From NCBI GenBank assembly GCA_022824735.1, contig JAJDZI010000025.1:1-48795 (forward strand): 48,795 bases of DNA, in the 5' to 3' direction. Shown here one piece after another: positions 1 through 48,795 of this stretch. The DNA comes from Nitrospirales bacterium (GTDB lineage Bacteria; Nitrospirota; Nitrospiria; Nitrospirales; UBA8639). The notes below the pieces were generated by a model. That model was given only the letters and a program-made list of their open reading frames with translations. It made no database searches and had not been told where the DNA came from. Positions within the stretch are counted from its first letter, which is position 1. Each line of letters begins with the position of its first letter. The translations under genes and the position numbers were made by a program.

Positions 1-378
1 GCCGGTGTATTCCGCGCGATAGATGAGGCCGGCATCATACAGTTGCTGCAGAAATCGTTGGACCACGGCCTGATGCCGGGCATCCGTGGTGCGAATGAAT
101 CCATCGTTGGAAATGGCGAGCTTCTCCCACAGGGCGCGAAATTGCGGGGTCAGCCGGTCGCAATGCTCCTGCGGCGAGATCCCGGCTTTGGCTGCGGCCT
201 GCTGGACTTTTTGCCCGTGTTCGTCCAGGCCCGTCAGAAAAAAGACCTCTTCTCTGGTCAGGCGGCGCCAGCGTGCCAGCACGTCCGCCGCAACGGTGGT
301 ATACGCATGCCCAATGTGCGGCACGTCGTTCACGTAGTAAATCGGCGTCGTGATATAGAAGCGGTCAGGCATGTCCAT
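1..378 (-). CDS. metG: methionyl-tRNA synthetase, N-terminal part (cut by window edge)
   Basis: Methionyl-tRNA synthetase charges tRNA-Met with methionine in the cytoplasm. Reverse translation gives MDMPDRFYITTPIYYVNDVP followed by the class I HIGH motif (HIGH, residues 21-24). The family motif FLTGLDEHGQKVQQAA follows. Only the first 126 codons lie in the window; the rest runs off the left edge. The ATG at 378 follows an in-frame TGA, and a second in-frame ATG lies at 372, so the start is one of these two. The gene begins 14 bases after the holB stop and is probably the last gene of a tmk-holB-metG operon. Confidence 0.93.
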   Translation of the reverse strand, partial: MDMPDRFYITTPIYYVNDVPHIGHAYTTVAADVLARWRRLTREEVFFLTGLDEHGQKVQQAAAKAGISPQEHCDRLTPQFRALWEKLAISNDGFIRTTDARHQAVVQRFLQQLYDAGLIYRAEYTG

Positions 379-392
379 TCATATCACGTTCT

Positions 393-1409
393 TCAGGCGG
401 CGTCACGGTAGATGGTTTTGTGAAAACGGAACAGGAAATTTTCCAGGCAGAGTTGGAGATTCAAATTCTGCGTGGGAGCCTGTTCCAGGGTTTGCAGGAG
501 GTCCATGAGTTCTGCGACGCCCGCGGGGGTCAAGGAGTCAGCGATCCGTTCAAGTAACGGGATTTGCGATTGGTGCAACAGGAGGTCCTGCTCCGTCCCG
601 AGGGTCATCAGCAGGAGATCGCGCAGTCCATGCGAGAGCCAGTCGATCACGTCCGGGAAGGGTTGGGTCTTTGAGAGTTCCTCGGCTTGTTGCAGGACAG
701 CCGTGGGATGGGCCAAGGTCTCGTGCCGGCACAATTCAAAAAACCGGTCGTGGCGGCTACGGAGTTCTGACGGGTCCGTGCGCAAGGCCACGCCGATCCG
801 GTTTCCGCACACCTGCGAAAGAAACCGGGCGTCCTCAACGGCCATGGCCTGTTTCAGGGCCAGTGCCCCTTCGAATTGGTTGGGCGTCGCGGGCGCAAAC
901 CGTAGCGCCAAACAGCGGGACCGCACGGTGGCCAACAGGCGCAAGGGCTGGCTGGTGACCAGGATAAACAGGCTGTGTTCGGGCGGGTCTTCGAGCGTTT
1001 TCAGAAACGCGTTCGCGGCATTGGCGTTCAGGCGGTCGGCATCGTCGATGATGCAAATCTTGCGTGCGCTCAACAGCGGCCGGTAGATCACGTGTCGTTC
1101 GATTTCGCGGACCCGGTCGATTTTGATTTGCGGGTTGGCTTTGTCCTGTTCCGGTTCGATGAGCAACAAGTCGGGATAGGTGCCGGAGTCGATTTGCTCA
1201 CATGCGCGACACTGGCCGCAGGAATCCGGTTGCGACGAGGAAGGCGGTGTTTCACAGGACAGGGCCTGCGCGAACCGCAGGGCCATGAGGCGTTTGCCGA
1301 TGCCGTCGTCCCCCGAAAAGAGGTAGGCATGGCCGATGGCCTGCTGGGCCAGCGCCGTCCGGATTTTCTTTTTCGGTCCTTCCTGACCGATGACGTTGGC
1401 AAACGGCAT
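393..1409 (-). CDS. holB: DNA polymerase III delta' subunit
   Basis: The delta' subunit is the stator of the clamp-loader complex that places the sliding clamp on primed DNA. The 338-residue protein has the AAA+ layout: a P-loop-like GDDGIGKR (residues 33-40) ending in Arg where a Ser/Thr is usual, four zinc-ligand cysteines (C52, C64, C67, C70), an acidic box IDDADRLN near 121-128, and the SRC motif at 164-166 that supplies an arginine finger to the neighbouring subunit. A degenerate P-loop is common in delta' proteins, which often do not hydrolyse ATP. The gene starts 5 bases after the tmk stop, the frequent bacterial tmk-holB pairing. Confidence 0.93.
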   Translation of the reverse strand: MPFANVIGQEGPKKKIRTALAQQAIGHAYLFSGDDGIGKRLMALRFAQALSCETPPSSSQPDSCGQCRACEQIDSGTYPDLLLIEPEQDKANPQIKIDRVREIERHVIYRPLLSARKICIIDDADRLNANAANAFLKTLEDPPEHSLFILVTSQPLRLLATVRSRCLALRFAPATPNQFEGALALKQAMAVEDARFLSQVCGNRIGVALRTDPSELRSRHDRFFELCRHETLAHPTAVLQQAEELSKTQPFPDVIDWLSHGLRDLLLMTLGTEQDLLLHQSQIPLLERIADSLTPAGVAELMDLLQTLEQAPTQNLNLQLCLENFLFRFHKTIYRDAA

Positions 1410-1414
1410 GGGGG

Positions 1415-2140
1415 TTATGAACGCGTCACCGCGAGGAGTCGTTTCTTCAGCCCTTGTTCGAGCAGCGGAGCGACCAACGTCTTCAGATCCCGGGCGATTG
1501 TTTGGGTCGGCCGGCCGGCATTGATCGCATGAATCCGTCGCGGCGCTTGTTGGGCCAAGGTCAGAAATCCTTTCCGCACGCGTTGATGGAAGGCCGCGGT
1601 TTCATGATCCAGGCGATTCACGTCGGGGCTGTTCAGTCGCCGTCGCAATCCTTGGGAGACCGGCAGGTCAAACAAAAAGGTCGCATCGGGAGTCAAGCCC
1701 CCGGCAGCCCACTGCGTGAGTGATTGCAGTTCGAGTAACGGGAGCCCCCTGCCGTACCCCTGGTACGCCAGCGTCGAGTCGGAGAAGCGGTCGCAGATGA
1801 CTACGGCTCCGCGCTCCAAGGCCGGCAGGATCCGGTTGGCGACGTGTTGACTGCGGGCCGCCAGGATCAGGGCGACTTCGCATTCCGGGACCAGCGGATC
1901 GACGGAGCGCCGTTTGCGCGTCGGCCGGAGAAACATTTCGCGGATGTGTTCGGCCACCGGAGTGCCGCCTGGTTCACGCGTTTCGACCACCTCGAAGCCC
2001 CGGTCCCGGAGATAGTGGGCAAGGGCCTGGGCCTGGGTGGATTTGCCGCTTCCTTCGATCCCCTCGAACGTGATGAACAGACCTGTTCGACGGGGACGTT
2101 TCGGCGCGGACGGGGTGCCTTGCGATCGCCTGTTTGCCAC
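1415..2140 (-). CDS. tmk: thymidylate kinase
   Basis: Thymidylate kinase converts dTMP to dTDP in the dTTP pathway. Seen from the GTG at 2140 the protein has 241 residues, with P-loop GIEGSGKST (27-35), TREPGGTP in the substrate-binding region, and the DRFSDSTLAYQGYGRG segment typical of the family. The open frame extends upstream to 2242, but those 34 extra residues (rich in Cys and Arg) do not look like thymidylate kinase and would overlap the divergent membrane-protein gene. I therefore prefer the GTG at 2140. No strong ribosome binding site is visible there, so the start is uncertain. First gene of the minus-strand operon with holB and metG. Confidence 0.9.
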   Translation of the reverse strand: MANRRSQGTPSAPKRPRRTGLFITFEGIEGSGKSTQAQALAHYLRDRGFEVVETREPGGTPVAEHIREMFLRPTRKRRSVDPLVPECEVALILAARSQHVANRILPALERGAVVICDRFSDSTLAYQGYGRGLPLLELQSLTQWAAGGLTPDATFLFDLPVSQGLRRRLNSPDVNRLDHETAAFHQRVRKGFLTLAQQAPRRIHAINAGRPTQTIARDLKTLVAPLLEQGLKKRLLAVTRS

Positions 2141-2210
2141 GGCGCATCGTAATCCAACTCGTTGACATTCGCAAGAAACGGGGTTGCAGGAAGGTGTCCG
2201 GCTTTGTAAC

Positions 2211-2897
2211 ATGCCAGTCATGATGTCCAGTGCGGTCTTCAAGCGCTATTTTCTGACGGGCCTGTTGGTCGTCACGCCGATCTGGGGGACGGTTCTCGTC
2301 CTCAAGACCCTGTTCGTCACCGTGGACAGCATCCTGGGGAACATGCTGGCCGAAGTGGTGACGGAAGACTACTACGTGCCCGGGTTGGGAATCCTGACGC
2401 TGCTGTTTCTGATCCTCTTTGCGGGGTTTATGGGGACGAATTATATCGGGGGCCGGTTGGTGAAACGGTGGGAGGAGTCGCTGGAACGGGTGCCCGTGGT
2501 GCGGGGAATTTACGCGACCTTGAAATCGATGATGGATATTCTCTCGTTCAAACAGCGCAAGAAGTATAACAAGGTGGTGATGATTCAATTCCCCAAGGAC
2601 GGGAACTACTGTTTGGCCTTCGTGACCGGGGAGACCAGGGAAGAAGTCCAAGTCCTGGCGCCGGAACCCCTGGTCCACGTGTACGTCCCGACGTCGCCGA
2701 ACCCCACGTCCGGATACTTTTTGTTGGTCCCGGAGCGTGAAGTGGTGTCCGTGGACATGAGCGTGGAAGAAGCCATGAAATTAATCGTCTCGGGCGGGCT
2801 CTATTCTTCCGGGAAACCCATGAACGTGCCGGCCTTCGATACGGCGCGCGAGTCCCCCGCCTTTCCTGAGCAAAAAGTCGAAGTCAGGACGGGGTAG
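2211..2897 (+). CDS. DUF502 family inner-membrane protein
   Basis: About 228 residues. Two strongly hydrophobic segments are visible near residues 15-35 (FLTGLLVVTPIWGTVLVLK) and 55-78 (GILTLLFLILFAGFMGTNYI). They are followed by the DUF502 hallmarks: a VPVVRGIYATLKSM segment, a central QFPKDGNYCLAFVTGE and a PTSPNPTSGYFLLVP segment. The family is a widespread membrane protein of unknown biochemical role. I chose the ATG at 2211; ATGs at 2220 and 2223 are also possible, and an AGGAAGG lies about 16 bases upstream of 2211. It diverges from tmk and precedes glmU by 41 bases. Confidence 0.82.
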   Translation: MPVMMSSAVFKRYFLTGLLVVTPIWGTVLVLKTLFVTVDSILGNMLAEVVTEDYYVPGLGILTLLFLILFAGFMGTNYIGGRLVKRWEESLERVPVVRGIYATLKSMMDILSFKQRKKYNKVVMIQFPKDGNYCLAFVTGETREEVQVLAPEPLVHVYVPTSPNPTSGYFLLVPEREVVSVDMSVEEAMKLIVSGGLYSSGKPMNVPAFDTARESPAFPEQKVEVRTG

Positions 2898-2938
2898 CCT
2901 CCGCGTTCTTCGCCACGCCTCACCATGAGGCATCATCC

Positions 2939-4360
2939 ATGAAAAAATTTTCCGCGATTGTCATCGCAGCGGGCCGGGGAACACGCATGCGGTCACGGAC
3001 GACCAAGGCGTTGCATCCCGTGGCCGGGCGACCCCTGCTCTGGTACATGCTCTCGTTGGCCAGGCGGGTTGCGGATGCGCGCGTGGTGGTGGTCATCGGA
3101 CACCAGGCCGACCGGGTCCGGGCGTTCCTGGACCAATCCAAGGCGGATTTCGAGCCGTTCGACGTGGTCCTGCAGCCTGAACAGTTGGGCACCGGCCATG
3201 CCGTGCGACAGGCTCAAGCCGTCCTGATGCCCAACGGAAAAGCCGCGAGCAAGCATTGTCTCATCGTGAACGCGGATACGCCGTTACTGAGTCGAGCGAC
3301 CGTGCGGCGATTGTTGGCCCGTCATGAAAAAGAAAAAGCCGTGTTGACCCTCTTGAGCACGGAATTGCCCAAGCCGCGTGGTTATGGCCGCGTGGTCAGA
3401 GACGAAACAAGGCAAGTGCTCAAGGTGGTGGAGGAAGCGGATGCGACCAGGGTCGAACGCGCCATTCATGAAGTGAACGCCGGCACCTACGTTGTCGATA
3501 CGTTGTTCCTGTTCAAGGCCCTGGCCCGGGTGCGCGCGCAGAATGCGCAAGGCGAATATTACCTGACCGACGTCGTGGGCCTGGCCGTGGCCGAGGGTCG
3601 CAAGGTGGTGGGACTGAAAACCTCCGACTCCCTGGAATGTCTCGGGGTCAATACCCGTGAGCATCTTGCCGGTGTCGAAGAGGCGGTGCGCCACCGCATT
3701 CGGGCGCGATGGTTGAACGCGGGCGTGACCATGCTCGACTCCAGGACCACGTTCATTGATGATACGGTCACGATCGGCATGGATACCGTGCTCCATCCGG
3801 GCGTGACGCTGGAAGGGCAAACGAATATCGGATCCGGCTGTGTCATTCGCTCCGCTTCCCGGATTACGAACAGCGTGGTCGGGAAGGCCGTCACCATTCA
3901 GGACAGTTCAGTTGTGGAGCAGGCGGTTGTCGAGGACCATGCCACAATCGGGCCGTTCGCGCATATTCGTCCCGGCGCGGTGCTGAGGAAGCAAGCCAAG
4001 GTCGGCAATTTCGTCGAAGTGAAAAACACGGAATTGGGTGCCGGGTCCAAGGCGAATCACCTGACCTACCTGGGTGATGCGACCGTGGGGAAACGGGTCA
4101 ATATCGGTGCGGGCACCATCACGTGCAATTATGACGGTTACAAAAAGGACCGGACGACAATCGAGGACGGGGCGTTCATCGGCAGTGACACGCAACTGGT
4201 TGCGCCCGTGAAAGTAGGCAGGGGCGCCGTGGTTGGGTCGGGTTCCACGATTACGGAAGACGTTCCCGCCGATGCCCTGGCATTGTCACGAAGCCCACAG
4301 GTCACGAAAGAAAAGTGGGCTGCCCGGGAGCGAGCCGATCATTCGGAAAAGGAAAAGTAG
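2939..4360 (+). CDS. glmU: bifunctional GlcNAc-1-P uridyltransferase / GlcN-1-P acetyltransferase
   Basis: GlmU acetylates glucosamine-1-phosphate and then couples it to UTP, giving UDP-GlcNAc for peptidoglycan and LPS. The 473-residue protein has the usual two-domain length. The N-terminal nucleotidyltransferase domain shows AAGRGTRM (residues 10-17) and EQLGTGHA. The C-terminal left-handed beta-helix has many hexapeptide repeats, the acetyltransferase segment NHLTYLGDATVG and the TCNYDGYKK loop. GAGG sits about 9 bases before the ATG. It is followed by glmS, which makes the precursor glucosamine-6-phosphate; only glmM of this short pathway is not in the window. Confidence 0.96.
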   Translation: MKKFSAIVIAAGRGTRMRSRTTKALHPVAGRPLLWYMLSLARRVADARVVVVIGHQADRVRAFLDQSKADFEPFDVVLQPEQLGTGHAVRQAQAVLMPNGKAASKHCLIVNADTPLLSRATVRRLLARHEKEKAVLTLLSTELPKPRGYGRVVRDETRQVLKVVEEADATRVERAIHEVNAGTYVVDTLFLFKALARVRAQNAQGEYYLTDVVGLAVAEGRKVVGLKTSDSLECLGVNTREHLAGVEEAVRHRIRARWLNAGVTMLDSRTTFIDDTVTIGMDTVLHPGVTLEGQTNIGSGCVIRSASRITNSVVGKAVTIQDSSVVEQAVVEDHATIGPFAHIRPGAVLRKQAKVGNFVEVKNTELGAGSKANHLTYLGDATVGKRVNIGAGTITCNYDGYKKDRTTIEDGAFIGSDTQLVAPVKVGRGAVVGSGSTITEDVPADALALSRSPQVTKEKWAARERADHSEKEK

Positions 4361-4426
4361 GTCGGGTTAGTGAAGCGTACTCCGACAGCATTGTTGGATT
4401 ACGCCAGGCTAATCCAACCTACGGTA
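4358..4426. repeat. dispersed inverted repeat (family C)
   Basis: This segment begins in the glmU stop codon with TAGGTCGGGTTAGTGAAGCG and ends with GGCTAATCCAACCTACGG, so its ends are imperfect inverted copies of each other. A second copy of the same type is found at 16046-16150. It has the look of a small palindromic dispersed element (REP or MITE-like). No gene is seen in it. Confidence 0.6.
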
Positions 4427-4471
4427 ATAGATGTGCAGTTTTTTATCATAAAAGATCGTTAATGATGAAAA

Positions 4472-4490
4472 AATGATGCAAAATGCATCA
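4472..4490. promoter_or_regulatory. AT-rich leader with perfect 8-bp palindrome upstream of glmS
   Basis: The 4430-4510 stretch is strikingly AT-rich compared with its surroundings. It contains ATGATGCA-AAA-TGCATCAT, an exact 8-bp inverted repeat with a three-base spacer, and a related GATGCATTTT half-site about 20 bases further on. It lies directly in front of glmS. It could be an operator or part of a promoter region. No ribozyme or classical riboswitch structure was recognised. Confidence 0.4.
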
Positions 4491-4531
4491 TAAATAAGTC
4501 AAAAACGATGCATTTTGGTGACAAGTAGCGC

Positions 4532-6361
4532 ATGTGTGGAATCATGGGATATATCGGGGACGGGAATGCCGCCGAGGTGCTCATGCAGGGGCTTCGGCGG
4601 TTAGAGTACCGGGGCTATGACTCCGCGGGGATCGCCGTGTTGCAGCATGGCCGGATCGAAATTCGGCGAAGCGTGGGCAAATTGGCGCACCTTGAAGACG
4701 CGCTGAAGGAAGAGCATCTCTTCGGGACAATCGGGATCGGGCACACGCGATGGGCTACGCATGGCAAGCCGTCGGAACAAAACGCCCATCCGCACCGGTC
4801 AGGAAATCTCGTCATTGTGCATAACGGCATTATCGAAAATTACCTGGCCCACAAGCGGCGCCTGGAAACCGCAGGGTATCGGTTCGAGTCCGAGACGGAT
4901 ACCGAAGTCATCGCCCACCTGCTGGCGTTTCATATGGAGGATGGGCGCTCTCTCGAACGGGCGTTTCGCGCGACCGTGCGGGAATTGCACGGCAGCTATG
5001 CCATTGCCGGCATGTGCGTGAGCGAACCCGAGACCCTGGTGGTGACCAAGTCGGGTTGTCCGCTGGTGCTGGGACACGGTGATAAAGCCGCGTTGCTGGC
5101 TTCCGACGTGACGCCGTTACTCGCGCATACCCGAAACGTAACCTATCTGGAAGACGGCGACGTCGGGACGTTGACCCCGCTCGGCATGACGGTGACCGGC
5201 GCGGACGGACGGCCCGTCCAAAGAGACGAGGTACAGATCGACTGGAACGCGGAGGCCGCGGAAAAAGGCGGGTACCCGCACTTCATGCTCAAGGAGATTC
5301 ATGAGCAGCCCCAAGTCATCCTCGATACGTTGCGGGGTCGCTACAGTTACGATTCGGGCGAAGCCGATCTGCCGGATCTGGCCATCACGCCGGACCAGCT
5401 ACGGGACGCCCGGTCGATCTGGATCGTCGCGTGTGGAACGTCCTGGCACGCCGGCTTGGTGGGGAAATATCTGTTGGAGGAACTCGTGCATAAACCGGTT
5501 CAAGTGGACATCGGCTCGGAGTTCCGGTATCGCAACCCGATGGTGCAGGAAGGCGACGTTTTTATTGCCATTTCACAATCCGGAGAAACCGCGGATACGC
5601 TGGCTGCCGCCAGGGAAGCCAGGCGGTTGGGCGCGCACGTCCTCTCGGTCGTCAACGTCGTGGGCAGTACGCTGGCCAGGGAATCCGACGGCGTGATTTA
5701 CACCCGGTGCGGTCCGGAGATCAGCGTGGCATCGACCAAAGCCTTCACCGGCCAGCTCATGGCCTTGTACCTCCTGGCCCTGCACGTCGGGCGAGTGCGT
5801 CAAGTCCTGGGGGTGGAAGACGGGCAATGGTGGCTGGATCAATTCATGGCCCTGCCCGGACACGTGGAAAGCGTCATCAGGCGGGAAGCCGAATTCGCGG
5901 CGATGGCGGAACGGTTCCACCGGAAGAACAATTTTCTCTACCTCGGACGCGGAATCAATTATCCGATTGCGTTGGAAGGCGCGCTCAAGCTCAAGGAAAT
6001 TTCCTACATCCACGCGGAGGGCTACGCCGCGGGGGAAATGAAGCATGGCCCCATTGCGCTGATCGACGAAGACGTGCCGGTAGTCGTCCTGGCCCCGCGG
6101 GACCGGTTATACGACAAAACCGTGAGCAACCTGATGGAAGTCAAGGCGCGAAACGCGCCGGTCATCGCGTTTGTGAGCGAGGACGAAGAAGAGCTGGAAG
6201 CTCTGGCCGATTGCGTGTTCAGGGTTCCCAACACCCATGCGTTACTCTCGCCGGTTCCCTTTACGGCCGCGCTGCAATTCTTGGCGTATCATATCGCAAC
6301 GCAACGCAACGTTGACGTGGACCACCCGCGAAACCTGGCAAAAAGCGTGACCGTAGAGTAG
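4532..6361 (+). CDS. glmS: glutamine--fructose-6-phosphate aminotransferase
   Basis: GlmS makes glucosamine-6-phosphate from fructose-6-phosphate and glutamine, the first step to UDP-GlcNAc. The 609-residue protein starts MCGIMGYIG, so Cys2 becomes the N-terminal glutaminase nucleophile. The glutaminase segments HTRWATHGKPSEQNAHPH and HNGIIENY are intact. Two SIS sugar-isomerase domains follow (ISQSGETADT; ALKLKEISYIHAEGYAAGE) and the C-terminus DHPRNLAKSVTVE is the family ending. No clear Shine-Dalgarno sequence is visible before the ATG. It is separated from glmU by a repeat and an AT-rich leader, so it may be transcribed on its own. Confidence 0.97.
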   Translation: MCGIMGYIGDGNAAEVLMQGLRRLEYRGYDSAGIAVLQHGRIEIRRSVGKLAHLEDALKEEHLFGTIGIGHTRWATHGKPSEQNAHPHRSGNLVIVHNGIIENYLAHKRRLETAGYRFESETDTEVIAHLLAFHMEDGRSLERAFRATVRELHGSYAIAGMCVSEPETLVVTKSGCPLVLGHGDKAALLASDVTPLLAHTRNVTYLEDGDVGTLTPLGMTVTGADGRPVQRDEVQIDWNAEAAEKGGYPHFMLKEIHEQPQVILDTLRGRYSYDSGEADLPDLAITPDQLRDARSIWIVACGTSWHAGLVGKYLLEELVHKPVQVDIGSEFRYRNPMVQEGDVFIAISQSGETADTLAAAREARRLGAHVLSVVNVVGSTLARESDGVIYTRCGPEISVASTKAFTGQLMALYLLALHVGRVRQVLGVEDGQWWLDQFMALPGHVESVIRREAEFAAMAERFHRKNNFLYLGRGINYPIALEGALKLKEISYIHAEGYAAGEMKHGPIALIDEDVPVVVLAPRDRLYDKTVSNLMEVKARNAPVIAFVSEDEEELEALADCVFRVPNTHALLSPVPFTAALQFLAYHIATQRNVDVDHPRNLAKSVTVE

Positions 6362-6436
6362 GTCAGCGAACGTGAGGACGTTTCATCTCTGCCGGGCAGC
6401 GTTCCCGTCTCCAACTCATTCGGTCCGACTCCCCCT

Positions 6437-6625
6437 CCGTCATCCCCGACCCCGATCGGGGCTCCAGGGTTGTTGTCGTTGCGAACGGAGGAAAAAGCCA
6501 AGACACTGAATCCATCCCCGATCCTCGATTAAGAACAGCCTGTCCTTGACGTTCTTAATCGAGGATCAAGGACAGGCTATTTGTAATCGGGGATCCAGTT
6601 CATAGTGTCAAGGATGACAGAAGGG
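6437..6625. repeat. dispersed repeat (family B) with interlocked inverted repeats
   Basis: This gene-free stretch carries the unit TCATCCCCGACCCCGATCGG followed by CCAGGGTTGTTGTCGTTG and a GAACGGAGGAA segment. The same unit recurs at about 10808 and 14836, and a shorter related form at 24595. Inside it two inverted repeats interlock: 6520-6536 pairs with 6551-6567 (17 bp, exact) and 6537-6549 pairs with 6566-6578 (13 bp, exact). No coding region is seen. Confidence 0.7.
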
Positions 6626-6648
6626 GAGGACGCAGGAAGGCGCGTTGG

Positions 6649-7224
6649 TTATCGCCGGGCAAAGGCGAAGGAGTGGGTTACTTGTTCGCGGCCGCTTTCG
6701 AAGACCGTCCATTCGTGGTTGATATGGCGGCTGTCGATAATGGTGAGGGTGAGTTCGTGCATGTGCTTGTCCTGCGCGGAACGCATGCCCGTGCCGTCGA
6801 TATAGGACAGGGTAATGGAATTCCCCGTCACCGGGCTGCTCGTTTTCATCCGTGGCTGGTTGCCCAACGCGCAGTAATGCGTCATGACCATCTCGTGCCC
6901 GTCCTGGGTATAGATCGAGACCATTTCCTTGGGCGTGTCCGGGAAGATGCGTTCGACTACCGCGGTGCCTTTAGCCGTTAAGGCATAATCGACGGTGATG
7001 GTCTCCTGGCCGTCGAGCGCCTGCTTGTTGCCATGCCAGGTCCCCACCAACGTCTTGACCAGTTCAAACGGCATGGGAAGCTGGGAAGGATGTTCAGCCA
7101 GGGCCTGTCCGGACCAGGGCCCGCACAGGCTCCCTGCCAGTACGAGCAGGAACACATGCGCGCGCGCGCCTTTTGTCCCGGCGGTTCGGATTTCAGATTG
7201 GTGAAGGCTTTGCTCTCGCACCAT
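6649..7224 (-). CDS. putative secreted DUF1579-like protein
   Basis: 191 residues. A hydrophobic stretch (HVFLLVLAGSLCG, ending near ALAEHP) looks like a signal peptide, preceded by about 22 polar residues, so the real start may lie a little inside the frame. The mature part begins with a segment like FELVKTLVGTWHGNK, which resembles the lipocalin-like DUF1579/DUF1794 families of small ligand-binding beta-barrels, and continues with alternating beta strands. I cannot assign a ligand. The gene stands alone on the minus strand, next to the family B repeat. Confidence 0.6.
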   Translation of the reverse strand: MVREQSLHQSEIRTAGTKGARAHVFLLVLAGSLCGPWSGQALAEHPSQLPMPFELVKTLVGTWHGNKQALDGQETITVDYALTAKGTAVVERIFPDTPKEMVSIYTQDGHEMVMTHYCALGNQPRMKTSSPVTGNSITLSYIDGTGMRSAQDKHMHELTLTIIDSRHINHEWTVFESGREQVTHSFAFARR

Positions 7225-7300
7225 AATTTACTATAAAACGTCGGTGCCGGAGAGTCAAAACGAATTCCGGCGAATTTGGAAACAGGATCAGAGGTTTCTT

Positions 7301-7762
7301 ATGTCGAAGCAGGAGCAGGCGGCGGAGGGCCGGCTTGAGGCCATCTGGATTAAGCGTATGAAGCGCGGTCCCATGGATTGTGTGGAGCAGGCGACCCTGG
7401 AAGCGGAAAAGGGGCTGGTCGGCAATGCGAATCAGGGCGGCAGGCGACAGGTCACCATTCTCGAACGGGAAGTCTGGGCGGAGTTGATGATGGAAGTCGC
7501 CGGCGCGTTGCCGCCGTCCGCGCGCCGGGCGAACCTGTTGATCCGCGGCCTCAGCTTATCCCGTTCCCGGAAGCGCGTCCTCGGGATCGGGTCGTGCCGG
7601 ATTCGCATCCTGGGCGAAACGAAACCATGTGAACGCATGGAGGAAGCCTGGCCCGGATTGCAGGCTGCCATGTCCCGGGCCTGGGCTGGAGGGGCGTTTG
7701 GCGAGGTGTTGGACGACGGCGAGATTCTGGTCGGCGACCCGGTGCGTTGGATGGAGGAATGA
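7301..7762 (+). CDS. MOSC domain-containing protein
   Basis: MOSC domains derive from the molybdenum-cofactor sulfurase C-terminus and are thought to carry sulfur for Moco-related chemistry. The 153-residue protein contains AIWIKRMKRGPMD near the start, a QVTILERE strand and a late GETKPCERM in which the Cys is the conserved MOSC cysteine, followed by RAWAGGAFGEVLDDGEILVGD. The ATG at 7301 has AGAGG about 8 bases upstream, better than the GTG at 7244. A small stand-alone MOSC protein; its enzyme partner is not visible here. Confidence 0.8.
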   Translation: MSKQEQAAEGRLEAIWIKRMKRGPMDCVEQATLEAEKGLVGNANQGGRRQVTILEREVWAELMMEVAGALPPSARRANLLIRGLSLSRSRKRVLGIGSCRIRILGETKPCERMEEAWPGLQAAMSRAWAGGAFGEVLDDGEILVGDPVRWMEE

Positions 7763-7775
7763 ATGAGCCGGTGCC

Positions 7776-8201
7776 ATGACCGTTGAAGGGGCCGGTCTCT
7801 GGGCGTTGTTCGTGAGCGCGTTCCTGGCTGCTACGCTGCTTCCCGGCGGGTCTGAAGCCGTGTTGGCTCTCTTGGCCGTCCGGGATGAGCATGAGCCGTG
7901 GCTCCTGTTGGCCGTGGCTTCGGCCGGGAATACGTTGGGCGGGATGAGCACATGGGCAGCCGGACGGTTTTTCGGGTGGTGGTGTCCGGCTTCACGGTTC
8001 ACTCAACCCAAATATGATCGACCCCTCCAATGGTTGCGGCAATGGGGGAGCCCGGCCCTGTTGTTGTCTTGGGTGCCCGTCGTGGGGGATTCGTTGTGTC
8101 TGGCCGGGGGATGGCTCCGCGTGCCGTGGTCCGCGGCGTTGGTATGGATTGCCATCGGGAAAACGGCCCGGTACGGTGTCATCGTGTATGCGGCCTCGTA
8201 G
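7776..8201 (+). CDS. yqaA: YqaA/SNARE-associated (VTT) family membrane protein
   Basis: 141 residues with several hydrophobic segments: LWALFVSAFLAATLLPGGSE, WLLLAVASAGNTLGG and a pair near the C-terminus. The pattern (LPGGSEAVL, ASAGNTLGGMSTW, GRFFGW, SWVPVVGDSLCLAGGWLRV) matches the small YqaA branch of the DedA/VTT superfamily, membrane proteins linked to lipid or ion transport across the inner membrane. It starts 13 bases after the MOSC gene and may be co-transcribed. Substrate unknown. Confidence 0.75.
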   Translation: MTVEGAGLWALFVSAFLAATLLPGGSEAVLALLAVRDEHEPWLLLAVASAGNTLGGMSTWAAGRFFGWWCPASRFTQPKYDRPLQWLRQWGSPALLLSWVPVVGDSLCLAGGWLRVPWSAALVWIAIGKTARYGVIVYAAS

Positions 8202-8240
8202 AGATCAACAATCGTTGATCCCTACAGTCTCACTCCCTCG

Positions 8241-8296
8241 CTCACCCTCACCTTAATCCTCTCCCATCAAGGGAGAGGAGATAGGGGAGGGCATGA
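8241..8296. repeat. CTCTCCC/GGGAGAGG palindromic repeat (family A)
   Basis: CCTCTCCC-ATCAA-GGGAGAGG sits in a longer CCTCACC...GGTGAGG-like context. Similar units are found at about 11497, 12151, 26982 and 45047. It covers the 3' end of the NUDIX gene on the other strand. It could form a hairpin in RNA from either strand. Confidence 0.7.
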
Positions 8297-8810
8297 TGGT
8301 GCCCACGTGAACCGGGGCGTGCGGTCCGTCTTTGCAATAGCGCTCCAGGGTTGCGTGAATCACCCGGAACGCCAGTTTCGACCAGGGAACGTCCTCACGG
8401 TTGAACAGATCGACTTCCAGGCTTTCCGTTCCCGGTCCGAACGCGGCGTGTTTCATGGTTCCGCGGAACACGACGTACACCTGGCTCACGTGAGGAATGC
8501 TGAAGACGGCGTAGAGTTGCGAAATCTCGACCTCGGCTTCGGCTTCTTCCAGGGTTTCGCGCGCCGCGGCTTCCTCCAGGGTCTCGTCTTTTTCCATGAA
8601 TCCCGCGGGAAAGGTCCAGAGCCCGACACGCGGCTCGATGGCGCGTTTGCACAGCAGGATCCGGTCTTCCCATTCGGGAAGGCAGCCCGCCACGATTTTA
8701 GGATTTTCGTAATGGACGGCGTGGCACCGTTCACAGACGAACCGGAGCAACGTATCCCCCTCGGGGATTTTCATAACGAGTGGCGCGCTACACGCGCTGC
8801 AATAGTTCAT
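8253..8810 (-). CDS. NUDIX hydrolase with N-terminal zinc ribbon
   Basis: NUDIX hydrolases cleave nucleoside diphosphates linked to another moiety. The 185-residue protein starts with a zinc ribbon (CSAC near residues 4-7 and CERC near 27-30) and has a complete Nudix box from GFMEKDETLEEAAARE through TLEEA (G-x5-E-x7-RE-x2-EE pattern). The zinc ribbon resembles NudC-like proteins, but the domain order is shorter and I cannot name the substrate. The last ten or so residues (SPISSPLMGED) are encoded by a family A repeat, so the C-terminus seems to have been extended or replaced by the repeat. Confidence 0.85.
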   Translation of the reverse strand: MNYCSACSAPLVMKIPEGDTLLRFVCERCHAVHYENPKIVAGCLPEWEDRILLCKRAIEPRVGLWTFPAGFMEKDETLEEAAARETLEEAEAEVEISQLYAVFSIPHVSQVYVVFRGTMKHAAFGPGTESLEVDLFNREDVPWSKLAFRVIHATLERYCKDGPHAPVHVGTIMPSPISSPLMGED

Positions 8811-8845
8811 AACGATCGTCGATGCAATTCACGAGACGTTCCGGG

Positions 8846-8936
8846 TTTGTCATCCTGAACGAAATGAAGGCTCTCGTCGTTGAGGCGGTCGGTTATCGAG
8901 GGAGAGATGCCTCGCTTCGTTCGGAATGACAAATTG
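8846..8936. repeat. GTCATCC...GGAATGACA dispersed inverted repeat
   Basis: TTTGTCATCCTGAACGAAAT and the near-inverse CTTCGTTCGGAATGACAAA flank a central segment. A related GTCATTCCGAGCGAAGCG occurs at about 14778. The 277-base gap between the NUDIX and DegT genes contains no other feature that I can support. Confidence 0.55.
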
Positions 8937-9087
8937 GGGTGTCGTTGGCCATTTTCATATCCATGACAGATTCTGGATGCCATGGGTGCTTTTCGCAACG
9001 GTGACGTTCCCGACTTGCCCGTTCCGGTCAGGTGTGTTTGAATACGCGGTCCACGGTTGACCCATCATAACAGGAGGAAGGCGGTTC

Positions 9088-10206
9088 GTGAAGGTTCCTT
9101 TGTTGGATTTACAGGCGCAGTTTCAGCAGATCCGTTCCGACGTCCTGTCGGCGATTGAAGAGGTCTGCAACGAGCAGCGTTTCGTGCTCGGTCCACGGGT
9201 CGAGGCTTTTGAGACGGCCATCGCCGGGTATCTCGAGTGCCGTCACGCCGTTGGGGTGGCCTCGGGAAGCGATGCGTTACTGCTCTCTCTCATGGCGGCG
9301 GGCGTGGACGCCGGCGATGAAGTGATCACCGTGCCGTTTACCTTCTTTTCCACGGCGGGCGGCATCTCGCGTTTGCACGCGGTGCCGGTGTTCGTGGACG
9401 TCCTTCCCGATACCTTGACCATGGACCCCGAACAGCTTGAGCGGAAGATGACACCTCGCACAAAGGCCATCATTCCCGTCCATCTTTTCGGGCAATGCGC
9501 CGATATGGAGTCTATCATGGAGGTGGCCGATCGACACGGCGTCAAGGTCATTGAAGACGCCTGTCAGTCCATCGGCGCCAGCCGGCACGGTCGCAAAGCC
9601 GGAACCGTCGGGTATTCGGGATGCTTCAGCTTTTTCCCGTCCAAAAACCTCGGAGGCGTGGGTGACGGCGGGTTGATCGTGACGAATGACGGGGATCTCT
9701 GCGAACTGCTGCTCGCGTTGCGGGTGCATGGCAGCCGCTCGGATTACCACCACGACCACATCGGTCTCAACAGCCGGCTCGATGCCCTGGAAGCGGCGGT
9801 GTTGCGCGTCAAGCTGCAACGTCTGGACGAATGGAACGCCAAACGCGCGCGGAACGCAGCGACCTACGACCGTCTGTTGACCGAGGCCAGGCTAGTGCCC
9901 CACGTCACGCTGCCGGTCACGGACCCGAGCAACGTCCACGTCTTCAACCAATATACCCTGCGCGCGCAAAACCGCGATGAACTGATGGCCTATTTAAAAG
10001 AGCATGAGATCGGCCATAAGGTCTATTACCCCGTCCCGCTGCACCTGCAGGAATGTTACCAACCGCTGGGCTATGCCAAGGGCGATCTTCCGGTGTCCGA
10101 ACAACTGGCCCGGGAAGTGGTGTCTCTACCGGTGTATCCCGAACTCACCGGCGCGCAGATAGAAACGGTGGTGACGCGGATCAGTGAATTTTACAACAGC
10201 CATTAA
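9088..10206 (+). CDS. DegT/DnrJ/EryC1/StrS family PLP aminotransferase
   Basis: This family transfers amino groups onto nucleotide-linked keto-sugars (or acts as dehydratase) in LPS, glycan and antibiotic pathways. The 372-residue protein starts with the family signature VPLLDLQAQF, has GVASGSDALLL, FGQCADM, IEDACQSIGA, and the PLP-binding lysine K186 in FFPSKNLGGVGDGG. The GTG start at 9088 is decided by an AGGAGGAAGG about 8 bases upstream. No sugar-nucleotide dehydratase or glycosyltransferase lies beside it, so its substrate cannot be read from context. The phosphonate-type cassette begins about 770 bases downstream, across the minus-strand queF. Confidence 0.92.
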   Translation: MKVPLLDLQAQFQQIRSDVLSAIEEVCNEQRFVLGPRVEAFETAIAGYLECRHAVGVASGSDALLLSLMAAGVDAGDEVITVPFTFFSTAGGISRLHAVPVFVDVLPDTLTMDPEQLERKMTPRTKAIIPVHLFGQCADMESIMEVADRHGVKVIEDACQSIGASRHGRKAGTVGYSGCFSFFPSKNLGGVGDGGLIVTNDGDLCELLLALRVHGSRSDYHHDHIGLNSRLDALEAAVLRVKLQRLDEWNAKRARNAATYDRLLTEARLVPHVTLPVTDPSNVHVFNQYTLRAQNRDELMAYLKEHEIGHKVYYPVPLHLQECYQPLGYAKGDLPVSEQLAREVVSLPVYPELTGAQIETVVTRISEFYNSH

Positions 10207-10229
10207 GCCCGTTTTCAACGTCTGAGACC

Positions 10230-10673
10230 TCATGATCCGCGTTTTTCTTGCGGGTATTGTGCTCGAATGGTGCTGCTGAGCCCGCCGCGAGCGGTAAAGG
10301 TGCCGGTCACGACGGCCCATTCGGGCCGGCAGGTGTTGACGAAATCCTGAAGTATCCGGTTGACGGCGTTTTCGTAAAAGATGCCGACGTTGCGATAGGC
10401 GTGGATATAGAGTTTCAGGGATTTGAGTTCGACGCAGGCTTTCCGTGGCATGTAATGAATCGCGATCGTGCCGAAGTCCGGGAGTCCGGTTTTGGGACAG
10501 ATGGCGGTGTATTCCGGGATTTCGATCGTGATCTCATAGCCGGGATATTGGTTGGGCCATGTTTCCAAAGAGGGGAGTGGCGCGGTAAGCCCGCTTTCGG
10601 CGTGTTGTTTCGTGTATCCTTTCCGGTCGCGCTTCATGGATGCCCCGTTTCCGTGATTCATGCCGAGTTTCAT
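10230..10673 (-). CDS. queF: NADPH-dependent 7-cyano-7-deazaguanine reductase
   Basis: QueF reduces preQ0 to preQ1 in queuosine biosynthesis. The 147-residue protein is of the short, unimodular type. It has the thioimide-forming Cys59 in CPKTGLPDFG, an Asp (D66) in the same motif as catalytic acid, and the QueF signature ELKSLKLY (82-89) for NADPH binding. AGGA lies about 9 bases upstream of the ATG at 10673; later ATGs exist at codons 5 and 13. It is a single gene on the minus strand. No other queuosine genes are in the window. Confidence 0.94.
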   Translation of the reverse strand: MKLGMNHGNGASMKRDRKGYTKQHAESGLTAPLPSLETWPNQYPGYEITIEIPEYTAICPKTGLPDFGTIAIHYMPRKACVELKSLKLYIHAYRNVGIFYENAVNRILQDFVNTCRPEWAVVTGTFTARGGLSSTIRAQYPQEKRGS

Positions 10674-10807
10674 GAGCGAAGTCCTTCACTGTACCGTGTC
10701 GCGCCACAACTCCGCAATTGGAATCGTGAGAGACGGCCGCAAAAACCGTCAATGTGTTGAGAAGCGTGGGAGGGGTCTGGTATTTTTCCGGGGCTGCCCT
10801 CCCACGC

Positions 10808-10925
10808 TGTCATCCCCGACTCCGATCCCCGATTAAGAATGTCGGGGACGGATCCAGGGTTGTTGTCGTTGTGAACGGCGGAACAAGCAAAGACCCTGGA
10901 TTCTCGCGTTCGCAAGAATGACGGA
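10808..10925. repeat. dispersed repeat (family B)
   Basis: This copy reads GTCATCCCCGACTCCGATCC, then CGATTAAGAATGTCGGGGAC, then CCAGGGTTGTTGTCGTTG, and ends with GCAAGAATGACGGAAGG. It fills the gap between queF and the decarboxylase genes (10674-10978). The imperfect GATCCCCGA/TCGGGGAC inverted repeat could form a hairpin. No gene is visible in the gap. Confidence 0.65.
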
Positions 10926-10978
10926 AGGAGACAGTGAAATGTGTCAACACATGACTGAACACATGCGGGTACGACGTT

Positions 10979-11482
10979 ATGGCTGTGATTGACAGTGATG
11001 ATTTTGTGAAGGCGCTCCGGGATATGGGGTTTGATTTTTTTACCGGCGTGCCCGACACGATCCTGGGGGGGATCATCGAAGTGTTGAGCGAGCGGCGGCT
11101 CTATACGCCGTCGGTGCGGGAGGACGAGGCGGTGGCCATGGCCGCCGGAGCCTTTCTCGGCGGGAAAATCCCCGTGGTGCTGATGCAGAATTCGGGGTTG
11201 GGGAATGCCTTGAACGTGTTGATGTCGCTTCACCTGATCTACCGGATTCCGTGTCTGCTCATCGTTTCCTGGAGAGGCTTTGAAGGAAAAGACGCACCGG
11301 AACATCTGGTGATGGGGCAAACCATGCCGCAATTGATGGACACGATCCGGATTCCGCATCGAACGTTGGCCGCGGAAACGCTGGTGGAGGACCTGCGATG
11401 GACCGCGCAGACCTTCATGGATCAACGCGTTCCCGTGGCGCTGTTTTTGAAAAAAGGTATAGTCAAAACGATTCAACCGTGA
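10979..11482 (+). CDS. phosphonopyruvate (or sulfopyruvate) decarboxylase, alpha / PYR-type subunit
   Basis: This 167-residue protein is the pyrimidine-binding half of a thiamine-diphosphate decarboxylase. It has the conserved Glu (E50 in REDEAVAMAAG) that activates TPP, a GVPDT segment near 23-27 and an LMQNSGLGNALN stretch typical of phosphonopyruvate/sulfopyruvate decarboxylases. The cofactor-binding half is the next gene, so the enzyme is split. Phosphonopyruvate is favoured over sulfopyruvate (coenzyme M route) because an aminoethylphosphonate transaminase follows. The product would be phosphonoacetaldehyde. No strong ribosome binding site is seen before the ATG. Confidence 0.82.
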   Translation: MAVIDSDDFVKALRDMGFDFFTGVPDTILGGIIEVLSERRLYTPSVREDEAVAMAAGAFLGGKIPVVLMQNSGLGNALNVLMSLHLIYRIPCLLIVSWRGFEGKDAPEHLVMGQTMPQLMDTIRIPHRTLAAETLVEDLRWTAQTFMDQRVPVALFLKKGIVKTIQP

Positions 11483-11496
11483 AGCAAATGCGCTCT

Positions 11497-11543
11497 GCCT
11501 CCCCTCTCCCCTTTTTGCGGGAGAGGGCTGGGGTGCGGGGGAG
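11497..11543. repeat. family A palindromic repeat between the two decarboxylase subunit genes
   Basis: CCCCTCTCCC-CTTTTTGC-GGGAGAGGG followed by a G-rich tail. The unit separates the alpha and beta subunit genes and could form a strong hairpin in the mRNA, perhaps tuning the ratio of the subunits. Confidence 0.6.
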
Positions 11544-11566
11544 CGAACGGAGAAAGACCTGAGATT

Positions 11567-12151
11567 ATGCGACCTGAAGAAGGCGTGATGCAGAGCAGGG
11601 CTCAGGCGATGCAGGCGCTGTTTGACATCGTCGGCGATCAGCCGGTCATCGTTTGTAACGGCTTTCCTTCGCGGGAAGCCCAGAAGATCAAGGACCGGGA
11701 CGAGAACTTTTACATGATCGGGTCGATGGGCGTGGCCGCGTCCATCGGGTTGGGGTTGGCCCTGGCTCAACCGGACCGGCAGGTCGTGGTGTTCGACGGC
11801 GACGGGAACGTGCTCATGGGTATGGGCACGTTGGCGACGATCGGCGCCTTGCGTCCCAAGAACCTGACGCACGTGGTGTTCGATAACGAGGTCTACGGGA
11901 CGACCGGCAATCAGGCGTCCTATTCGCGCGTCGTGCGGCTGGAGCAGGTTGCCAAGGCGGCCGGGTACGCCACGGTCGAACGGGTCTGGGAACGGGAAGA
12001 CATCATCTATGAATTCACGCACATGCTCGCCAACGACGGTCCGCATTTCCTGCTGATCAAAGTGAACGAACAGATAGAAGACGCGGATCGCGTTGCGCTG
12101 GACCCGGCTGACGTGACCAAACGCTTTCGCGCGGCCGTGGAACAACACTGA
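11567..12151 (+). CDS. phosphonopyruvate (or sulfopyruvate) decarboxylase, beta / TPP-binding subunit
   Basis: This 194-residue protein is the diphosphate-binding half of the TPP enzyme. The TPP motif GDGN starts at residue 78 and ends with the metal-ligand Asn in VVFDN (N107); NEVYGTTGNQ follows, as in Ppd and ComE. It complements the preceding PYR-type subunit. A second possible start is the ATG at 11588, which has AAGAAGG directly upstream. Single-chain Ppd enzymes of about 380 residues are usual for phosphonate pathways, so the split arrangement resembles archaeal ComDE. Confidence 0.82.
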   Translation: MRPEEGVMQSRAQAMQALFDIVGDQPVIVCNGFPSREAQKIKDRDENFYMIGSMGVAASIGLGLALAQPDRQVVVFDGDGNVLMGMGTLATIGALRPKNLTHVVFDNEVYGTTGNQASYSRVVRLEQVAKAAGYATVERVWEREDIIYEFTHMLANDGPHFLLIKVNEQIEDADRVALDPADVTKRFRAAVEQH

Positions 12152-12200
12152 ACCACTCTCTCTTTGGGAGAGGACGTGGTGAGGGGGAAAAGGGTGAGGA
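12151..12200. repeat. family A palindromic repeat (degenerate)
   Basis: ACTCTCTCTTTGGGAGAGGA followed by CGTGGTGAGGGGGAAAAGGG. It starts at the end of the decarboxylase beta gene and precedes the transaminase gene. It is a weaker copy of the CTCTCCC/GGGAGAGG unit. Confidence 0.5.
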
Positions 12201-12222
12201 AACACAGAATGGCGGTACGCTC

Positions 12223-13317
12223 ATGATCTTGCTCAATCCGGGTCCGGTGAACGTGTCGGATCGCGTCAGAAACGCTTTGCTGGGGCCGGATATCTGTCAT
12301 CGGGAATCCGAATGCGCGGAATTGATCGGCGACGTTCGGCGCAAGTTGTTGGAGGCCTTTGTCCCGGGCGCGGAATCGGACTACACCGCGATCCTGCTCA
12401 CCGGCTCAGGGACCGCCGCGGTGGAAGCCTCCATCATGTCCTCCCTGCCGGCGGGGAAGCGGCTGATCCACGTCAATAACGGGGTATACGGCGAACGGAT
12501 TTCCTCCATCATTGCGACACAGCGCCTCGGGATCGTGGAAATCAAGCACAAGTGGGATGCCGTGCCCGACCCGGAAGCGGTTCTGAGAGCCCTGAAGCAG
12601 CAACCGTCGGCGCATGGGGTGGTCATGGTGCATCATGAAACCACGCTGGGGCTCCTGAATCCGGTTCACGAAGTGGCCGACCTGGTCGATAGCCGCGGGG
12701 GGGTCTTTATCGTGGATGCCGTCAGTGCGTTGGGCGGAGAGACTTTGGATATCGCCGGGCGACACATGTATATGGTGGCCGGGACCGCGGGCAAATGTAT
12801 CCAGGGATTTCCGGGGGTCTCGTTTGTCCTGGTTCGCAAGGGCTTTATGGAAAACGTGCTGAAGTACCCCAAACGCACGTGGTATTTGAACCTGGCCAAT
12901 TACTACAAGGACCAGGAAAACGGCACGGTTCCCTTTACGCCGGCCGTCCAGGTGTATGCCGCGTTCAACGAAGCCTTGTCGGAACTCCTGGAAGAAGGCG
13001 TGGCCAATCGCATTCAACGATACGCGCGGATGGCCGCCCTGATCCGGGAACGCATGACCGCTCTCGGGGTGCGAGCCGTGCTGCCCCCGGAGTTGCAGTC
13101 GAATTCCTTGACGGCCTTTCATGTGCCGGAAGGCCTCGCCTATGCCGTGCTGCATGATCGCCTGAAGGAGCGCGGCTTCGTGATTTACGCCGGGCAGGGC
13201 CACCTGGAATCACAGATCTTCCGCGTGGCCAATATGGGGGCCTTGCAGGGATCCGACGTCGAAGGGTTTCTGGGCGCTTTTGAAGAGGTGTTGACGTACG
13301 CGAACCGGGCGACATGA
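12223..13317 (+). CDS. phnW: 2-aminoethylphosphonate--pyruvate transaminase
   Basis: PhnW interconverts phosphonoacetaldehyde plus alanine and 2-aminoethylphosphonate (AEP) plus pyruvate. The 364-residue class V aminotransferase starts LLNPGPVNVSDRVRNAL, has LLTGSGTAAVEA, a FIVDAVSALGG segment and the PLP-binding lysine K191 in GTAGKCIQGFPG. Beside a decarboxylase that yields phosphonoacetaldehyde, and with no phosphonatase gene (phnX), it more likely works in the biosynthetic direction. Its TGA overlaps the next start codon (ATGA), so the two genes should be translationally coupled. Confidence 0.88.
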   Translation: MILLNPGPVNVSDRVRNALLGPDICHRESECAELIGDVRRKLLEAFVPGAESDYTAILLTGSGTAAVEASIMSSLPAGKRLIHVNNGVYGERISSIIATQRLGIVEIKHKWDAVPDPEAVLRALKQQPSAHGVVMVHHETTLGLLNPVHEVADLVDSRGGVFIVDAVSALGGETLDIAGRHMYMVAGTAGKCIQGFPGVSFVLVRKGFMENVLKYPKRTWYLNLANYYKDQENGTVPFTPAVQVYAAFNEALSELLEEGVANRIQRYARMAALIRERMTALGVRAVLPPELQSNSLTAFHVPEGLAYAVLHDRLKERGFVIYAGQGHLESQIFRVANMGALQGSDVEGFLGAFEEVLTYANRAT

Positions 13318-14744
13318 AAGCAGTCATCCTGGCGGCCGGCCGCGGGCGGCGGCTGAACGTCGTGACCGCCCATCGTCCCAAGTGTTTGATCGACGTCGGC
13401 GGCAAGCCGCTCCTGTATCGCTATTTCGATGCCTTGGCACGCCTGGGCGTGACCCGCACCTGTCTGGTGGTTGGCTACAAACAGGAACACGTTCGCGAAG
13501 CCGTGGCATCCTATCCCGCCAAGACGGACGTCACGTTCCTGGTCAATCCCGACTTCGAACGCGGCAGCATCGGCTCGTTGTGGACGGCCCGGGAGTCCAT
13601 GGACGACGACGTGGTGATCATGGATGCCGACGTGCTGTTCCATCCCGCCGTGCTTGAGCGATTGCTGAACTCATCACATGCCAATGCCCTGTTGATGGAT
13701 GAAACCGTCACGCAACGCACGGAAGAATGTATGGTCGTGATGCGGAATGGGCGAGTGACGGCCTTGTCCAAACGGGTGCCGGATGAATATGACCTGGTGG
13801 GTGAGGGCGTCGGGTTTTTGCGCGTGTCGCACGCTGCCGTGCCGCCATTGTTGCGATCGGTGGAAACGCGTGTGGGCCAAGGCCTGCTGGACATGGAATA
13901 CGAAGATGCGTTGACGGACTTTTTCCGCGAAGTCCCGGTCGGGGTCGAGACAATCGGAGGCCTGCCGTGGATCGAGATCGACTTCCCCGAAGACCTGGAA
14001 CGCGCGAAACAGGAGATCCTGCCCCGGTTGGCACTGGAACAGGCGGCCGCAGAGGGCGTCGAAGGACTCCAAAAAGCGGAACAGACCCTGGATGGAGTCG
14101 TTGATCGCTACGTCAACCGGAAAATTTCCAGGCCGTTGAGCCGGTTGTTCGTCCGACTGGGATGCTCTCCCAATGTCATTACCCTGTTGTCGATGATCAT
14201 CGGCCTCGGTGGGGCCGTGTGTTTTGCGACAGGCTCATATGCGGGAGGGATTGCAGGGGCTCTCCTGTTGCAACTCGCTGTGATTCTCGATTGTTGCGAC
14301 GGAGAAGTGGCGCGGCTCACTTTCGCGGAATCCCCGTTTGGACAGGCGCTGGACCTTGTCTCTGACAATATCGTTCACGCGGCCGTGTTTGCGGGGATTG
14401 CCTGGGGGGCGTACCGGGAGAATCCCATCTCGTCCGGCTACCTGCCGTTGCTCCTGGGAGGCATCGCCGTTCTCTCCACCGGAGCGTCCCTGTGGTGCGT
14501 GAACTGGGTCAAGTCCCTGAAAGGCGACACCGTGCGTTGGCGACGCATGAGTCAGGCCGCCCGAACCCGTTTCGATTTTATCCTGGGGCACGTGGCGAAT
14601 CGGGATTTTTCCATCGTCGTGCTGATCTGCGCCTGTTTGGGCGTGCTGCCCTGGTTCTTATGGCTCGTTGCCGCCGGGACAAGCGGGTTTGCGATCATGA
14701 TGGTTTGGACCTTGTCCCGGGCGTCTTACGTTCATCGGTCCTGA
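13314..14744 (+). CDS. nucleotidyltransferase fused to CDP-alcohol phosphotransferase (PntC-like fusion)
   Basis: A two-domain fusion of 476 residues. Residues 1-230 form a nucleotidyltransferase: LAAGRGRRL (6-14), HRPKCLIDVGGKPLL and a VIMDADVLF metal-binding site, like the CTP:phosphonate cytidylyltransferase PntC and choline-phosphate-type enzymes. Residues 255-476 are a membrane CDP-alcohol phosphotransferase with a complete signature: D326, D329-G330, A333-R334, G343, D347 and D351, followed by several membrane spans. The natural reading is that the first domain makes CMP-AEP and the second transfers phosphonoethanolamine onto a lipid or other alcohol. The same domain order occurs in inositol-phosphate enzymes (IPCT-DIPPS), so the substrate is inferred from the phnW coupling. 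Confidence 0.85.
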   Translation: MKAVILAAGRGRRLNVVTAHRPKCLIDVGGKPLLYRYFDALARLGVTRTCLVVGYKQEHVREAVASYPAKTDVTFLVNPDFERGSIGSLWTARESMDDDVVIMDADVLFHPAVLERLLNSSHANALLMDETVTQRTEECMVVMRNGRVTALSKRVPDEYDLVGEGVGFLRVSHAAVPPLLRSVETRVGQGLLDMEYEDALTDFFREVPVGVETIGGLPWIEIDFPEDLERAKQEILPRLALEQAAAEGVEGLQKAEQTLDGVVDRYVNRKISRPLSRLFVRLGCSPNVITLLSMIIGLGGAVCFATGSYAGGIAGALLLQLAVILDCCDGEVARLTFAESPFGQALDLVSDNIVHAAVFAGIAWGAYRENPISSGYLPLLLGGIAVLSTGASLWCVNWVKSLKGDTVRWRRMSQAARTRFDFILGHVANRDFSIVVLICACLGVLPWFLWLVAAGTSGFAIMMVWTLSRASYVHRS

Positions 14745-14776
14745 CCTGCGAAACCCTTTAATAACGCTGTAAATTG

Positions 14777-15050
14777 TCATTCCGAGCGAAGCGCCTGTCC
14801 TGAGCTTGTCGAAGGAAGGAATCTCCTTACTGTCATCCCCGACCTTCCCCCTCTGTCATCCCCGACTTGATCGGGGATCCAGGGTTGTCGTTGTTGTGAA
14901 CGGAAGAAGAAGCAAAGACTCCGGATCCATCCCCGACGTTTGTAATCGGGGATCCAGTTCATATTGTCAAGGATGACAGGAGGGGAGAATCAAGGATGAC
15001 GGAAGGGGAGAATCAGGGATGATAGGAGGGGAGAGTCAGGGATGATAGTA
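14777..15050. repeat. clustered dispersed repeats (family B and GTCATTCC type)
   Basis: The gap between the fusion gene and the flippase-like gene holds several repeat units in series. They are GTCATTCCGAGCGAAGCG, two TCATCCCCGAC starts, the CCAGGGTTGTCGTTGTTG core, and then three short tandem variants built on GGAGGGGAGA(A/G)TCAGGGATGA near 14980-15040. No coding region was recognised. Confidence 0.65.
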
Positions 15051-15061
15051 GAGGAAACTGA

Positions 15062-16048
15062 GTGTACCCCATGATTCGGCTGTTGTTTCTTACCGCGGGT
15101 CTTGTTGTTCTGGGGGGATTGCTTTGGCATATCGGCCTGTTGCGGATATGGGAGACGGTGGAACGTGTTGGGTTGGTCGCGTTCTGCATGATGCTCGTCC
15201 CGTTTTTGGTGGTGTATCTGCTCGATACGTATGGATGGTCCCTGACTTTGGGGCAGTGGGCGAGCAGGGTGGGGTTCGTCCGGTTGTTCATGGTGAGGAT
15301 GGCCGGTGAAGCCATAAACGCGACGACTCCGACGGCTATGCTGGGTGGGGAGCCCATGAAGGCGTACCTGCTGACGCGCTATGAAGTCCCCATGGTCGAA
15401 GGGCTGGCCTCCGTGGTGACGGCCAAGACGATCATGACCCTTGCCCAGATTCTCTACATGGTGTTGGGGGTGGGCGCGACGCTCTGGCTCGTCGGTGGAA
15501 CCGAGTACAACGTCCTGGTGGCGTTCGTCAGCGTGGGCCTGCTTGCGTTCGGCGTCTTTCTGTTTCTCGTGGTTCAACGCTACGGGCTCGGAAGAGGGGT
15601 GTTGACCGTGGCCGACGCGTGCGGGATCCGGTCGCAACGCCTGGAGGCGTATCGACCGCGGTTGTTGGAGTTGGACCGGACGATCCGCACCTTTTACGGA
15701 CAGCGCCGCCGGACGTTCATCATGTCGATGGGGGTCCACTTCACCGCGTGGTTGACGGAGTTGTGTGAGGTGTATGCGATTCTCTATTTCCTGGGAGCGG
15801 AGGTCGGCTGGCTCTCGTCTTTGTCAATCGCCGCCATGACGGCGCTGATCAAGGGAAGCGTATCGTTTGTGCCCGGGGGAGTCGGGGTGCAGGAAGGCGG
15901 GTATCTTGTTTTCCTGGTGGCCTTGGGGTACGGCGAGGTGACGGGCATCACTTTTGCCGTGATCCGCCGGATTCGTGAAATCCTCTGGATCCTGGTCGGC
16001 CTCCTCTCCCTGGCCCTGCTGCGAGACAAGGCCGGGCAGCAGTCGTAG
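15062..16048 (+). CDS. flippase-like (lysylphosphatidylglycerol synthase TM / UPF0104 type) membrane protein
   Basis: 328 residues with about eight hydrophobic segments. Typical family landmarks are AGEAINATTPTAMLGGEPMKAYLL near 80-103 and the C-terminal SFVPGGVGVQEGGYLVFL. This family (YbhN, AglD, HpnL, the MprF membrane part) is linked to moving or modifying lipids and lipid-linked sugars in the cytoplasmic membrane. The GTG at 15062 is preferred over the ATG at 15071 because AGAGGA lies about 8 bases upstream of it. Its place after a CDP-alcohol phosphotransferase suggests that it handles that enzyme's lipid product; this is inference. Confidence 0.82.
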   Translation: MYPMIRLLFLTAGLVVLGGLLWHIGLLRIWETVERVGLVAFCMMLVPFLVVYLLDTYGWSLTLGQWASRVGFVRLFMVRMAGEAINATTPTAMLGGEPMKAYLLTRYEVPMVEGLASVVTAKTIMTLAQILYMVLGVGATLWLVGGTEYNVLVAFVSVGLLAFGVFLFLVVQRYGLGRGVLTVADACGIRSQRLEAYRPRLLELDRTIRTFYGQRRRTFIMSMGVHFTAWLTELCEVYAILYFLGAEVGWLSSLSIAAMTALIKGSVSFVPGGVGVQEGGYLVFLVALGYGEVTGITFAVIRRIREILWILVGLLSLALLRDKAGQQS

Positions 16049-16150
16049 GCCGGATTAGCGCAGCGTAGTCCGACGTGTTCCGTTTTCGTCAAATGGCTGG
16101 GTTGTCGGGTTACGCCCTTCGACAAGCGCAGGGCTAACCCGACCGACGGG
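16046..16150. repeat. dispersed inverted repeat (family C), second copy
   Basis: It starts at the stop codon of the flippase-like gene with TAGGCCGGATTAGCGCAGCG and ends with GGGCTAACCCGACCGACGG. The left and right ends are imperfect inverted copies, as in the element at 4358. It separates two convergent genes. Confidence 0.6.
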
Positions 16151-16156
16151 GCTGCC

Positions 16157-17164
16157 TCAGCTCTCCCGGTTGACCATGTAATCGGCTACGACGATGAGGG
16201 CGCGTTTGGCAGCGGAATCGTCGAAGGTCGTAAGATTCGAGAGTGCGGCGTCGATATATTCCCGGGAACGGGTCCGGGTGTGGCTCAGGGAGCCATGTTC
16301 GTGCATGGAGGCGGTCAGCCGGAGCAGGTCGCCTTCCTCTATGGCGTTCCGTTCAATTTTGGCGACCATGCTCTTTCGTTCGTCAGCCGGTAGACGCGGC
16401 AACACGTGGATCAGGGGCAGGGTGACCATCCCTTGCATCAAGTCCTGCCCGAGGGTCTTCCCGAGGTTCCGTTCATTGGCCGTGTAATCGAGCCAGTCGT
16501 CGGCCAATTGAAAGGCAATGCCCACGTTCAAGCCGAAGTGATACAGCTCTTCCGCTTGCAGGGACGAGACGCCGCCCATCAGTCCGCCCACCTTGCACGC
16601 GGCCGCCAACAAGGCGCCGGTCTTGTACTCGACAATCCGGAGATACTCCGCTTCAGGCAACAGCGGTTGACGGTTGGCGCACAGTTGAAGAATTTCTCCT
16701 TCCGCCAATCGCTTGCAGGCCAGGGCCATGGCGTCATTGACCGCATGGTTCTTGAATGCGGCGATGTGGTGCATGGCGCGTGAGTAGAGGTAGTCTCCGG
16801 CAAGGATGCTGGCCCGGTTACCCCATATGCGTCGAGCCGCGGGCCGTCCGCGACGAAGCGTCGCTTCGTCCAGCACGTCGTCATGGAGCAGGGTCGCCGT
16901 ATGGATGAATTCGATGAGACTGCCCAGGACCAGGTCGTCTTTGGGGACATAGCCCGTGAGCCGGGAGCAGAGGCTCAACAGGAGCGGGCGAATACGTTTG
17001 CCGCCCCCGTCCAGGATGTGCGCGGCAATTTCATTGATGAGCGGGGCTTCGGAATTGAGGTTCCGGCGAATGTGCGATTCGATTGCTTCGATGTCCGGGC
17101 GATACAGCTCCCAGACTTCGTCCATCGTCAAGGAACTTTGAACGACTGGTTGTCCACCGCCCAT
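16157..17164 (-). CDS. ispB: trans-polyprenyl diphosphate synthase
   Basis: This enzyme lengthens allylic diphosphates with isopentenyl diphosphate; a long-chain product would form the side chain of a quinone. From the ATG at 17164 the protein has 335 residues. It has both aspartate-rich motifs: LLHDDVLDEATLRRG (first DDxxD, followed by the RRG arginines) and LADDWLDYT (second), plus GGGKRIRPLL near the N-terminus. The open frame extends upstream to 17356 but that extension is low-complexity and overlaps gltB. A start at 17125 is also possible and would fit a promoter-like sequence at 17172-17200. Product chain length cannot be read safely. Confidence 0.88.
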   Translation of the reverse strand: MGGGQPVVQSSLTMDEVWELYRPDIEAIESHIRRNLNSEAPLINEIAAHILDGGGKRIRPLLLSLCSRLTGYVPKDDLVLGSLIEFIHTATLLHDDVLDEATLRRGRPAARRIWGNRASILAGDYLYSRAMHHIAAFKNHAVNDAMALACKRLAEGEILQLCANRQPLLPEAEYLRIVEYKTGALLAAACKVGGLMGGVSSLQAEELYHFGLNVGIAFQLADDWLDYTANERNLGKTLGQDLMQGMVTLPLIHVLPRLPADERKSMVAKIERNAIEEGDLLRLTASMHEHGSLSHTRTRSREYIDAALSNLTTFDDSAAKRALIVVADYMVNRES

Positions 17165-17171
17165 TCCGTCG

Positions 17172-17200
17172 ATCCTATGGGAGGGTCCGGTCTTTGTCAA
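17172..17200 (-). promoter_or_regulatory. promoter candidate for polyprenyl diphosphate synthase
   Basis: On the minus strand TTGACA (17200-17195) is followed after 17 bases by TAGGAT (17177-17172). Transcription would start close to 17165, which would make the ATG at 17164 almost leaderless or favour the ATG at 17125. Confidence 0.4.
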
Positions 17201-17224
17201 GATTGCGTGGTTTTGGGTCGTCTG

Positions 17225-17254
17225 TCTTGACACTTTTTTCCCGTATCCAGTAGA
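17225..17254 (+). promoter_or_regulatory. promoter candidate for gltBD
   Basis: TTGACA (17225-17230), an 18-base spacer, then TAGATT (17249-17254), about 80 bases before the gltB start. The -35 box is consensus; the -10 box is weaker. Confidence 0.4.
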
Positions 17255-17334
17255 TTCCGAACTAGTCTCCTTGCTCCCCGGACTTCCTTGATTTGCTTCG
17301 CTTCCTTCGTCGAAGGGTGTGAGAGATACCCCTG

Positions 17335-20300
17335 ATGAACGATCAACGATCTCCATATGGATTGCCCCCCAAACAAGGTCTCTATGACCCGCGGTTTGAG
17401 AAGGACGGGTGTGGCATCGGTTTTGTCGTCAACATCAAAGGACACCGGTCCCACAACATCATCGAACAATCACTGGACGTCCTGAAGAACCTGTACCATC
17501 GCGGAGCGCAGGGGTGCGATCCCTGTACCGGCGACGGCGCGGGCATTCTCCTGCAAATCTCCCACGAATTCTTCCGGCGCGCGTGTCAGGACGCCGGCGT
17601 GCAGTTGCCCGAGTCGGGCGGCTATGGGGTGGGCATGGTGTTTCTGCCGCAGGACGAACCGCTTCGCCGGCAATGTGAAAGCCTGTTTGAGTCCATCATT
17701 CGTGAAGAAGGGCTGCGGTTTTTGGGATGGCGGGACGTGCCGGTCAAACTGGAATACGTCGGCGCCCTGGCGCAGCAGACCCTGCCCCACGTCCGGCAGT
17801 TTTTCATTGCGCGCGATATCCTGAACGAGGCGCAGTTCGAGCGGAAATTGTACGTCGTCCGGAAACGGATTGCCCGGGCGATTCGCGAGTCCGCGCTGGT
17901 GGAACGCGGGCGCGTGTATATTTGCAGCCTGTCCGCCAACACCATCGTCTACAAGGGCATGTTGTTGCCTGAGCAACTCGGCGCGTTCTTCCCGGACCTG
18001 ACGGATTCCAGCATGGTTTCGGCTCTGGGGCTCGTACATTCCCGTTTCAGCACGAATACCTTCCCCACGTGGTCGTTGGCACACCCGTACCGGTACGTCG
18101 TACACAACGGTGAAATCAACACGTTGCGCGGGAACGTCAATTGGATGCGGGCGCGGCAAGGGCGTTTGGCGTCCGACCTGTTCGGAGACGATCTCGAAAA
18201 ACTCTATCCTATCGTCTACGAGGAGCAAAGCGATTCGGCATGTCTGGATAACGCGGTGGAATTTCTCGTGATGGCCGGCCGGTCCCTGCCCCATGCCATG
18301 ATGATGTTGATTCCCGAACCCTGGGTCGGGAACCCGCATATGGACCTGAACCGGCGGGGCTTCTATGAGTATCACGCCGCGATGATGGAACCCTGGGACG
18401 GTCCCGCGGCCGTGGCGTTTACGGACGGCAAACTGATCGGCGCCACGTTGGACCGGAACGGGCTGCGGCCCTGCCGGTATCAGGTGACGACGGACGATCT
18501 GGTCGTCCTGGCGTCCGAGGCCGGGGTCCTGCCGGCCGACGCGAAAAACATTCGTGAAAAAGGGCGGCTGCAACCGGGCCGCATGTTCCTGGTGGATACG
18601 GTGCAGGGCCGCATCATCGACGACGAAGAAATCAAGGCGGAAATGGTCGGGCGTAAGCCGTATCGCGCCTGGGTGACCCAGTACCGGATGTCGCTGGATG
18701 AGTTGCCCGAACCGTTGAGCGTGCCGCAGCCGGATCATCCGACCCTCCGCCAGCGCCAGCAGGTATTCGGCTATACCATCGAGGAACTCAAGATGATCTT
18801 GTCGCCCATGGGGATCAACGGCGAAGAGCCCATTTCGTCCATGGGCACGGATACCCCATTGGCCGTGCTGTCCAACCGACCGCAACTATTGCCCAAATAT
18901 TTCAAACAGCTCTTCGCCCAGGTGACGAATCCCCCTATCGATCCCATCCGGGAACAATTGGTCATGTCGCTGGTCACGAACATCGGGCCGAAACCCAACC
19001 TGACGGCCGAGACCCCGGAGGCCTGTCGCCGGATCAAGGTCCAGCAGCCGATTCTGACGAACGCGCAGTTGCAGAAGATCCGGGAAATCGAAGATCCCCA
19101 TTTCGTGAGCAAGACGTTGCCCCTGTTGTTCCGCGTGGCCGACGGGCCGGACGGGTTGGGGGCGGCCGTGGACCAACTCTGCCGGGAGGCGTCCAAGGCC
19201 ATTCAGCAGGGATTCAAGTTCTTGATCCTGACCGATCGCGGGGTGAACGAGGAGTGGGCGGCGATTCCCAGCCTGTTGGGGATTGCCGCGGTGCACCATC
19301 ACCTGGTGCGTGAGGCCACGCGAACGGAAGTCGGCCTGATTCTTGAGACCGGCGAGCCGCGGGACACGCATCATTTTGCCTGTCTGATCGGGTACGGCGC
19401 CGGCGTGGTCAATCCGTACCTGGTGTTTGAAACCTACAGGGACCTGGAACGCGAAGGCTATCTGCCGGAAGGCATTGACGCAGAAACCGCGTCAGGCAAA
19501 TTCATCAAGGCTATCAACAAGGGCTTGCTCAAAATCTTTTCCAAAATGGGCATTTCCACTGTGCAGTCCTATTGCGGCGCGCAGATTTTCGAAGCCGTCG
19601 GGCTGAATGGAGAACTCGTGAAACGGTATTTCACGGGCACGCCCTCACGTATTCAGGGCATGGGCATGCGGGAGATTGCCGAAGAAGCCTTGCGGCGTCA
19701 CTGGGTGGCGTATGAGCCGGTTCCCCTGCGGCTCCTGGATTTCGGCAGTGAGATCCATTACCGCATCCAGGGCGAGCATCATAATTGGAACCCGGAAACC
19801 ATCTACTCGTTGCAGCACGCGACCCGCACCAACGACGCCAAGACCTACGAAACCTATACCCAACTGGTGAACGACGAAACCCGGCGCCGGTCGAATTTGC
19901 GGGGGCTGTTCGACTTCAAGTGCCTGCCGGAGCCCTTGCCGTTGGAGGACGTGGAGCCCGCCGCCGAAATCGTGAAACGCTTCACCACCGGTGCGATGTC
20001 GTACGGGGCCATCAGCAAGGAGGCCCATGAAACGCTGGCGATTGCGATGAACCGGATCGGCGCCAAGAGCAATACGGGTGAGGGGGGTGAAGATGAGCAA
20101 CGCTTTATCCCGTTGTCCAACGGCGATTCCAAGAATTCGTACATCAAGCAGGTGGCCTCCGGGCGATTCGGGGTGACGGCGAATTACCTGGTCAACGCAA
20201 AGGAATTGCAAATCAAGATGGCGCAGGGGGCCAAGCCCGGGGAAGGCGGCCAACTGCCTGGTCACAAGGTGGACGAAGTGATTGCCAAGATGCGGTTTTC

Positions 20301-21885
20301 CACGCCGGGCGTGGGCCTCATTTCGCCGCCGCCGCACCATGACATTTATTCGATCGAAGACCTGGCCCAGCTCATTTTCGATTTGAAAAACTCGAATCCC
20401 GCCGCGGACGTGTCCGTGAAGCTGGTCGCGGAAGTCGGTGTGGGCACGGTGGCCGCGGGGGTGTCCAAGGCGCACGCCGACAAGGTGTTGATCAGCGGTG
20501 ATGCCGGCGGAACGGGGGCGTCGCCGTTGTCGTCGATCAAGTACGCCGGGGTTCCCTGGGAACTGGGCTTGGCGGAGACCCATCAAACCCTCGTGCTCAA
20601 TGACCTGCGTGGGCGCATCAAGGTCGAAACCGACGGGCAGATGAAAACCGGCCGCGACGTCGTGATTGCCGCGTTGCTCGGAGCCGAGGAGTTCGGTTTT
20701 TCCACCGCGCCGTTGATCGTCGAAGGTTGCATCATGATGCGGAAATGTCATCTCAACACCTGTCCGGTGGGCATCGCGACACAGGACCCTGAACTCCGCA
20801 AACGATTTGCCGGCCAACCGGACCACGTGGTGAATTTCTTCTTCTTCGTGGCGGAAGAGGTGCGACGGTTCATGGCGCAACTCGGATTCCGAACGTTTCC
20901 GGAAATGATTGGTCGTACCGACAAGTTGAAAGTGCAAAAAGCCATCGACCATTGGAAAGCGAGCGGCCTGGATCTCTCGGCCCTGCTGTGGAGCCCGGAC
21001 GTGGGGGGCGAGGTGGCGACGTACAACGTTCAGCCGCAGGACCACGGCCTGGATACGGTGCTGGACGTCAAATTGGTGCAACTGTGCGAGCCGGCGGTCG
21101 AGCGGCAGGAAAAGGTCACGCTGGACCTGCCGATCCGCAACACCGACCGGACGACCGGCACGATCCTGTCCAGTCGCATTGCGGGGAAATACGGGGAAGA
21201 AGGCTTGCCCGAGGATACCGTGACCATCAATTTCAAGGGGTCGGCCGGTCAATCGTTCGGCGCGTTCCTGAGCAAGGGCATCACGCTCAATCTCGAAGGC
21301 GAGTCCAACGATTACTTGGGCAAGGGGCTTTCCGGCGGCAAGATCATCGTGACCCCGCCGAAGGGCGTCACGTTCGAACCCGAGCGCACGATCCTGATCG
21401 GCAATACGTCGCTCTACGGAGCCACGCGCGGCGAGTGTTATTTCTACGGGACGGCCGGAGAACGCTTTGCCGTGAGAAACAGCGGCGTTCGCACGGTCAT
21501 CGAAGGGACCGGGGATCACGGGTGCGAGTACATGACGGGGGGCGTGGTCGTCGTGCTGGGCAGCACCGGTCGCAACTTTGCCGCGGGCATGTCGGGTGGG
21601 GAAGCCTACGTCTGGAACGAAGACGGGAAATTCGAATCCCGGTGCAATCTCGGGATGGTGGAATTGGAACGGGTCGTGGAGCCCGCGGACGTCCAAACCC
21701 TGAAGACCTTGATCGAAAATCACGTCCGCTATACGGGCAGTCGCAAGGCCCGGATGGTCCTGGATTCCTGGCCGATGATGCTTCGCCACTTCGTCAAGGT
21801 CATGCCGCTGGATTACAAGCGGGTCCTGGCCGAGCGCAAAGCGGCGAAGAAAAAAAATCCCCAGGAGGCGGTGGCGCATGGCTGA
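17335..21885 (+). CDS. gltB: glutamate synthase large (alpha) subunit
   Basis: Glutamate synthase makes two glutamates from glutamine and 2-oxoglutarate. The 1516-residue length is normal. Cys26 in DGCGIGF is the glutaminase nucleophile, exposed after removal of a short propeptide. The central region has the FMN-binding synthase domain (GEGGEDEQRF, AKPGEGGQLPG, GDAGGTGASPLSSIKYAG). The 3Fe-4S cluster cysteines are C1132, C1138 and C1143 (C-x5-C-x4-C). The C-terminal GXGXG beta-helix is visible around 1340-1460. It overlaps gltD by 8 bases, so the two subunits are coupled. Confidence 0.97.
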   Translation: MNDQRSPYGLPPKQGLYDPRFEKDGCGIGFVVNIKGHRSHNIIEQSLDVLKNLYHRGAQGCDPCTGDGAGILLQISHEFFRRACQDAGVQLPESGGYGVGMVFLPQDEPLRRQCESLFESIIREEGLRFLGWRDVPVKLEYVGALAQQTLPHVRQFFIARDILNEAQFERKLYVVRKRIARAIRESALVERGRVYICSLSANTIVYKGMLLPEQLGAFFPDLTDSSMVSALGLVHSRFSTNTFPTWSLAHPYRYVVHNGEINTLRGNVNWMRARQGRLASDLFGDDLEKLYPIVYEEQSDSACLDNAVEFLVMAGRSLPHAMMMLIPEPWVGNPHMDLNRRGFYEYHAAMMEPWDGPAAVAFTDGKLIGATLDRNGLRPCRYQVTTDDLVVLASEAGVLPADAKNIREKGRLQPGRMFLVDTVQGRIIDDEEIKAEMVGRKPYRAWVTQYRMSLDELPEPLSVPQPDHPTLRQRQQVFGYTIEELKMILSPMGINGEEPISSMGTDTPLAVLSNRPQLLPKYFKQLFAQVTNPPIDPIREQLVMSLVTNIGPKPNLTAETPEACRRIKVQQPILTNAQLQKIREIEDPHFVSKTLPLLFRVADGPDGLGAAVDQLCREASKAIQQGFKFLILTDRGVNEEWAAIPSLLGIAAVHHHLVREATRTEVGLILETGEPRDTHHFACLIGYGAGVVNPYLVFETYRDLEREGYLPEGIDAETASGKFIKAINKGLLKIFSKMGISTVQSYCGAQIFEAVGLNGELVKRYFTGTPSRIQGMGMREIAEEALRRHWVAYEPVPLRLLDFGSEIHYRIQGEHHNWNPETIYSLQHATRTNDAKTYETYTQLVNDETRRRSNLRGLFDFKCLPEPLPLEDVEPAAEIVKRFTTGAMSYGAISKEAHETLAIAMNRIGAKSNTGEGGEDEQRFIPLSNGDSKNSYIKQVASGRFGVTANYLVNAKELQIKMAQGAKPGEGGQLPGHKVDEVIAKMRFSTPGVGLISPPPHHDIYSIEDLAQLIFDLKNSNPAADVSVKLVAEVGVGTVAAGVSKAHADKVLISGDAGGTGASPLSSIKYAGVPWELGLAETHQTLVLNDLRGRIKVETDGQMKTGRDVVIAALLGAEEFGFSTAPLIVEGCIMMRKCHLNTCPVGIATQDPELRKRFAGQPDHVVNFFFFVAEEVRRFMAQLGFRTFPEMIGRTDKLKVQKAIDHWKASGLDLSALLWSPDVGGEVATYNVQPQDHGLDTVLDVKLVQLCEPAVERQEKVTLDLPIRNTDRTTGTILSSRIAGKYGEEGLPEDTVTINFKGSAGQSFGAFLSKGITLNLEGESNDYLGKGLSGGKIIVTPPKGVTFEPERTILIGNTSLYGATRGECYFYGTAGERFAVRNSGVRTVIEGTGDHGCEYMTGGVVVVLGSTGRNFAAGMSGGEAYVWNEDGKFESRCNLGMVELERVVEPADVQTLKTLIENHVRYTGSRKARMVLDSWPMMLRHFVKVMPLDYKRVLAERKAAKKKNPQEAVAHG

Positions 21886-23323
21886 TCCTCGCGGGTTCAT
21901 GCACGTTGCAAGGGAAACGCCGACGCGGCGCGCGGTCGAACTGCGGGTCTTGGATTGGCAGGAAATGTATGAACCGTTCCCCGAGGACAAGCTGCGTAAC
22001 CAGGGCAGCCGGTGCATGGATTGCGGCGTGCCCTTTTGCCAAAGCAATACCGGATGCCCGGTCGTCAACCTGATCCCCGAATGGAACGACATGGTGCACC
22101 GCGGCCGGTGGAAGGATGCCCTCAAGGCGCTCCATTCAACGAACAACTTTCCGGAATTCACCGGCCGGTTGTGCCCGGCGCCCTGCGAGTCGGCATGTGT
22201 GCTGGGTATCAATGCCGATCCGGTTTCCATCCGCGTCATCGAATGGAATATCATCGATCGCGGGTTCGATGAACACTGGATCGAACCGGTCCTGCCGGTC
22301 GCCAAAACCGGAAAAACCGTCGCGGTCGTCGGGTCGGGCCCCGCGGGTCTGGCGGCGGCCCAACAATTGGTCCGGGCCGGACACAGCGTCACGGTGTATG
22401 AAAAAGCGGACCGTATCGGCGGGCTGCTGCGCTACGGCATTCCGGATTTCAAGATGGAAAAGTGGGTCATCGACCGGCGGCTGGACCAGATGATTGCGGA
22501 GGGCGTGACGTTCGAAACGAACGTAAACGTCGGTGTGGACGTCACGGCCGACGACCTCGCCGGCCGGTTCGACGCGGTCTGTCTGGCGCTCGGTGCCGAA
22601 CAACCGCGTGATTTGCCGGTGCCGGGTCGTGACCTGGGCGGGGTCCACTTTGCCATGGATTATCTCACCCAACAGAACAAGACGAACGCCGGCGACGATT
22701 TGTCCGTCGAGCAGATTACCGCCAAGGATAAGCGGGTGGTGATTATCGGCGGCGGTGACACCGGCTCCGACTGTTTGGGCACGGCGCATCGACAAGGTTG
22801 TCAGTCCGTGCATCAGTTCGAGTTGTTGCCGGAACCGCCTCCCCAGCGCGCGGATTCCACGCCGTGGCCCCTGTGGCCCATGCAGCTTCGCTCCTCCCAT
22901 GCTCATGAAGAAGGCTGCGACCGGCAATGGAGCGTCTCCACCACGCAGTTCTCAGGCGACGACGGCCGCGTGAGCGCGCTTCACGCTCATCGCGTCTCGT
23001 TTGAAGGTGGAAAATTCATCCCGGTGCCCGGTACGGCATTCGAGATGGGCGTTGATTTGGTGCTCCTGGCCATGGGCTTTACCGGGCCCGTCAAGAACGG
23101 CCTGCTCGACAGCCTGGGCGTCGAGTACGACGCGCGGGGAAACGTGGCGGTGGACGGGAATTTCATGAGCAGCAAAGAAGGGATCTTCGCCGCCGGGGAT
23201 ACGAAACGCGGCGCCTCGCTTATCGTCTGGGCCATTGCAGAAGGCCGCAAGGCCGCGACCGGGATTGACGCCTACCTCAAAGCCGGCAACAGCCTCTCGG
23301 CTGCCTCACGCTCACGTTCGTAA
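21878..23323 (+). CDS. gltD: glutamate synthase small (beta) subunit
   Basis: The beta subunit takes electrons from NAD(P)H through FAD and two 4Fe-4S clusters to the GltB subunit. The 481-residue protein has cluster cysteines C46, C49, C54, C60 and C99, C103, C107. It has a first dinucleotide fold VVGSGPAGLAAA (150-161) for FAD and a second VVIIGGGDTGSD for NAD(P)H. The C-terminal FAD motif ending GIFAAGDTKRG is intact. It overlaps the end of gltB. The downstream neighbour is convergent, and I see no obvious terminator in the 13-base gap. Confidence 0.97.
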   Translation: MADPRGFMHVARETPTRRAVELRVLDWQEMYEPFPEDKLRNQGSRCMDCGVPFCQSNTGCPVVNLIPEWNDMVHRGRWKDALKALHSTNNFPEFTGRLCPAPCESACVLGINADPVSIRVIEWNIIDRGFDEHWIEPVLPVAKTGKTVAVVGSGPAGLAAAQQLVRAGHSVTVYEKADRIGGLLRYGIPDFKMEKWVIDRRLDQMIAEGVTFETNVNVGVDVTADDLAGRFDAVCLALGAEQPRDLPVPGRDLGGVHFAMDYLTQQNKTNAGDDLSVEQITAKDKRVVIIGGGDTGSDCLGTAHRQGCQSVHQFELLPEPPPQRADSTPWPLWPMQLRSSHAHEEGCDRQWSVSTTQFSGDDGRVSALHAHRVSFEGGKFIPVPGTAFEMGVDLVLLAMGFTGPVKNGLLDSLGVEYDARGNVAVDGNFMSSKEGIFAAGDTKRGASLIVWAIAEGRKAATGIDAYLKAGNSLSAASRSRS

Positions 23324-23336
23324 CCCCCTGCTTCCG

Positions 23337-24317
23337 TCAGGACGTCCCGGTGTCATCTTTCGGTGGCGCGGGAGGCCCCTTGGTTGGGGCTTCTTGTTCC
23401 GGGGGATCGAGAATTTGCCGGATGGCCTGAATCAATCGACGTTCGATGATCGCGACTTCGTCTTCGCCTACCTGGATGATGGTGCCTCCCGGCGTCATTT
23501 CTTCGTATTGAGCTTTGACCTTGAGAGCCGTCTGGTTGTCGGGTTGCGCTTCAAATTCCATCAGGTACTGGTTCCGGTACCCGGGCAATTCGATCGAGGG
23601 TGAGGGTGAGGTTTTGCGTTCAGTGACGAACACCGATTTTTGATCGGTCTCCATTTTCGCCAACAACGTGTAGCCATTGTTCGCCAGGGCTTGCAGCGCG
23701 GCTTTGGTCACGTCCGGCATCTTGTGAAAAAGCGTCTGCGCTTTCACCGCCTGGGTGTTGACTTGCAGCGATTGACGGAAACGGTCACGGAGCGTGCGCA
23801 GCCATTGGGCGTCGTTTTTGAATTTTTGACCGTCCGTGTGCAATTTCTGATTTTCTTTGGTTAAGGCTGCGATCTGCTGGATGAAGTCCTGTTTTTCAGT
23901 GGAGAGCCCTTGCCCCGTTTGTTGTGCGACTTCGAGTTGTTTGCGGAGTTTTTTGGTTTCCGCTTGCAGCTTCCGGTTCTGGTTGGTGAGGGCCGTGACT
24001 TGTTGCAGCAGGTTTTGTTTTTCAGTGGAGAGCCCTTGCCCCGTTTGTTGCGCAAGCTCGAGTTGTTTCCCGAATTGGTTCTCGTTCGCTCGGAGTTCCT
24101 GATTGAGCCGGTCGATCTGTTCCTGGAGGACCCGGTTTCCTTCTTGAAGGGTCGTCATCATGCTTTCCTGCTTGACGATTCGTTCCTTGAGTTGATCGTT
24201 TTCCTCGATCAGGGGCGTGTTGTCGGGCGGGCATCCGGTCAACAGGACAAAACTGGCAAGGGAGATCCGGATCAGATTCTTGTGCAGGCTGGGAATGGCT
24301 GGTTGCTGGAGCGTCAC
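23337..24317 (-). CDS. coiled-coil lipoprotein with a duplicated 42-residue segment
   Basis: A 326-residue protein with a signal peptide ending in the lipobox LLTGC (Cys29), so it is probably a lipoprotein. A long Gln/Glu/Lys-rich coiled coil follows (residues 35-165). Inside it AQQTGQGLSTEKQ occurs twice, 42 residues apart; at DNA level a 34-base stretch is identical at 23891 and 24017. The C-terminal part is globular and ends in a Pro-rich tail. The GTG at 24317 is preferred because GAGGA lies 7 bases upstream and it gives a normal signal peptide. No family recognised with certainty; a cell-envelope structural or assembly role is possible. Confidence 0.75.
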   Translation of the reverse strand: MTLQQPAIPSLHKNLIRISLASFVLLTGCPPDNTPLIEENDQLKERIVKQESMMTTLQEGNRVLQEQIDRLNQELRANENQFGKQLELAQQTGQGLSTEKQNLLQQVTALTNQNRKLQAETKKLRKQLEVAQQTGQGLSTEKQDFIQQIAALTKENQKLHTDGQKFKNDAQWLRTLRDRFRQSLQVNTQAVKAQTLFHKMPDVTKAALQALANNGYTLLAKMETDQKSVFVTERKTSPSPSIELPGYRNQYLMEFEAQPDNQTALKVKAQYEEMTPGGTIIQVGEDEVAIIERRLIQAIRQILDPPEQEAPTKGPPAPPKDDTGTS

Positions 24318-24719
24318 AACGGGGTCCTCGTAGGCGCTTTCTCCAAAGAGCAGGTGTTGCACTGCACGGCGAAACTCGGCTTCCTTTTTGAATTGTAGGT
24401 CTCTTCAAGCCTGAATGCAAATTCGATCAGGTCTTCTCTTTCTGTCATTCTTGCGAATGCGAGAATCCAGGCTCTTTCTTTTTGCATGTATAGCCGCGCT
24501 ATTCCGGATCAAAGTCCAGGACATGCCTCATGGCGCTTCCTGCCCTTGGCTTCTCCAAGCCGCATGAGATGTGGCAGCTACAACGATAAAAAACAACCCT
24601 GGATCCTCGATTAAAGATGTCGAGGATGACAGAAGGGGAGAGTCGGGGATGACAGAGGGGGAGAGTTGGGGATGACAGAGGGGGGAACGGCCGGGGGATT
24701 CGCGGGTCGGACGGTAACG
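24318..24719. other. gene-free stretch filled with dispersed repeats
   Basis: No coding region is supported here. 24440-24533 holds a family D repeat (TCATTCTTGCGAATGCGAGA, then TAGCCGCGCTATTCCGGATC). 24595-24690 holds a family B core (CTCGATTAAAGATGTCGAGG hairpin) followed by three tandem short units of the type GGGGGAGAGTTGGGGATGAC. Confidence 0.6.
24440..24533. repeat. dispersed repeat (family D), intergenic copy
   Basis: About 90 bases. Key segments are TCATTCTTGCGAATGCGAGA, a TCTTTCTTTTTGCA stretch, TAGCCGCGCTATTCCGGATC, AAAGTCCAGGAC and CCTCATGGCGCTTC. A very similar sequence forms the 5' end of the thioredoxin-domain gene at 38446-38546. Confidence 0.75.
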
Positions 24720-25733
24720 TTAGGGCTCTACGATGATATCGAGCGCGGCGGGGTCGCTGTCGGCTCCTTGGACGTCCGTGACCATGAGGGTGAAACGAAA
24801 GAGCCGTGGCTCGACGACGAACGGCGCGAAAAACCGGGCTTTTTCCGAATCGGGATCGAGCAGGGCGATCCGGCTGCCCCGAACTTGCGACCAGGAGTAT
24901 TTCAGGGAGCCGCCTTCCGGGTCATAGCTTTTGAGGCCGTTGAGCATGACCCGTTCGCCTGAATAGACGGTTTGGGTCTGACCCGGGTCCGCCACGGGGG
25001 GCTGGTTCGGGTCGGTATTGACTTCCACGAGGACGTCCAGTTTTCGTTCGACTCCGCCGTTGTTGACGGTCACGGTCGTTGCGCCGTTGCCGACCAGCCG
25101 AAGCCGGCCGTTCTTGTTGATGGTGATCACGGACTCATCGTCCACGTGATAGGTTGTTCCCGAGGCGGCGCTACGAATCGATCGCGTCGCGCCGTCCGAA
25201 TACCGGCCCACTACGGGGAGATCGATAAACTTCCCCAGAAAATCCAGTTGATCGTAAACTTTCACGGCGCTCGCTCGCCCGAATTTCAAGGGTTTGTCCG
25301 TCCGGAAATCGATTTCTTCCAGCGAGCCATGGGGTTGGATAAGGATGCGCATTTCGTCGAAGACCGCCCAGTCTTCGTCGTCGGCCTGCCGGTTTTCCTG
25401 TTCAGCGACGGCCAACAGGCGAAAGAGTCCCGTGGCCCCTTGGGGTGGCCGCAGGTTCGCCCCGAATGGCGGATCGGTGACGACGCCCGCCAACTTTTCA
25501 TCCACGAACGCCTTGAGCATGTCCTCCTGTTCCTCGTACCAATAGAACCGGACTTTCGTCACGCCCGTGACCGTCCCCACGTCGATGACAACGGACACGT
25601 CCTGATTGGACGGGTGGCTGCTGTCGTTCTTGGGTTGTACGATAGAAAACGCCCCGGCCTCCGGCAGGAGGTCCGCGACGGGCAGGGCAAAGCAGAAGAG
25701 CAGGTTCAGGGCAACGAAGAAGCGAAACGTCAT
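24720..25733 (-). CDS. secreted protein with Big-like and PKD domains
   Basis: 337 residues with a signal peptide (FRFFVALNLLFCFALPVADL). Residues about 25-140 form an unassigned beta-rich region (Ig-like; VIDVGTVTGVTKVRFYWYE). Residues 150-240 resemble a bacterial Ig-like group 2 (Big2) domain (GRYSDGATRSI, SVITINKNGRLRLVGNGATTV pattern). Residues 250-335 are a PKD/REJ-like domain (QPPVADPGQTQTVYSGERV, SYDPEGGSLKYSW). GGAAG precedes the ATG at 25733, which is why I reject the longer frame to 25862. An extracellular or periplasmic adhesion/scaffold role is likely; no enzyme domain is visible. Confidence 0.75.
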   Translation of the reverse strand: MTFRFFVALNLLFCFALPVADLLPEAGAFSIVQPKNDSSHPSNQDVSVVIDVGTVTGVTKVRFYWYEEQEDMLKAFVDEKLAGVVTDPPFGANLRPPQGATGLFRLLAVAEQENRQADDEDWAVFDEMRILIQPHGSLEEIDFRTDKPLKFGRASAVKVYDQLDFLGKFIDLPVVGRYSDGATRSIRSAASGTTYHVDDESVITINKNGRLRLVGNGATTVTVNNGGVERKLDVLVEVNTDPNQPPVADPGQTQTVYSGERVMLNGLKSYDPEGGSLKYSWSQVRGSRIALLDPDSEKARFFAPFVVEPRLFRFTLMVTDVQGADSDPAALDIIVEP

Positions 25734-25827
25734 GGCTTCCGTCTCACGTACGACTGTCGATCCAGTGGGTTTCCACTCTACCGTTGCAAAAGATCCCGAT
25801 GCAAGGAAAAAGTCGGTAAAAACAGCC

Positions 25828-25856
25828 TTGCGTCCTATGGCGGCATATGCTATAAG
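25828..25856 (+). promoter_or_regulatory. promoter candidate for the small cupredoxin gene
   Basis: TTGCGT (25828-25833), a 17-base spacer, then TATAAG (25851-25856). It would give a leader of about 115 bases before the gene at 25977, which also has a strong GTGAGGAGG ribosome binding site. Confidence 0.45.
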
Positions 25857-25976
25857 TCGCATTCACCGTGCAGCAAAATGGTGCAGACAAGTGGGTTTTG
25901 CAGAAAACGTGAGTGGCCTTGAGGTTTTAGCGCGGCACTTTTTATTAACGTCATTTTTATAGTGAGGAGGTAGGCA

Positions 25977-26471
25977 ATGCACAAGGTGCTTCTATCCGTC
26001 CTTTTCAGTCTCATTCTGGTGGCAGCCGGTTCTTCAGTCGCCCTGGCCTTGCAATCCGGTGGCGCGATGGTCGGCGACCTTGAAACCGGGTCTATCGTTG
26101 GTCAACCCTTTACAAGCCTCGACGTCGATCTTGAGTACACGGCCTTGATGATCGGCGGAAAGAAAGTCTGGTATCCCGGAACCTCGATTCTCGACCTGAG
26201 AAATCAAGGCACAGGCGGTCGGAGAGGTCAACCCGTCCTGATCAAGGTCACCAATGCTTTGGATGGCGACCATGGGTTCAACCTGTCGGCCGATTCGGCT
26301 TTCGCCGGTCCCACCTCGTTGCAGGTCAAAATTGTGTTGAAAGCCGGGGAAACGAAGTATATCGGTGTTCCCATGAGCGATTTGACGTACGTCACCGCTT
26401 CCGGGAACTTGAAGGTGAAATGTCAGCTTCATGCTGCCCACCTCGGTTCCAACCTTGTGGTCTTGAAGTAA
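25977..26471 (+). CDS. small secreted cupredoxin-like protein
   Basis: 164 residues with a clear signal peptide (VLLSVLFSLILVAAGSSVALA). The mature part is a beta sandwich typical of cupredoxins. Likely copper ligands are H99 in GDHGFNL and the cluster C149-x2-H152-x2-H155 (KCQLHAAH). The usual plastocyanin/azurin pattern ends with Met; here no Met follows in the expected place, so the axial ligand may differ or be absent. It has its own promoter-like sequence, a strong ribosome binding site and a strong terminator, suggesting high single-gene expression. A periplasmic electron carrier is plausible; the partner is unknown. Confidence 0.75.
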   Translation: MHKVLLSVLFSLILVAAGSSVALALQSGGAMVGDLETGSIVGQPFTSLDVDLEYTALMIGGKKVWYPGTSILDLRNQGTGGRRGQPVLIKVTNALDGDHGFNLSADSAFAGPTSLQVKIVLKAGETKYIGVPMSDLTYVTASGNLKVKCQLHAAHLGSNLVVLK

Positions 26472-26491
26472 GAGCGAAGTACAAGCGAAAA

Positions 26492-26532
26492 AAGCCCCGT
26501 TTCCTGTTTGTTCAGGGAACGGGGCTTTTTTT
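26492..26532. terminator. bidirectional rho-independent terminator
   Basis: A 15-bp stem, AAGCCCCGTTTCCTG with CAGGGAACGGGGCTT (one G-T pair), a six-base loop, a run of seven T after it and a run of six A before it. It lies between two convergent genes and can serve both. Confidence 0.93.
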
Positions 26533-26878
26533 ATACTTCTTCTTCGTCGGGGCTGCAGTCGATGTTCGCGTTGAGGGGAACGTTTTGAGCGGCAAGGATC
26601 TGTCCATCGAGGAACAGCAGTAAAAACCTGTTTTCCGTGGGCGTGGCTCCATCCTTTTTTGTGATGAAGGTATTGATGTCAACGATCGTTTCCCGTTGCG
26701 TTTCCCTTTTGCTGTTGTTCACCACCCAATGATAGTGACTGGCCTCGGGGAAGAGGTTGGCGACAAAATGATCGATCGTGATGGGCATAACCGCGGAGGA
26801 CGCACCCGTTGAAATTGAGAACGAGAGGGATAGGGCCATGCCTGCGATGAAGAAGATCCTGAGCGTTTTTGGCTTCAT
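26531..26878 (-). CDS. small secreted protein of unknown function
   Basis: 115 residues. A signal peptide is clear (IFFIAGMALSLSFSISTGAS). The mature part of about 90 residues has no recognised domain; it contains the segment FPEASHYHWVVNNSKRETQR, one Cys near the end (NIDCSPDEEEV) and an acidic tail. The ATG at 26878 has AGGAGGA 8 bases upstream, so I reject the longer frame to 26938. It is convergent with the cupredoxin gene and shares its terminator. I cannot name a function. Confidence 0.7.
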   Translation of the reverse strand: MKPKTLRIFFIAGMALSLSFSISTGASSAVMPITIDHFVANLFPEASHYHWVVNNSKRETQRETIVDINTFITKKDGATPTENRFLLLFLDGQILAAQNVPLNANIDCSPDEEEV

Positions 26879-26981
26879 GGCAAAATCCTCCTGATCGAAG
26901 GTGAAGTGGAGGCGGTTTGAGAAGTATGTACCGGACACTATAAATTATATAGGTCGATTGGTAAATGGTGTTGTGGGGGGG

Positions 26982-27026
26982 CACCCCTCACCTCAACCCT
27001 CTCCCGCAACGGGGAGAGGGAGTAAG
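26982..27026. repeat. family A palindromic repeat
   Basis: CACCCCTCACCTCAACCCTC, then TCCCGCAACGGGGAGAGGGA. It lies immediately upstream of the DUF192 gene. The open frame runs through it, but the repeat is probably 5' non-coding sequence. Confidence 0.65.
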
Positions 27027-27044
27027 AACGGATTGCCGAGCTCA

Positions 27045-27554
27045 ATGAATTCAAAAAAGCCTCGTGGGGCGGCAAGCCCTCCGTTGACCCCGAACAGGAA
27101 GCGCATCCTGTTTCTGGTGATCATGTCGTTGTTGTTGATTTCCGGGGCGTTGCTGTTTAATGCCCCGAAAGGAATGGAAATTATCGAAGTCCGGTTCCCG
27201 GGCGGCGCCAATCTTCAGGCGGAGGTGGCCGAGACTCCGGAAAAGTTATTGTTCGGGTTGGCGTTTCGAGAAGCGCTGCCGGATGACCACGGGATGATCT
27301 TGCTGTTCGAAGAGTCCGGCCTGCATAAAGTCTGGACGAAACAGTACCGGTTCAACGTGGATTTGATCTGGGTGGATGAAAGCAAGCACGTGGTTCATAT
27401 CGTCAAGGCCGCGGTTCCCTGTGCGAGCGATCCTTGTGAGTGGTATGGGCCGCCGGCTGACCGGGCCCGGTACCTGATTGAGGCAAACAGCGGATTTGTG
27501 GACCGGGCCGACGTGGCATTGGGGCAGGAACTCGTCTTTGCCTTGCGGATGTAG
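27045..27554 (+). CDS. DUF192 family protein, membrane-anchored
   Basis: 169 residues. An N-terminal membrane segment (ILFLVIMSLLLISGALLF) follows a basic start. The rest is a DUF192 domain: ANLQAEVAETPEKLLFGLAF, DDHGMILLFEESGLHKVW and DLIWVDESKHVVHIVKAAVP. DUF192 proteins are small secreted beta-rich proteins of unknown function. A CASDPCEWY insertion could form a disulfide. I start at the ATG at 27045 because the upstream part of the frame is repeat sequence. A second DUF192 gene lies at 47333. It is followed by the Rieske gene after 40 bases. Confidence 0.78.
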   Translation: MNSKKPRGAASPPLTPNRKRILFLVIMSLLLISGALLFNAPKGMEIIEVRFPGGANLQAEVAETPEKLLFGLAFREALPDDHGMILLFEESGLHKVWTKQYRFNVDLIWVDESKHVVHIVKAAVPCASDPCEWYGPPADRARYLIEANSGFVDRADVALGQELVFALRM

Positions 27555-27594
27555 GCTGTCAGGAAAGGCATTGACGGGAAGGCTTGAGCTTATC

Positions 27595-27930
27595 ATGGAC
27601 TCTCCATCACCGGACAACTTCGTGCAGGTCGGCAAGGCGGAGGACGTGCCGCCGGGCGCCTCGAAAGCCGTCAAGGTCAACGGCAAGACCGTTGCGCTCT
27701 TCAACGTGTCCGGGACGTTTTTTGCGATCAATAACATTTGCCCCCACCAGGGCGGCCCGCTCCATAAAGGCAAGTTGAAAGGATACGTGATAGGATGTCC
27801 CTGGCATGATCTCCAATTCGACGTGCGGAACGGGTTCGGGACCGACGGCGGAGGGCAATGCCTCGCAACCTATGACGTGCAGGTTCGGGATGGAGAGATT
27901 TTCGTCAGTTCCGCGCGCAGGGAATTTTAA
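27595..27930 (+). CDS. Rieske 2Fe-2S ferredoxin-type protein
   Basis: 111 residues, with no signal peptide, so cytoplasmic. The Rieske cluster ligands are complete: C49-x-H51 (CPHQGG) and C68-x2-H71 (CPWHDLQFD). The length and pattern (VPPGASKAVKVNGKTVALFNV) match the small soluble subunit of the NirD/dioxygenase-ferredoxin class. It would pass electrons to an unknown oxygenase or reductase. It lies between DUF192 and chagasin-like genes with short gaps, suggesting co-transcription, but none of the neighbours is an obvious redox partner. Confidence 0.88.
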   Translation: MDSPSPDNFVQVGKAEDVPPGASKAVKVNGKTVALFNVSGTFFAINNICPHQGGPLHKGKLKGYVIGCPWHDLQFDVRNGFGTDGGGQCLATYDVQVRDGEIFVSSARREF

Positions 27931-27940
27931 GGTGAGGGGG

Positions 27941-28267
27941 ATGGACCGCTTGATGGAAACACAAGAATCTGATTGCAAACCGTTGTACGCGACGGTCGGC
28001 GTTCCGTTGACCGTCAACCTGTGGGAGGACCGCACGCGGGGCGAGCAGTGGGTGCCTGTGTATGATCCGGCACAACTCGTGCTGACCGCGGATGAGTTTC
28101 TCCGGACCACCAGCAATAATGCGGTGGATTCGGGCAAGCGTCAATTTGAATTCGAGCCGCTCCGGGCCGGGACGCACCGGTTGGAATTTCAGAAACGGAT
28201 GGCCTGGAAATTTACGACCGAGGCCCGGCGCGTGTTCCTGGTCCACGTGCAGGAGCCGGGTTCATAG
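27941..28267 (+). CDS. chagasin-like (peptidase inhibitor I42) domain protein
   Basis: 108 residues. The sequence resembles the immunoglobulin-like I42 fold that blocks papain-type proteases: GVPLTVNLWEDRTRGEQW at the position of the NPTTGYxW loop, SGKRQFEFEPLRAGTHRLEF in the middle, and KRMAW where RPW is usual. All three inhibitory loops are changed from consensus, so it may have another binding role. No signal peptide is visible. Start at 27941 with GAGGGGG upstream; the ATG at 27953 is an alternative. Ten bases after the Rieske gene. Confidence 0.55.
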   Translation: MDRLMETQESDCKPLYATVGVPLTVNLWEDRTRGEQWVPVYDPAQLVLTADEFLRTTSNNAVDSGKRQFEFEPLRAGTHRLEFQKRMAWKFTTEARRVFLVHVQEPGS

Positions 28268-28289
28268 AGTTTGTTGTTCTGTGGTTCTC

Positions 28290-29147
28290 ATGCCCAATAT
28301 CGCATACGTCAACGGAGAGTTTTCTCCTCTTGAACGGGCAACCATTTCGATCGAAGATCGCGGGTTTCAATTCGGCGACGGCGTGTACGAAGTGGTCCGC
28401 ACGTATGGAGGGGTCCCGTTCCGGCTGTATGACCACCTCTCCAGGTTGGAGTCGAGTGCCCGGGCCGTTTCCATCCCGGTCCCGCTTTCCCGAACCGACT
28501 GGGAGGCATTGATTCGGGAGGGCCTTCAACGGAGTGACTTTGACTCTTGCCTGGTGTACATCCAGTTGACCCGCGGGGTGGCTCCGCGGAGCCATCTTTT
28601 CCCCAACCCGGCGAAACCCACCGTGGTCATGACGTTTCGAGAAATTCCCGAAACAGACGTCGTCCTTCGACGGCAAGGCGTTTCGGTCGTCACCCTGCCC
28701 GACCTGCGGTGGGGCCGGTGTTCGATCAAGAGTTTGAACTTGCTGGCCAGTGTCCTGGCAAAACAAGAAGCGAGCGACGCCGGAGCCAAGGAAGCGATTC
28801 TGGTGAAGGACGGGTTGGTCACGGAAGGCTGCTCCAGCAACGTCTGTCTCGTCAGGGGCGGGGCCATCATCACGCCTCCGTTGAGTGATCAATTGTTGGC
28901 CGGCGTCACTCGGGCCATGGTGCTGGAATTGGCGAGAAAAGCAGGGATTGTCGTGGATGAGCGGGAAGTCTCCCAGGAGGAATTGACGCAGGTCGATGAA
29001 CTCTTTCTGATCGGCACCACGATTGAGGTGCTGCCGGTTGCCGTGCTGAACGGGGTTCCGGTTGGCGGGCGAACTCCGGGACCGGTGACGCAAGTCGTGA
29101 GCGATGCCTTTCGGCGGTGTATCCTGTCCGAAACGGGTCAAGGGTAA
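28290..29147 (+). CDS. dat: D-amino-acid aminotransferase (class IV PLP)
   Basis: Class IV aminotransferases include D-alanine and branched-chain enzymes. This 285-residue protein fits the D-amino-acid type: ISIEDRGFQFGDGVYEVVRT at the start, TRGVAPRSHLFP in place of the branched-chain pattern, PLP-binding lysine K147 in CSIKSLNLLASVLAKQEA, and VTEGCSSNV. It would supply D-glutamate or D-alanine, or salvage D-amino acids. It follows the chagasin-like gene by 22 bases. A branched-chain or aminodeoxychorismate-lyase activity cannot be fully excluded. Confidence 0.85.
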   Translation: MPNIAYVNGEFSPLERATISIEDRGFQFGDGVYEVVRTYGGVPFRLYDHLSRLESSARAVSIPVPLSRTDWEALIREGLQRSDFDSCLVYIQLTRGVAPRSHLFPNPAKPTVVMTFREIPETDVVLRRQGVSVVTLPDLRWGRCSIKSLNLLASVLAKQEASDAGAKEAILVKDGLVTEGCSSNVCLVRGGAIITPPLSDQLLAGVTRAMVLELARKAGIVVDEREVSQEELTQVDELFLIGTTIEVLPVAVLNGVPVGGRTPGPVTQVVSDAFRRCILSETGQG

Positions 29148-29163
29148 GAGTCAGAGTCTGCCC

Positions 29164-29193
29164 TTGACACCGCCAGCCTGTTTTCAGTAATTT
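29164..29193 (+). promoter_or_regulatory. promoter candidate for the giant multicopper oxidase gene
   Basis: TTGACA (29164-29169), an 18-base spacer, then TAATTT (29188-29193), followed by a T-rich stretch. It would give a leader of roughly 80 bases. An AAGGAGG ribosome binding site follows at 29265-29271. Confidence 0.4.
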
Positions 29194-29278
29194 TTTCTTT
29201 CCCATTTGTGAGCAGAATAGGACTAAACCATAATTTCCTGCCTGGAGACGGAGTTTACTTTCTGAAGGAGGCGGTTCC

Positions 29279-32200
29279 ATGTTTCATTTCAATTCTGTAT
29301 CCATGAAACGATTTGTTTTTCCGGCAGTGGGCAGTTTGTTGGCCGTGGCCTGCCTTGTGCTTCCTCTTGCCGGCGCTGAATCCGACGTGTCCGATTCAGC
29401 CGCAGTGATCCAAACTTCGGGGATGAATCACGAATCCCCTGCTTGGGCTGAACGCCTCAAAGGGCAGACCATTATCGAGAATGCCCAGGAGGGGAGAGCC
29501 GAGCGCGCCGCGCTCGTCGAAAAGCAGCATGAGCGGTTGATGCAGCAAATGCAGAAGGAAATGTCCGAATCCAACTCCGGCGGCTACAACACGATGTCCA
29601 CGATGCACCAATACGGTGCCGGCAAGGGTAACTACCTGTTGGCGTCCGACGGCGACATCGAGCCGGTCGCCATGGTGGGCGGCGGAAAATGCCCGGCCGC
29701 GGCTCCGGTGAAGCATTACGACGTTTCCGCGATCAACGTGGAAATCACGTTGAATCAATGGCTGGATTATTATCCCGGCTACATGTACGTGCTGACGGAA
29801 AACATCGAGAACGTTCGGGAAGAGGAAGCCAAGAACGCGGAAGCGCGCGAGGAAGAGGGACATCATAATCCCGGTGGGGTGAAGAACGGGATCCAGGGGC
29901 AGTACATCCAACCCCTGGTGATTCGCGGCAACCAGGGTGATTGCGTGAGAGTCACGCTCCGGAATCAATTGGAGTTCGGCGAGGACGTGAGCCTGCACAT
30001 CAACGGGTCGAGCATGGTGGTCAGCAAAACCGGCCAGCCCGCGACGACGACGAATCCTGATGCCATCGCCTATGGTCCGGATGAAGAATGCGAAGAGAAT
30101 TGTGAGACCACGCCTGTGGAGATGGAATGGTACATCCATCCTGATACCCAGGAAGGGGGACGGCAGTTCCACAGTTACAGCAATGATCGTGAGTTGACCG
30201 TGATGGGCCTGTTCGGAGTGTTCGTGGTCGAACCCGCGGGTTCGAACTACCTGGATCCCCTGGGAACGGGTCCGGCGACGGATATGCCGAGCGGCTGGCA
30301 AGCCATGATTCAGAACGGTATGGGTCCGGATTTCCGGGAATTCGTGTTGATTTATCATGAAGTGGGTGACGAAGCATTCCGTCCGGTGAACAAACACGGC
30401 GACTTCCTGCCGCAACGCGATCCGTTGACCGATGCGTACCGGCCGGGAGCACGGGCGTTGAATTACCGGAGCGAACCGTTCGGTATCAACAACATGCACG
30501 TGCAACATGAGTACTTCGGCTTTGAAGACGAATCCATGGCCTATAGTTCCTATACCTTCGGTGACGCCGGTCCTACGATCCCACGGAGCTATTTAGGTGA
30601 TCCTGCGAAGTACCGGCTGGTTCACGGCGGGTCCGAAGTCTTCCATTCCCACCATCCGCACGGCGGCGCCATCCGGTGGACCCGGAGCCCGCGGGCGGTT
30701 GATCAAATGCCGATGTGGCACAAGGGACAGAACGGGCCGGTGAAGTATCCGCTCATTCGCGCCAAGACGGACCGGGTGGACGTGGAAGTGATCGGGCCGT
30801 CTGAAGCGTTGGACCTGGAAACCGAGTGCGGATCGGGGCTGTGTCAATACCTGGCCGGTGACTTCCTGTTTCATTGTCACGTGGCGCACCATTACGTGGC
30901 CGGCATGTGGGGATATTGGCGCGTGTACAATACCTTGCAGGTGCCCGGCATCCAAAACGACGTGATGGCTCCGCTTCGTGAGTTGCCCGACAGGCAGGGG
31001 CGGATTGTCAGGCCGGTGACCTCCGATCAATTGGTGGGCACGACGGTGTCCTGGTTCGGGAAGAAATTCAACCTGGTCGATAATTCTCAAAAAACCGATT
31101 GGGAAGCCGACCCGGCTGTGGTTCGGATTTATGATTGGGTCGAAATGCAATTGCCGACCCGTGGTCTTCCCGGTCATACGGAAGACGAAATCGGCCAACT
31201 CAAGTCGTATGACGCGACCGTGGTCGATTGGACGTGGGACGGCGAGCGTGCGATGAGCGAGAAAGAAAGCACGACCGAGAATCCCAAATACCATCCGGAA
31301 TGGCAGGGCTACGAAGCCGGGAAACGCCGGCCCATCTGGTTCGAGCCGGTGACGGGGAAAGTCGCGTGGCCGTGGTTGACGCCTCACTTCGGCAAACGGG
31401 CGCCGTTCTCTCCGGACCGGAACCCGGCCCCGTGGTTGGAGATGATCCATCTGGATGAAGACGGTCAGCCGTCCGTGAAGCCGGCGAAACCGGGTGAAAA
31501 CGGGCGGTGGAGCCTGTGTCCGGACCGGGCGGGTTCTCAGGAGTACAACGTCCACTTTATCAAGCTCCCGATCGAGTTGTCCGCGGCGCAGGGCGATCAG
31601 CCGTCCGTGGTGGACCCGAACGGGTTGTTGTACGTGGTCCACGATGAAGAGGAAGCGATTCGGAACAATAATGATTTGAAGGTGCCGTTGGTCTTCCGCG
31701 CCAATATCTATGACTGCATGGATTGGATGTTGACCAGCGAATGGTTGGACGACGACTTTACGAATTTCCAATCGTCAAAGATCAACACGCACTTCCATTT
31801 CGTGCAGTTCGATAATCAGGCCTCGGATGGCGTGATTTCGGGATTTTCGTATGATCAATCCGTGCGCCCCTTTACCCAGTTCGAGAAGAAATCGGACAAG
31901 GGGTTGCCGGTGCCGATGAATGCCAAATTCACCAAGGCGGCCGGTAAGGGTGACCGGACGATTCACGTGACGAACGCCCAGCAGTACCACGTTGGTACGG
32001 TGCTTCTCGTGGGGGCGGACAACGTTGGAGGTTCTGAAGTGAAGCGTATCGTCGCCATCGGGAATTCCGGCGGGTCCGCGTCGGCTGGTAGCGCGGGCGG
32101 CGGCATGTACACGGTGAATCCCGGAGATACTCTCGGAGGCATTGCGATGCAGCATGGCACCGACGTGGCGACGTTGGTCAGCATGAACGGGTTGGCGAAT

Positions 32201-34417
32201 GCCAACGTGCTGAGCGTCGGGCAGGAATTACAAGTGCCCGGTGACGGCGGCGGTGAAGCCGCGGCGCCGAGTGGCGCGCAGACGCTGACGTTCAAGACCC
32301 CGTTGGAGCATGATCACCCGGTCGGGGACATCGTGACCGTGGAATTCGTGCGGCAACGTTTCTGGGCGGATGCCGACGTGGGGTCCGTGTTCTGTCATGA
32401 CCACGCGTTCGGCGGGACCACGTGGCCGCATGGCGCGGTGTGTTCGTTCCTGATCGAGCCGTTCGGATCGACCTGGCATGATCCGGCGACCGGCGAGGCC
32501 AAGCGGACCGGTCCGGTGATGGATATTCACACGGTGGAGCCCGTGGGCTATGGAGTCAGCGGCAGCTTCCGTGAGTTGATGGTTCAAATCATGGATACGG
32601 TTCCTCATACGGTCAACGTGGTGACGGCCGGGAATCCTCCCGGTCAACCCGTGGAAGTGGCGTTGGAAGCCGGGCGAACCGTGTCCTTCCAAATGCCGCC
32701 GAACGACAAAATCAAGATGACGCCGATGCCGTTCCTTAACGGCGGGACGCATACCACGGGCGGTGCCCTGAATTTCCGGGCCGAACCCTTTGCTCAACGG
32801 TTGGCCAACAACCCGGAAACCTCGCAGTTGTTCAGCAGCGGCACGCACGGGGATCCGAGTACGGTCACGTTGCGGGCCTACCTGGGTGACGCTCTTGTTT
32901 TCCGGCTCATCGACGTGACGATGAACGAGAGTAACGTGTTTACCGTGTCCGGTCACAACTTCCTGACCGAACGGTACGCCGGCGACGCCAACCGGAAAAA
33001 CTCCATTCACATCGGTATTGCGGAACGGTACGACCTGGTGGTGCCGCAGGCCGGTGGGACGAGACTCCAGGCTGGCGATTACATGTATTTCAACGGCCGG
33101 AGTTCGAAGTTGTCCGAGGGCTCGTGGGGATTGATCCGGGTCCTGGATGAAGAAGTACCGGACTTGAAACCGTTGCCGAATGCGGCCTACGGCGGACCGG
33201 GCATCAAGAAGACGTTGCCGGTGTGTCCGGCCGATGCCCCGGTGAAGAATTTCAACGTCGTGGCGATTGATTATCCGCAGATGGCGTTCAATCCCAACGT
33301 GGAAGAAGCCATTGAGGTGGACTTTGAACGGACGATCGAAGTGAAGAACCCGGATGCCAAGATCTACGTCCTGGAAGAGGAAGTGGCCAAGGTCTCCGGA
33401 GAATTCCAGCCCATGCCGCTGACCTTGCGGGCCAACGTGGGCGATTGTCTCAAGGTGAAACTGACCAACAAGATGAAAGAGGGCCGGGCTTCATTCTCGG
33501 CGTTCTCCCTGGCGTTTGACCCCAAGGATTCTCAAGGGGTGAACCTGGGCAACAATCCTGGTGATCAAACCGTGGCTCCCGGAGAAAGCCGGACCTATAC
33601 CTATTATGCGGACCCGGCCGTTGGGGAAACGCAATCCCTGGTGTGGGATTGGGGCAACGTGGCCATGAACCCGCGGAACGGGTTGTTCGGCGGAATCGTG
33701 ATCGGGCCCGAGGGCTCCCAGTATCGCGATCCGAAGACCGGGGCCGACATTTCCGAGAAGAACAGTTGGGCCGCCGACGTGATTGTCGACCGGACGGTTC
33801 CCGGAAATGAGCACCGGGCCAATTATCGTGACGTGGCCCTGTATTTCCAGGATGAAGACAACATTATCGGCACCAGCTTTATGCCGTACGTTCAAAACGT
33901 GGCCGGATTGGTTGGCGTCAATTACCGGAACGAACCGTACCTGTATCGTGAAGAACAGGGGTGCTCGTTAGGCCGGATGTTCCAACCCTGTAACGTCGAT
34001 GAACCGAATGAACCGGCCACGCCGATTATCGAGGCTCATGCAGGCGACCCGGTCAGGATTCACGTGTTCGGGGCCAGCAATGAGCAGAACGGTATGTTCA
34101 CGCTGGAAAAACATGAATGGCCCATTGAGCCGTTCATGGACGGGGCCGATCGCATCAGCGTTGTGGAATTTTCCGGGTCCGAAGGGATCGACGCGTTTAT
34201 TTCTTCGGCTGGTGGCCCGTATTCCATGCCCGGCGATTACGTGTACAGCAATGCGCGTTTGCCGTATTCCCAGTCCGGGCAATGGGGGTATTTCCGCGTG
34301 CTGTCCAAGAATGATCAAAGAATCCTTCCGCTCAGCGGGGCTTCCCCAGGAGTCAAGGAAGCCAAGGAGGGTGAACCTGAACAAGGTAGCGTTCGACCGA
34401 TCTCCTTCAAGCAATAA
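29279..34417 (+). CDS. giant six-cupredoxin multicopper oxidase with nested LysM domain
   Basis: 1712 residues with a signal peptide (cleavage near A33), so exported. Three repeated two-cupredoxin units can be aligned by eye: (1) from C138, (2) from about 780, (3) from C1316. Each first domain ends in a GxFxxxxxEPxGSxxxDP-like strand. Copper motifs are H456-x-H458-H459-x-H461, then H532-C533-H534-x3-H538-x4-M543 (a complete type 1/type 3 motif) in unit 1. H838-x-H840 and C1039-H1040-D1041-H1042 follow in unit 2. Unit 3 lacks them. Between about 870 and 1015 a small beta domain is inserted, itself interrupted by a LysM domain (943-988) in Gly/Ser/Ala linkers. Six-domain architecture is known from ceruloplasmin and bacterial MnxG-type Mn oxidases; the substrate here is unproven. 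AAGGAGG fixes the start. Confidence 0.9.
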   Translation: MFHFNSVSMKRFVFPAVGSLLAVACLVLPLAGAESDVSDSAAVIQTSGMNHESPAWAERLKGQTIIENAQEGRAERAALVEKQHERLMQQMQKEMSESNSGGYNTMSTMHQYGAGKGNYLLASDGDIEPVAMVGGGKCPAAAPVKHYDVSAINVEITLNQWLDYYPGYMYVLTENIENVREEEAKNAEAREEEGHHNPGGVKNGIQGQYIQPLVIRGNQGDCVRVTLRNQLEFGEDVSLHINGSSMVVSKTGQPATTTNPDAIAYGPDEECEENCETTPVEMEWYIHPDTQEGGRQFHSYSNDRELTVMGLFGVFVVEPAGSNYLDPLGTGPATDMPSGWQAMIQNGMGPDFREFVLIYHEVGDEAFRPVNKHGDFLPQRDPLTDAYRPGARALNYRSEPFGINNMHVQHEYFGFEDESMAYSSYTFGDAGPTIPRSYLGDPAKYRLVHGGSEVFHSHHPHGGAIRWTRSPRAVDQMPMWHKGQNGPVKYPLIRAKTDRVDVEVIGPSEALDLETECGSGLCQYLAGDFLFHCHVAHHYVAGMWGYWRVYNTLQVPGIQNDVMAPLRELPDRQGRIVRPVTSDQLVGTTVSWFGKKFNLVDNSQKTDWEADPAVVRIYDWVEMQLPTRGLPGHTEDEIGQLKSYDATVVDWTWDGERAMSEKESTTENPKYHPEWQGYEAGKRRPIWFEPVTGKVAWPWLTPHFGKRAPFSPDRNPAPWLEMIHLDEDGQPSVKPAKPGENGRWSLCPDRAGSQEYNVHFIKLPIELSAAQGDQPSVVDPNGLLYVVHDEEEAIRNNNDLKVPLVFRANIYDCMDWMLTSEWLDDDFTNFQSSKINTHFHFVQFDNQASDGVISGFSYDQSVRPFTQFEKKSDKGLPVPMNAKFTKAAGKGDRTIHVTNAQQYHVGTVLLVGADNVGGSEVKRIVAIGNSGGSASAGSAGGGMYTVNPGDTLGGIAMQHGTDVATLVSMNGLANANVLSVGQELQVPGDGGGEAAAPSGAQTLTFKTPLEHDHPVGDIVTVEFVRQRFWADADVGSVFCHDHAFGGTTWPHGAVCSFLIEPFGSTWHDPATGEAKRTGPVMDIHTVEPVGYGVSGSFRELMVQIMDTVPHTVNVVTAGNPPGQPVEVALEAGRTVSFQMPPNDKIKMTPMPFLNGGTHTTGGALNFRAEPFAQRLANNPETSQLFSSGTHGDPSTVTLRAYLGDALVFRLIDVTMNESNVFTVSGHNFLTERYAGDANRKNSIHIGIAERYDLVVPQAGGTRLQAGDYMYFNGRSSKLSEGSWGLIRVLDEEVPDLKPLPNAAYGGPGIKKTLPVCPADAPVKNFNVVAIDYPQMAFNPNVEEAIEVDFERTIEVKNPDAKIYVLEEEVAKVSGEFQPMPLTLRANVGDCLKVKLTNKMKEGRASFSAFSLAFDPKDSQGVNLGNNPGDQTVAPGESRTYTYYADPAVGETQSLVWDWGNVAMNPRNGLFGGIVIGPEGSQYRDPKTGADISEKNSWAADVIVDRTVPGNEHRANYRDVALYFQDEDNIIGTSFMPYVQNVAGLVGVNYRNEPYLYREEQGCSLGRMFQPCNVDEPNEPATPIIEAHAGDPVRIHVFGASNEQNGMFTLEKHEWPIEPFMDGADRISVVEFSGSEGIDAFISSAGGPYSMPGDYVYSNARLPYSQSGQWGYFRVLSKNDQRILPLSGASPGVKEAKEGEPEQGSVRPISFKQ

Positions 34418-34450
34418 CACGGGGTTGGATGCGAAGGCATATGAAAAGGG

Positions 34451-34484
34451 CGGGGAAGCCGGTGTCGGCTTCCCCGTTTTTTTT
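34451..34484 (+). terminator. rho-independent terminator after the multicopper oxidase gene
   Basis: CGGGGAAGCC and GGCTTCCCCG form a perfect 10-bp stem with a six-base loop, followed by eight T. It lies 34 bases after the oxidase stop codon and should separate it from the downstream genes, at least partly. Confidence 0.93.
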
Positions 34485-34528
34485 CCGTGATCATTGATCG
34501 GGAATAAAAAAGGAGGGGGGAGGCATTC

Positions 34529-35440
34529 ATGGCAGTGCGGACGTGGACGTTGTGCCTGGTCCTGGGGTTGTTCGTGTCTTCGGGATGGGCCTATGAGGAA
34601 ATATCGGTCACAAACGGGGGGACCATCAAGGGTCACGTGACGATCACCGGTGACACCCCGAGACCCATGGCTTTCAACCTGGTGACGATCCCGGACGCGG
34701 TGTATTGCGGTCGCATTTCTACGGGCACGGGTTGGCGGATCGTGGAAGATTTCATTATCGGGGAGGACGGCAGCCTCAAAGACGCGGTCGTGATGCTCAA
34801 CGGGATCGAACAGGGGAAGCGGTTCGAGGTGCCCAAGGTCTTGATCGAAGCCATGGATTGTGATTTCCTGCCGTTCGTGAACGTGTTGCGCGACCAGGAT
34901 GAAATCACGGTCATCAACATGGACCCCGTTGAACACGATATCCAGGGGTACGAAACCGCCAGGGTGCGGGGCGCGAGGGTCCTGTTCAATCGACCGTTGC
35001 CCATGAATGCGTTTCACAAGGTGCTGGGTATGTTGCACAGTCATGAGCATTTGCCGGGCAAGCCCATGATTCAAAAAGTGCACCTGAGGAAAGGCCGCAA
35101 CATTTTCGTCATGCAATGCGGGTTTCATCCCTACATGTTTTCCTGGGGCGTGGTGGTCAAAAATCCCTATTACGCCATTACCAGGGAAGACGGACGGTTC
35201 GAACTCACGGATGTGCCTCCGGGCGACTATACGTTGACGGTCTGGCACGCGGGTATGAAAAAATACCTGGACCGGACCATTACCGTCCCCGCCGACGGCA
35301 CGGTCACGCAGGACTTCCAATATGCAGCCGTGAAGGGACGAAGAAGCGTGCATGAAATGCAGGACAATCCTCACTTCGGCTTGGAGTTGCTTGGGGAGGG
35401 CGTGGAAATCATTCCGTCGGTCAGGCTGCAGAATCCCTGA
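34529..35440 (+). CDS. secreted type-1-copper / carboxypeptidase regulatory-like protein, copy 1
   Basis: 303 residues with a signal peptide (TLCLVLGLFVSSGWA). A cupredoxin-like core carries a full type 1 copper pattern: H136 (EHDIQGYE), then C197-x2-H200-x2-M203 (MQCGFHPYM). A carboxypeptidase regulatory-like domain follows (residues about 213-275; ITREDGRFELTDVPPGDYTL). Two further Cys (C60, C111) are conserved in the next gene and may form a disulfide. A very strong AAAGGAGGGG precedes the ATG. It is the first of a run of five same-strand genes; the oxidase terminator upstream suggests its own transcription start. Probably a periplasmic copper electron carrier. Confidence 0.82.
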   Translation: MAVRTWTLCLVLGLFVSSGWAYEEISVTNGGTIKGHVTITGDTPRPMAFNLVTIPDAVYCGRISTGTGWRIVEDFIIGEDGSLKDAVVMLNGIEQGKRFEVPKVLIEAMDCDFLPFVNVLRDQDEITVINMDPVEHDIQGYETARVRGARVLFNRPLPMNAFHKVLGMLHSHEHLPGKPMIQKVHLRKGRNIFVMQCGFHPYMFSWGVVVKNPYYAITREDGRFELTDVPPGDYTLTVWHAGMKKYLDRTITVPADGTVTQDFQYAAVKGRRSVHEMQDNPHFGLELLGEGVEIIPSVRLQNP

Positions 35441-35455
35441 CGTTTCGGAGGGTTG

Positions 35456-36364
35456 ATGAAGGCTTTGCTGATCACCGGCTTGTGCGTGATCCTTTTGATT
35501 CCGGCTTCCTCTCTTTGGGGGTATGACGTCAAGGAGGTTGCCGGCGGCGGAACGGTTCAGGGGACGGTTGCCCTTTCGGGACCGGTGCCGGACCCGAAGG
35601 CGTACAACCTGGTCATTTTTCCTGACCCCGAATATTGCGGGCGGATCTCCAACGGAAACGGATGGCGCCTCCTTCGTGATTTTCTCGTGAACGAACAGGG
35701 CCAGGTCCTGAACGTCGTCGTGTTGTTGGAAGGCGTGACGGAGGGTAAACCGTTTTCTCTTTCCGTGCCAAGAGTCGAAGCGCGGGATTGTCGATTTTTA
35801 CCCTTCACGACCGTCGTGCGAAGCGGGCATGGGATCGAAGTGGTGAACATGGATCCCGTGATGCATGACATTCAGGCCTACGAGACCTCGGCCGCCATGG
35901 GGACCCGGGTGTTGTTCAATTCCCCGCTGCCCTTCAATCGCCGGCATCACCGGGGCGACCTGCATGCGACCCATGACCATCGGCCCGGAGAGTCGTTGGT
36001 CCGGCAATTCCAGTTGAGTAAAAAACGCCGGACGTTCGTCATGCAATGCGGGTTTCACGCGTACATGGAAAGCTGGGCCATTGCGGTGGACAATCCCTAC
36101 TACGTGCTGACCGATGAGAACGGACAATTTTCCATCGAAAACGTGCCGCCCGGGACGTATGACCTTCGGGCGTGGCATCCCGGCATCAAGCAGGTCATGA
36201 AGAAGCCGGTGACCATCGAACCGGGCGCGAACCTGACCATTGATTTCCAATTGCCTTCGCCGGGACGACGAAAGACCGCGCTCACGGTTCGGACGCCTCC
36301 CCGGTTCACTCCCGCGGCGTTGGGCCGGGAATTCACGATCGAACCTCTTCTCGAGCGCCAGTAA
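35456..36364 (+). CDS. secreted type-1-copper / carboxypeptidase regulatory-like protein, copy 2
   Basis: 302 residues, a tandem paralogue of the preceding gene over its full length. Signal peptide LLITGLCVILLIPASSLWG. Copper ligands are kept: H137 (MHDIQAYE) and C198-x2-H201-x2-M204 (MQCGFHAYM). The paired Cys (C61, C112) and the C-terminal regulatory-like domain (ENGQFSIENVPPGTYDLRAW) are also kept. A His-rich stretch at 164-175 (HHRGDLHATHDH) is richer in His than in copy 1 and might bind metal. It starts 15 bases after copy 1 with GGAGG upstream of the ATG. Confidence 0.82.
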   Translation: MKALLITGLCVILLIPASSLWGYDVKEVAGGGTVQGTVALSGPVPDPKAYNLVIFPDPEYCGRISNGNGWRLLRDFLVNEQGQVLNVVVLLEGVTEGKPFSLSVPRVEARDCRFLPFTTVVRSGHGIEVVNMDPVMHDIQAYETSAAMGTRVLFNSPLPFNRRHHRGDLHATHDHRPGESLVRQFQLSKKRRTFVMQCGFHAYMESWAIAVDNPYYVLTDENGQFSIENVPPGTYDLRAWHPGIKQVMKKPVTIEPGANLTIDFQLPSPGRRKTALTVRTPPRFTPAALGREFTIEPLLERQ

Positions 36365-36367
36365 CGC

Positions 36368-37030
36368 ATGGCTGCCTTTTCCGTCTGTCCCGTCCGGCCG
36401 TGGTGGTATCGGCTCCTTCCCGTTTTCCTGTTCACGTGTATGCTCATGCCCCTTTCCGGTTCTTTCGCGTCCGGTGACGGCGTTGAAACATCGCGAAACG
36501 CGGACGAACTGGAATTTTCGTCCCGTCTGATTTGGCGCACCAATGGAAAGACCTCACGTGCTCAATTGTTCGTCAAGGGCGGGCGCTACCGGATCGAACA
36601 CCGGGGAGGGGTCAAAACAGACATGGGCTATGCCACGGTCACAATCGTCCGGCTGGACAAACAGCAGGTGTGGTACATTCTTTCCCAGCGCCGGCTGGTG
36701 ATGGCGGTTCCCTTGACCCTGGATTACGTGCTTCCCCTGGCGATCACGCTGGACGGGGAAATTGCCCGGTCCCGAATCGGCGATGCCATGGTCGGCGAGC
36801 AGCAGGCCACGTTGTACGAAGTCGTGGTGGGTCGTCACGGCCACCGGGAGACGTATTATCAATGGGTCGATGAAACGCGGCAGTTGTTGTTGAAACTGGT
36901 GAGCCGGGACCGGGATTGGTCCGTGGAATATGGCCGGGTCGTGCTCTCGAAACAACCGGAGTATTTTTTTGAGACGCCATTGGGATATCGAACGTTTCAA
37001 GCCACCGAAAAACAGGCGGATGAAGGATAA
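36368..37030 (+). CDS. secreted LolA/outer-membrane-lipoprotein-sorting-like protein
   Basis: 220 residues. Basic start, hydrophobic signal (LLPVFLFTCMLMPLSGSFA). The mature part looks like the LolA-type or DUF4412-like fold: FSSRLIWRTNGKTSRAQLFV, then GGRYRIEHRG, a VRLDKQQVWYILSQRRLVM strand, and ETYYQWVDETRQLLLKLVS. It starts 3 bases after the second copper-protein gene, so it is co-translated. A cargo-binding periplasmic role is possible; the assignment rests on pattern only. Confidence 0.65.
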   Translation: MAAFSVCPVRPWWYRLLPVFLFTCMLMPLSGSFASGDGVETSRNADELEFSSRLIWRTNGKTSRAQLFVKGGRYRIEHRGGVKTDMGYATVTIVRLDKQQVWYILSQRRLVMAVPLTLDYVLPLAITLDGEIARSRIGDAMVGEQQATLYEVVVGRHGHRETYYQWVDETRQLLLKLVSRDRDWSVEYGRVVLSKQPEYFFETPLGYRTFQATEKQADEG

Positions 37031-37036
37031 ACGGCG

Positions 37037-38389
37037 ATGACGGTTCGGCAATGGACAACGGCATTCATGAGCGTTGCCTGCGGTATCCTGTTGGTGGCGG
37101 GGTCCGTGACGGGACAAACGTCCGCTGACGAGCAGTTCAGTCTGGCCGAACGGGCATTCGAGCGGGGTGATTTTCAGAAGACCCTGGAACTGGTCGAACC
37201 TCTTTTCGATGACGCAGGATGGCAGCGAGCGTCCTCGCGGCTCACGATGTTGAGCTTGGCGCGGCTGAGTAAGACCGCCGAGGGCGTCGATGCCTATGAT
37301 GCATTCGTCAAGGCGAACGGAAAGGACGAAGGACTGCTGCGTGAACTTGCCGTCCAGAGCATTCTTCCGTTCCGGTCGGATATGCGCGAGCAGGTGAGAG
37401 GGGCGGCCTATTCGGCGTTGAAGGAAATTCCGTCCGATGACATGGTTCCGTATTTTCAGGATGGGCTCAGCGACGGATCGGGCATGATCCGGGTCTTGGT
37501 TGCCGAGGGGATGGGCAAGTTGTCGTCCGGGCGGCAGGCCAAGAGCTTTCGCGGCGCGCTCAAGGATAAGGCGGGCCTGGTCAGGGTCACGGTCTTGAAA
37601 GCCTTGGGCCGATGGGGCGATTCCGGGTCCATCTCCCTGATCGTTCCGTTATTGGAGGATGAGCATCGAGTCGTGCAGGTTGCCGCGGCCGCGGCCTTGT
37701 ATAGACTCGGGCAGAAGGAGCATTGGCGAACCGTGGAGCAGGCGACCAACGTGCCGGAAGGCTATGAACGGGGAGGCGCGTTGCGAATGCTCGGTGAAAT
37801 CGGTGATCCCAAGGGGTTGCCGCTGCTCGAACAGGGGCTTCGCGACAAACAACCGTCGATTCGCGCGGCGGCTGCGGCCTCGCTGGGGAAACTCGGTTCA
37901 AGCAAAGGCATTCCTTTTCTGATCGAGGCGCTGGCTGATCCCGTGCCGGCGGTCCGAAGCGTGGCTGCCGTGACGTTGGGAAAGCTCAAGGCCGAACCGG
38001 CGGTCTCTCCATTGACCCGGGCCTTGCAGGACCGCAATATGGGCGTGCGGGCTGCGGTCATCGCGGGCCTGCTGCAATTGAGCAGCCCGTTCAGCGTCGT
38101 GGCCGGAACCGTGCGGGAATTGATGGGGCAACAGAATCCGGGCCTGCGTTCTTCCGTGGCCAAAGCATTGGGTCATGGCCGTGCCCGCGACGTGGTGGCG
38201 CCATTGTTGCTGCTGCTCAACGACCCCGTGCCGAAGCCTCGAATTTCAGCGGCCCGGTCGCTGGGCAGGGTCGGCGGACGAGAACTGATTCCCCGCCTCA
38301 AATTGCTCATGAAAGATCAAAATGAAGCCGTCCGCGCCACCGCCGCCGGAGCCATAGCGCGTCTCCTCTCGCCCCCTCCTGAGGCCTGA
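37037..38389 (+). CDS. secreted HEAT-repeat protein
   Basis: 450 residues. Signal peptide (FMSVACGILLVAGSVTG). After an alpha-helical, TPR-like N-terminal part (residues 35-110) come about eight HEAT repeats with the typical RxxAAxALGxLG ends (for example VRVTVLKALGRWGDSG, IRAAAAASLGKLGSSKG, VRSVAAVTLGKLKAEP, PRISAARSLGRVGGRE). Such solenoids bind other proteins. It starts 6 bases after the previous gene, so it belongs to the operon with the copper proteins and is a reasonable assembly or scaffold factor for them (inference). Confidence 0.85.
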   Translation: MTVRQWTTAFMSVACGILLVAGSVTGQTSADEQFSLAERAFERGDFQKTLELVEPLFDDAGWQRASSRLTMLSLARLSKTAEGVDAYDAFVKANGKDEGLLRELAVQSILPFRSDMREQVRGAAYSALKEIPSDDMVPYFQDGLSDGSGMIRVLVAEGMGKLSSGRQAKSFRGALKDKAGLVRVTVLKALGRWGDSGSISLIVPLLEDEHRVVQVAAAAALYRLGQKEHWRTVEQATNVPEGYERGGALRMLGEIGDPKGLPLLEQGLRDKQPSIRAAAAASLGKLGSSKGIPFLIEALADPVPAVRSVAAVTLGKLKAEPAVSPLTRALQDRNMGVRAAVIAGLLQLSSPFSVVAGTVRELMGQQNPGLRSSVAKALGHGRARDVVAPLLLLLNDPVPKPRISAARSLGRVGGRELIPRLKLLMKDQNEAVRATAAGAIARLLSPPPEA

Positions 38390-38419
38390 TGCCTGAGATG
38401 AGGAGGGAATGATCGACGA

Positions 38420-40426
38420 ATGAGTGTTTTGCGATTGTCTGTTTCGGTCATCCTTGCATACGCGAGGATCCAGGGTTTTTCTTTTTGCAGGTGTAGCCGC
38501 GCCATCCCGGATCAAAGTCCGGGACGTGCCTCATGGCGCTTCTTGGGGGTATGGATCGCGGGTTTTCTTTTGTTTCCCGCGTTTGGGTTGGCGAGCGAAC
38601 CACACGGGACCTCTTCACCGGGCATTCATTGGTCGGGATGGGGGGCTCAGGCCTTTGAGCGTGCTCACACCGAAGACAAGCTGATCCTGCTCGATCTGAC
38701 GGCCGTGTGGTGTCATGCCTGTCACGTGATGGATGAGACCACGTATGACGACCCCGCGGTGGTCGAATTCCTGAATGCCGAGTTTATCCCGGTCAGGGTC
38801 GATACCGATCAGCGTCCGGACATTGCGGCCCGGTATAAACACGGCGGCTGGCCCACCACCAGCATCCTGCTGCCTTCCGGAGAAATTCTCTTTCAGGCGA
38901 ACGTCCTGCCCCCTGATGCCTTGCTCGAAGCGTTGCGCGCATCGGACGCCTTTTACCGCGAAAACAAACGGGGTATGGCCGAACGGGTCGCCCAAATCTG
39001 GGAACGGGTGGAATCGGCCCAACGGGCAAGCCGGCGGCCTCAAGGGCGTATTTACCCGGAGATGTTGCCCTCAATTCTCGAAATGATGAAGCTGGAGTAT
39101 GACCCCGTGTCCGGCGGGTTCCGGGACGCCCCGAAATTCTTTGAACCCGAGGCCATCGAGTTGTCCTTCTCCCGTCATTTTTGGCATCAGGACTCGGAGT
39201 GGCGGCAAATGGCGTTGTTGACCCTGGATCAACAGTTGAACTTGTATGATCCAGTCTGGGGCGGGTTTTTTCGATATGCCGAGAAAGCGGATTGGTCTCA
39301 CCCGCATTATGAGAAGTTGCTTTCCATTCAGGCGACCAACCTGCTGAATTACCTGGAGGCGTATCAGGCCACCGGCCTGCCGCAGTACCGCGAGGTCGTT
39401 GAAGGAACCATGCGATACGTGATGCGGTTTCTTTCCGGTCAGGGAGGGTTTTATGCCAGCCAGGATGCCGACGTTCGCAACGCCGAACGTTCAAGTTCCG
39501 GCGTCAGGGGGAGCGAGTTTTTTGCCATGGATGAATCGCAGCGCCTGACCGCCGGCATCCCTGCTGTTGACCGGACGATTTTGACCGACTGGAACGCCTT
39601 GATGATCAAGGCTTCGCTCAGGGTTTCACAGGTCCTGGGAAACAAGGAGGCGCGGGACTTTGCCCTCGATACTCTCAGGCGGCTGCACAAGGAGCGCCAT
39701 CAACCCGGCCGCGGCCTGGCGCATCTTCTTCACGACGGTCATCCCAGTGAGTTCGGCTTGCTCGCCGACCAGGTCTTTTTTGCGGATGCTTTGCTCGAAG
39801 CCTTTTTGACCACCGGTTCGTCTCATTATCTGAAACAGGCTGAGACGATTATCGAGGAAGTCATCGGTTTGTTTGAAGACCCTCAGGGGGGAGGCTATTT
39901 CGACCGGGTGCCGTCCGCTTCATCATTGGGATTGTTGAAATTTCCCCATAAGGATCTCCCGGTCAATGCCGCGCTGTCCATGGTCTTTTCGGACTTGTCT
40001 TATCTGACCCATAACCCGCGATACCGGGAAAAGGCGGAGCATATTCTGCAAATGATGATGGAAGCCGGTTCCCTGCCGGTCGCCCACGCGGGGCTGGCCC
40101 TGCACCGGTTCTTGTCCTACCCCGTGCACATTGTGGTGGTGGGTGAAAAGTCTGACGGCGCGGCCCGTGATCTCTTCGATCGCAGCCTGGCCATGTATGC
40201 TCCCGGAAAATTGGTCCGGTTTTTAGACCCCCGTGTTGATTCCCTTTCCATCGGTGAAGTCACGTTCCCCAACGTGGCCGGTCCGTTCGCTTACGTGTGT
40301 ACCGATCGATTGTGCTCCAGCCCCATCGCGCAGCCCGAAGAGTTACCCGGCCGTTTCCAGGAAATCTTCACGGCACTCACGGAAACGCGGAAACCCTTCT
40401 CGACGAAGAATGGCTCCTTCCCTTAA
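38420..40426 (+). CDS. thioredoxin-domain / AGE-domain protein (YyaL-SSP411 family)
   Basis: 668 residues. A thioredoxin-like domain with C98-H-A-C101 (VWCHACHVMDE) and the cis-proline region GGWPTTSILLPSGE is followed by an alpha-barrel of the N-acylglucosamine epimerase type (residues 210-600; GGFRDAPKFFEPEAIE, GGFYASQDAD, TDWNALMIKASL). This matches the YyaL/SPATA20 family. A hydrophobic segment at 42-58 would act as signal or anchor. Residues about 10-42 are encoded by a dispersed repeat (family D), so the native start may have been lost or displaced. AGGAGG lies 12 bases upstream of the ATG at 38420. Last gene of the copper-protein run. Confidence 0.85.
   Translation: MSVLRLSVSVILAYARIQGFSFCRCSRAIPDQSPGRASWRFLGVWIAGFLLFPAFGLASEPHGTSSPGIHWSGWGAQAFERAHTEDKLILLDLTAVWCHACHVMDETTYDDPAVVEFLNAEFIPVRVDTDQRPDIAARYKHGGWPTTSILLPSGEILFQANVLPPDALLEALRASDAFYRENKRGMAERVAQIWERVESAQRASRRPQGRIYPEMLPSILEMMKLEYDPVSGGFRDAPKFFEPEAIELSFSRHFWHQDSEWRQMALLTLDQQLNLYDPVWGGFFRYAEKADWSHPHYEKLLSIQATNLLNYLEAYQATGLPQYREVVEGTMRYVMRFLSGQGGFYASQDADVRNAERSSSGVRGSEFFAMDESQRLTAGIPAVDRTILTDWNALMIKASLRVSQVLGNKEARDFALDTLRRLHKERHQPGRGLAHLLHDGHPSEFGLLADQVFFADALLEAFLTTGSSHYLKQAETIIEEVIGLFEDPQGGGYFDRVPSASSLGLLKFPHKDLPVNAALSMVFSDLSYLTHNPRYREKAEHILQMMMEAGSLPVAHAGLALHRFLSYPVHIVVVGEKSDGAARDLFDRSLAMYAPGKLVRFLDPRVDSLSIGEVTFPNVAGPFAYVCTDRLCSSPIAQPEELPGRFQEIFTALTETRKPFSTKNGSFP
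38446..38546. repeat. dispersed repeat (family D) inside the 5' end of a gene
   Basis: TCATCCTTGCATACGCGAGG, then TTTCTTTTTGCAGGTGTAGC, CGCGCCATCCCGGATCAAAG, and CCTCATGGCGCTTC. These match the intergenic copy at 24440-24533 almost base for base over about 95 bases. Here the repeat is read through in frame as the N-terminus of the thioredoxin-domain protein. Confidence 0.75.
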
Positions 40427-40542
40427 ATCCTTGCTGAGACACGGCAACTGAAACCAGATAGTTCAGGATGACATCTGACGCATGTTCTTGCGAACGATGG
40501 CCCTTCAACCCATCGACTGAAATTGTCATCCATGGATTTATG

Positions 40543-40572
40543 TTGAACATTTGAAAGTACGCTGCGTACAAT
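40543..40572 (+). promoter_or_regulatory. promoter candidate for hppA
   Basis: TTGAAC (40543-40548), an 18-base spacer, then TACAAT (40567-40572). The rest of the gap 40427-40725 holds no gene that I can support. Confidence 0.4.
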
Positions 40573-40725
40573 GGCCCCTCTTCTTTCCGATTCATGGAGA
40601 GACGTGCCTTTGTTGAAACCCGGCGATGCTTCTTGCGGTTCGTGTTGCGTTCAAAGCGGGGAGATCGAGGGGATCGCCATACAAAGTTGCCATATTCAAG
40701 AAACTGTTTTGGGGAGGGTTGATTC

Positions 40726-42792
40726 GTGAACGTCGAATTCGATGCGGGTTTGGTGATTGTCTTTGCGCTGGTGTCCGGTATTGTGGGTATTGTCTATGGT
40801 TTGTATCTGACTTTCTGGGTCCTGCGACAGGATGCTGGTAACGACACCATGCAAACCATTGCGTTGGCGATCCAGGAAGGCGCCGGCGCGTATTTGAATC
40901 GGCAATACCGGACCGTCGGCATCGTAGCGGGCGTCATGTTCCTGATCCTGTGGCTGGCTGGGACGTGGTCGGACAATTTCGGGTTGCTGACGGCAATGGG
41001 ATTCGTCGTGGGCGCCGCGGCCTCAGCCATCGCCGGGTACGTGGGCATGGTGATTGCCGTGCGGGCGAACGTGCGGACGGCGCAGGCCGCATCCAACGGG
41101 TTGGACCCGGCATTGCAGGTCGCCTTCAAGGGCGGCGCGGTGACCGGGTTGCTGCTCATCGGGTTGGGCCTGGTGGCCTTGGCCGGGTTTTATGCTATCG
41201 GGTCTGCGGTAGCAGGACCGGAAAAAGCCGTGCACGCCCTTATCAGCCTCGGATTCGGCGGGAGCTTGATTTCGGTTTTTGCCCGGGTGGGCGGAGGCAT
41301 TTACACGAAGGCTGCGGACGTGGGCGCCGATCTCGTCGGCAAAGTCGAAGCCGGTATTCCCGAAGACGACCCTCGCAACCCCGCGGTGATTGCGGACAAC
41401 GTGGGTGACAACGTGGGCGACTGCGCCGGTATGGCCGCGGACCTGTTCGAAACCTACGTGGTGACGATTGTCGCGGCCATGGTCCTGGCCATGAGTCTCT
41501 TTCCCGGAAATGCGGCTCCCGTGCTGTATCCCCTGGCCCTTGGCGGGCTGACCGTCTTCGCCACCATTATCGGGATCTTCTTCGTGAAGGCGAGTGAAGG
41601 CGGGAGCATCATGTCGGCCTTGTACAAGGGCCTGTTCGTCAGCGGGGGATTGGCTGCGCTGGCGTTTTTTCCCGTCACCACGAGCATGATGGACGGCATC
41701 GGCGGGGTTTCGGGCGTCAGTTACTTTATCGCGGCGCTCCTGGGCCTGGTGGTGACGCTGGCCCTGGTATTCATTACCGATTACTTCACGGCCACGGGCT
41801 ATTCGCCGGTCCAGGAGGTTGCCAAGGCGAGTGAAACCGGACATGCCACGAACATCATCGCCGGGTTGGCCGTGGGCATGCAATCCACCGCCTGGCCGGT
41901 GATCGTTATCGTCGTGGCCATCCTGTTGAGTTTCGGGATTTGCGGCGGTGCCGACGGCGGCGGACTGTACGGGGTCGCCATTGCCGCGGTGGCCATGTTG
42001 TCGATGGCGGGCATCGTGGTGGCGATCGACGCGTTCGGGCCGGTCACGGATAACGCGGGCGGCATTGCGGAGATGTCCCACTTGGGCGAAGAGGTTCGGA
42101 AAATCACGGACGCGCTGGACGCCGTGGGGAATACCACCAAGGCGGTGACCAAGGGGTATGCCATCGGCTCGGCTGCGTTGGCGGCCCTGGTGTTGTTTGC
42201 GGAGTATGCTCGTGAAGCCCAGGCCGGCAACCAGGGGCTGACGTTCGACTTGTCCGATCCCAACATCCTGGTGGGCTTGTTTCTTGGCGGGATGCTGCCG
42301 TTTATCTTCGGGGCGTTGTGCATGAAGGCCGTGGGTCAGGCCGGTGGGTTGGTTGTGGAAGAAGTCCGGCGGCAATTCAGGGAAATTCCCGGTATTATGG
42401 AAGGTACGCAAAAACCCGAATATGGTACGTGCGTGGATATCGTGACTCAATCCGCCCTTCAAAAAATGCTGGTGCCCGGCATTATTCCCGTGATCTCGCC
42501 TATTCTGGTCGGCGTCCTGTTGGGGCCGGCGGCGTTGGGCGGCGTGCTGGTCGGCAGTATCGTGACGGGCCTGTTTTTGGCCATTACCATGACCAGCGGG
42601 GGCGGGGCCTGGGACAATGCCAAGAAATACATCGAAGAACAGGGACTGAAAGGCACCGAAACGCACAAGGCCGCGGTGACCGGCGATACCGTCGGAGACC
42701 CGTTCAAAGACACTGCCGGTCCGGCGATCAACCCGATGATCAAGGTCATCAACATCGTCTCCCTCCTCATCATTTCCTTCATCGTACCGTAA
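40726..42792 (+). CDS. hppA: membrane-bound proton-translocating pyrophosphatase (K+-independent type)
   Basis: This pump couples hydrolysis of pyrophosphate to proton transport across the cytoplasmic membrane. 688 residues with about 16 membrane spans. The catalytic signature DVGADLVGK is at 198-206, followed by [20 protein letters not shown]. Near the C-terminal part [10 protein letters not shown] has Lys472 and Thr475 at the positions that distinguish K+-independent pumps (Lys/Thr) from K+-dependent ones (Ala/Gly or Ala). The GTG start is supported by GGGAGGG 8 bases upstream. It has no partner gene. Confidence 0.95.
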
Positions 42793-42839
42793 CGGCCCGT
42801 TGTAAGCGCGAAGTCGAAGGGAACATACTATCCAATGTC

Positions 42840-42868
42840 TTGACCGCTTTGAGGGGCTGGGCTATTCT
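42840..42868 (+). promoter_or_regulatory. promoter candidate for pup
   Basis: TTGACC (42840-42845), a 17-base spacer, then TATTCT (42863-42868), 44 bases before the pup start codon. It suggests that pup is transcribed separately from hppA. Confidence 0.5.
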
Positions 42869-42911
42869 ACCCGTGATGTGCGTATCTCCTTGAAAACCGG
42901 GAGGAAAGGCC

Positions 42912-43109
42912 ATGGAAAAGCAGGAACGGAAATCCGGGGCAGCCAGAAATTCCTCAGAGGCCCAGGAAGTCAAGCCGAATCCTCAGGTCATTGAAAGCGG
43001 CAAGAAACTTCAGGAAGACATCGATCAGTTGGTTGAAGAGATCGACGAGGTCCTGGAAGAAAACGCCGCCGAGTTCGTCAAGAATTACGTCCAGAAAGGG
43101 GGAGAGTAG
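42912..43109 (+). CDS. pup: prokaryotic ubiquitin-like protein Pup
   Basis: Pup is attached by its C-terminal Glu to lysines of target proteins, marking them for the bacterial proteasome. The 65-residue protein is mostly charged and probably disordered. It has the Pup core LVEEIDEVLEENAAEFV and ends KNYVQKGGE, with the diagnostic Gly-Gly and a terminal Glu, so no deamidation by Dop is needed before ligation. GGAGGAAAGG lies directly before the ATG. No Pup ligase (pafA), Dop, Mpa/ARC ATPase or proteasome subunit gene is nearby; neighbours are hppA and recJ. The family is best known from Actinobacteria and occurs in some Nitrospirota. Confidence 0.93.
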   Translation: MEKQERKSGAARNSSEAQEVKPNPQVIESGKKLQEDIDQLVEEIDEVLEENAAEFVKNYVQKGGE

Positions 43110-43146
43110 GGGCGACCAGCCGGTCGCCTGCCCCTGCCCTTTTTTC
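43107..43146 (+). terminator. possible terminator after pup
   Basis: An outer AGGGGC/GCCCCT stem and an inner GACC-AGCC-GGTC stem (with an asymmetric bulge) are followed by GCCC and six T. It lies right at the pup stop codon. Confidence 0.5.
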
Positions 43147-43205
43147 CGCCGTCATTTTTTATTGCACCAGTATGTGGGGCTTCCACTGCCAGTGAGTCTG
43201 CCCGT

Positions 43206-44906
43206 ATGACGATGCAATCTTCGAATTGGCGAGTCCGGCCGGTCGATCAGCAACGGGTCTCGGCCCTGGCCGGAGCCCTGGGTGTTTCACCCCTGGTGGC
43301 GACGGTCTTGTGCGGCCGCGGCGTGGTTGAGCCGGAGCAGGCCAAAGCCTGGCTTTCCTCTTCCGGCGGCTTGACCCATGATCCCTTCTTGTTGCCTGAT
43401 ATGGAACGGGCTATCGACCGGCTTCATCTCGCCATTCAACGCGGAGAACGGATCTGTTTTTACGGGGACTATGACGTTGACGGGATGGCGGCCACGAGCC
43501 TGCATTTCCTGTTCTGGCGAAGCGTGGGCGCTCAAGCCGAGGCCTATATCCCTCACCGGCAGGAAGAAGGATACGGCCTTCATGAGGAGGCTATTCGGAA
43601 ACTGGCCGGGCGCGGCGTTTCCCTGTTGCTCACCGCAGACTGCGGCACCACCTCGTACAAGGAGATCGAGCTCGCCCGGTCCTTGGGCATGGACGTCATT
43701 GTCACCGATCACCATCAGCTTCAGTCCCTCGTGCCGGAACCGGTGGCCTTCATCAATCCGTATCGCCCGGATTCCGCCTATCCGTTTCGTGGGTTATGTT
43801 CCGGCGGCTTGGCCTACAAGGTGGCCGAAGCGTTTGCGCAGAAATACCGGCCTGCGGGCGTGTCGGTGGAGACCTACCGCGACCTGGTGGCGTTGTCGTC
43901 CATCGCTGATTTGGTTCCGCTCACGGATGAGAACCGGACCCTGGTCCGGGACGGGTTGGCCCAGGTAGCTCAAGGCACGCGCTGCGGGATTCGGGCGTTG
44001 ACCCGGGATCTTGGCCTGAACGGGACGTGTTCAGCCGGCACGATCGGATTTCGCGTGGCCCCGCGTCTGAACGCGGCCGGGCGATTGGCTCACGCCGAAT
44101 TGGGTGTCCGGTTGCTCACGACGGAGTCCGAACCCGCGGCGCTTCAACTCGCCCAGGAATTGGAGAACCTGAACCGCCACCGGCGAGAGATTGAAGAAGA
44201 GATGACGCGCGAGGCGATTGCACAAGTGGACGCCGGGGACCCGCAGCCCGCGATTGTGGTTGGTGCGAAGGGCTGGCATATTGGAGTGATCGGCATCGTT
44301 GCGTCGCGGTTGGTGGAACGGTATCACCGGCCTGCGGTCGTGGTGACGTTCGACGCACTGGGGATTGGCAAGGGATCGGTCCGGGGCGTGGCCGGCTTCG
44401 ACGTGTGCCGGGCCTTGCAGCAATGTGAACCGGACCTGGTGACCTTCGGCGGGCATCCCATGGCCGCGGGGCTCACGGTCAGGGAGGAAGCGTTTGCCGG
44501 TTTCCGGCGCCGGTTTGAGGGAGCCGTCGAGGGATTGCTGGAGGGCGCGCAACGGGTTCCCGTCGTGGACGTGGATGCGGAGATTGGGCTTGCCGCGGTT
44601 CAATTTCCCCTGGTTCGGGAATTGGAGCGTCTGCAACCTTTCGGCACGGGTAATCCCGAGCCGGCCTTTGTGAGTCGAGGGATTTTGGTGCTGGAAAAAC
44701 GGGTCGTCGGGGAGAGTCACCTGAAGCTGGTTCTTCGCCAGCCCGGTTCCGTTCCCCTGGACAGTATCGGGTTTCGGATGGGAAGCCTGGCAGACACAAT
44801 TGACGCGGGCAACGGGCGGATCGACGCGGTGTTCACTCCCGAGTTGAATGAATGGAAAGGATCAAGCCGCATTCAACTCCGGCTGCGCGACGTACGGGTG
44901 GGGTGA
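43206..44906 (+). CDS. recJ: single-stranded-DNA-specific exonuclease RecJ
   Basis: RecJ degrades single-stranded DNA 5' to 3' in recombination and mismatch repair. The 566-residue protein has the DHH-superfamily motifs: GDYDVDG (87-93), ADCGTTS near 144-150, DHH (168-170), and the DHHA1 part with GWHIGVIGIVASRLVERYHR and FGGHPMAAGLTV. The C-terminal OB-like RecJ domain follows (QPFGTGNPEPAF). Length is normal. Start at 43206 or at the second ATG (43212); no good Shine-Dalgarno sequence is seen. Upstream is pup, downstream an antitoxin-like remnant. Confidence 0.95.
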   Translation: MTMQSSNWRVRPVDQQRVSALAGALGVSPLVATVLCGRGVVEPEQAKAWLSSSGGLTHDPFLLPDMERAIDRLHLAIQRGERICFYGDYDVDGMAATSLHFLFWRSVGAQAEAYIPHRQEEGYGLHEEAIRKLAGRGVSLLLTADCGTTSYKEIELARSLGMDVIVTDHHQLQSLVPEPVAFINPYRPDSAYPFRGLCSGGLAYKVAEAFAQKYRPAGVSVETYRDLVALSSIADLVPLTDENRTLVRDGLAQVAQGTRCGIRALTRDLGLNGTCSAGTIGFRVAPRLNAAGRLAHAELGVRLLTTESEPAALQLAQELENLNRHRREIEEEMTREAIAQVDAGDPQPAIVVGAKGWHIGVIGIVASRLVERYHRPAVVVTFDALGIGKGSVRGVAGFDVCRALQQCEPDLVTFGGHPMAAGLTVREEAFAGFRRRFEGAVEGLLEGAQRVPVVDVDAEIGLAAVQFPLVRELERLQPFGTGNPEPAFVSRGILVLEKRVVGESHLKLVLRQPGSVPLDSIGFRMGSLADTIDAGNGRIDAVFTPELNEWKGSSRIQLRLRDVRVG

Positions 44907-44918
44907 AGGGAGGCATAG

Positions 44919-45038
44919 CTGGGCCTGCTGGAAGACCTTGGGGACTTACAAGAGATGGACCACGTCCGAGAGTCGGGTGAGGAGTGCGTTCCTTGGGAAC
45001 AGGCGAAGGCGGAGTTGCAAGCGCAAAGCCAGAGGTAA
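44919..45038 (+). pseudogene. remnant of a small antitoxin-like gene (C-terminal part)
   Basis: Right after a stop codon, 39 codons read LGLLEDLGDLQEMDHVRESG and then EECVPWEQAKAELQAQSQR before a TAA. The pattern (LEDLxDL, later PWExxKAEL) resembles the C-terminus of Phd/RelB-type antitoxins. No start codon with a ribosome binding site is visible and no toxin gene follows, so it looks like a decayed fragment. Confidence 0.45.
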
Positions 45039-45046
45039 GCCTAATG

Positions 45047-45094
45047 TCCCCTCACTCCAGCCCTCTCCCACTAGGGGAGAGGGAGCGGGGAACG
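45047..45094. repeat. family A palindromic repeat
   Basis: CCCTCACTCCAGCCCTCTCC, then CACTAGGGGAGAGGGAGC. It lies between the antitoxin-like remnant and the rel gene. Confidence 0.65.
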
Positions 45095-45137
45095 GGAATT
45101 ATCAAGGAATGAGTGAGCACGTATAGAAAGACTTGTT

Positions 45138-47327
45138 ATGTCGGTAACCAGTGTGACAGAGATCGATGATTTGGTCCGGGAGGTGCGGAGTTGTTATCCG
45201 GACGCCGATGAGGCCTTGCTTCGGCGCGCGTATGAGTTTTCGGCGAAGGCGCATGAGGGGCAGACTCGCCGGTCCGGCGAGCCGTATTTGCAGCATCCGC
45301 TGGCCGTGGCCGGTATTTTGACCTTCCTCAAGCTGGACGTGACGGCCATCGTCGCCGGGCTTCTCCACGATACCTTGGAAGATACCGTAGCGACCCAGGA
45401 AGAGTTGCAGGCGCATTTCGGGGATGAGGTCGCGCATCTTGTGGAAGGGGTGACCAAGATCGGTCAAATCCCGTTCCGGACGTATGAAGAGAAACAGGCC
45501 GAGAATTTCCGGAAGATGCTGTTGTCGATGGCCGACGACATCCGGGTCGTCTTTATCAAGTTGGCCGACCGTTTGCATAACATGCGGACGCTGGGCCATT
45601 TGCCGGAGAGAAAGCAGAAGCAGATCGCCCAGGAGACCCTGGAAATTTATTCGCCCCTGGCCAACCGGCTGGGCATGAGCGGGATGAAGCAGGAACTGGA
45701 AGATTTATGCTTTCAGTACCTCAAGACCGAAGCCTATTCCATGTTGAAGCTTCGGGTGGCGAAACGAGATGAGGAACGGCAGGATTACGTCCAGTCGATC
45801 ATCCAGGAGACGGTGGATGCGTTAGCCAGGGCCGGGTTGCCCGGCCGGGTGGTCGGACGGCCCAAACACCTGTACTCCATTCACCAGAAAATGGAGAGCC
45901 AGGGCATCACATTCGAGGAAGTGCACGACCTGGTGGCGATTCGCGTGATTACCGACGTCAAGATCAATTGTTATACGATTCTCGGCGTTGTGCATGAAGC
46001 TTGGCCGCCGGTGCCCGAGCGTTTCAAGGATTACATCGCCACGCCGCGCACCAATCTCTATCAGTCGTTGCATACCACGGTGTTGGGGCCGCAGGGCGAT
46101 CACGTGGAGTTTCAGATTCGTACGGAAGAAATGCATCGTCTTGCCGAATACGGCGTGGCGGCGCATTGGCGGTACAAGGAGCAGGTGAAGGTCGATGAGC
46201 GCGACGAGAAGGTCTTCAGTTGGCTCCGGCAATTCGTGGAATGGCACCGGGACCTGTCCGACAATCGCCAGTTCATGGATTCCGTCAAACTCGACCTGTT
46301 TCACCTGGACGTCTTTCACGACGTGGTCTTCGCGTTTACGCCGAAAGGAGAGGTCAAGGAACTGCCGCTCGGTTCCACGCCGGTGGATTTTGCCTATGCG
46401 ATTCATACCCAAGTGGGGGACCGGTGCGTGGGGGCAAAAGTGAATGGAAAGATCGTGCCCCTGCGGCAGGAGTTGGCCAGCGGCGATACCGTGGAAGTTC
46501 TCACGTCGCCGACCCAGGTCCCGCAGAAGGAGTGGTTGAAGTTCGTCCAGACGTCCCGCGCACGGGCGAAGGTCAAGCATTACCTGAAAGGCGAAGAGCA
46601 AAAGCAGGGGTTGGAATTGGGACGTCGATTGCTTGAACGCGAATTTCGCCGGCATCAACTCCCATCCGCGCAGTGGGGAGAATCAGACCGGCTGTCCCGG
46701 GTTGCGGGTAGGCGTGGCTATGCATCCGCCGAAGAGATGATCCGGATGGTGGGCTACGGGCGTCTGTCCGCCGTGCAACTGGTGAATTGGCTTGTGCCCG
46801 GCGGGGACACGGCGAAGCCCGGCGATCCCGTTCAGGGAGCACCCAGGACGGCCCCGGCCCAGAGCCCGGTGAAATCGGTGAAGGTCATGGGCGGGCGCGA
46901 CGCATTGATGCAGTTGTCAAAATGTTGTGTGCCGGTCCCGGGTGATCCGATCCTGGGCTACCTCACCCGAGGCCGCGGGCTCACGATTCATGCCAAGGGC
47001 TGTCCCAAGCTGGAGGCCATGGATTATGAAAATGATCGCCTGGTTGAAGTGGAATGGGACAAGATGGGCGACGAACGCCATCTGGTCAAGGTCTGCGTGT
47101 TGACCTTTGATCGTCCTGGCGTGCTGGCCAACGTGTCGTCAGCGATCGCCGCTTCCAAGGCCAACATCAGCCGCGCGGAAATTACGACTCGAGAAGATCG
47201 AAAGGCGGTCCTGGACTTCATGATCGAAATTTCCGATACCCGTCACCTCGAACTTGCGCTCGAAGGCATCGGGCGGGTGGATGGCGTCATCTCAGCCAGA
47301 CGCGTTCGGGAATGGGAGCATTCGTGA
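45138..47327 (+). CDS. relA: bifunctional (p)ppGpp synthetase/hydrolase (Rel/SpoT)
   Basis: This enzyme makes and degrades the stringent-response alarmone (p)ppGpp. The 729-residue protein has the full long-RSH layout: HD hydrolase domain with H77-D78 and E81-D82 (HDTLED), synthetase domain (VHDLVAIRVITDVKINCYT, NLYQSLHTTVLGPQG), TGS domain (FTPKGEVKELPLGSTPVDFA), a zinc-finger-like region (CCVPVPGDPILGY) and a C-terminal ACT domain (FDRPGVLANVSSAIAASKAN). Both catalytic halves look intact, so it is bifunctional. The ATG at 45138 has only a weak GAAAGA upstream. It converges on a DUF192 gene. Confidence 0.96.
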   Translation: MSVTSVTEIDDLVREVRSCYPDADEALLRRAYEFSAKAHEGQTRRSGEPYLQHPLAVAGILTFLKLDVTAIVAGLLHDTLEDTVATQEELQAHFGDEVAHLVEGVTKIGQIPFRTYEEKQAENFRKMLLSMADDIRVVFIKLADRLHNMRTLGHLPERKQKQIAQETLEIYSPLANRLGMSGMKQELEDLCFQYLKTEAYSMLKLRVAKRDEERQDYVQSIIQETVDALARAGLPGRVVGRPKHLYSIHQKMESQGITFEEVHDLVAIRVITDVKINCYTILGVVHEAWPPVPERFKDYIATPRTNLYQSLHTTVLGPQGDHVEFQIRTEEMHRLAEYGVAAHWRYKEQVKVDERDEKVFSWLRQFVEWHRDLSDNRQFMDSVKLDLFHLDVFHDVVFAFTPKGEVKELPLGSTPVDFAYAIHTQVGDRCVGAKVNGKIVPLRQELASGDTVEVLTSPTQVPQKEWLKFVQTSRARAKVKHYLKGEEQKQGLELGRRLLEREFRRHQLPSAQWGESDRLSRVAGRRGYASAEEMIRMVGYGRLSAVQLVNWLVPGGDTAKPGDPVQGAPRTAPAQSPVKSVKVMGGRDALMQLSKCCVPVPGDPILGYLTRGRGLTIHAKGCPKLEAMDYENDRLVEVEWDKMGDERHLVKVCVLTFDRPGVLANVSSAIAASKANISRAEITTREDRKAVLDFMIEISDTRHLELALEGIGRVDGVISARRVREWEHS

Positions 47328-47332
47328 GCGCC

Positions 47333-47884
47333 CTATTTCGGCAGTTCGATCGTGAGTTGGGTGCCGACGCTCAGGTTGAACGTCGCGGCTTGCCCCGCGC
47401 CCAGTTCCAGGACCTGAACCGCAGCGGTTTTCGGCCGGTAGCGGGGACAGAGGTTGTCGGTTCTCGTGCAGATCGGAACGTACCGTTCGATGTGAACGAT
47501 GGTCCCGTCCTGGTCCAGCCATAGAATATCCAGGGGCATTTTGGTGTTCTTCATCCAGAACGTCCAATAGCCCGGCTCTTGAAACTCCGGGAAGGTGAAC
47601 AGCATGCCCCGGTCCGGAGCCATGCGCGTTCGAAACATCAGGCCTTGACTCCGTTTGGCCGGCGTATCGGCGATTTCACAATAAATCATGAGCCCGTCGG
47701 GCGTCGAAATTGTGGCCAGCCCGCCTGAAAAACTGCTTGCCCCGGATGGCGGAGGCGGCGGCGCGGCGAATGCCAGGAGGGTTGTGCCCAGGATGAGGCA
47801 GGCCGTCAGGTAGAGGACTCGCCGGATGAATGCCTGTTTGGTCAGCGTCGAAGAAACCTGTTTCGCTCGTGTCATGGCAGCCAT
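47333..47884 (-). CDS. DUF192 family secreted protein (second paralogue)
   Basis: 183 residues with an N-terminal hydrophobic segment (VLYLTACLILGTTLLAFA) and a short proline run (PPPPPS). The DUF192 domain is complete: MIYCEIADTPAKRSQGLMFR, DRGMLFTFPEFQEPGYWTFW, KNTKMPLDILWLDQDGTIVH, and a CTRTDNLCPRY insertion with two Cys. It keeps the canonical FWMKNTKMPLDI core that the copy at 27045 has lost. Start at 47884 or at the ATG 9 bases inside. It is convergent with rel, with a 5-base gap. Confidence 0.85.
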   Translation of the reverse strand: MAAMTRAKQVSSTLTKQAFIRRVLYLTACLILGTTLLAFAAPPPPPSGASSFSGGLATISTPDGLMIYCEIADTPAKRSQGLMFRTRMAPDRGMLFTFPEFQEPGYWTFWMKNTKMPLDILWLDQDGTIVHIERYVPICTRTDNLCPRYRPKTAAVQVLELGAGQAATFNLSVGTQLTIELPK

Positions 47885-47950
47885 GCTAGGGGTCCCGGAA
47901 AAAACCTGTCAACCGGGGACCACGTCCGTCAATTTCCCTCCACTTGTTGC

Positions 47951-47979
47951 TTGACGGACCCATGATCCGTATATATAAT
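47951..47979 (+). promoter_or_regulatory. near-consensus sigma-70 promoter for the tRNA-tuf operon
   Basis: TTGACG (47951-47956), a 17-base spacer, and a perfect TATAAT (47974-47979). It is the best promoter match in the window, as expected for a stable-RNA and elongation-factor operon. Confidence 0.85.
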
Positions 47980-48033
47980 TCTCTGTTTGGTGGGGTCGGC
48001 CTTTAACGGTCTTTACAATGCAATTCTCGAAAT

Positions 48034-48067
48034 GCCCATTTTTACCTGTGTTGCAGGAAAAATTGGG
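48034..48067 (+). promoter_or_regulatory. leader hairpin upstream of the tRNA genes
   Basis: GCCCATTTTTACCTG and CAGGAAAAATTGGGC form a stem of about 14 bp with two single-base bulges and a short loop. There is no T-run behind it, so it does not look like a terminator. It might be a processing signal in the leader of the operon. Confidence 0.4.
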
Positions 48068-48151
48068 CTTTGTCTTGTGTCCCCGCTTCTTCCCTTCATT
48101 GTATTAGATATTGACGTAGGAGGGGACTGCCGAGCAATCGAGTTGTTGAAC

Positions 48152-48236
48152 GGGCAGGTACCCGAGTGGACAAAGGGGGCAGACTGTAAATCTGCTGCCG
48201 TCGGCTTCCAAGGTTCGAATCCTTGCCTGCCCACCA
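48152..48236 (+). tRNA. tRNA-Tyr (GTA)
   Basis: Acceptor arms GGGCAGG/CCTGCCC pair exactly, the anticodon GTA is at 48186-48188, the variable arm is long (class II, as expected for bacterial tRNA-Tyr), the T arm GGTTCGAATCC is present, and CCA is encoded (48234-48236). Confidence 0.97.
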
Positions 48237-48326
48237 TATTATTGAAACGTGTGTGACGAGATAAAGGGATATTCATTACGGTCAAAGGAGCGAGTAAGGC
48301 CGACGGCGAATTCGAAAACAACGGTG

Positions 48327-48401
48327 GCGGGCGTAGCTCAGTGGTAGAGTTCCAGCCTTCCAAGCTGGCTGTCGCGGGTTCAAATCCCGTCGCCCGCTCC
48401 A
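48327..48401 (+). tRNA. tRNA-Gly (TCC)
   Basis: Acceptor GCGGGCG/CGCCCGC, D arm AGCTCAGTGGTAGAG, anticodon TCC at 48359-48361, T arm GGGTTCAAATCCC and encoded CCA. Confidence 0.97.
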
Positions 48402-48470
48402 GCGGACGCTTGAAGCGTGACGCGATTATCGCTGACCGGCGATACGGGAATTCACGTCTCCATTCACAGC

Positions 48471-48546
48471 GCCCACGTAGCTCAGTTGGTAGAGCACGTC
48501 CTTGGTAAGGACGAGGTCACGCGTTCGATCCGCGTCGTGGGCTCCA
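48471..48546 (+). tRNA. tRNA-Thr (GGT)
   Basis: Acceptor GCCCACG/CGTGGGC, D arm AGCTCAGTTGGTAGAGC, anticodon GGT at 48504-48506, T arm GCGTTCGATCCGC and encoded CCA. Confidence 0.97.
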
Positions 48547-48665
48547 TTATCCCGCTACAATGTCACGGAACTATCAATGAGGTCTATTTCCTAGATTTCA
48601 GAATTGTTCGTCTCCCATGGGGATGATGTGGTTTCCATCGGGGACGATGTGTTTGGGAGGGGCAG

Positions 48666-48795
48666 ATGGCGAAGGCGAAATTTGATCGAAAGAAGCCGCA
48701 CGTGAACGTGGGGACGATCGGGCACGTGGACCATGGGAAGACGACGCTGACGTCGGCGCTGACGAAGGTGATGGGGCAGAAGGGGATGGCGCAGT
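48666..48795 (+). CDS. tuf: elongation factor Tu, N-terminal part (cut by window edge)
   Basis: EF-Tu brings aminoacyl-tRNA to the ribosome. The 43 codons present give [20 protein letters not shown] and the G1 motif [17 protein letters not shown] lies just upstream of the ATG. Codon use is very biased to G-ending codons (GCG, AAG, ACG, GGG), as in a highly expressed gene of a GC-rich genome. The order tRNA-Tyr, tRNA-Gly, tRNA-Thr, tuf is a classic bacterial arrangement. The gene continues beyond the right edge. Confidence 0.97.

Follow-up and report, generated by a model that had tools for sequence, protein, structure and literature searches.

A LysM domain nested in the beta module of an MnxG-like multicopper oxidase of lineage IV Nitrospirales

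The oxidase gene and its copper sites

The window, i.e. the whole stretch of 48,795 nucleotides that was analysed, is one contig of a 2.3-Mb genome, and the relatives to which it was compared are Nitrospirales. An earlier note, made from the sequence alone, had described at positions 29279-34417 an oxidase of three two-cupredoxin units with a LysM domain nested inside an inserted beta domain. The 1712-residue reading frame is real, with orthologues in the same genus that are 94-97% identical. An assembly artefact was ruled out by the 31 genomes that carry the gene in this form, two of them single-contig (G010, G011). A scan for promoters and terminators gave signals near chance. The gene and its main parts are the following:

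29279..34417, + strand: six-domain MnxG-like multicopper oxidase with nested LysM, 1712 aa (reading frame, MnxG homology, Cu-oxidase_3 and Cu-oxidase_2 Pfam hits)
29279..29374, + strand: likely Sec signal peptide, residues 1-32 (...MKRFVFPAVGSLLAVACLVLPLAGA/ES; read from the sequence, hydrophobic stretch kept in homologues)
29699..30958, + strand: unit 1, cupredoxin domains 1-2, residues ~141-560 (phmmer: 208-572 versus MnxG 51-377)
31541..32608, + strand: cupredoxin domain 3 including inserts, residues ~755-1110 (753-864 versus MnxG 444-555; next strand and HDH motif versus MnxG 557-615)
33224..34348, + strand: unit 3, cupredoxin domains 5-6, residues ~1316-1690 (1405-1684 versus MnxG 928-1212)

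A Pfam search returned a complete LysM domain together with Cu-oxidase_3 and Cu-oxidase_2 domains. The closest solved structure is MnxG, the six-domain Mn(II) oxidase of Bacillus (PDB 9bxa, E 8e-72), with which residues 208-1684 align in order in phmmer. MnxG is also the top NCBIfam model (NF041487), which the oxidase matches with 109.6 bits compared to an equivalog cut-off of 3100. The predicted number of six cupredoxin domains is taken from this full-length collinearity and from the literature on six-domain proteins, while the whole structure models have a pLDDT of only 37. Anchoring as a lipoprotein was also considered, but the candidate residue Cys25 varies among homologues, such that the oxidase is probably no lipoprotein.

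The candidate copper ligands, whose individual roles were assigned from the general multicopper oxidase pattern, are found at four places, the last of which is accompanied by a cysteine pair:

30644..30661, + strand: HSHHPH, residues 456-461, type-1 and trinuclear-site histidines of domain 2 (invariant in all covering homologues)
30872..30907, + strand: HCHVAHHYVAGM, residues 532-543, trinuclear histidines and type-1 Cys533, His538 and Met543 (His/Cys positions invariant)
31790..31798, + strand: HFH, residues 838-840, first trinuclear-site pair of domain 3 (invariant)
32396..32404, + strand: HDH, residues 1040-1042, second trinuclear-site pair of domain 3 (invariant)
32393..32443, + strand: Cys1039 and Cys1055, cysteine pair beside HDH (26 of 27 LysM forms)

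The type-1 ligands and the eight trinuclear histidines do not vary among the homologues that extend over them. A motif scan of domains 4-6 detected no copper-ligand motif of this kind, and an HxH scan of unit 3 gave zero HxH copper motifs. As judged from these motifs the oxidase holds one complete ligand set, a type-1 site in domain 2 and a trinuclear centre between domains 2 and 3, which would provide one oxidase centre and not three, despite the three two-domain units. MnxG carries its type-1 and trinuclear motifs in the same domains. The same ligand placement characterizes the prokaryotic six-domain multicopper oxidases in PMC3600357, where all bacterial six-domain oxidases analysed have type-1 ligands in domain 2 only and the trinuclear centre between domains 2 and 3.

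Cys1039 (32393-32395) and Cys1055 (32441-32443) replace a Trp and a Gly of most paralogues and occur also in the homologues L062, L063, L097 and L098. They possibly form a disulfide next to the copper centre.

A LysM domain within a beta module of domain 3

Domain 3 contains two nested inserts, which follow each other along the sequence as listed here:

31910..32065, + strand: small beta module, first part, residues ~878-929 (all aligned family members; locally confident in both models; one module by VIA-align)
32066..32107, + strand: Gly/Ser/Ala-rich linker 1 (G, S, A, T and P make up 89% over 27 homologues, length 10-18; low pLDDT)
32108..32239, + strand: LysM domain, residues 944-987 (PF01476; fold match to 4xcm; invariant core)
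32240..32281, + strand: Gly/Ala/Ser/Pro-rich linker 2 (composition across homologues)
32282..32347, + strand: small beta module, second part, residues ~1002-1023 (homologue alignment, model, VIA-align)

The LysM domain, previously placed at residues 943-988, was found as a complete PF01476 domain at residues 944-987 (E 1.2e-13, 51.2 bits versus a gathering threshold of 20.9, profile positions 1-43 of 43). The beta module (MNAKFTKAA...RIVAI / TLTF...HDHPVGDIV) is present in every member of an alignment of 46 homologues. In LysM-free homologues a turn of only 2-4 residues connects its halves (RIVKI-xG-NTLTF), while LysM members have about 65-85 residues in place of the turn; here LysM and linkers span residues ~929-1001. 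In MnxG (9bxa), in contrast, the module is absent and the flanking cupredoxin strands are joined directly, residue 555 to 557-559. MnxG lacks the LysM domain as well and is shorter by about 490 residues. From MnxG without the module and the LysM-free homologues with a short turn follows a series of a plain cupredoxin, a cupredoxin with the module, and a cupredoxin with LysM inside the module. The nested layout that had been proposed, a beta domain inserted into a cupredoxin of unit 2 and LysM inserted into that domain through Gly/Ser/Ala-rich linkers, is thus borne out. Of the limits originally given for the beta domain (870-940 and 1000-1020) the two flanking parts stand, while their borders shift slightly to ~878-929 and 1002-1023. 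Along the chain, the whole insert is flanked by the HFH and HDH pairs, the contribution of domain 3 to the trinuclear centre.

Structure models were obtained from two AlphaFold jobs covering residues 141-1335 and 741-1712, for each of which only 25-27 close sequences were available. Both models are poor overall (pLDDT 37), and because of this global quality we read no packing, active-site distance or domain count from them. Locally the module and LysM reach a pLDDT of about 50-83 in both models, with low-confidence linkers on either side. When the modelled residues 878-1023 (model positions 138..283) were compared to known structures using VIA-align, they were matched as one module, with Z up to 11.5 (9n71) and 10.0 (7w1c) against single beta modules. 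Only ~78 of the 146 positions were aligned, so that LysM is stepped over and the flanks appear as one module. The models therefore agree locally with LysM being a loop insertion in a single domain, the remainder of the model being unusable. For the 741-1712 model Foldseek returned MnxG first (E 2.7e-8, 21% identity). The LysM part alone matches 4xcm_A in VIA-align (Z 9.4, rmsd 0.6 A over 45 residues) and the Thermus LysM 4uz3 in Foldseek (TM 0.92 of the target, rmsd 0.6), and its predicted order strand-helix-helix-strand is that of the beta-alpha-alpha-beta LysM fold.

The ends of a LysM domain lie close together in its fold, and for this reason it fits into a hairpin. The beta module itself has no real Pfam match. 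Its structural matches, phage tail and tailspike modules and EF-Tu-like barrels, have only the fold in common with it.

The LysM domain is under purifying selection. Within the genus its dN/dS is 0.105. The two linkers have values of 0.14 and 0.25, and the oxidase core, which evolves more slowly than LysM, one of ~0.04. Twelve core positions (Y944, V946, G949, D950, L952, I955, A956, G960, L966, N970, G981 and L984) are invariant in 27 of 27 homologues. Of the linkers the composition alone is kept (83-89% G, S, A, T and P), at lengths of 8 to 18 residues. Low dN/dS, invariant core and freely varying linkers together indicate that LysM is maintained as a folded domain with a probable binding function and the linkers as flexible tethers.

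Distribution, locus and history of the LysM form

Almost every Nitrospirales genome examined has the oxidase, and it extends to other orders of the class Nitrospiria. The complete stretch of module plus LysM was found in 31 genomes from ten genera of one family (taken to be UBA8639, "lineage IV" Nitrospirales), and it is therefore no oddity of one genome. Among 270 genomes of the class, none outside the UBA8639 family carries the LysM form; there, among the matches listed, similarity in the oxidase is confined to the LysM-free part of the module. A pattern-based scan of genome contigs returned close relatives only. The search for the same nested order thus yielded a single family within a scope that was mainly Nitrospirota. 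Scans of class and phylum and a literature search revealed no LysM inside another multicopper oxidase, in agreement with the earlier impression that the layout is not a standard one. The carriers are nitrite oxidisers, many of which come from sponges and the sea. According to PMC12342949, lineage IVb genomes come mostly from sponges, while members of the lineage IV family live in many habitats. Three records titled Nitrospinota or Nitrosomonas (L033, L047, L054) have typical Nitrospirales oxidase loci and are probably mislabelled or mixed metagenome bins.

Wherever the flank suffices, the LysM form lies at one locus. Upstream are a Rieske protein and an ilvE-like gene; downstream follow a tandem CarboxypepD_reg-like pair, a 220-aa exported protein, a HEAT-repeat protein and a DUF255 protein. 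The tandem pair in the window is:

34529..35440, + strand: conserved neighbour, exported, with CarboxypepD_reg-like end and Cys-x2-His-x2-Met motif (CGFHPYM)
35453..36364, + strand: tandem paralogue of the preceding gene, 44% identity

The CGFHxYM motif of this pair of 303-aa proteins (34529-36364) resembles a copper site, and homologues of the pair adjoin the oxidase in much of the class. Upstream of the oxidase, a conserved stretch at 25977-26471 encodes a 164-aa exported protein that has no Pfam match and shows cupredoxin-like features (KCQLHAAH).

LysM-free paralogues lie mostly at other loci, and LysM is a family-level addition to one paralogue. In five genomes, including the source genome, the LysM form is the sole oxidase copy (G000, G006, G010, G011, G013). 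LysM is nevertheless dispensable, since relatives have LysM-free copies at the same locus (L062, L063 and probably L051). L062 and L063 have a turn that slightly exceeds the usual length, together with the Cys1039/Cys1055 pair that is characteristic of LysM forms, and are therefore read as cases of LysM loss. In trees built without the LysM columns the LysM forms do not group as a single clade, and a minimum of four changes is required. Instead of one clean gain, the history may have comprised a gain with later losses and sequence exchange among paralogues, or several gains.

Several further loci depart from the usual pattern. Four genomes (G037, G030, G021 and G028; L091-L094) have a distant LysM-free oxidase of 67-68% identity at the ilvE locus, as if the gene had been replaced there. 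In G025 (L027/L040) a LysM form at the ilvE locus has the body sequence and the Trp/Gly signature of LysM-free paralogues, which, judged by these residues, suggests exchange between paralogues. In G004 (L030/L061) a LysM-type gene is broken by an in-frame TGA, followed by the contig end.

Proposed role and alternative readings

The signal-peptide-like start suggests that the oxidase is exported to the periplasm. There, LysM would be looped out on its flexible linkers from the beta module of domain 3, bind peptidoglycan and thereby hold the enzyme. LysM domains bind peptidoglycan or chitin-type glycans, usually weakly when the domain occurs singly. Apart from the oxidase gene, strong LysM matches in the genome are confined to an MltD-like transglycosylase that has three LysM domains and to a small protein that is lipobox-like at its start, which makes peptidoglycan the likely ligand in this cell. 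A peptidoglycan tether is the most likely role that the sequence evidence assigns to LysM. We consider it fairly probable that the protein as a whole is an exported oxidase of the MnxG kind with one copper centre that is tethered to periplasmic peptidoglycan and probably oxidises a metal ion. The oxidation would probably proceed with O2, Mn(II) being the leading guess for the ion.

PMC3578206 describes a periplasmic multicopper oxidase, similar to that of the Bacillus strain SG-1, as conserved in Nitrospina and Nitrospira defluvii, and proposes for the related oxidase in Nitrospina and Nitrospira that it makes Mn(III) or Mn(IV) and defends against ROS. Compared by description, our oxidase fits this protein in being SG-1-similar and conserved in Nitrospira; it differs by its LysM, of which the passages on that protein make no mention. 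No evidence for Mn(II) oxidation by any Nitrospira with such an oxidase was found, and three papers on cultured Nitrospira (PMC8115632, PMC10579370, PMC9381531) do not mention the oxidase. A tethered enzyme that serves copper or iron handling, by oxidation of Cu(I) or Fe(II), or ROS defence instead of Mn(II) oxidation has a serious though not quite even chance; it concerns the substrate only and is compatible with the tether. Ferroxidases are known among the six-domain oxidases (PMC3600357), a possible copper site is present in the adjacent tandem pair, and PMC3578206 proposes ROS defence for the family. The nearest solved relative is, on the other hand, a Mn oxidase, although an identity of 21% is too low for homology to fix the substrate.

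Alternatively, the oxidase could act beyond the outer membrane, with LysM binding GlcNAc-containing glycans, either in the matrix of the cell itself or on a host, for example a sponge. The affinity of LysM for chitin-type glycans, the chitin-binding LysM structures among the matches, the sponge origin of most lineage IVb genomes (PMC12342949) and the LysM form as sole copy in several genomes of the genus would fit such a role. However, the LysM form occurs in nine other genera of the family, which has members from many habitats (PMC12342949), and is therefore not host-tied, only an ordinary signal peptide is seen, and PMC3578206 puts the oxidase family in the periplasm. We thus regard an external glycan as unlikely.

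Somewhat more doubtful still is the reading that LysM came by copying into a hairpin that tolerates it and is now a passenger with no binding role. The permissive turn, the flexible linkers, the evolution of LysM being faster than that of the core and its apparent loss on at least one occasion (L062, L063) would be expected for a passenger, but the core kept in 27 of 27 homologues across the family while the linkers vary freely, the dN/dS of 0.105 and the retention of the LysM copy in the five single-copy genomes speak against it. That glycan binding could alter O2 reduction at the copper centre, giving an oxidase responsive to the state of the wall, is conceivable because the host module lies between the trinuclear ligand pairs of domain 3, but very improbable.

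Several elements of the nested oxidase are known: the oxidase family, widespread in Nitrospiria and already in the literature, the LysM domain, and LysM nested in a beta domain. The latter is found in CVNH-LysM (type III cyanovirin) lectins such as Magnaporthe MoCVNH-LysM (2l9y), where LysM is a guest in a beta domain (PMC4926178). The host there is, however, a fungal lectin and no enzyme, and the host proteins are unrelated. MltD-type transglycosylases and other LysM peptidoglycan enzymes share the LysM fold (8rhf, Z 8.4), but the MltD-type transglycosylase of this genome has its LysM domains in tandem at the C-terminal end, outside the catalytic domain. For LysM within a multicopper oxidase no description was found in the literature searched. 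New is therefore a nested LysM multicopper oxidase throughout a lineage; with limited searches outside Nitrospirota we do not claim that it is exclusive to this phylum.

The findings suggest that nitrifiers of ecological importance keep a large redox enzyme attached to the wall, and this attachment would determine the place of its oxidation reaction. Within one enzyme, MnxG without module, Nitrospiria oxidases with the module and a short turn, and lineage IV oxidases with LysM inside it form a clear series of nested insertions. The lineage IV oxidase is a natural design in which a binding domain sits inside an enzyme and not at its end, and the LysM-free orthologues at the same locus provide ready controls for it.
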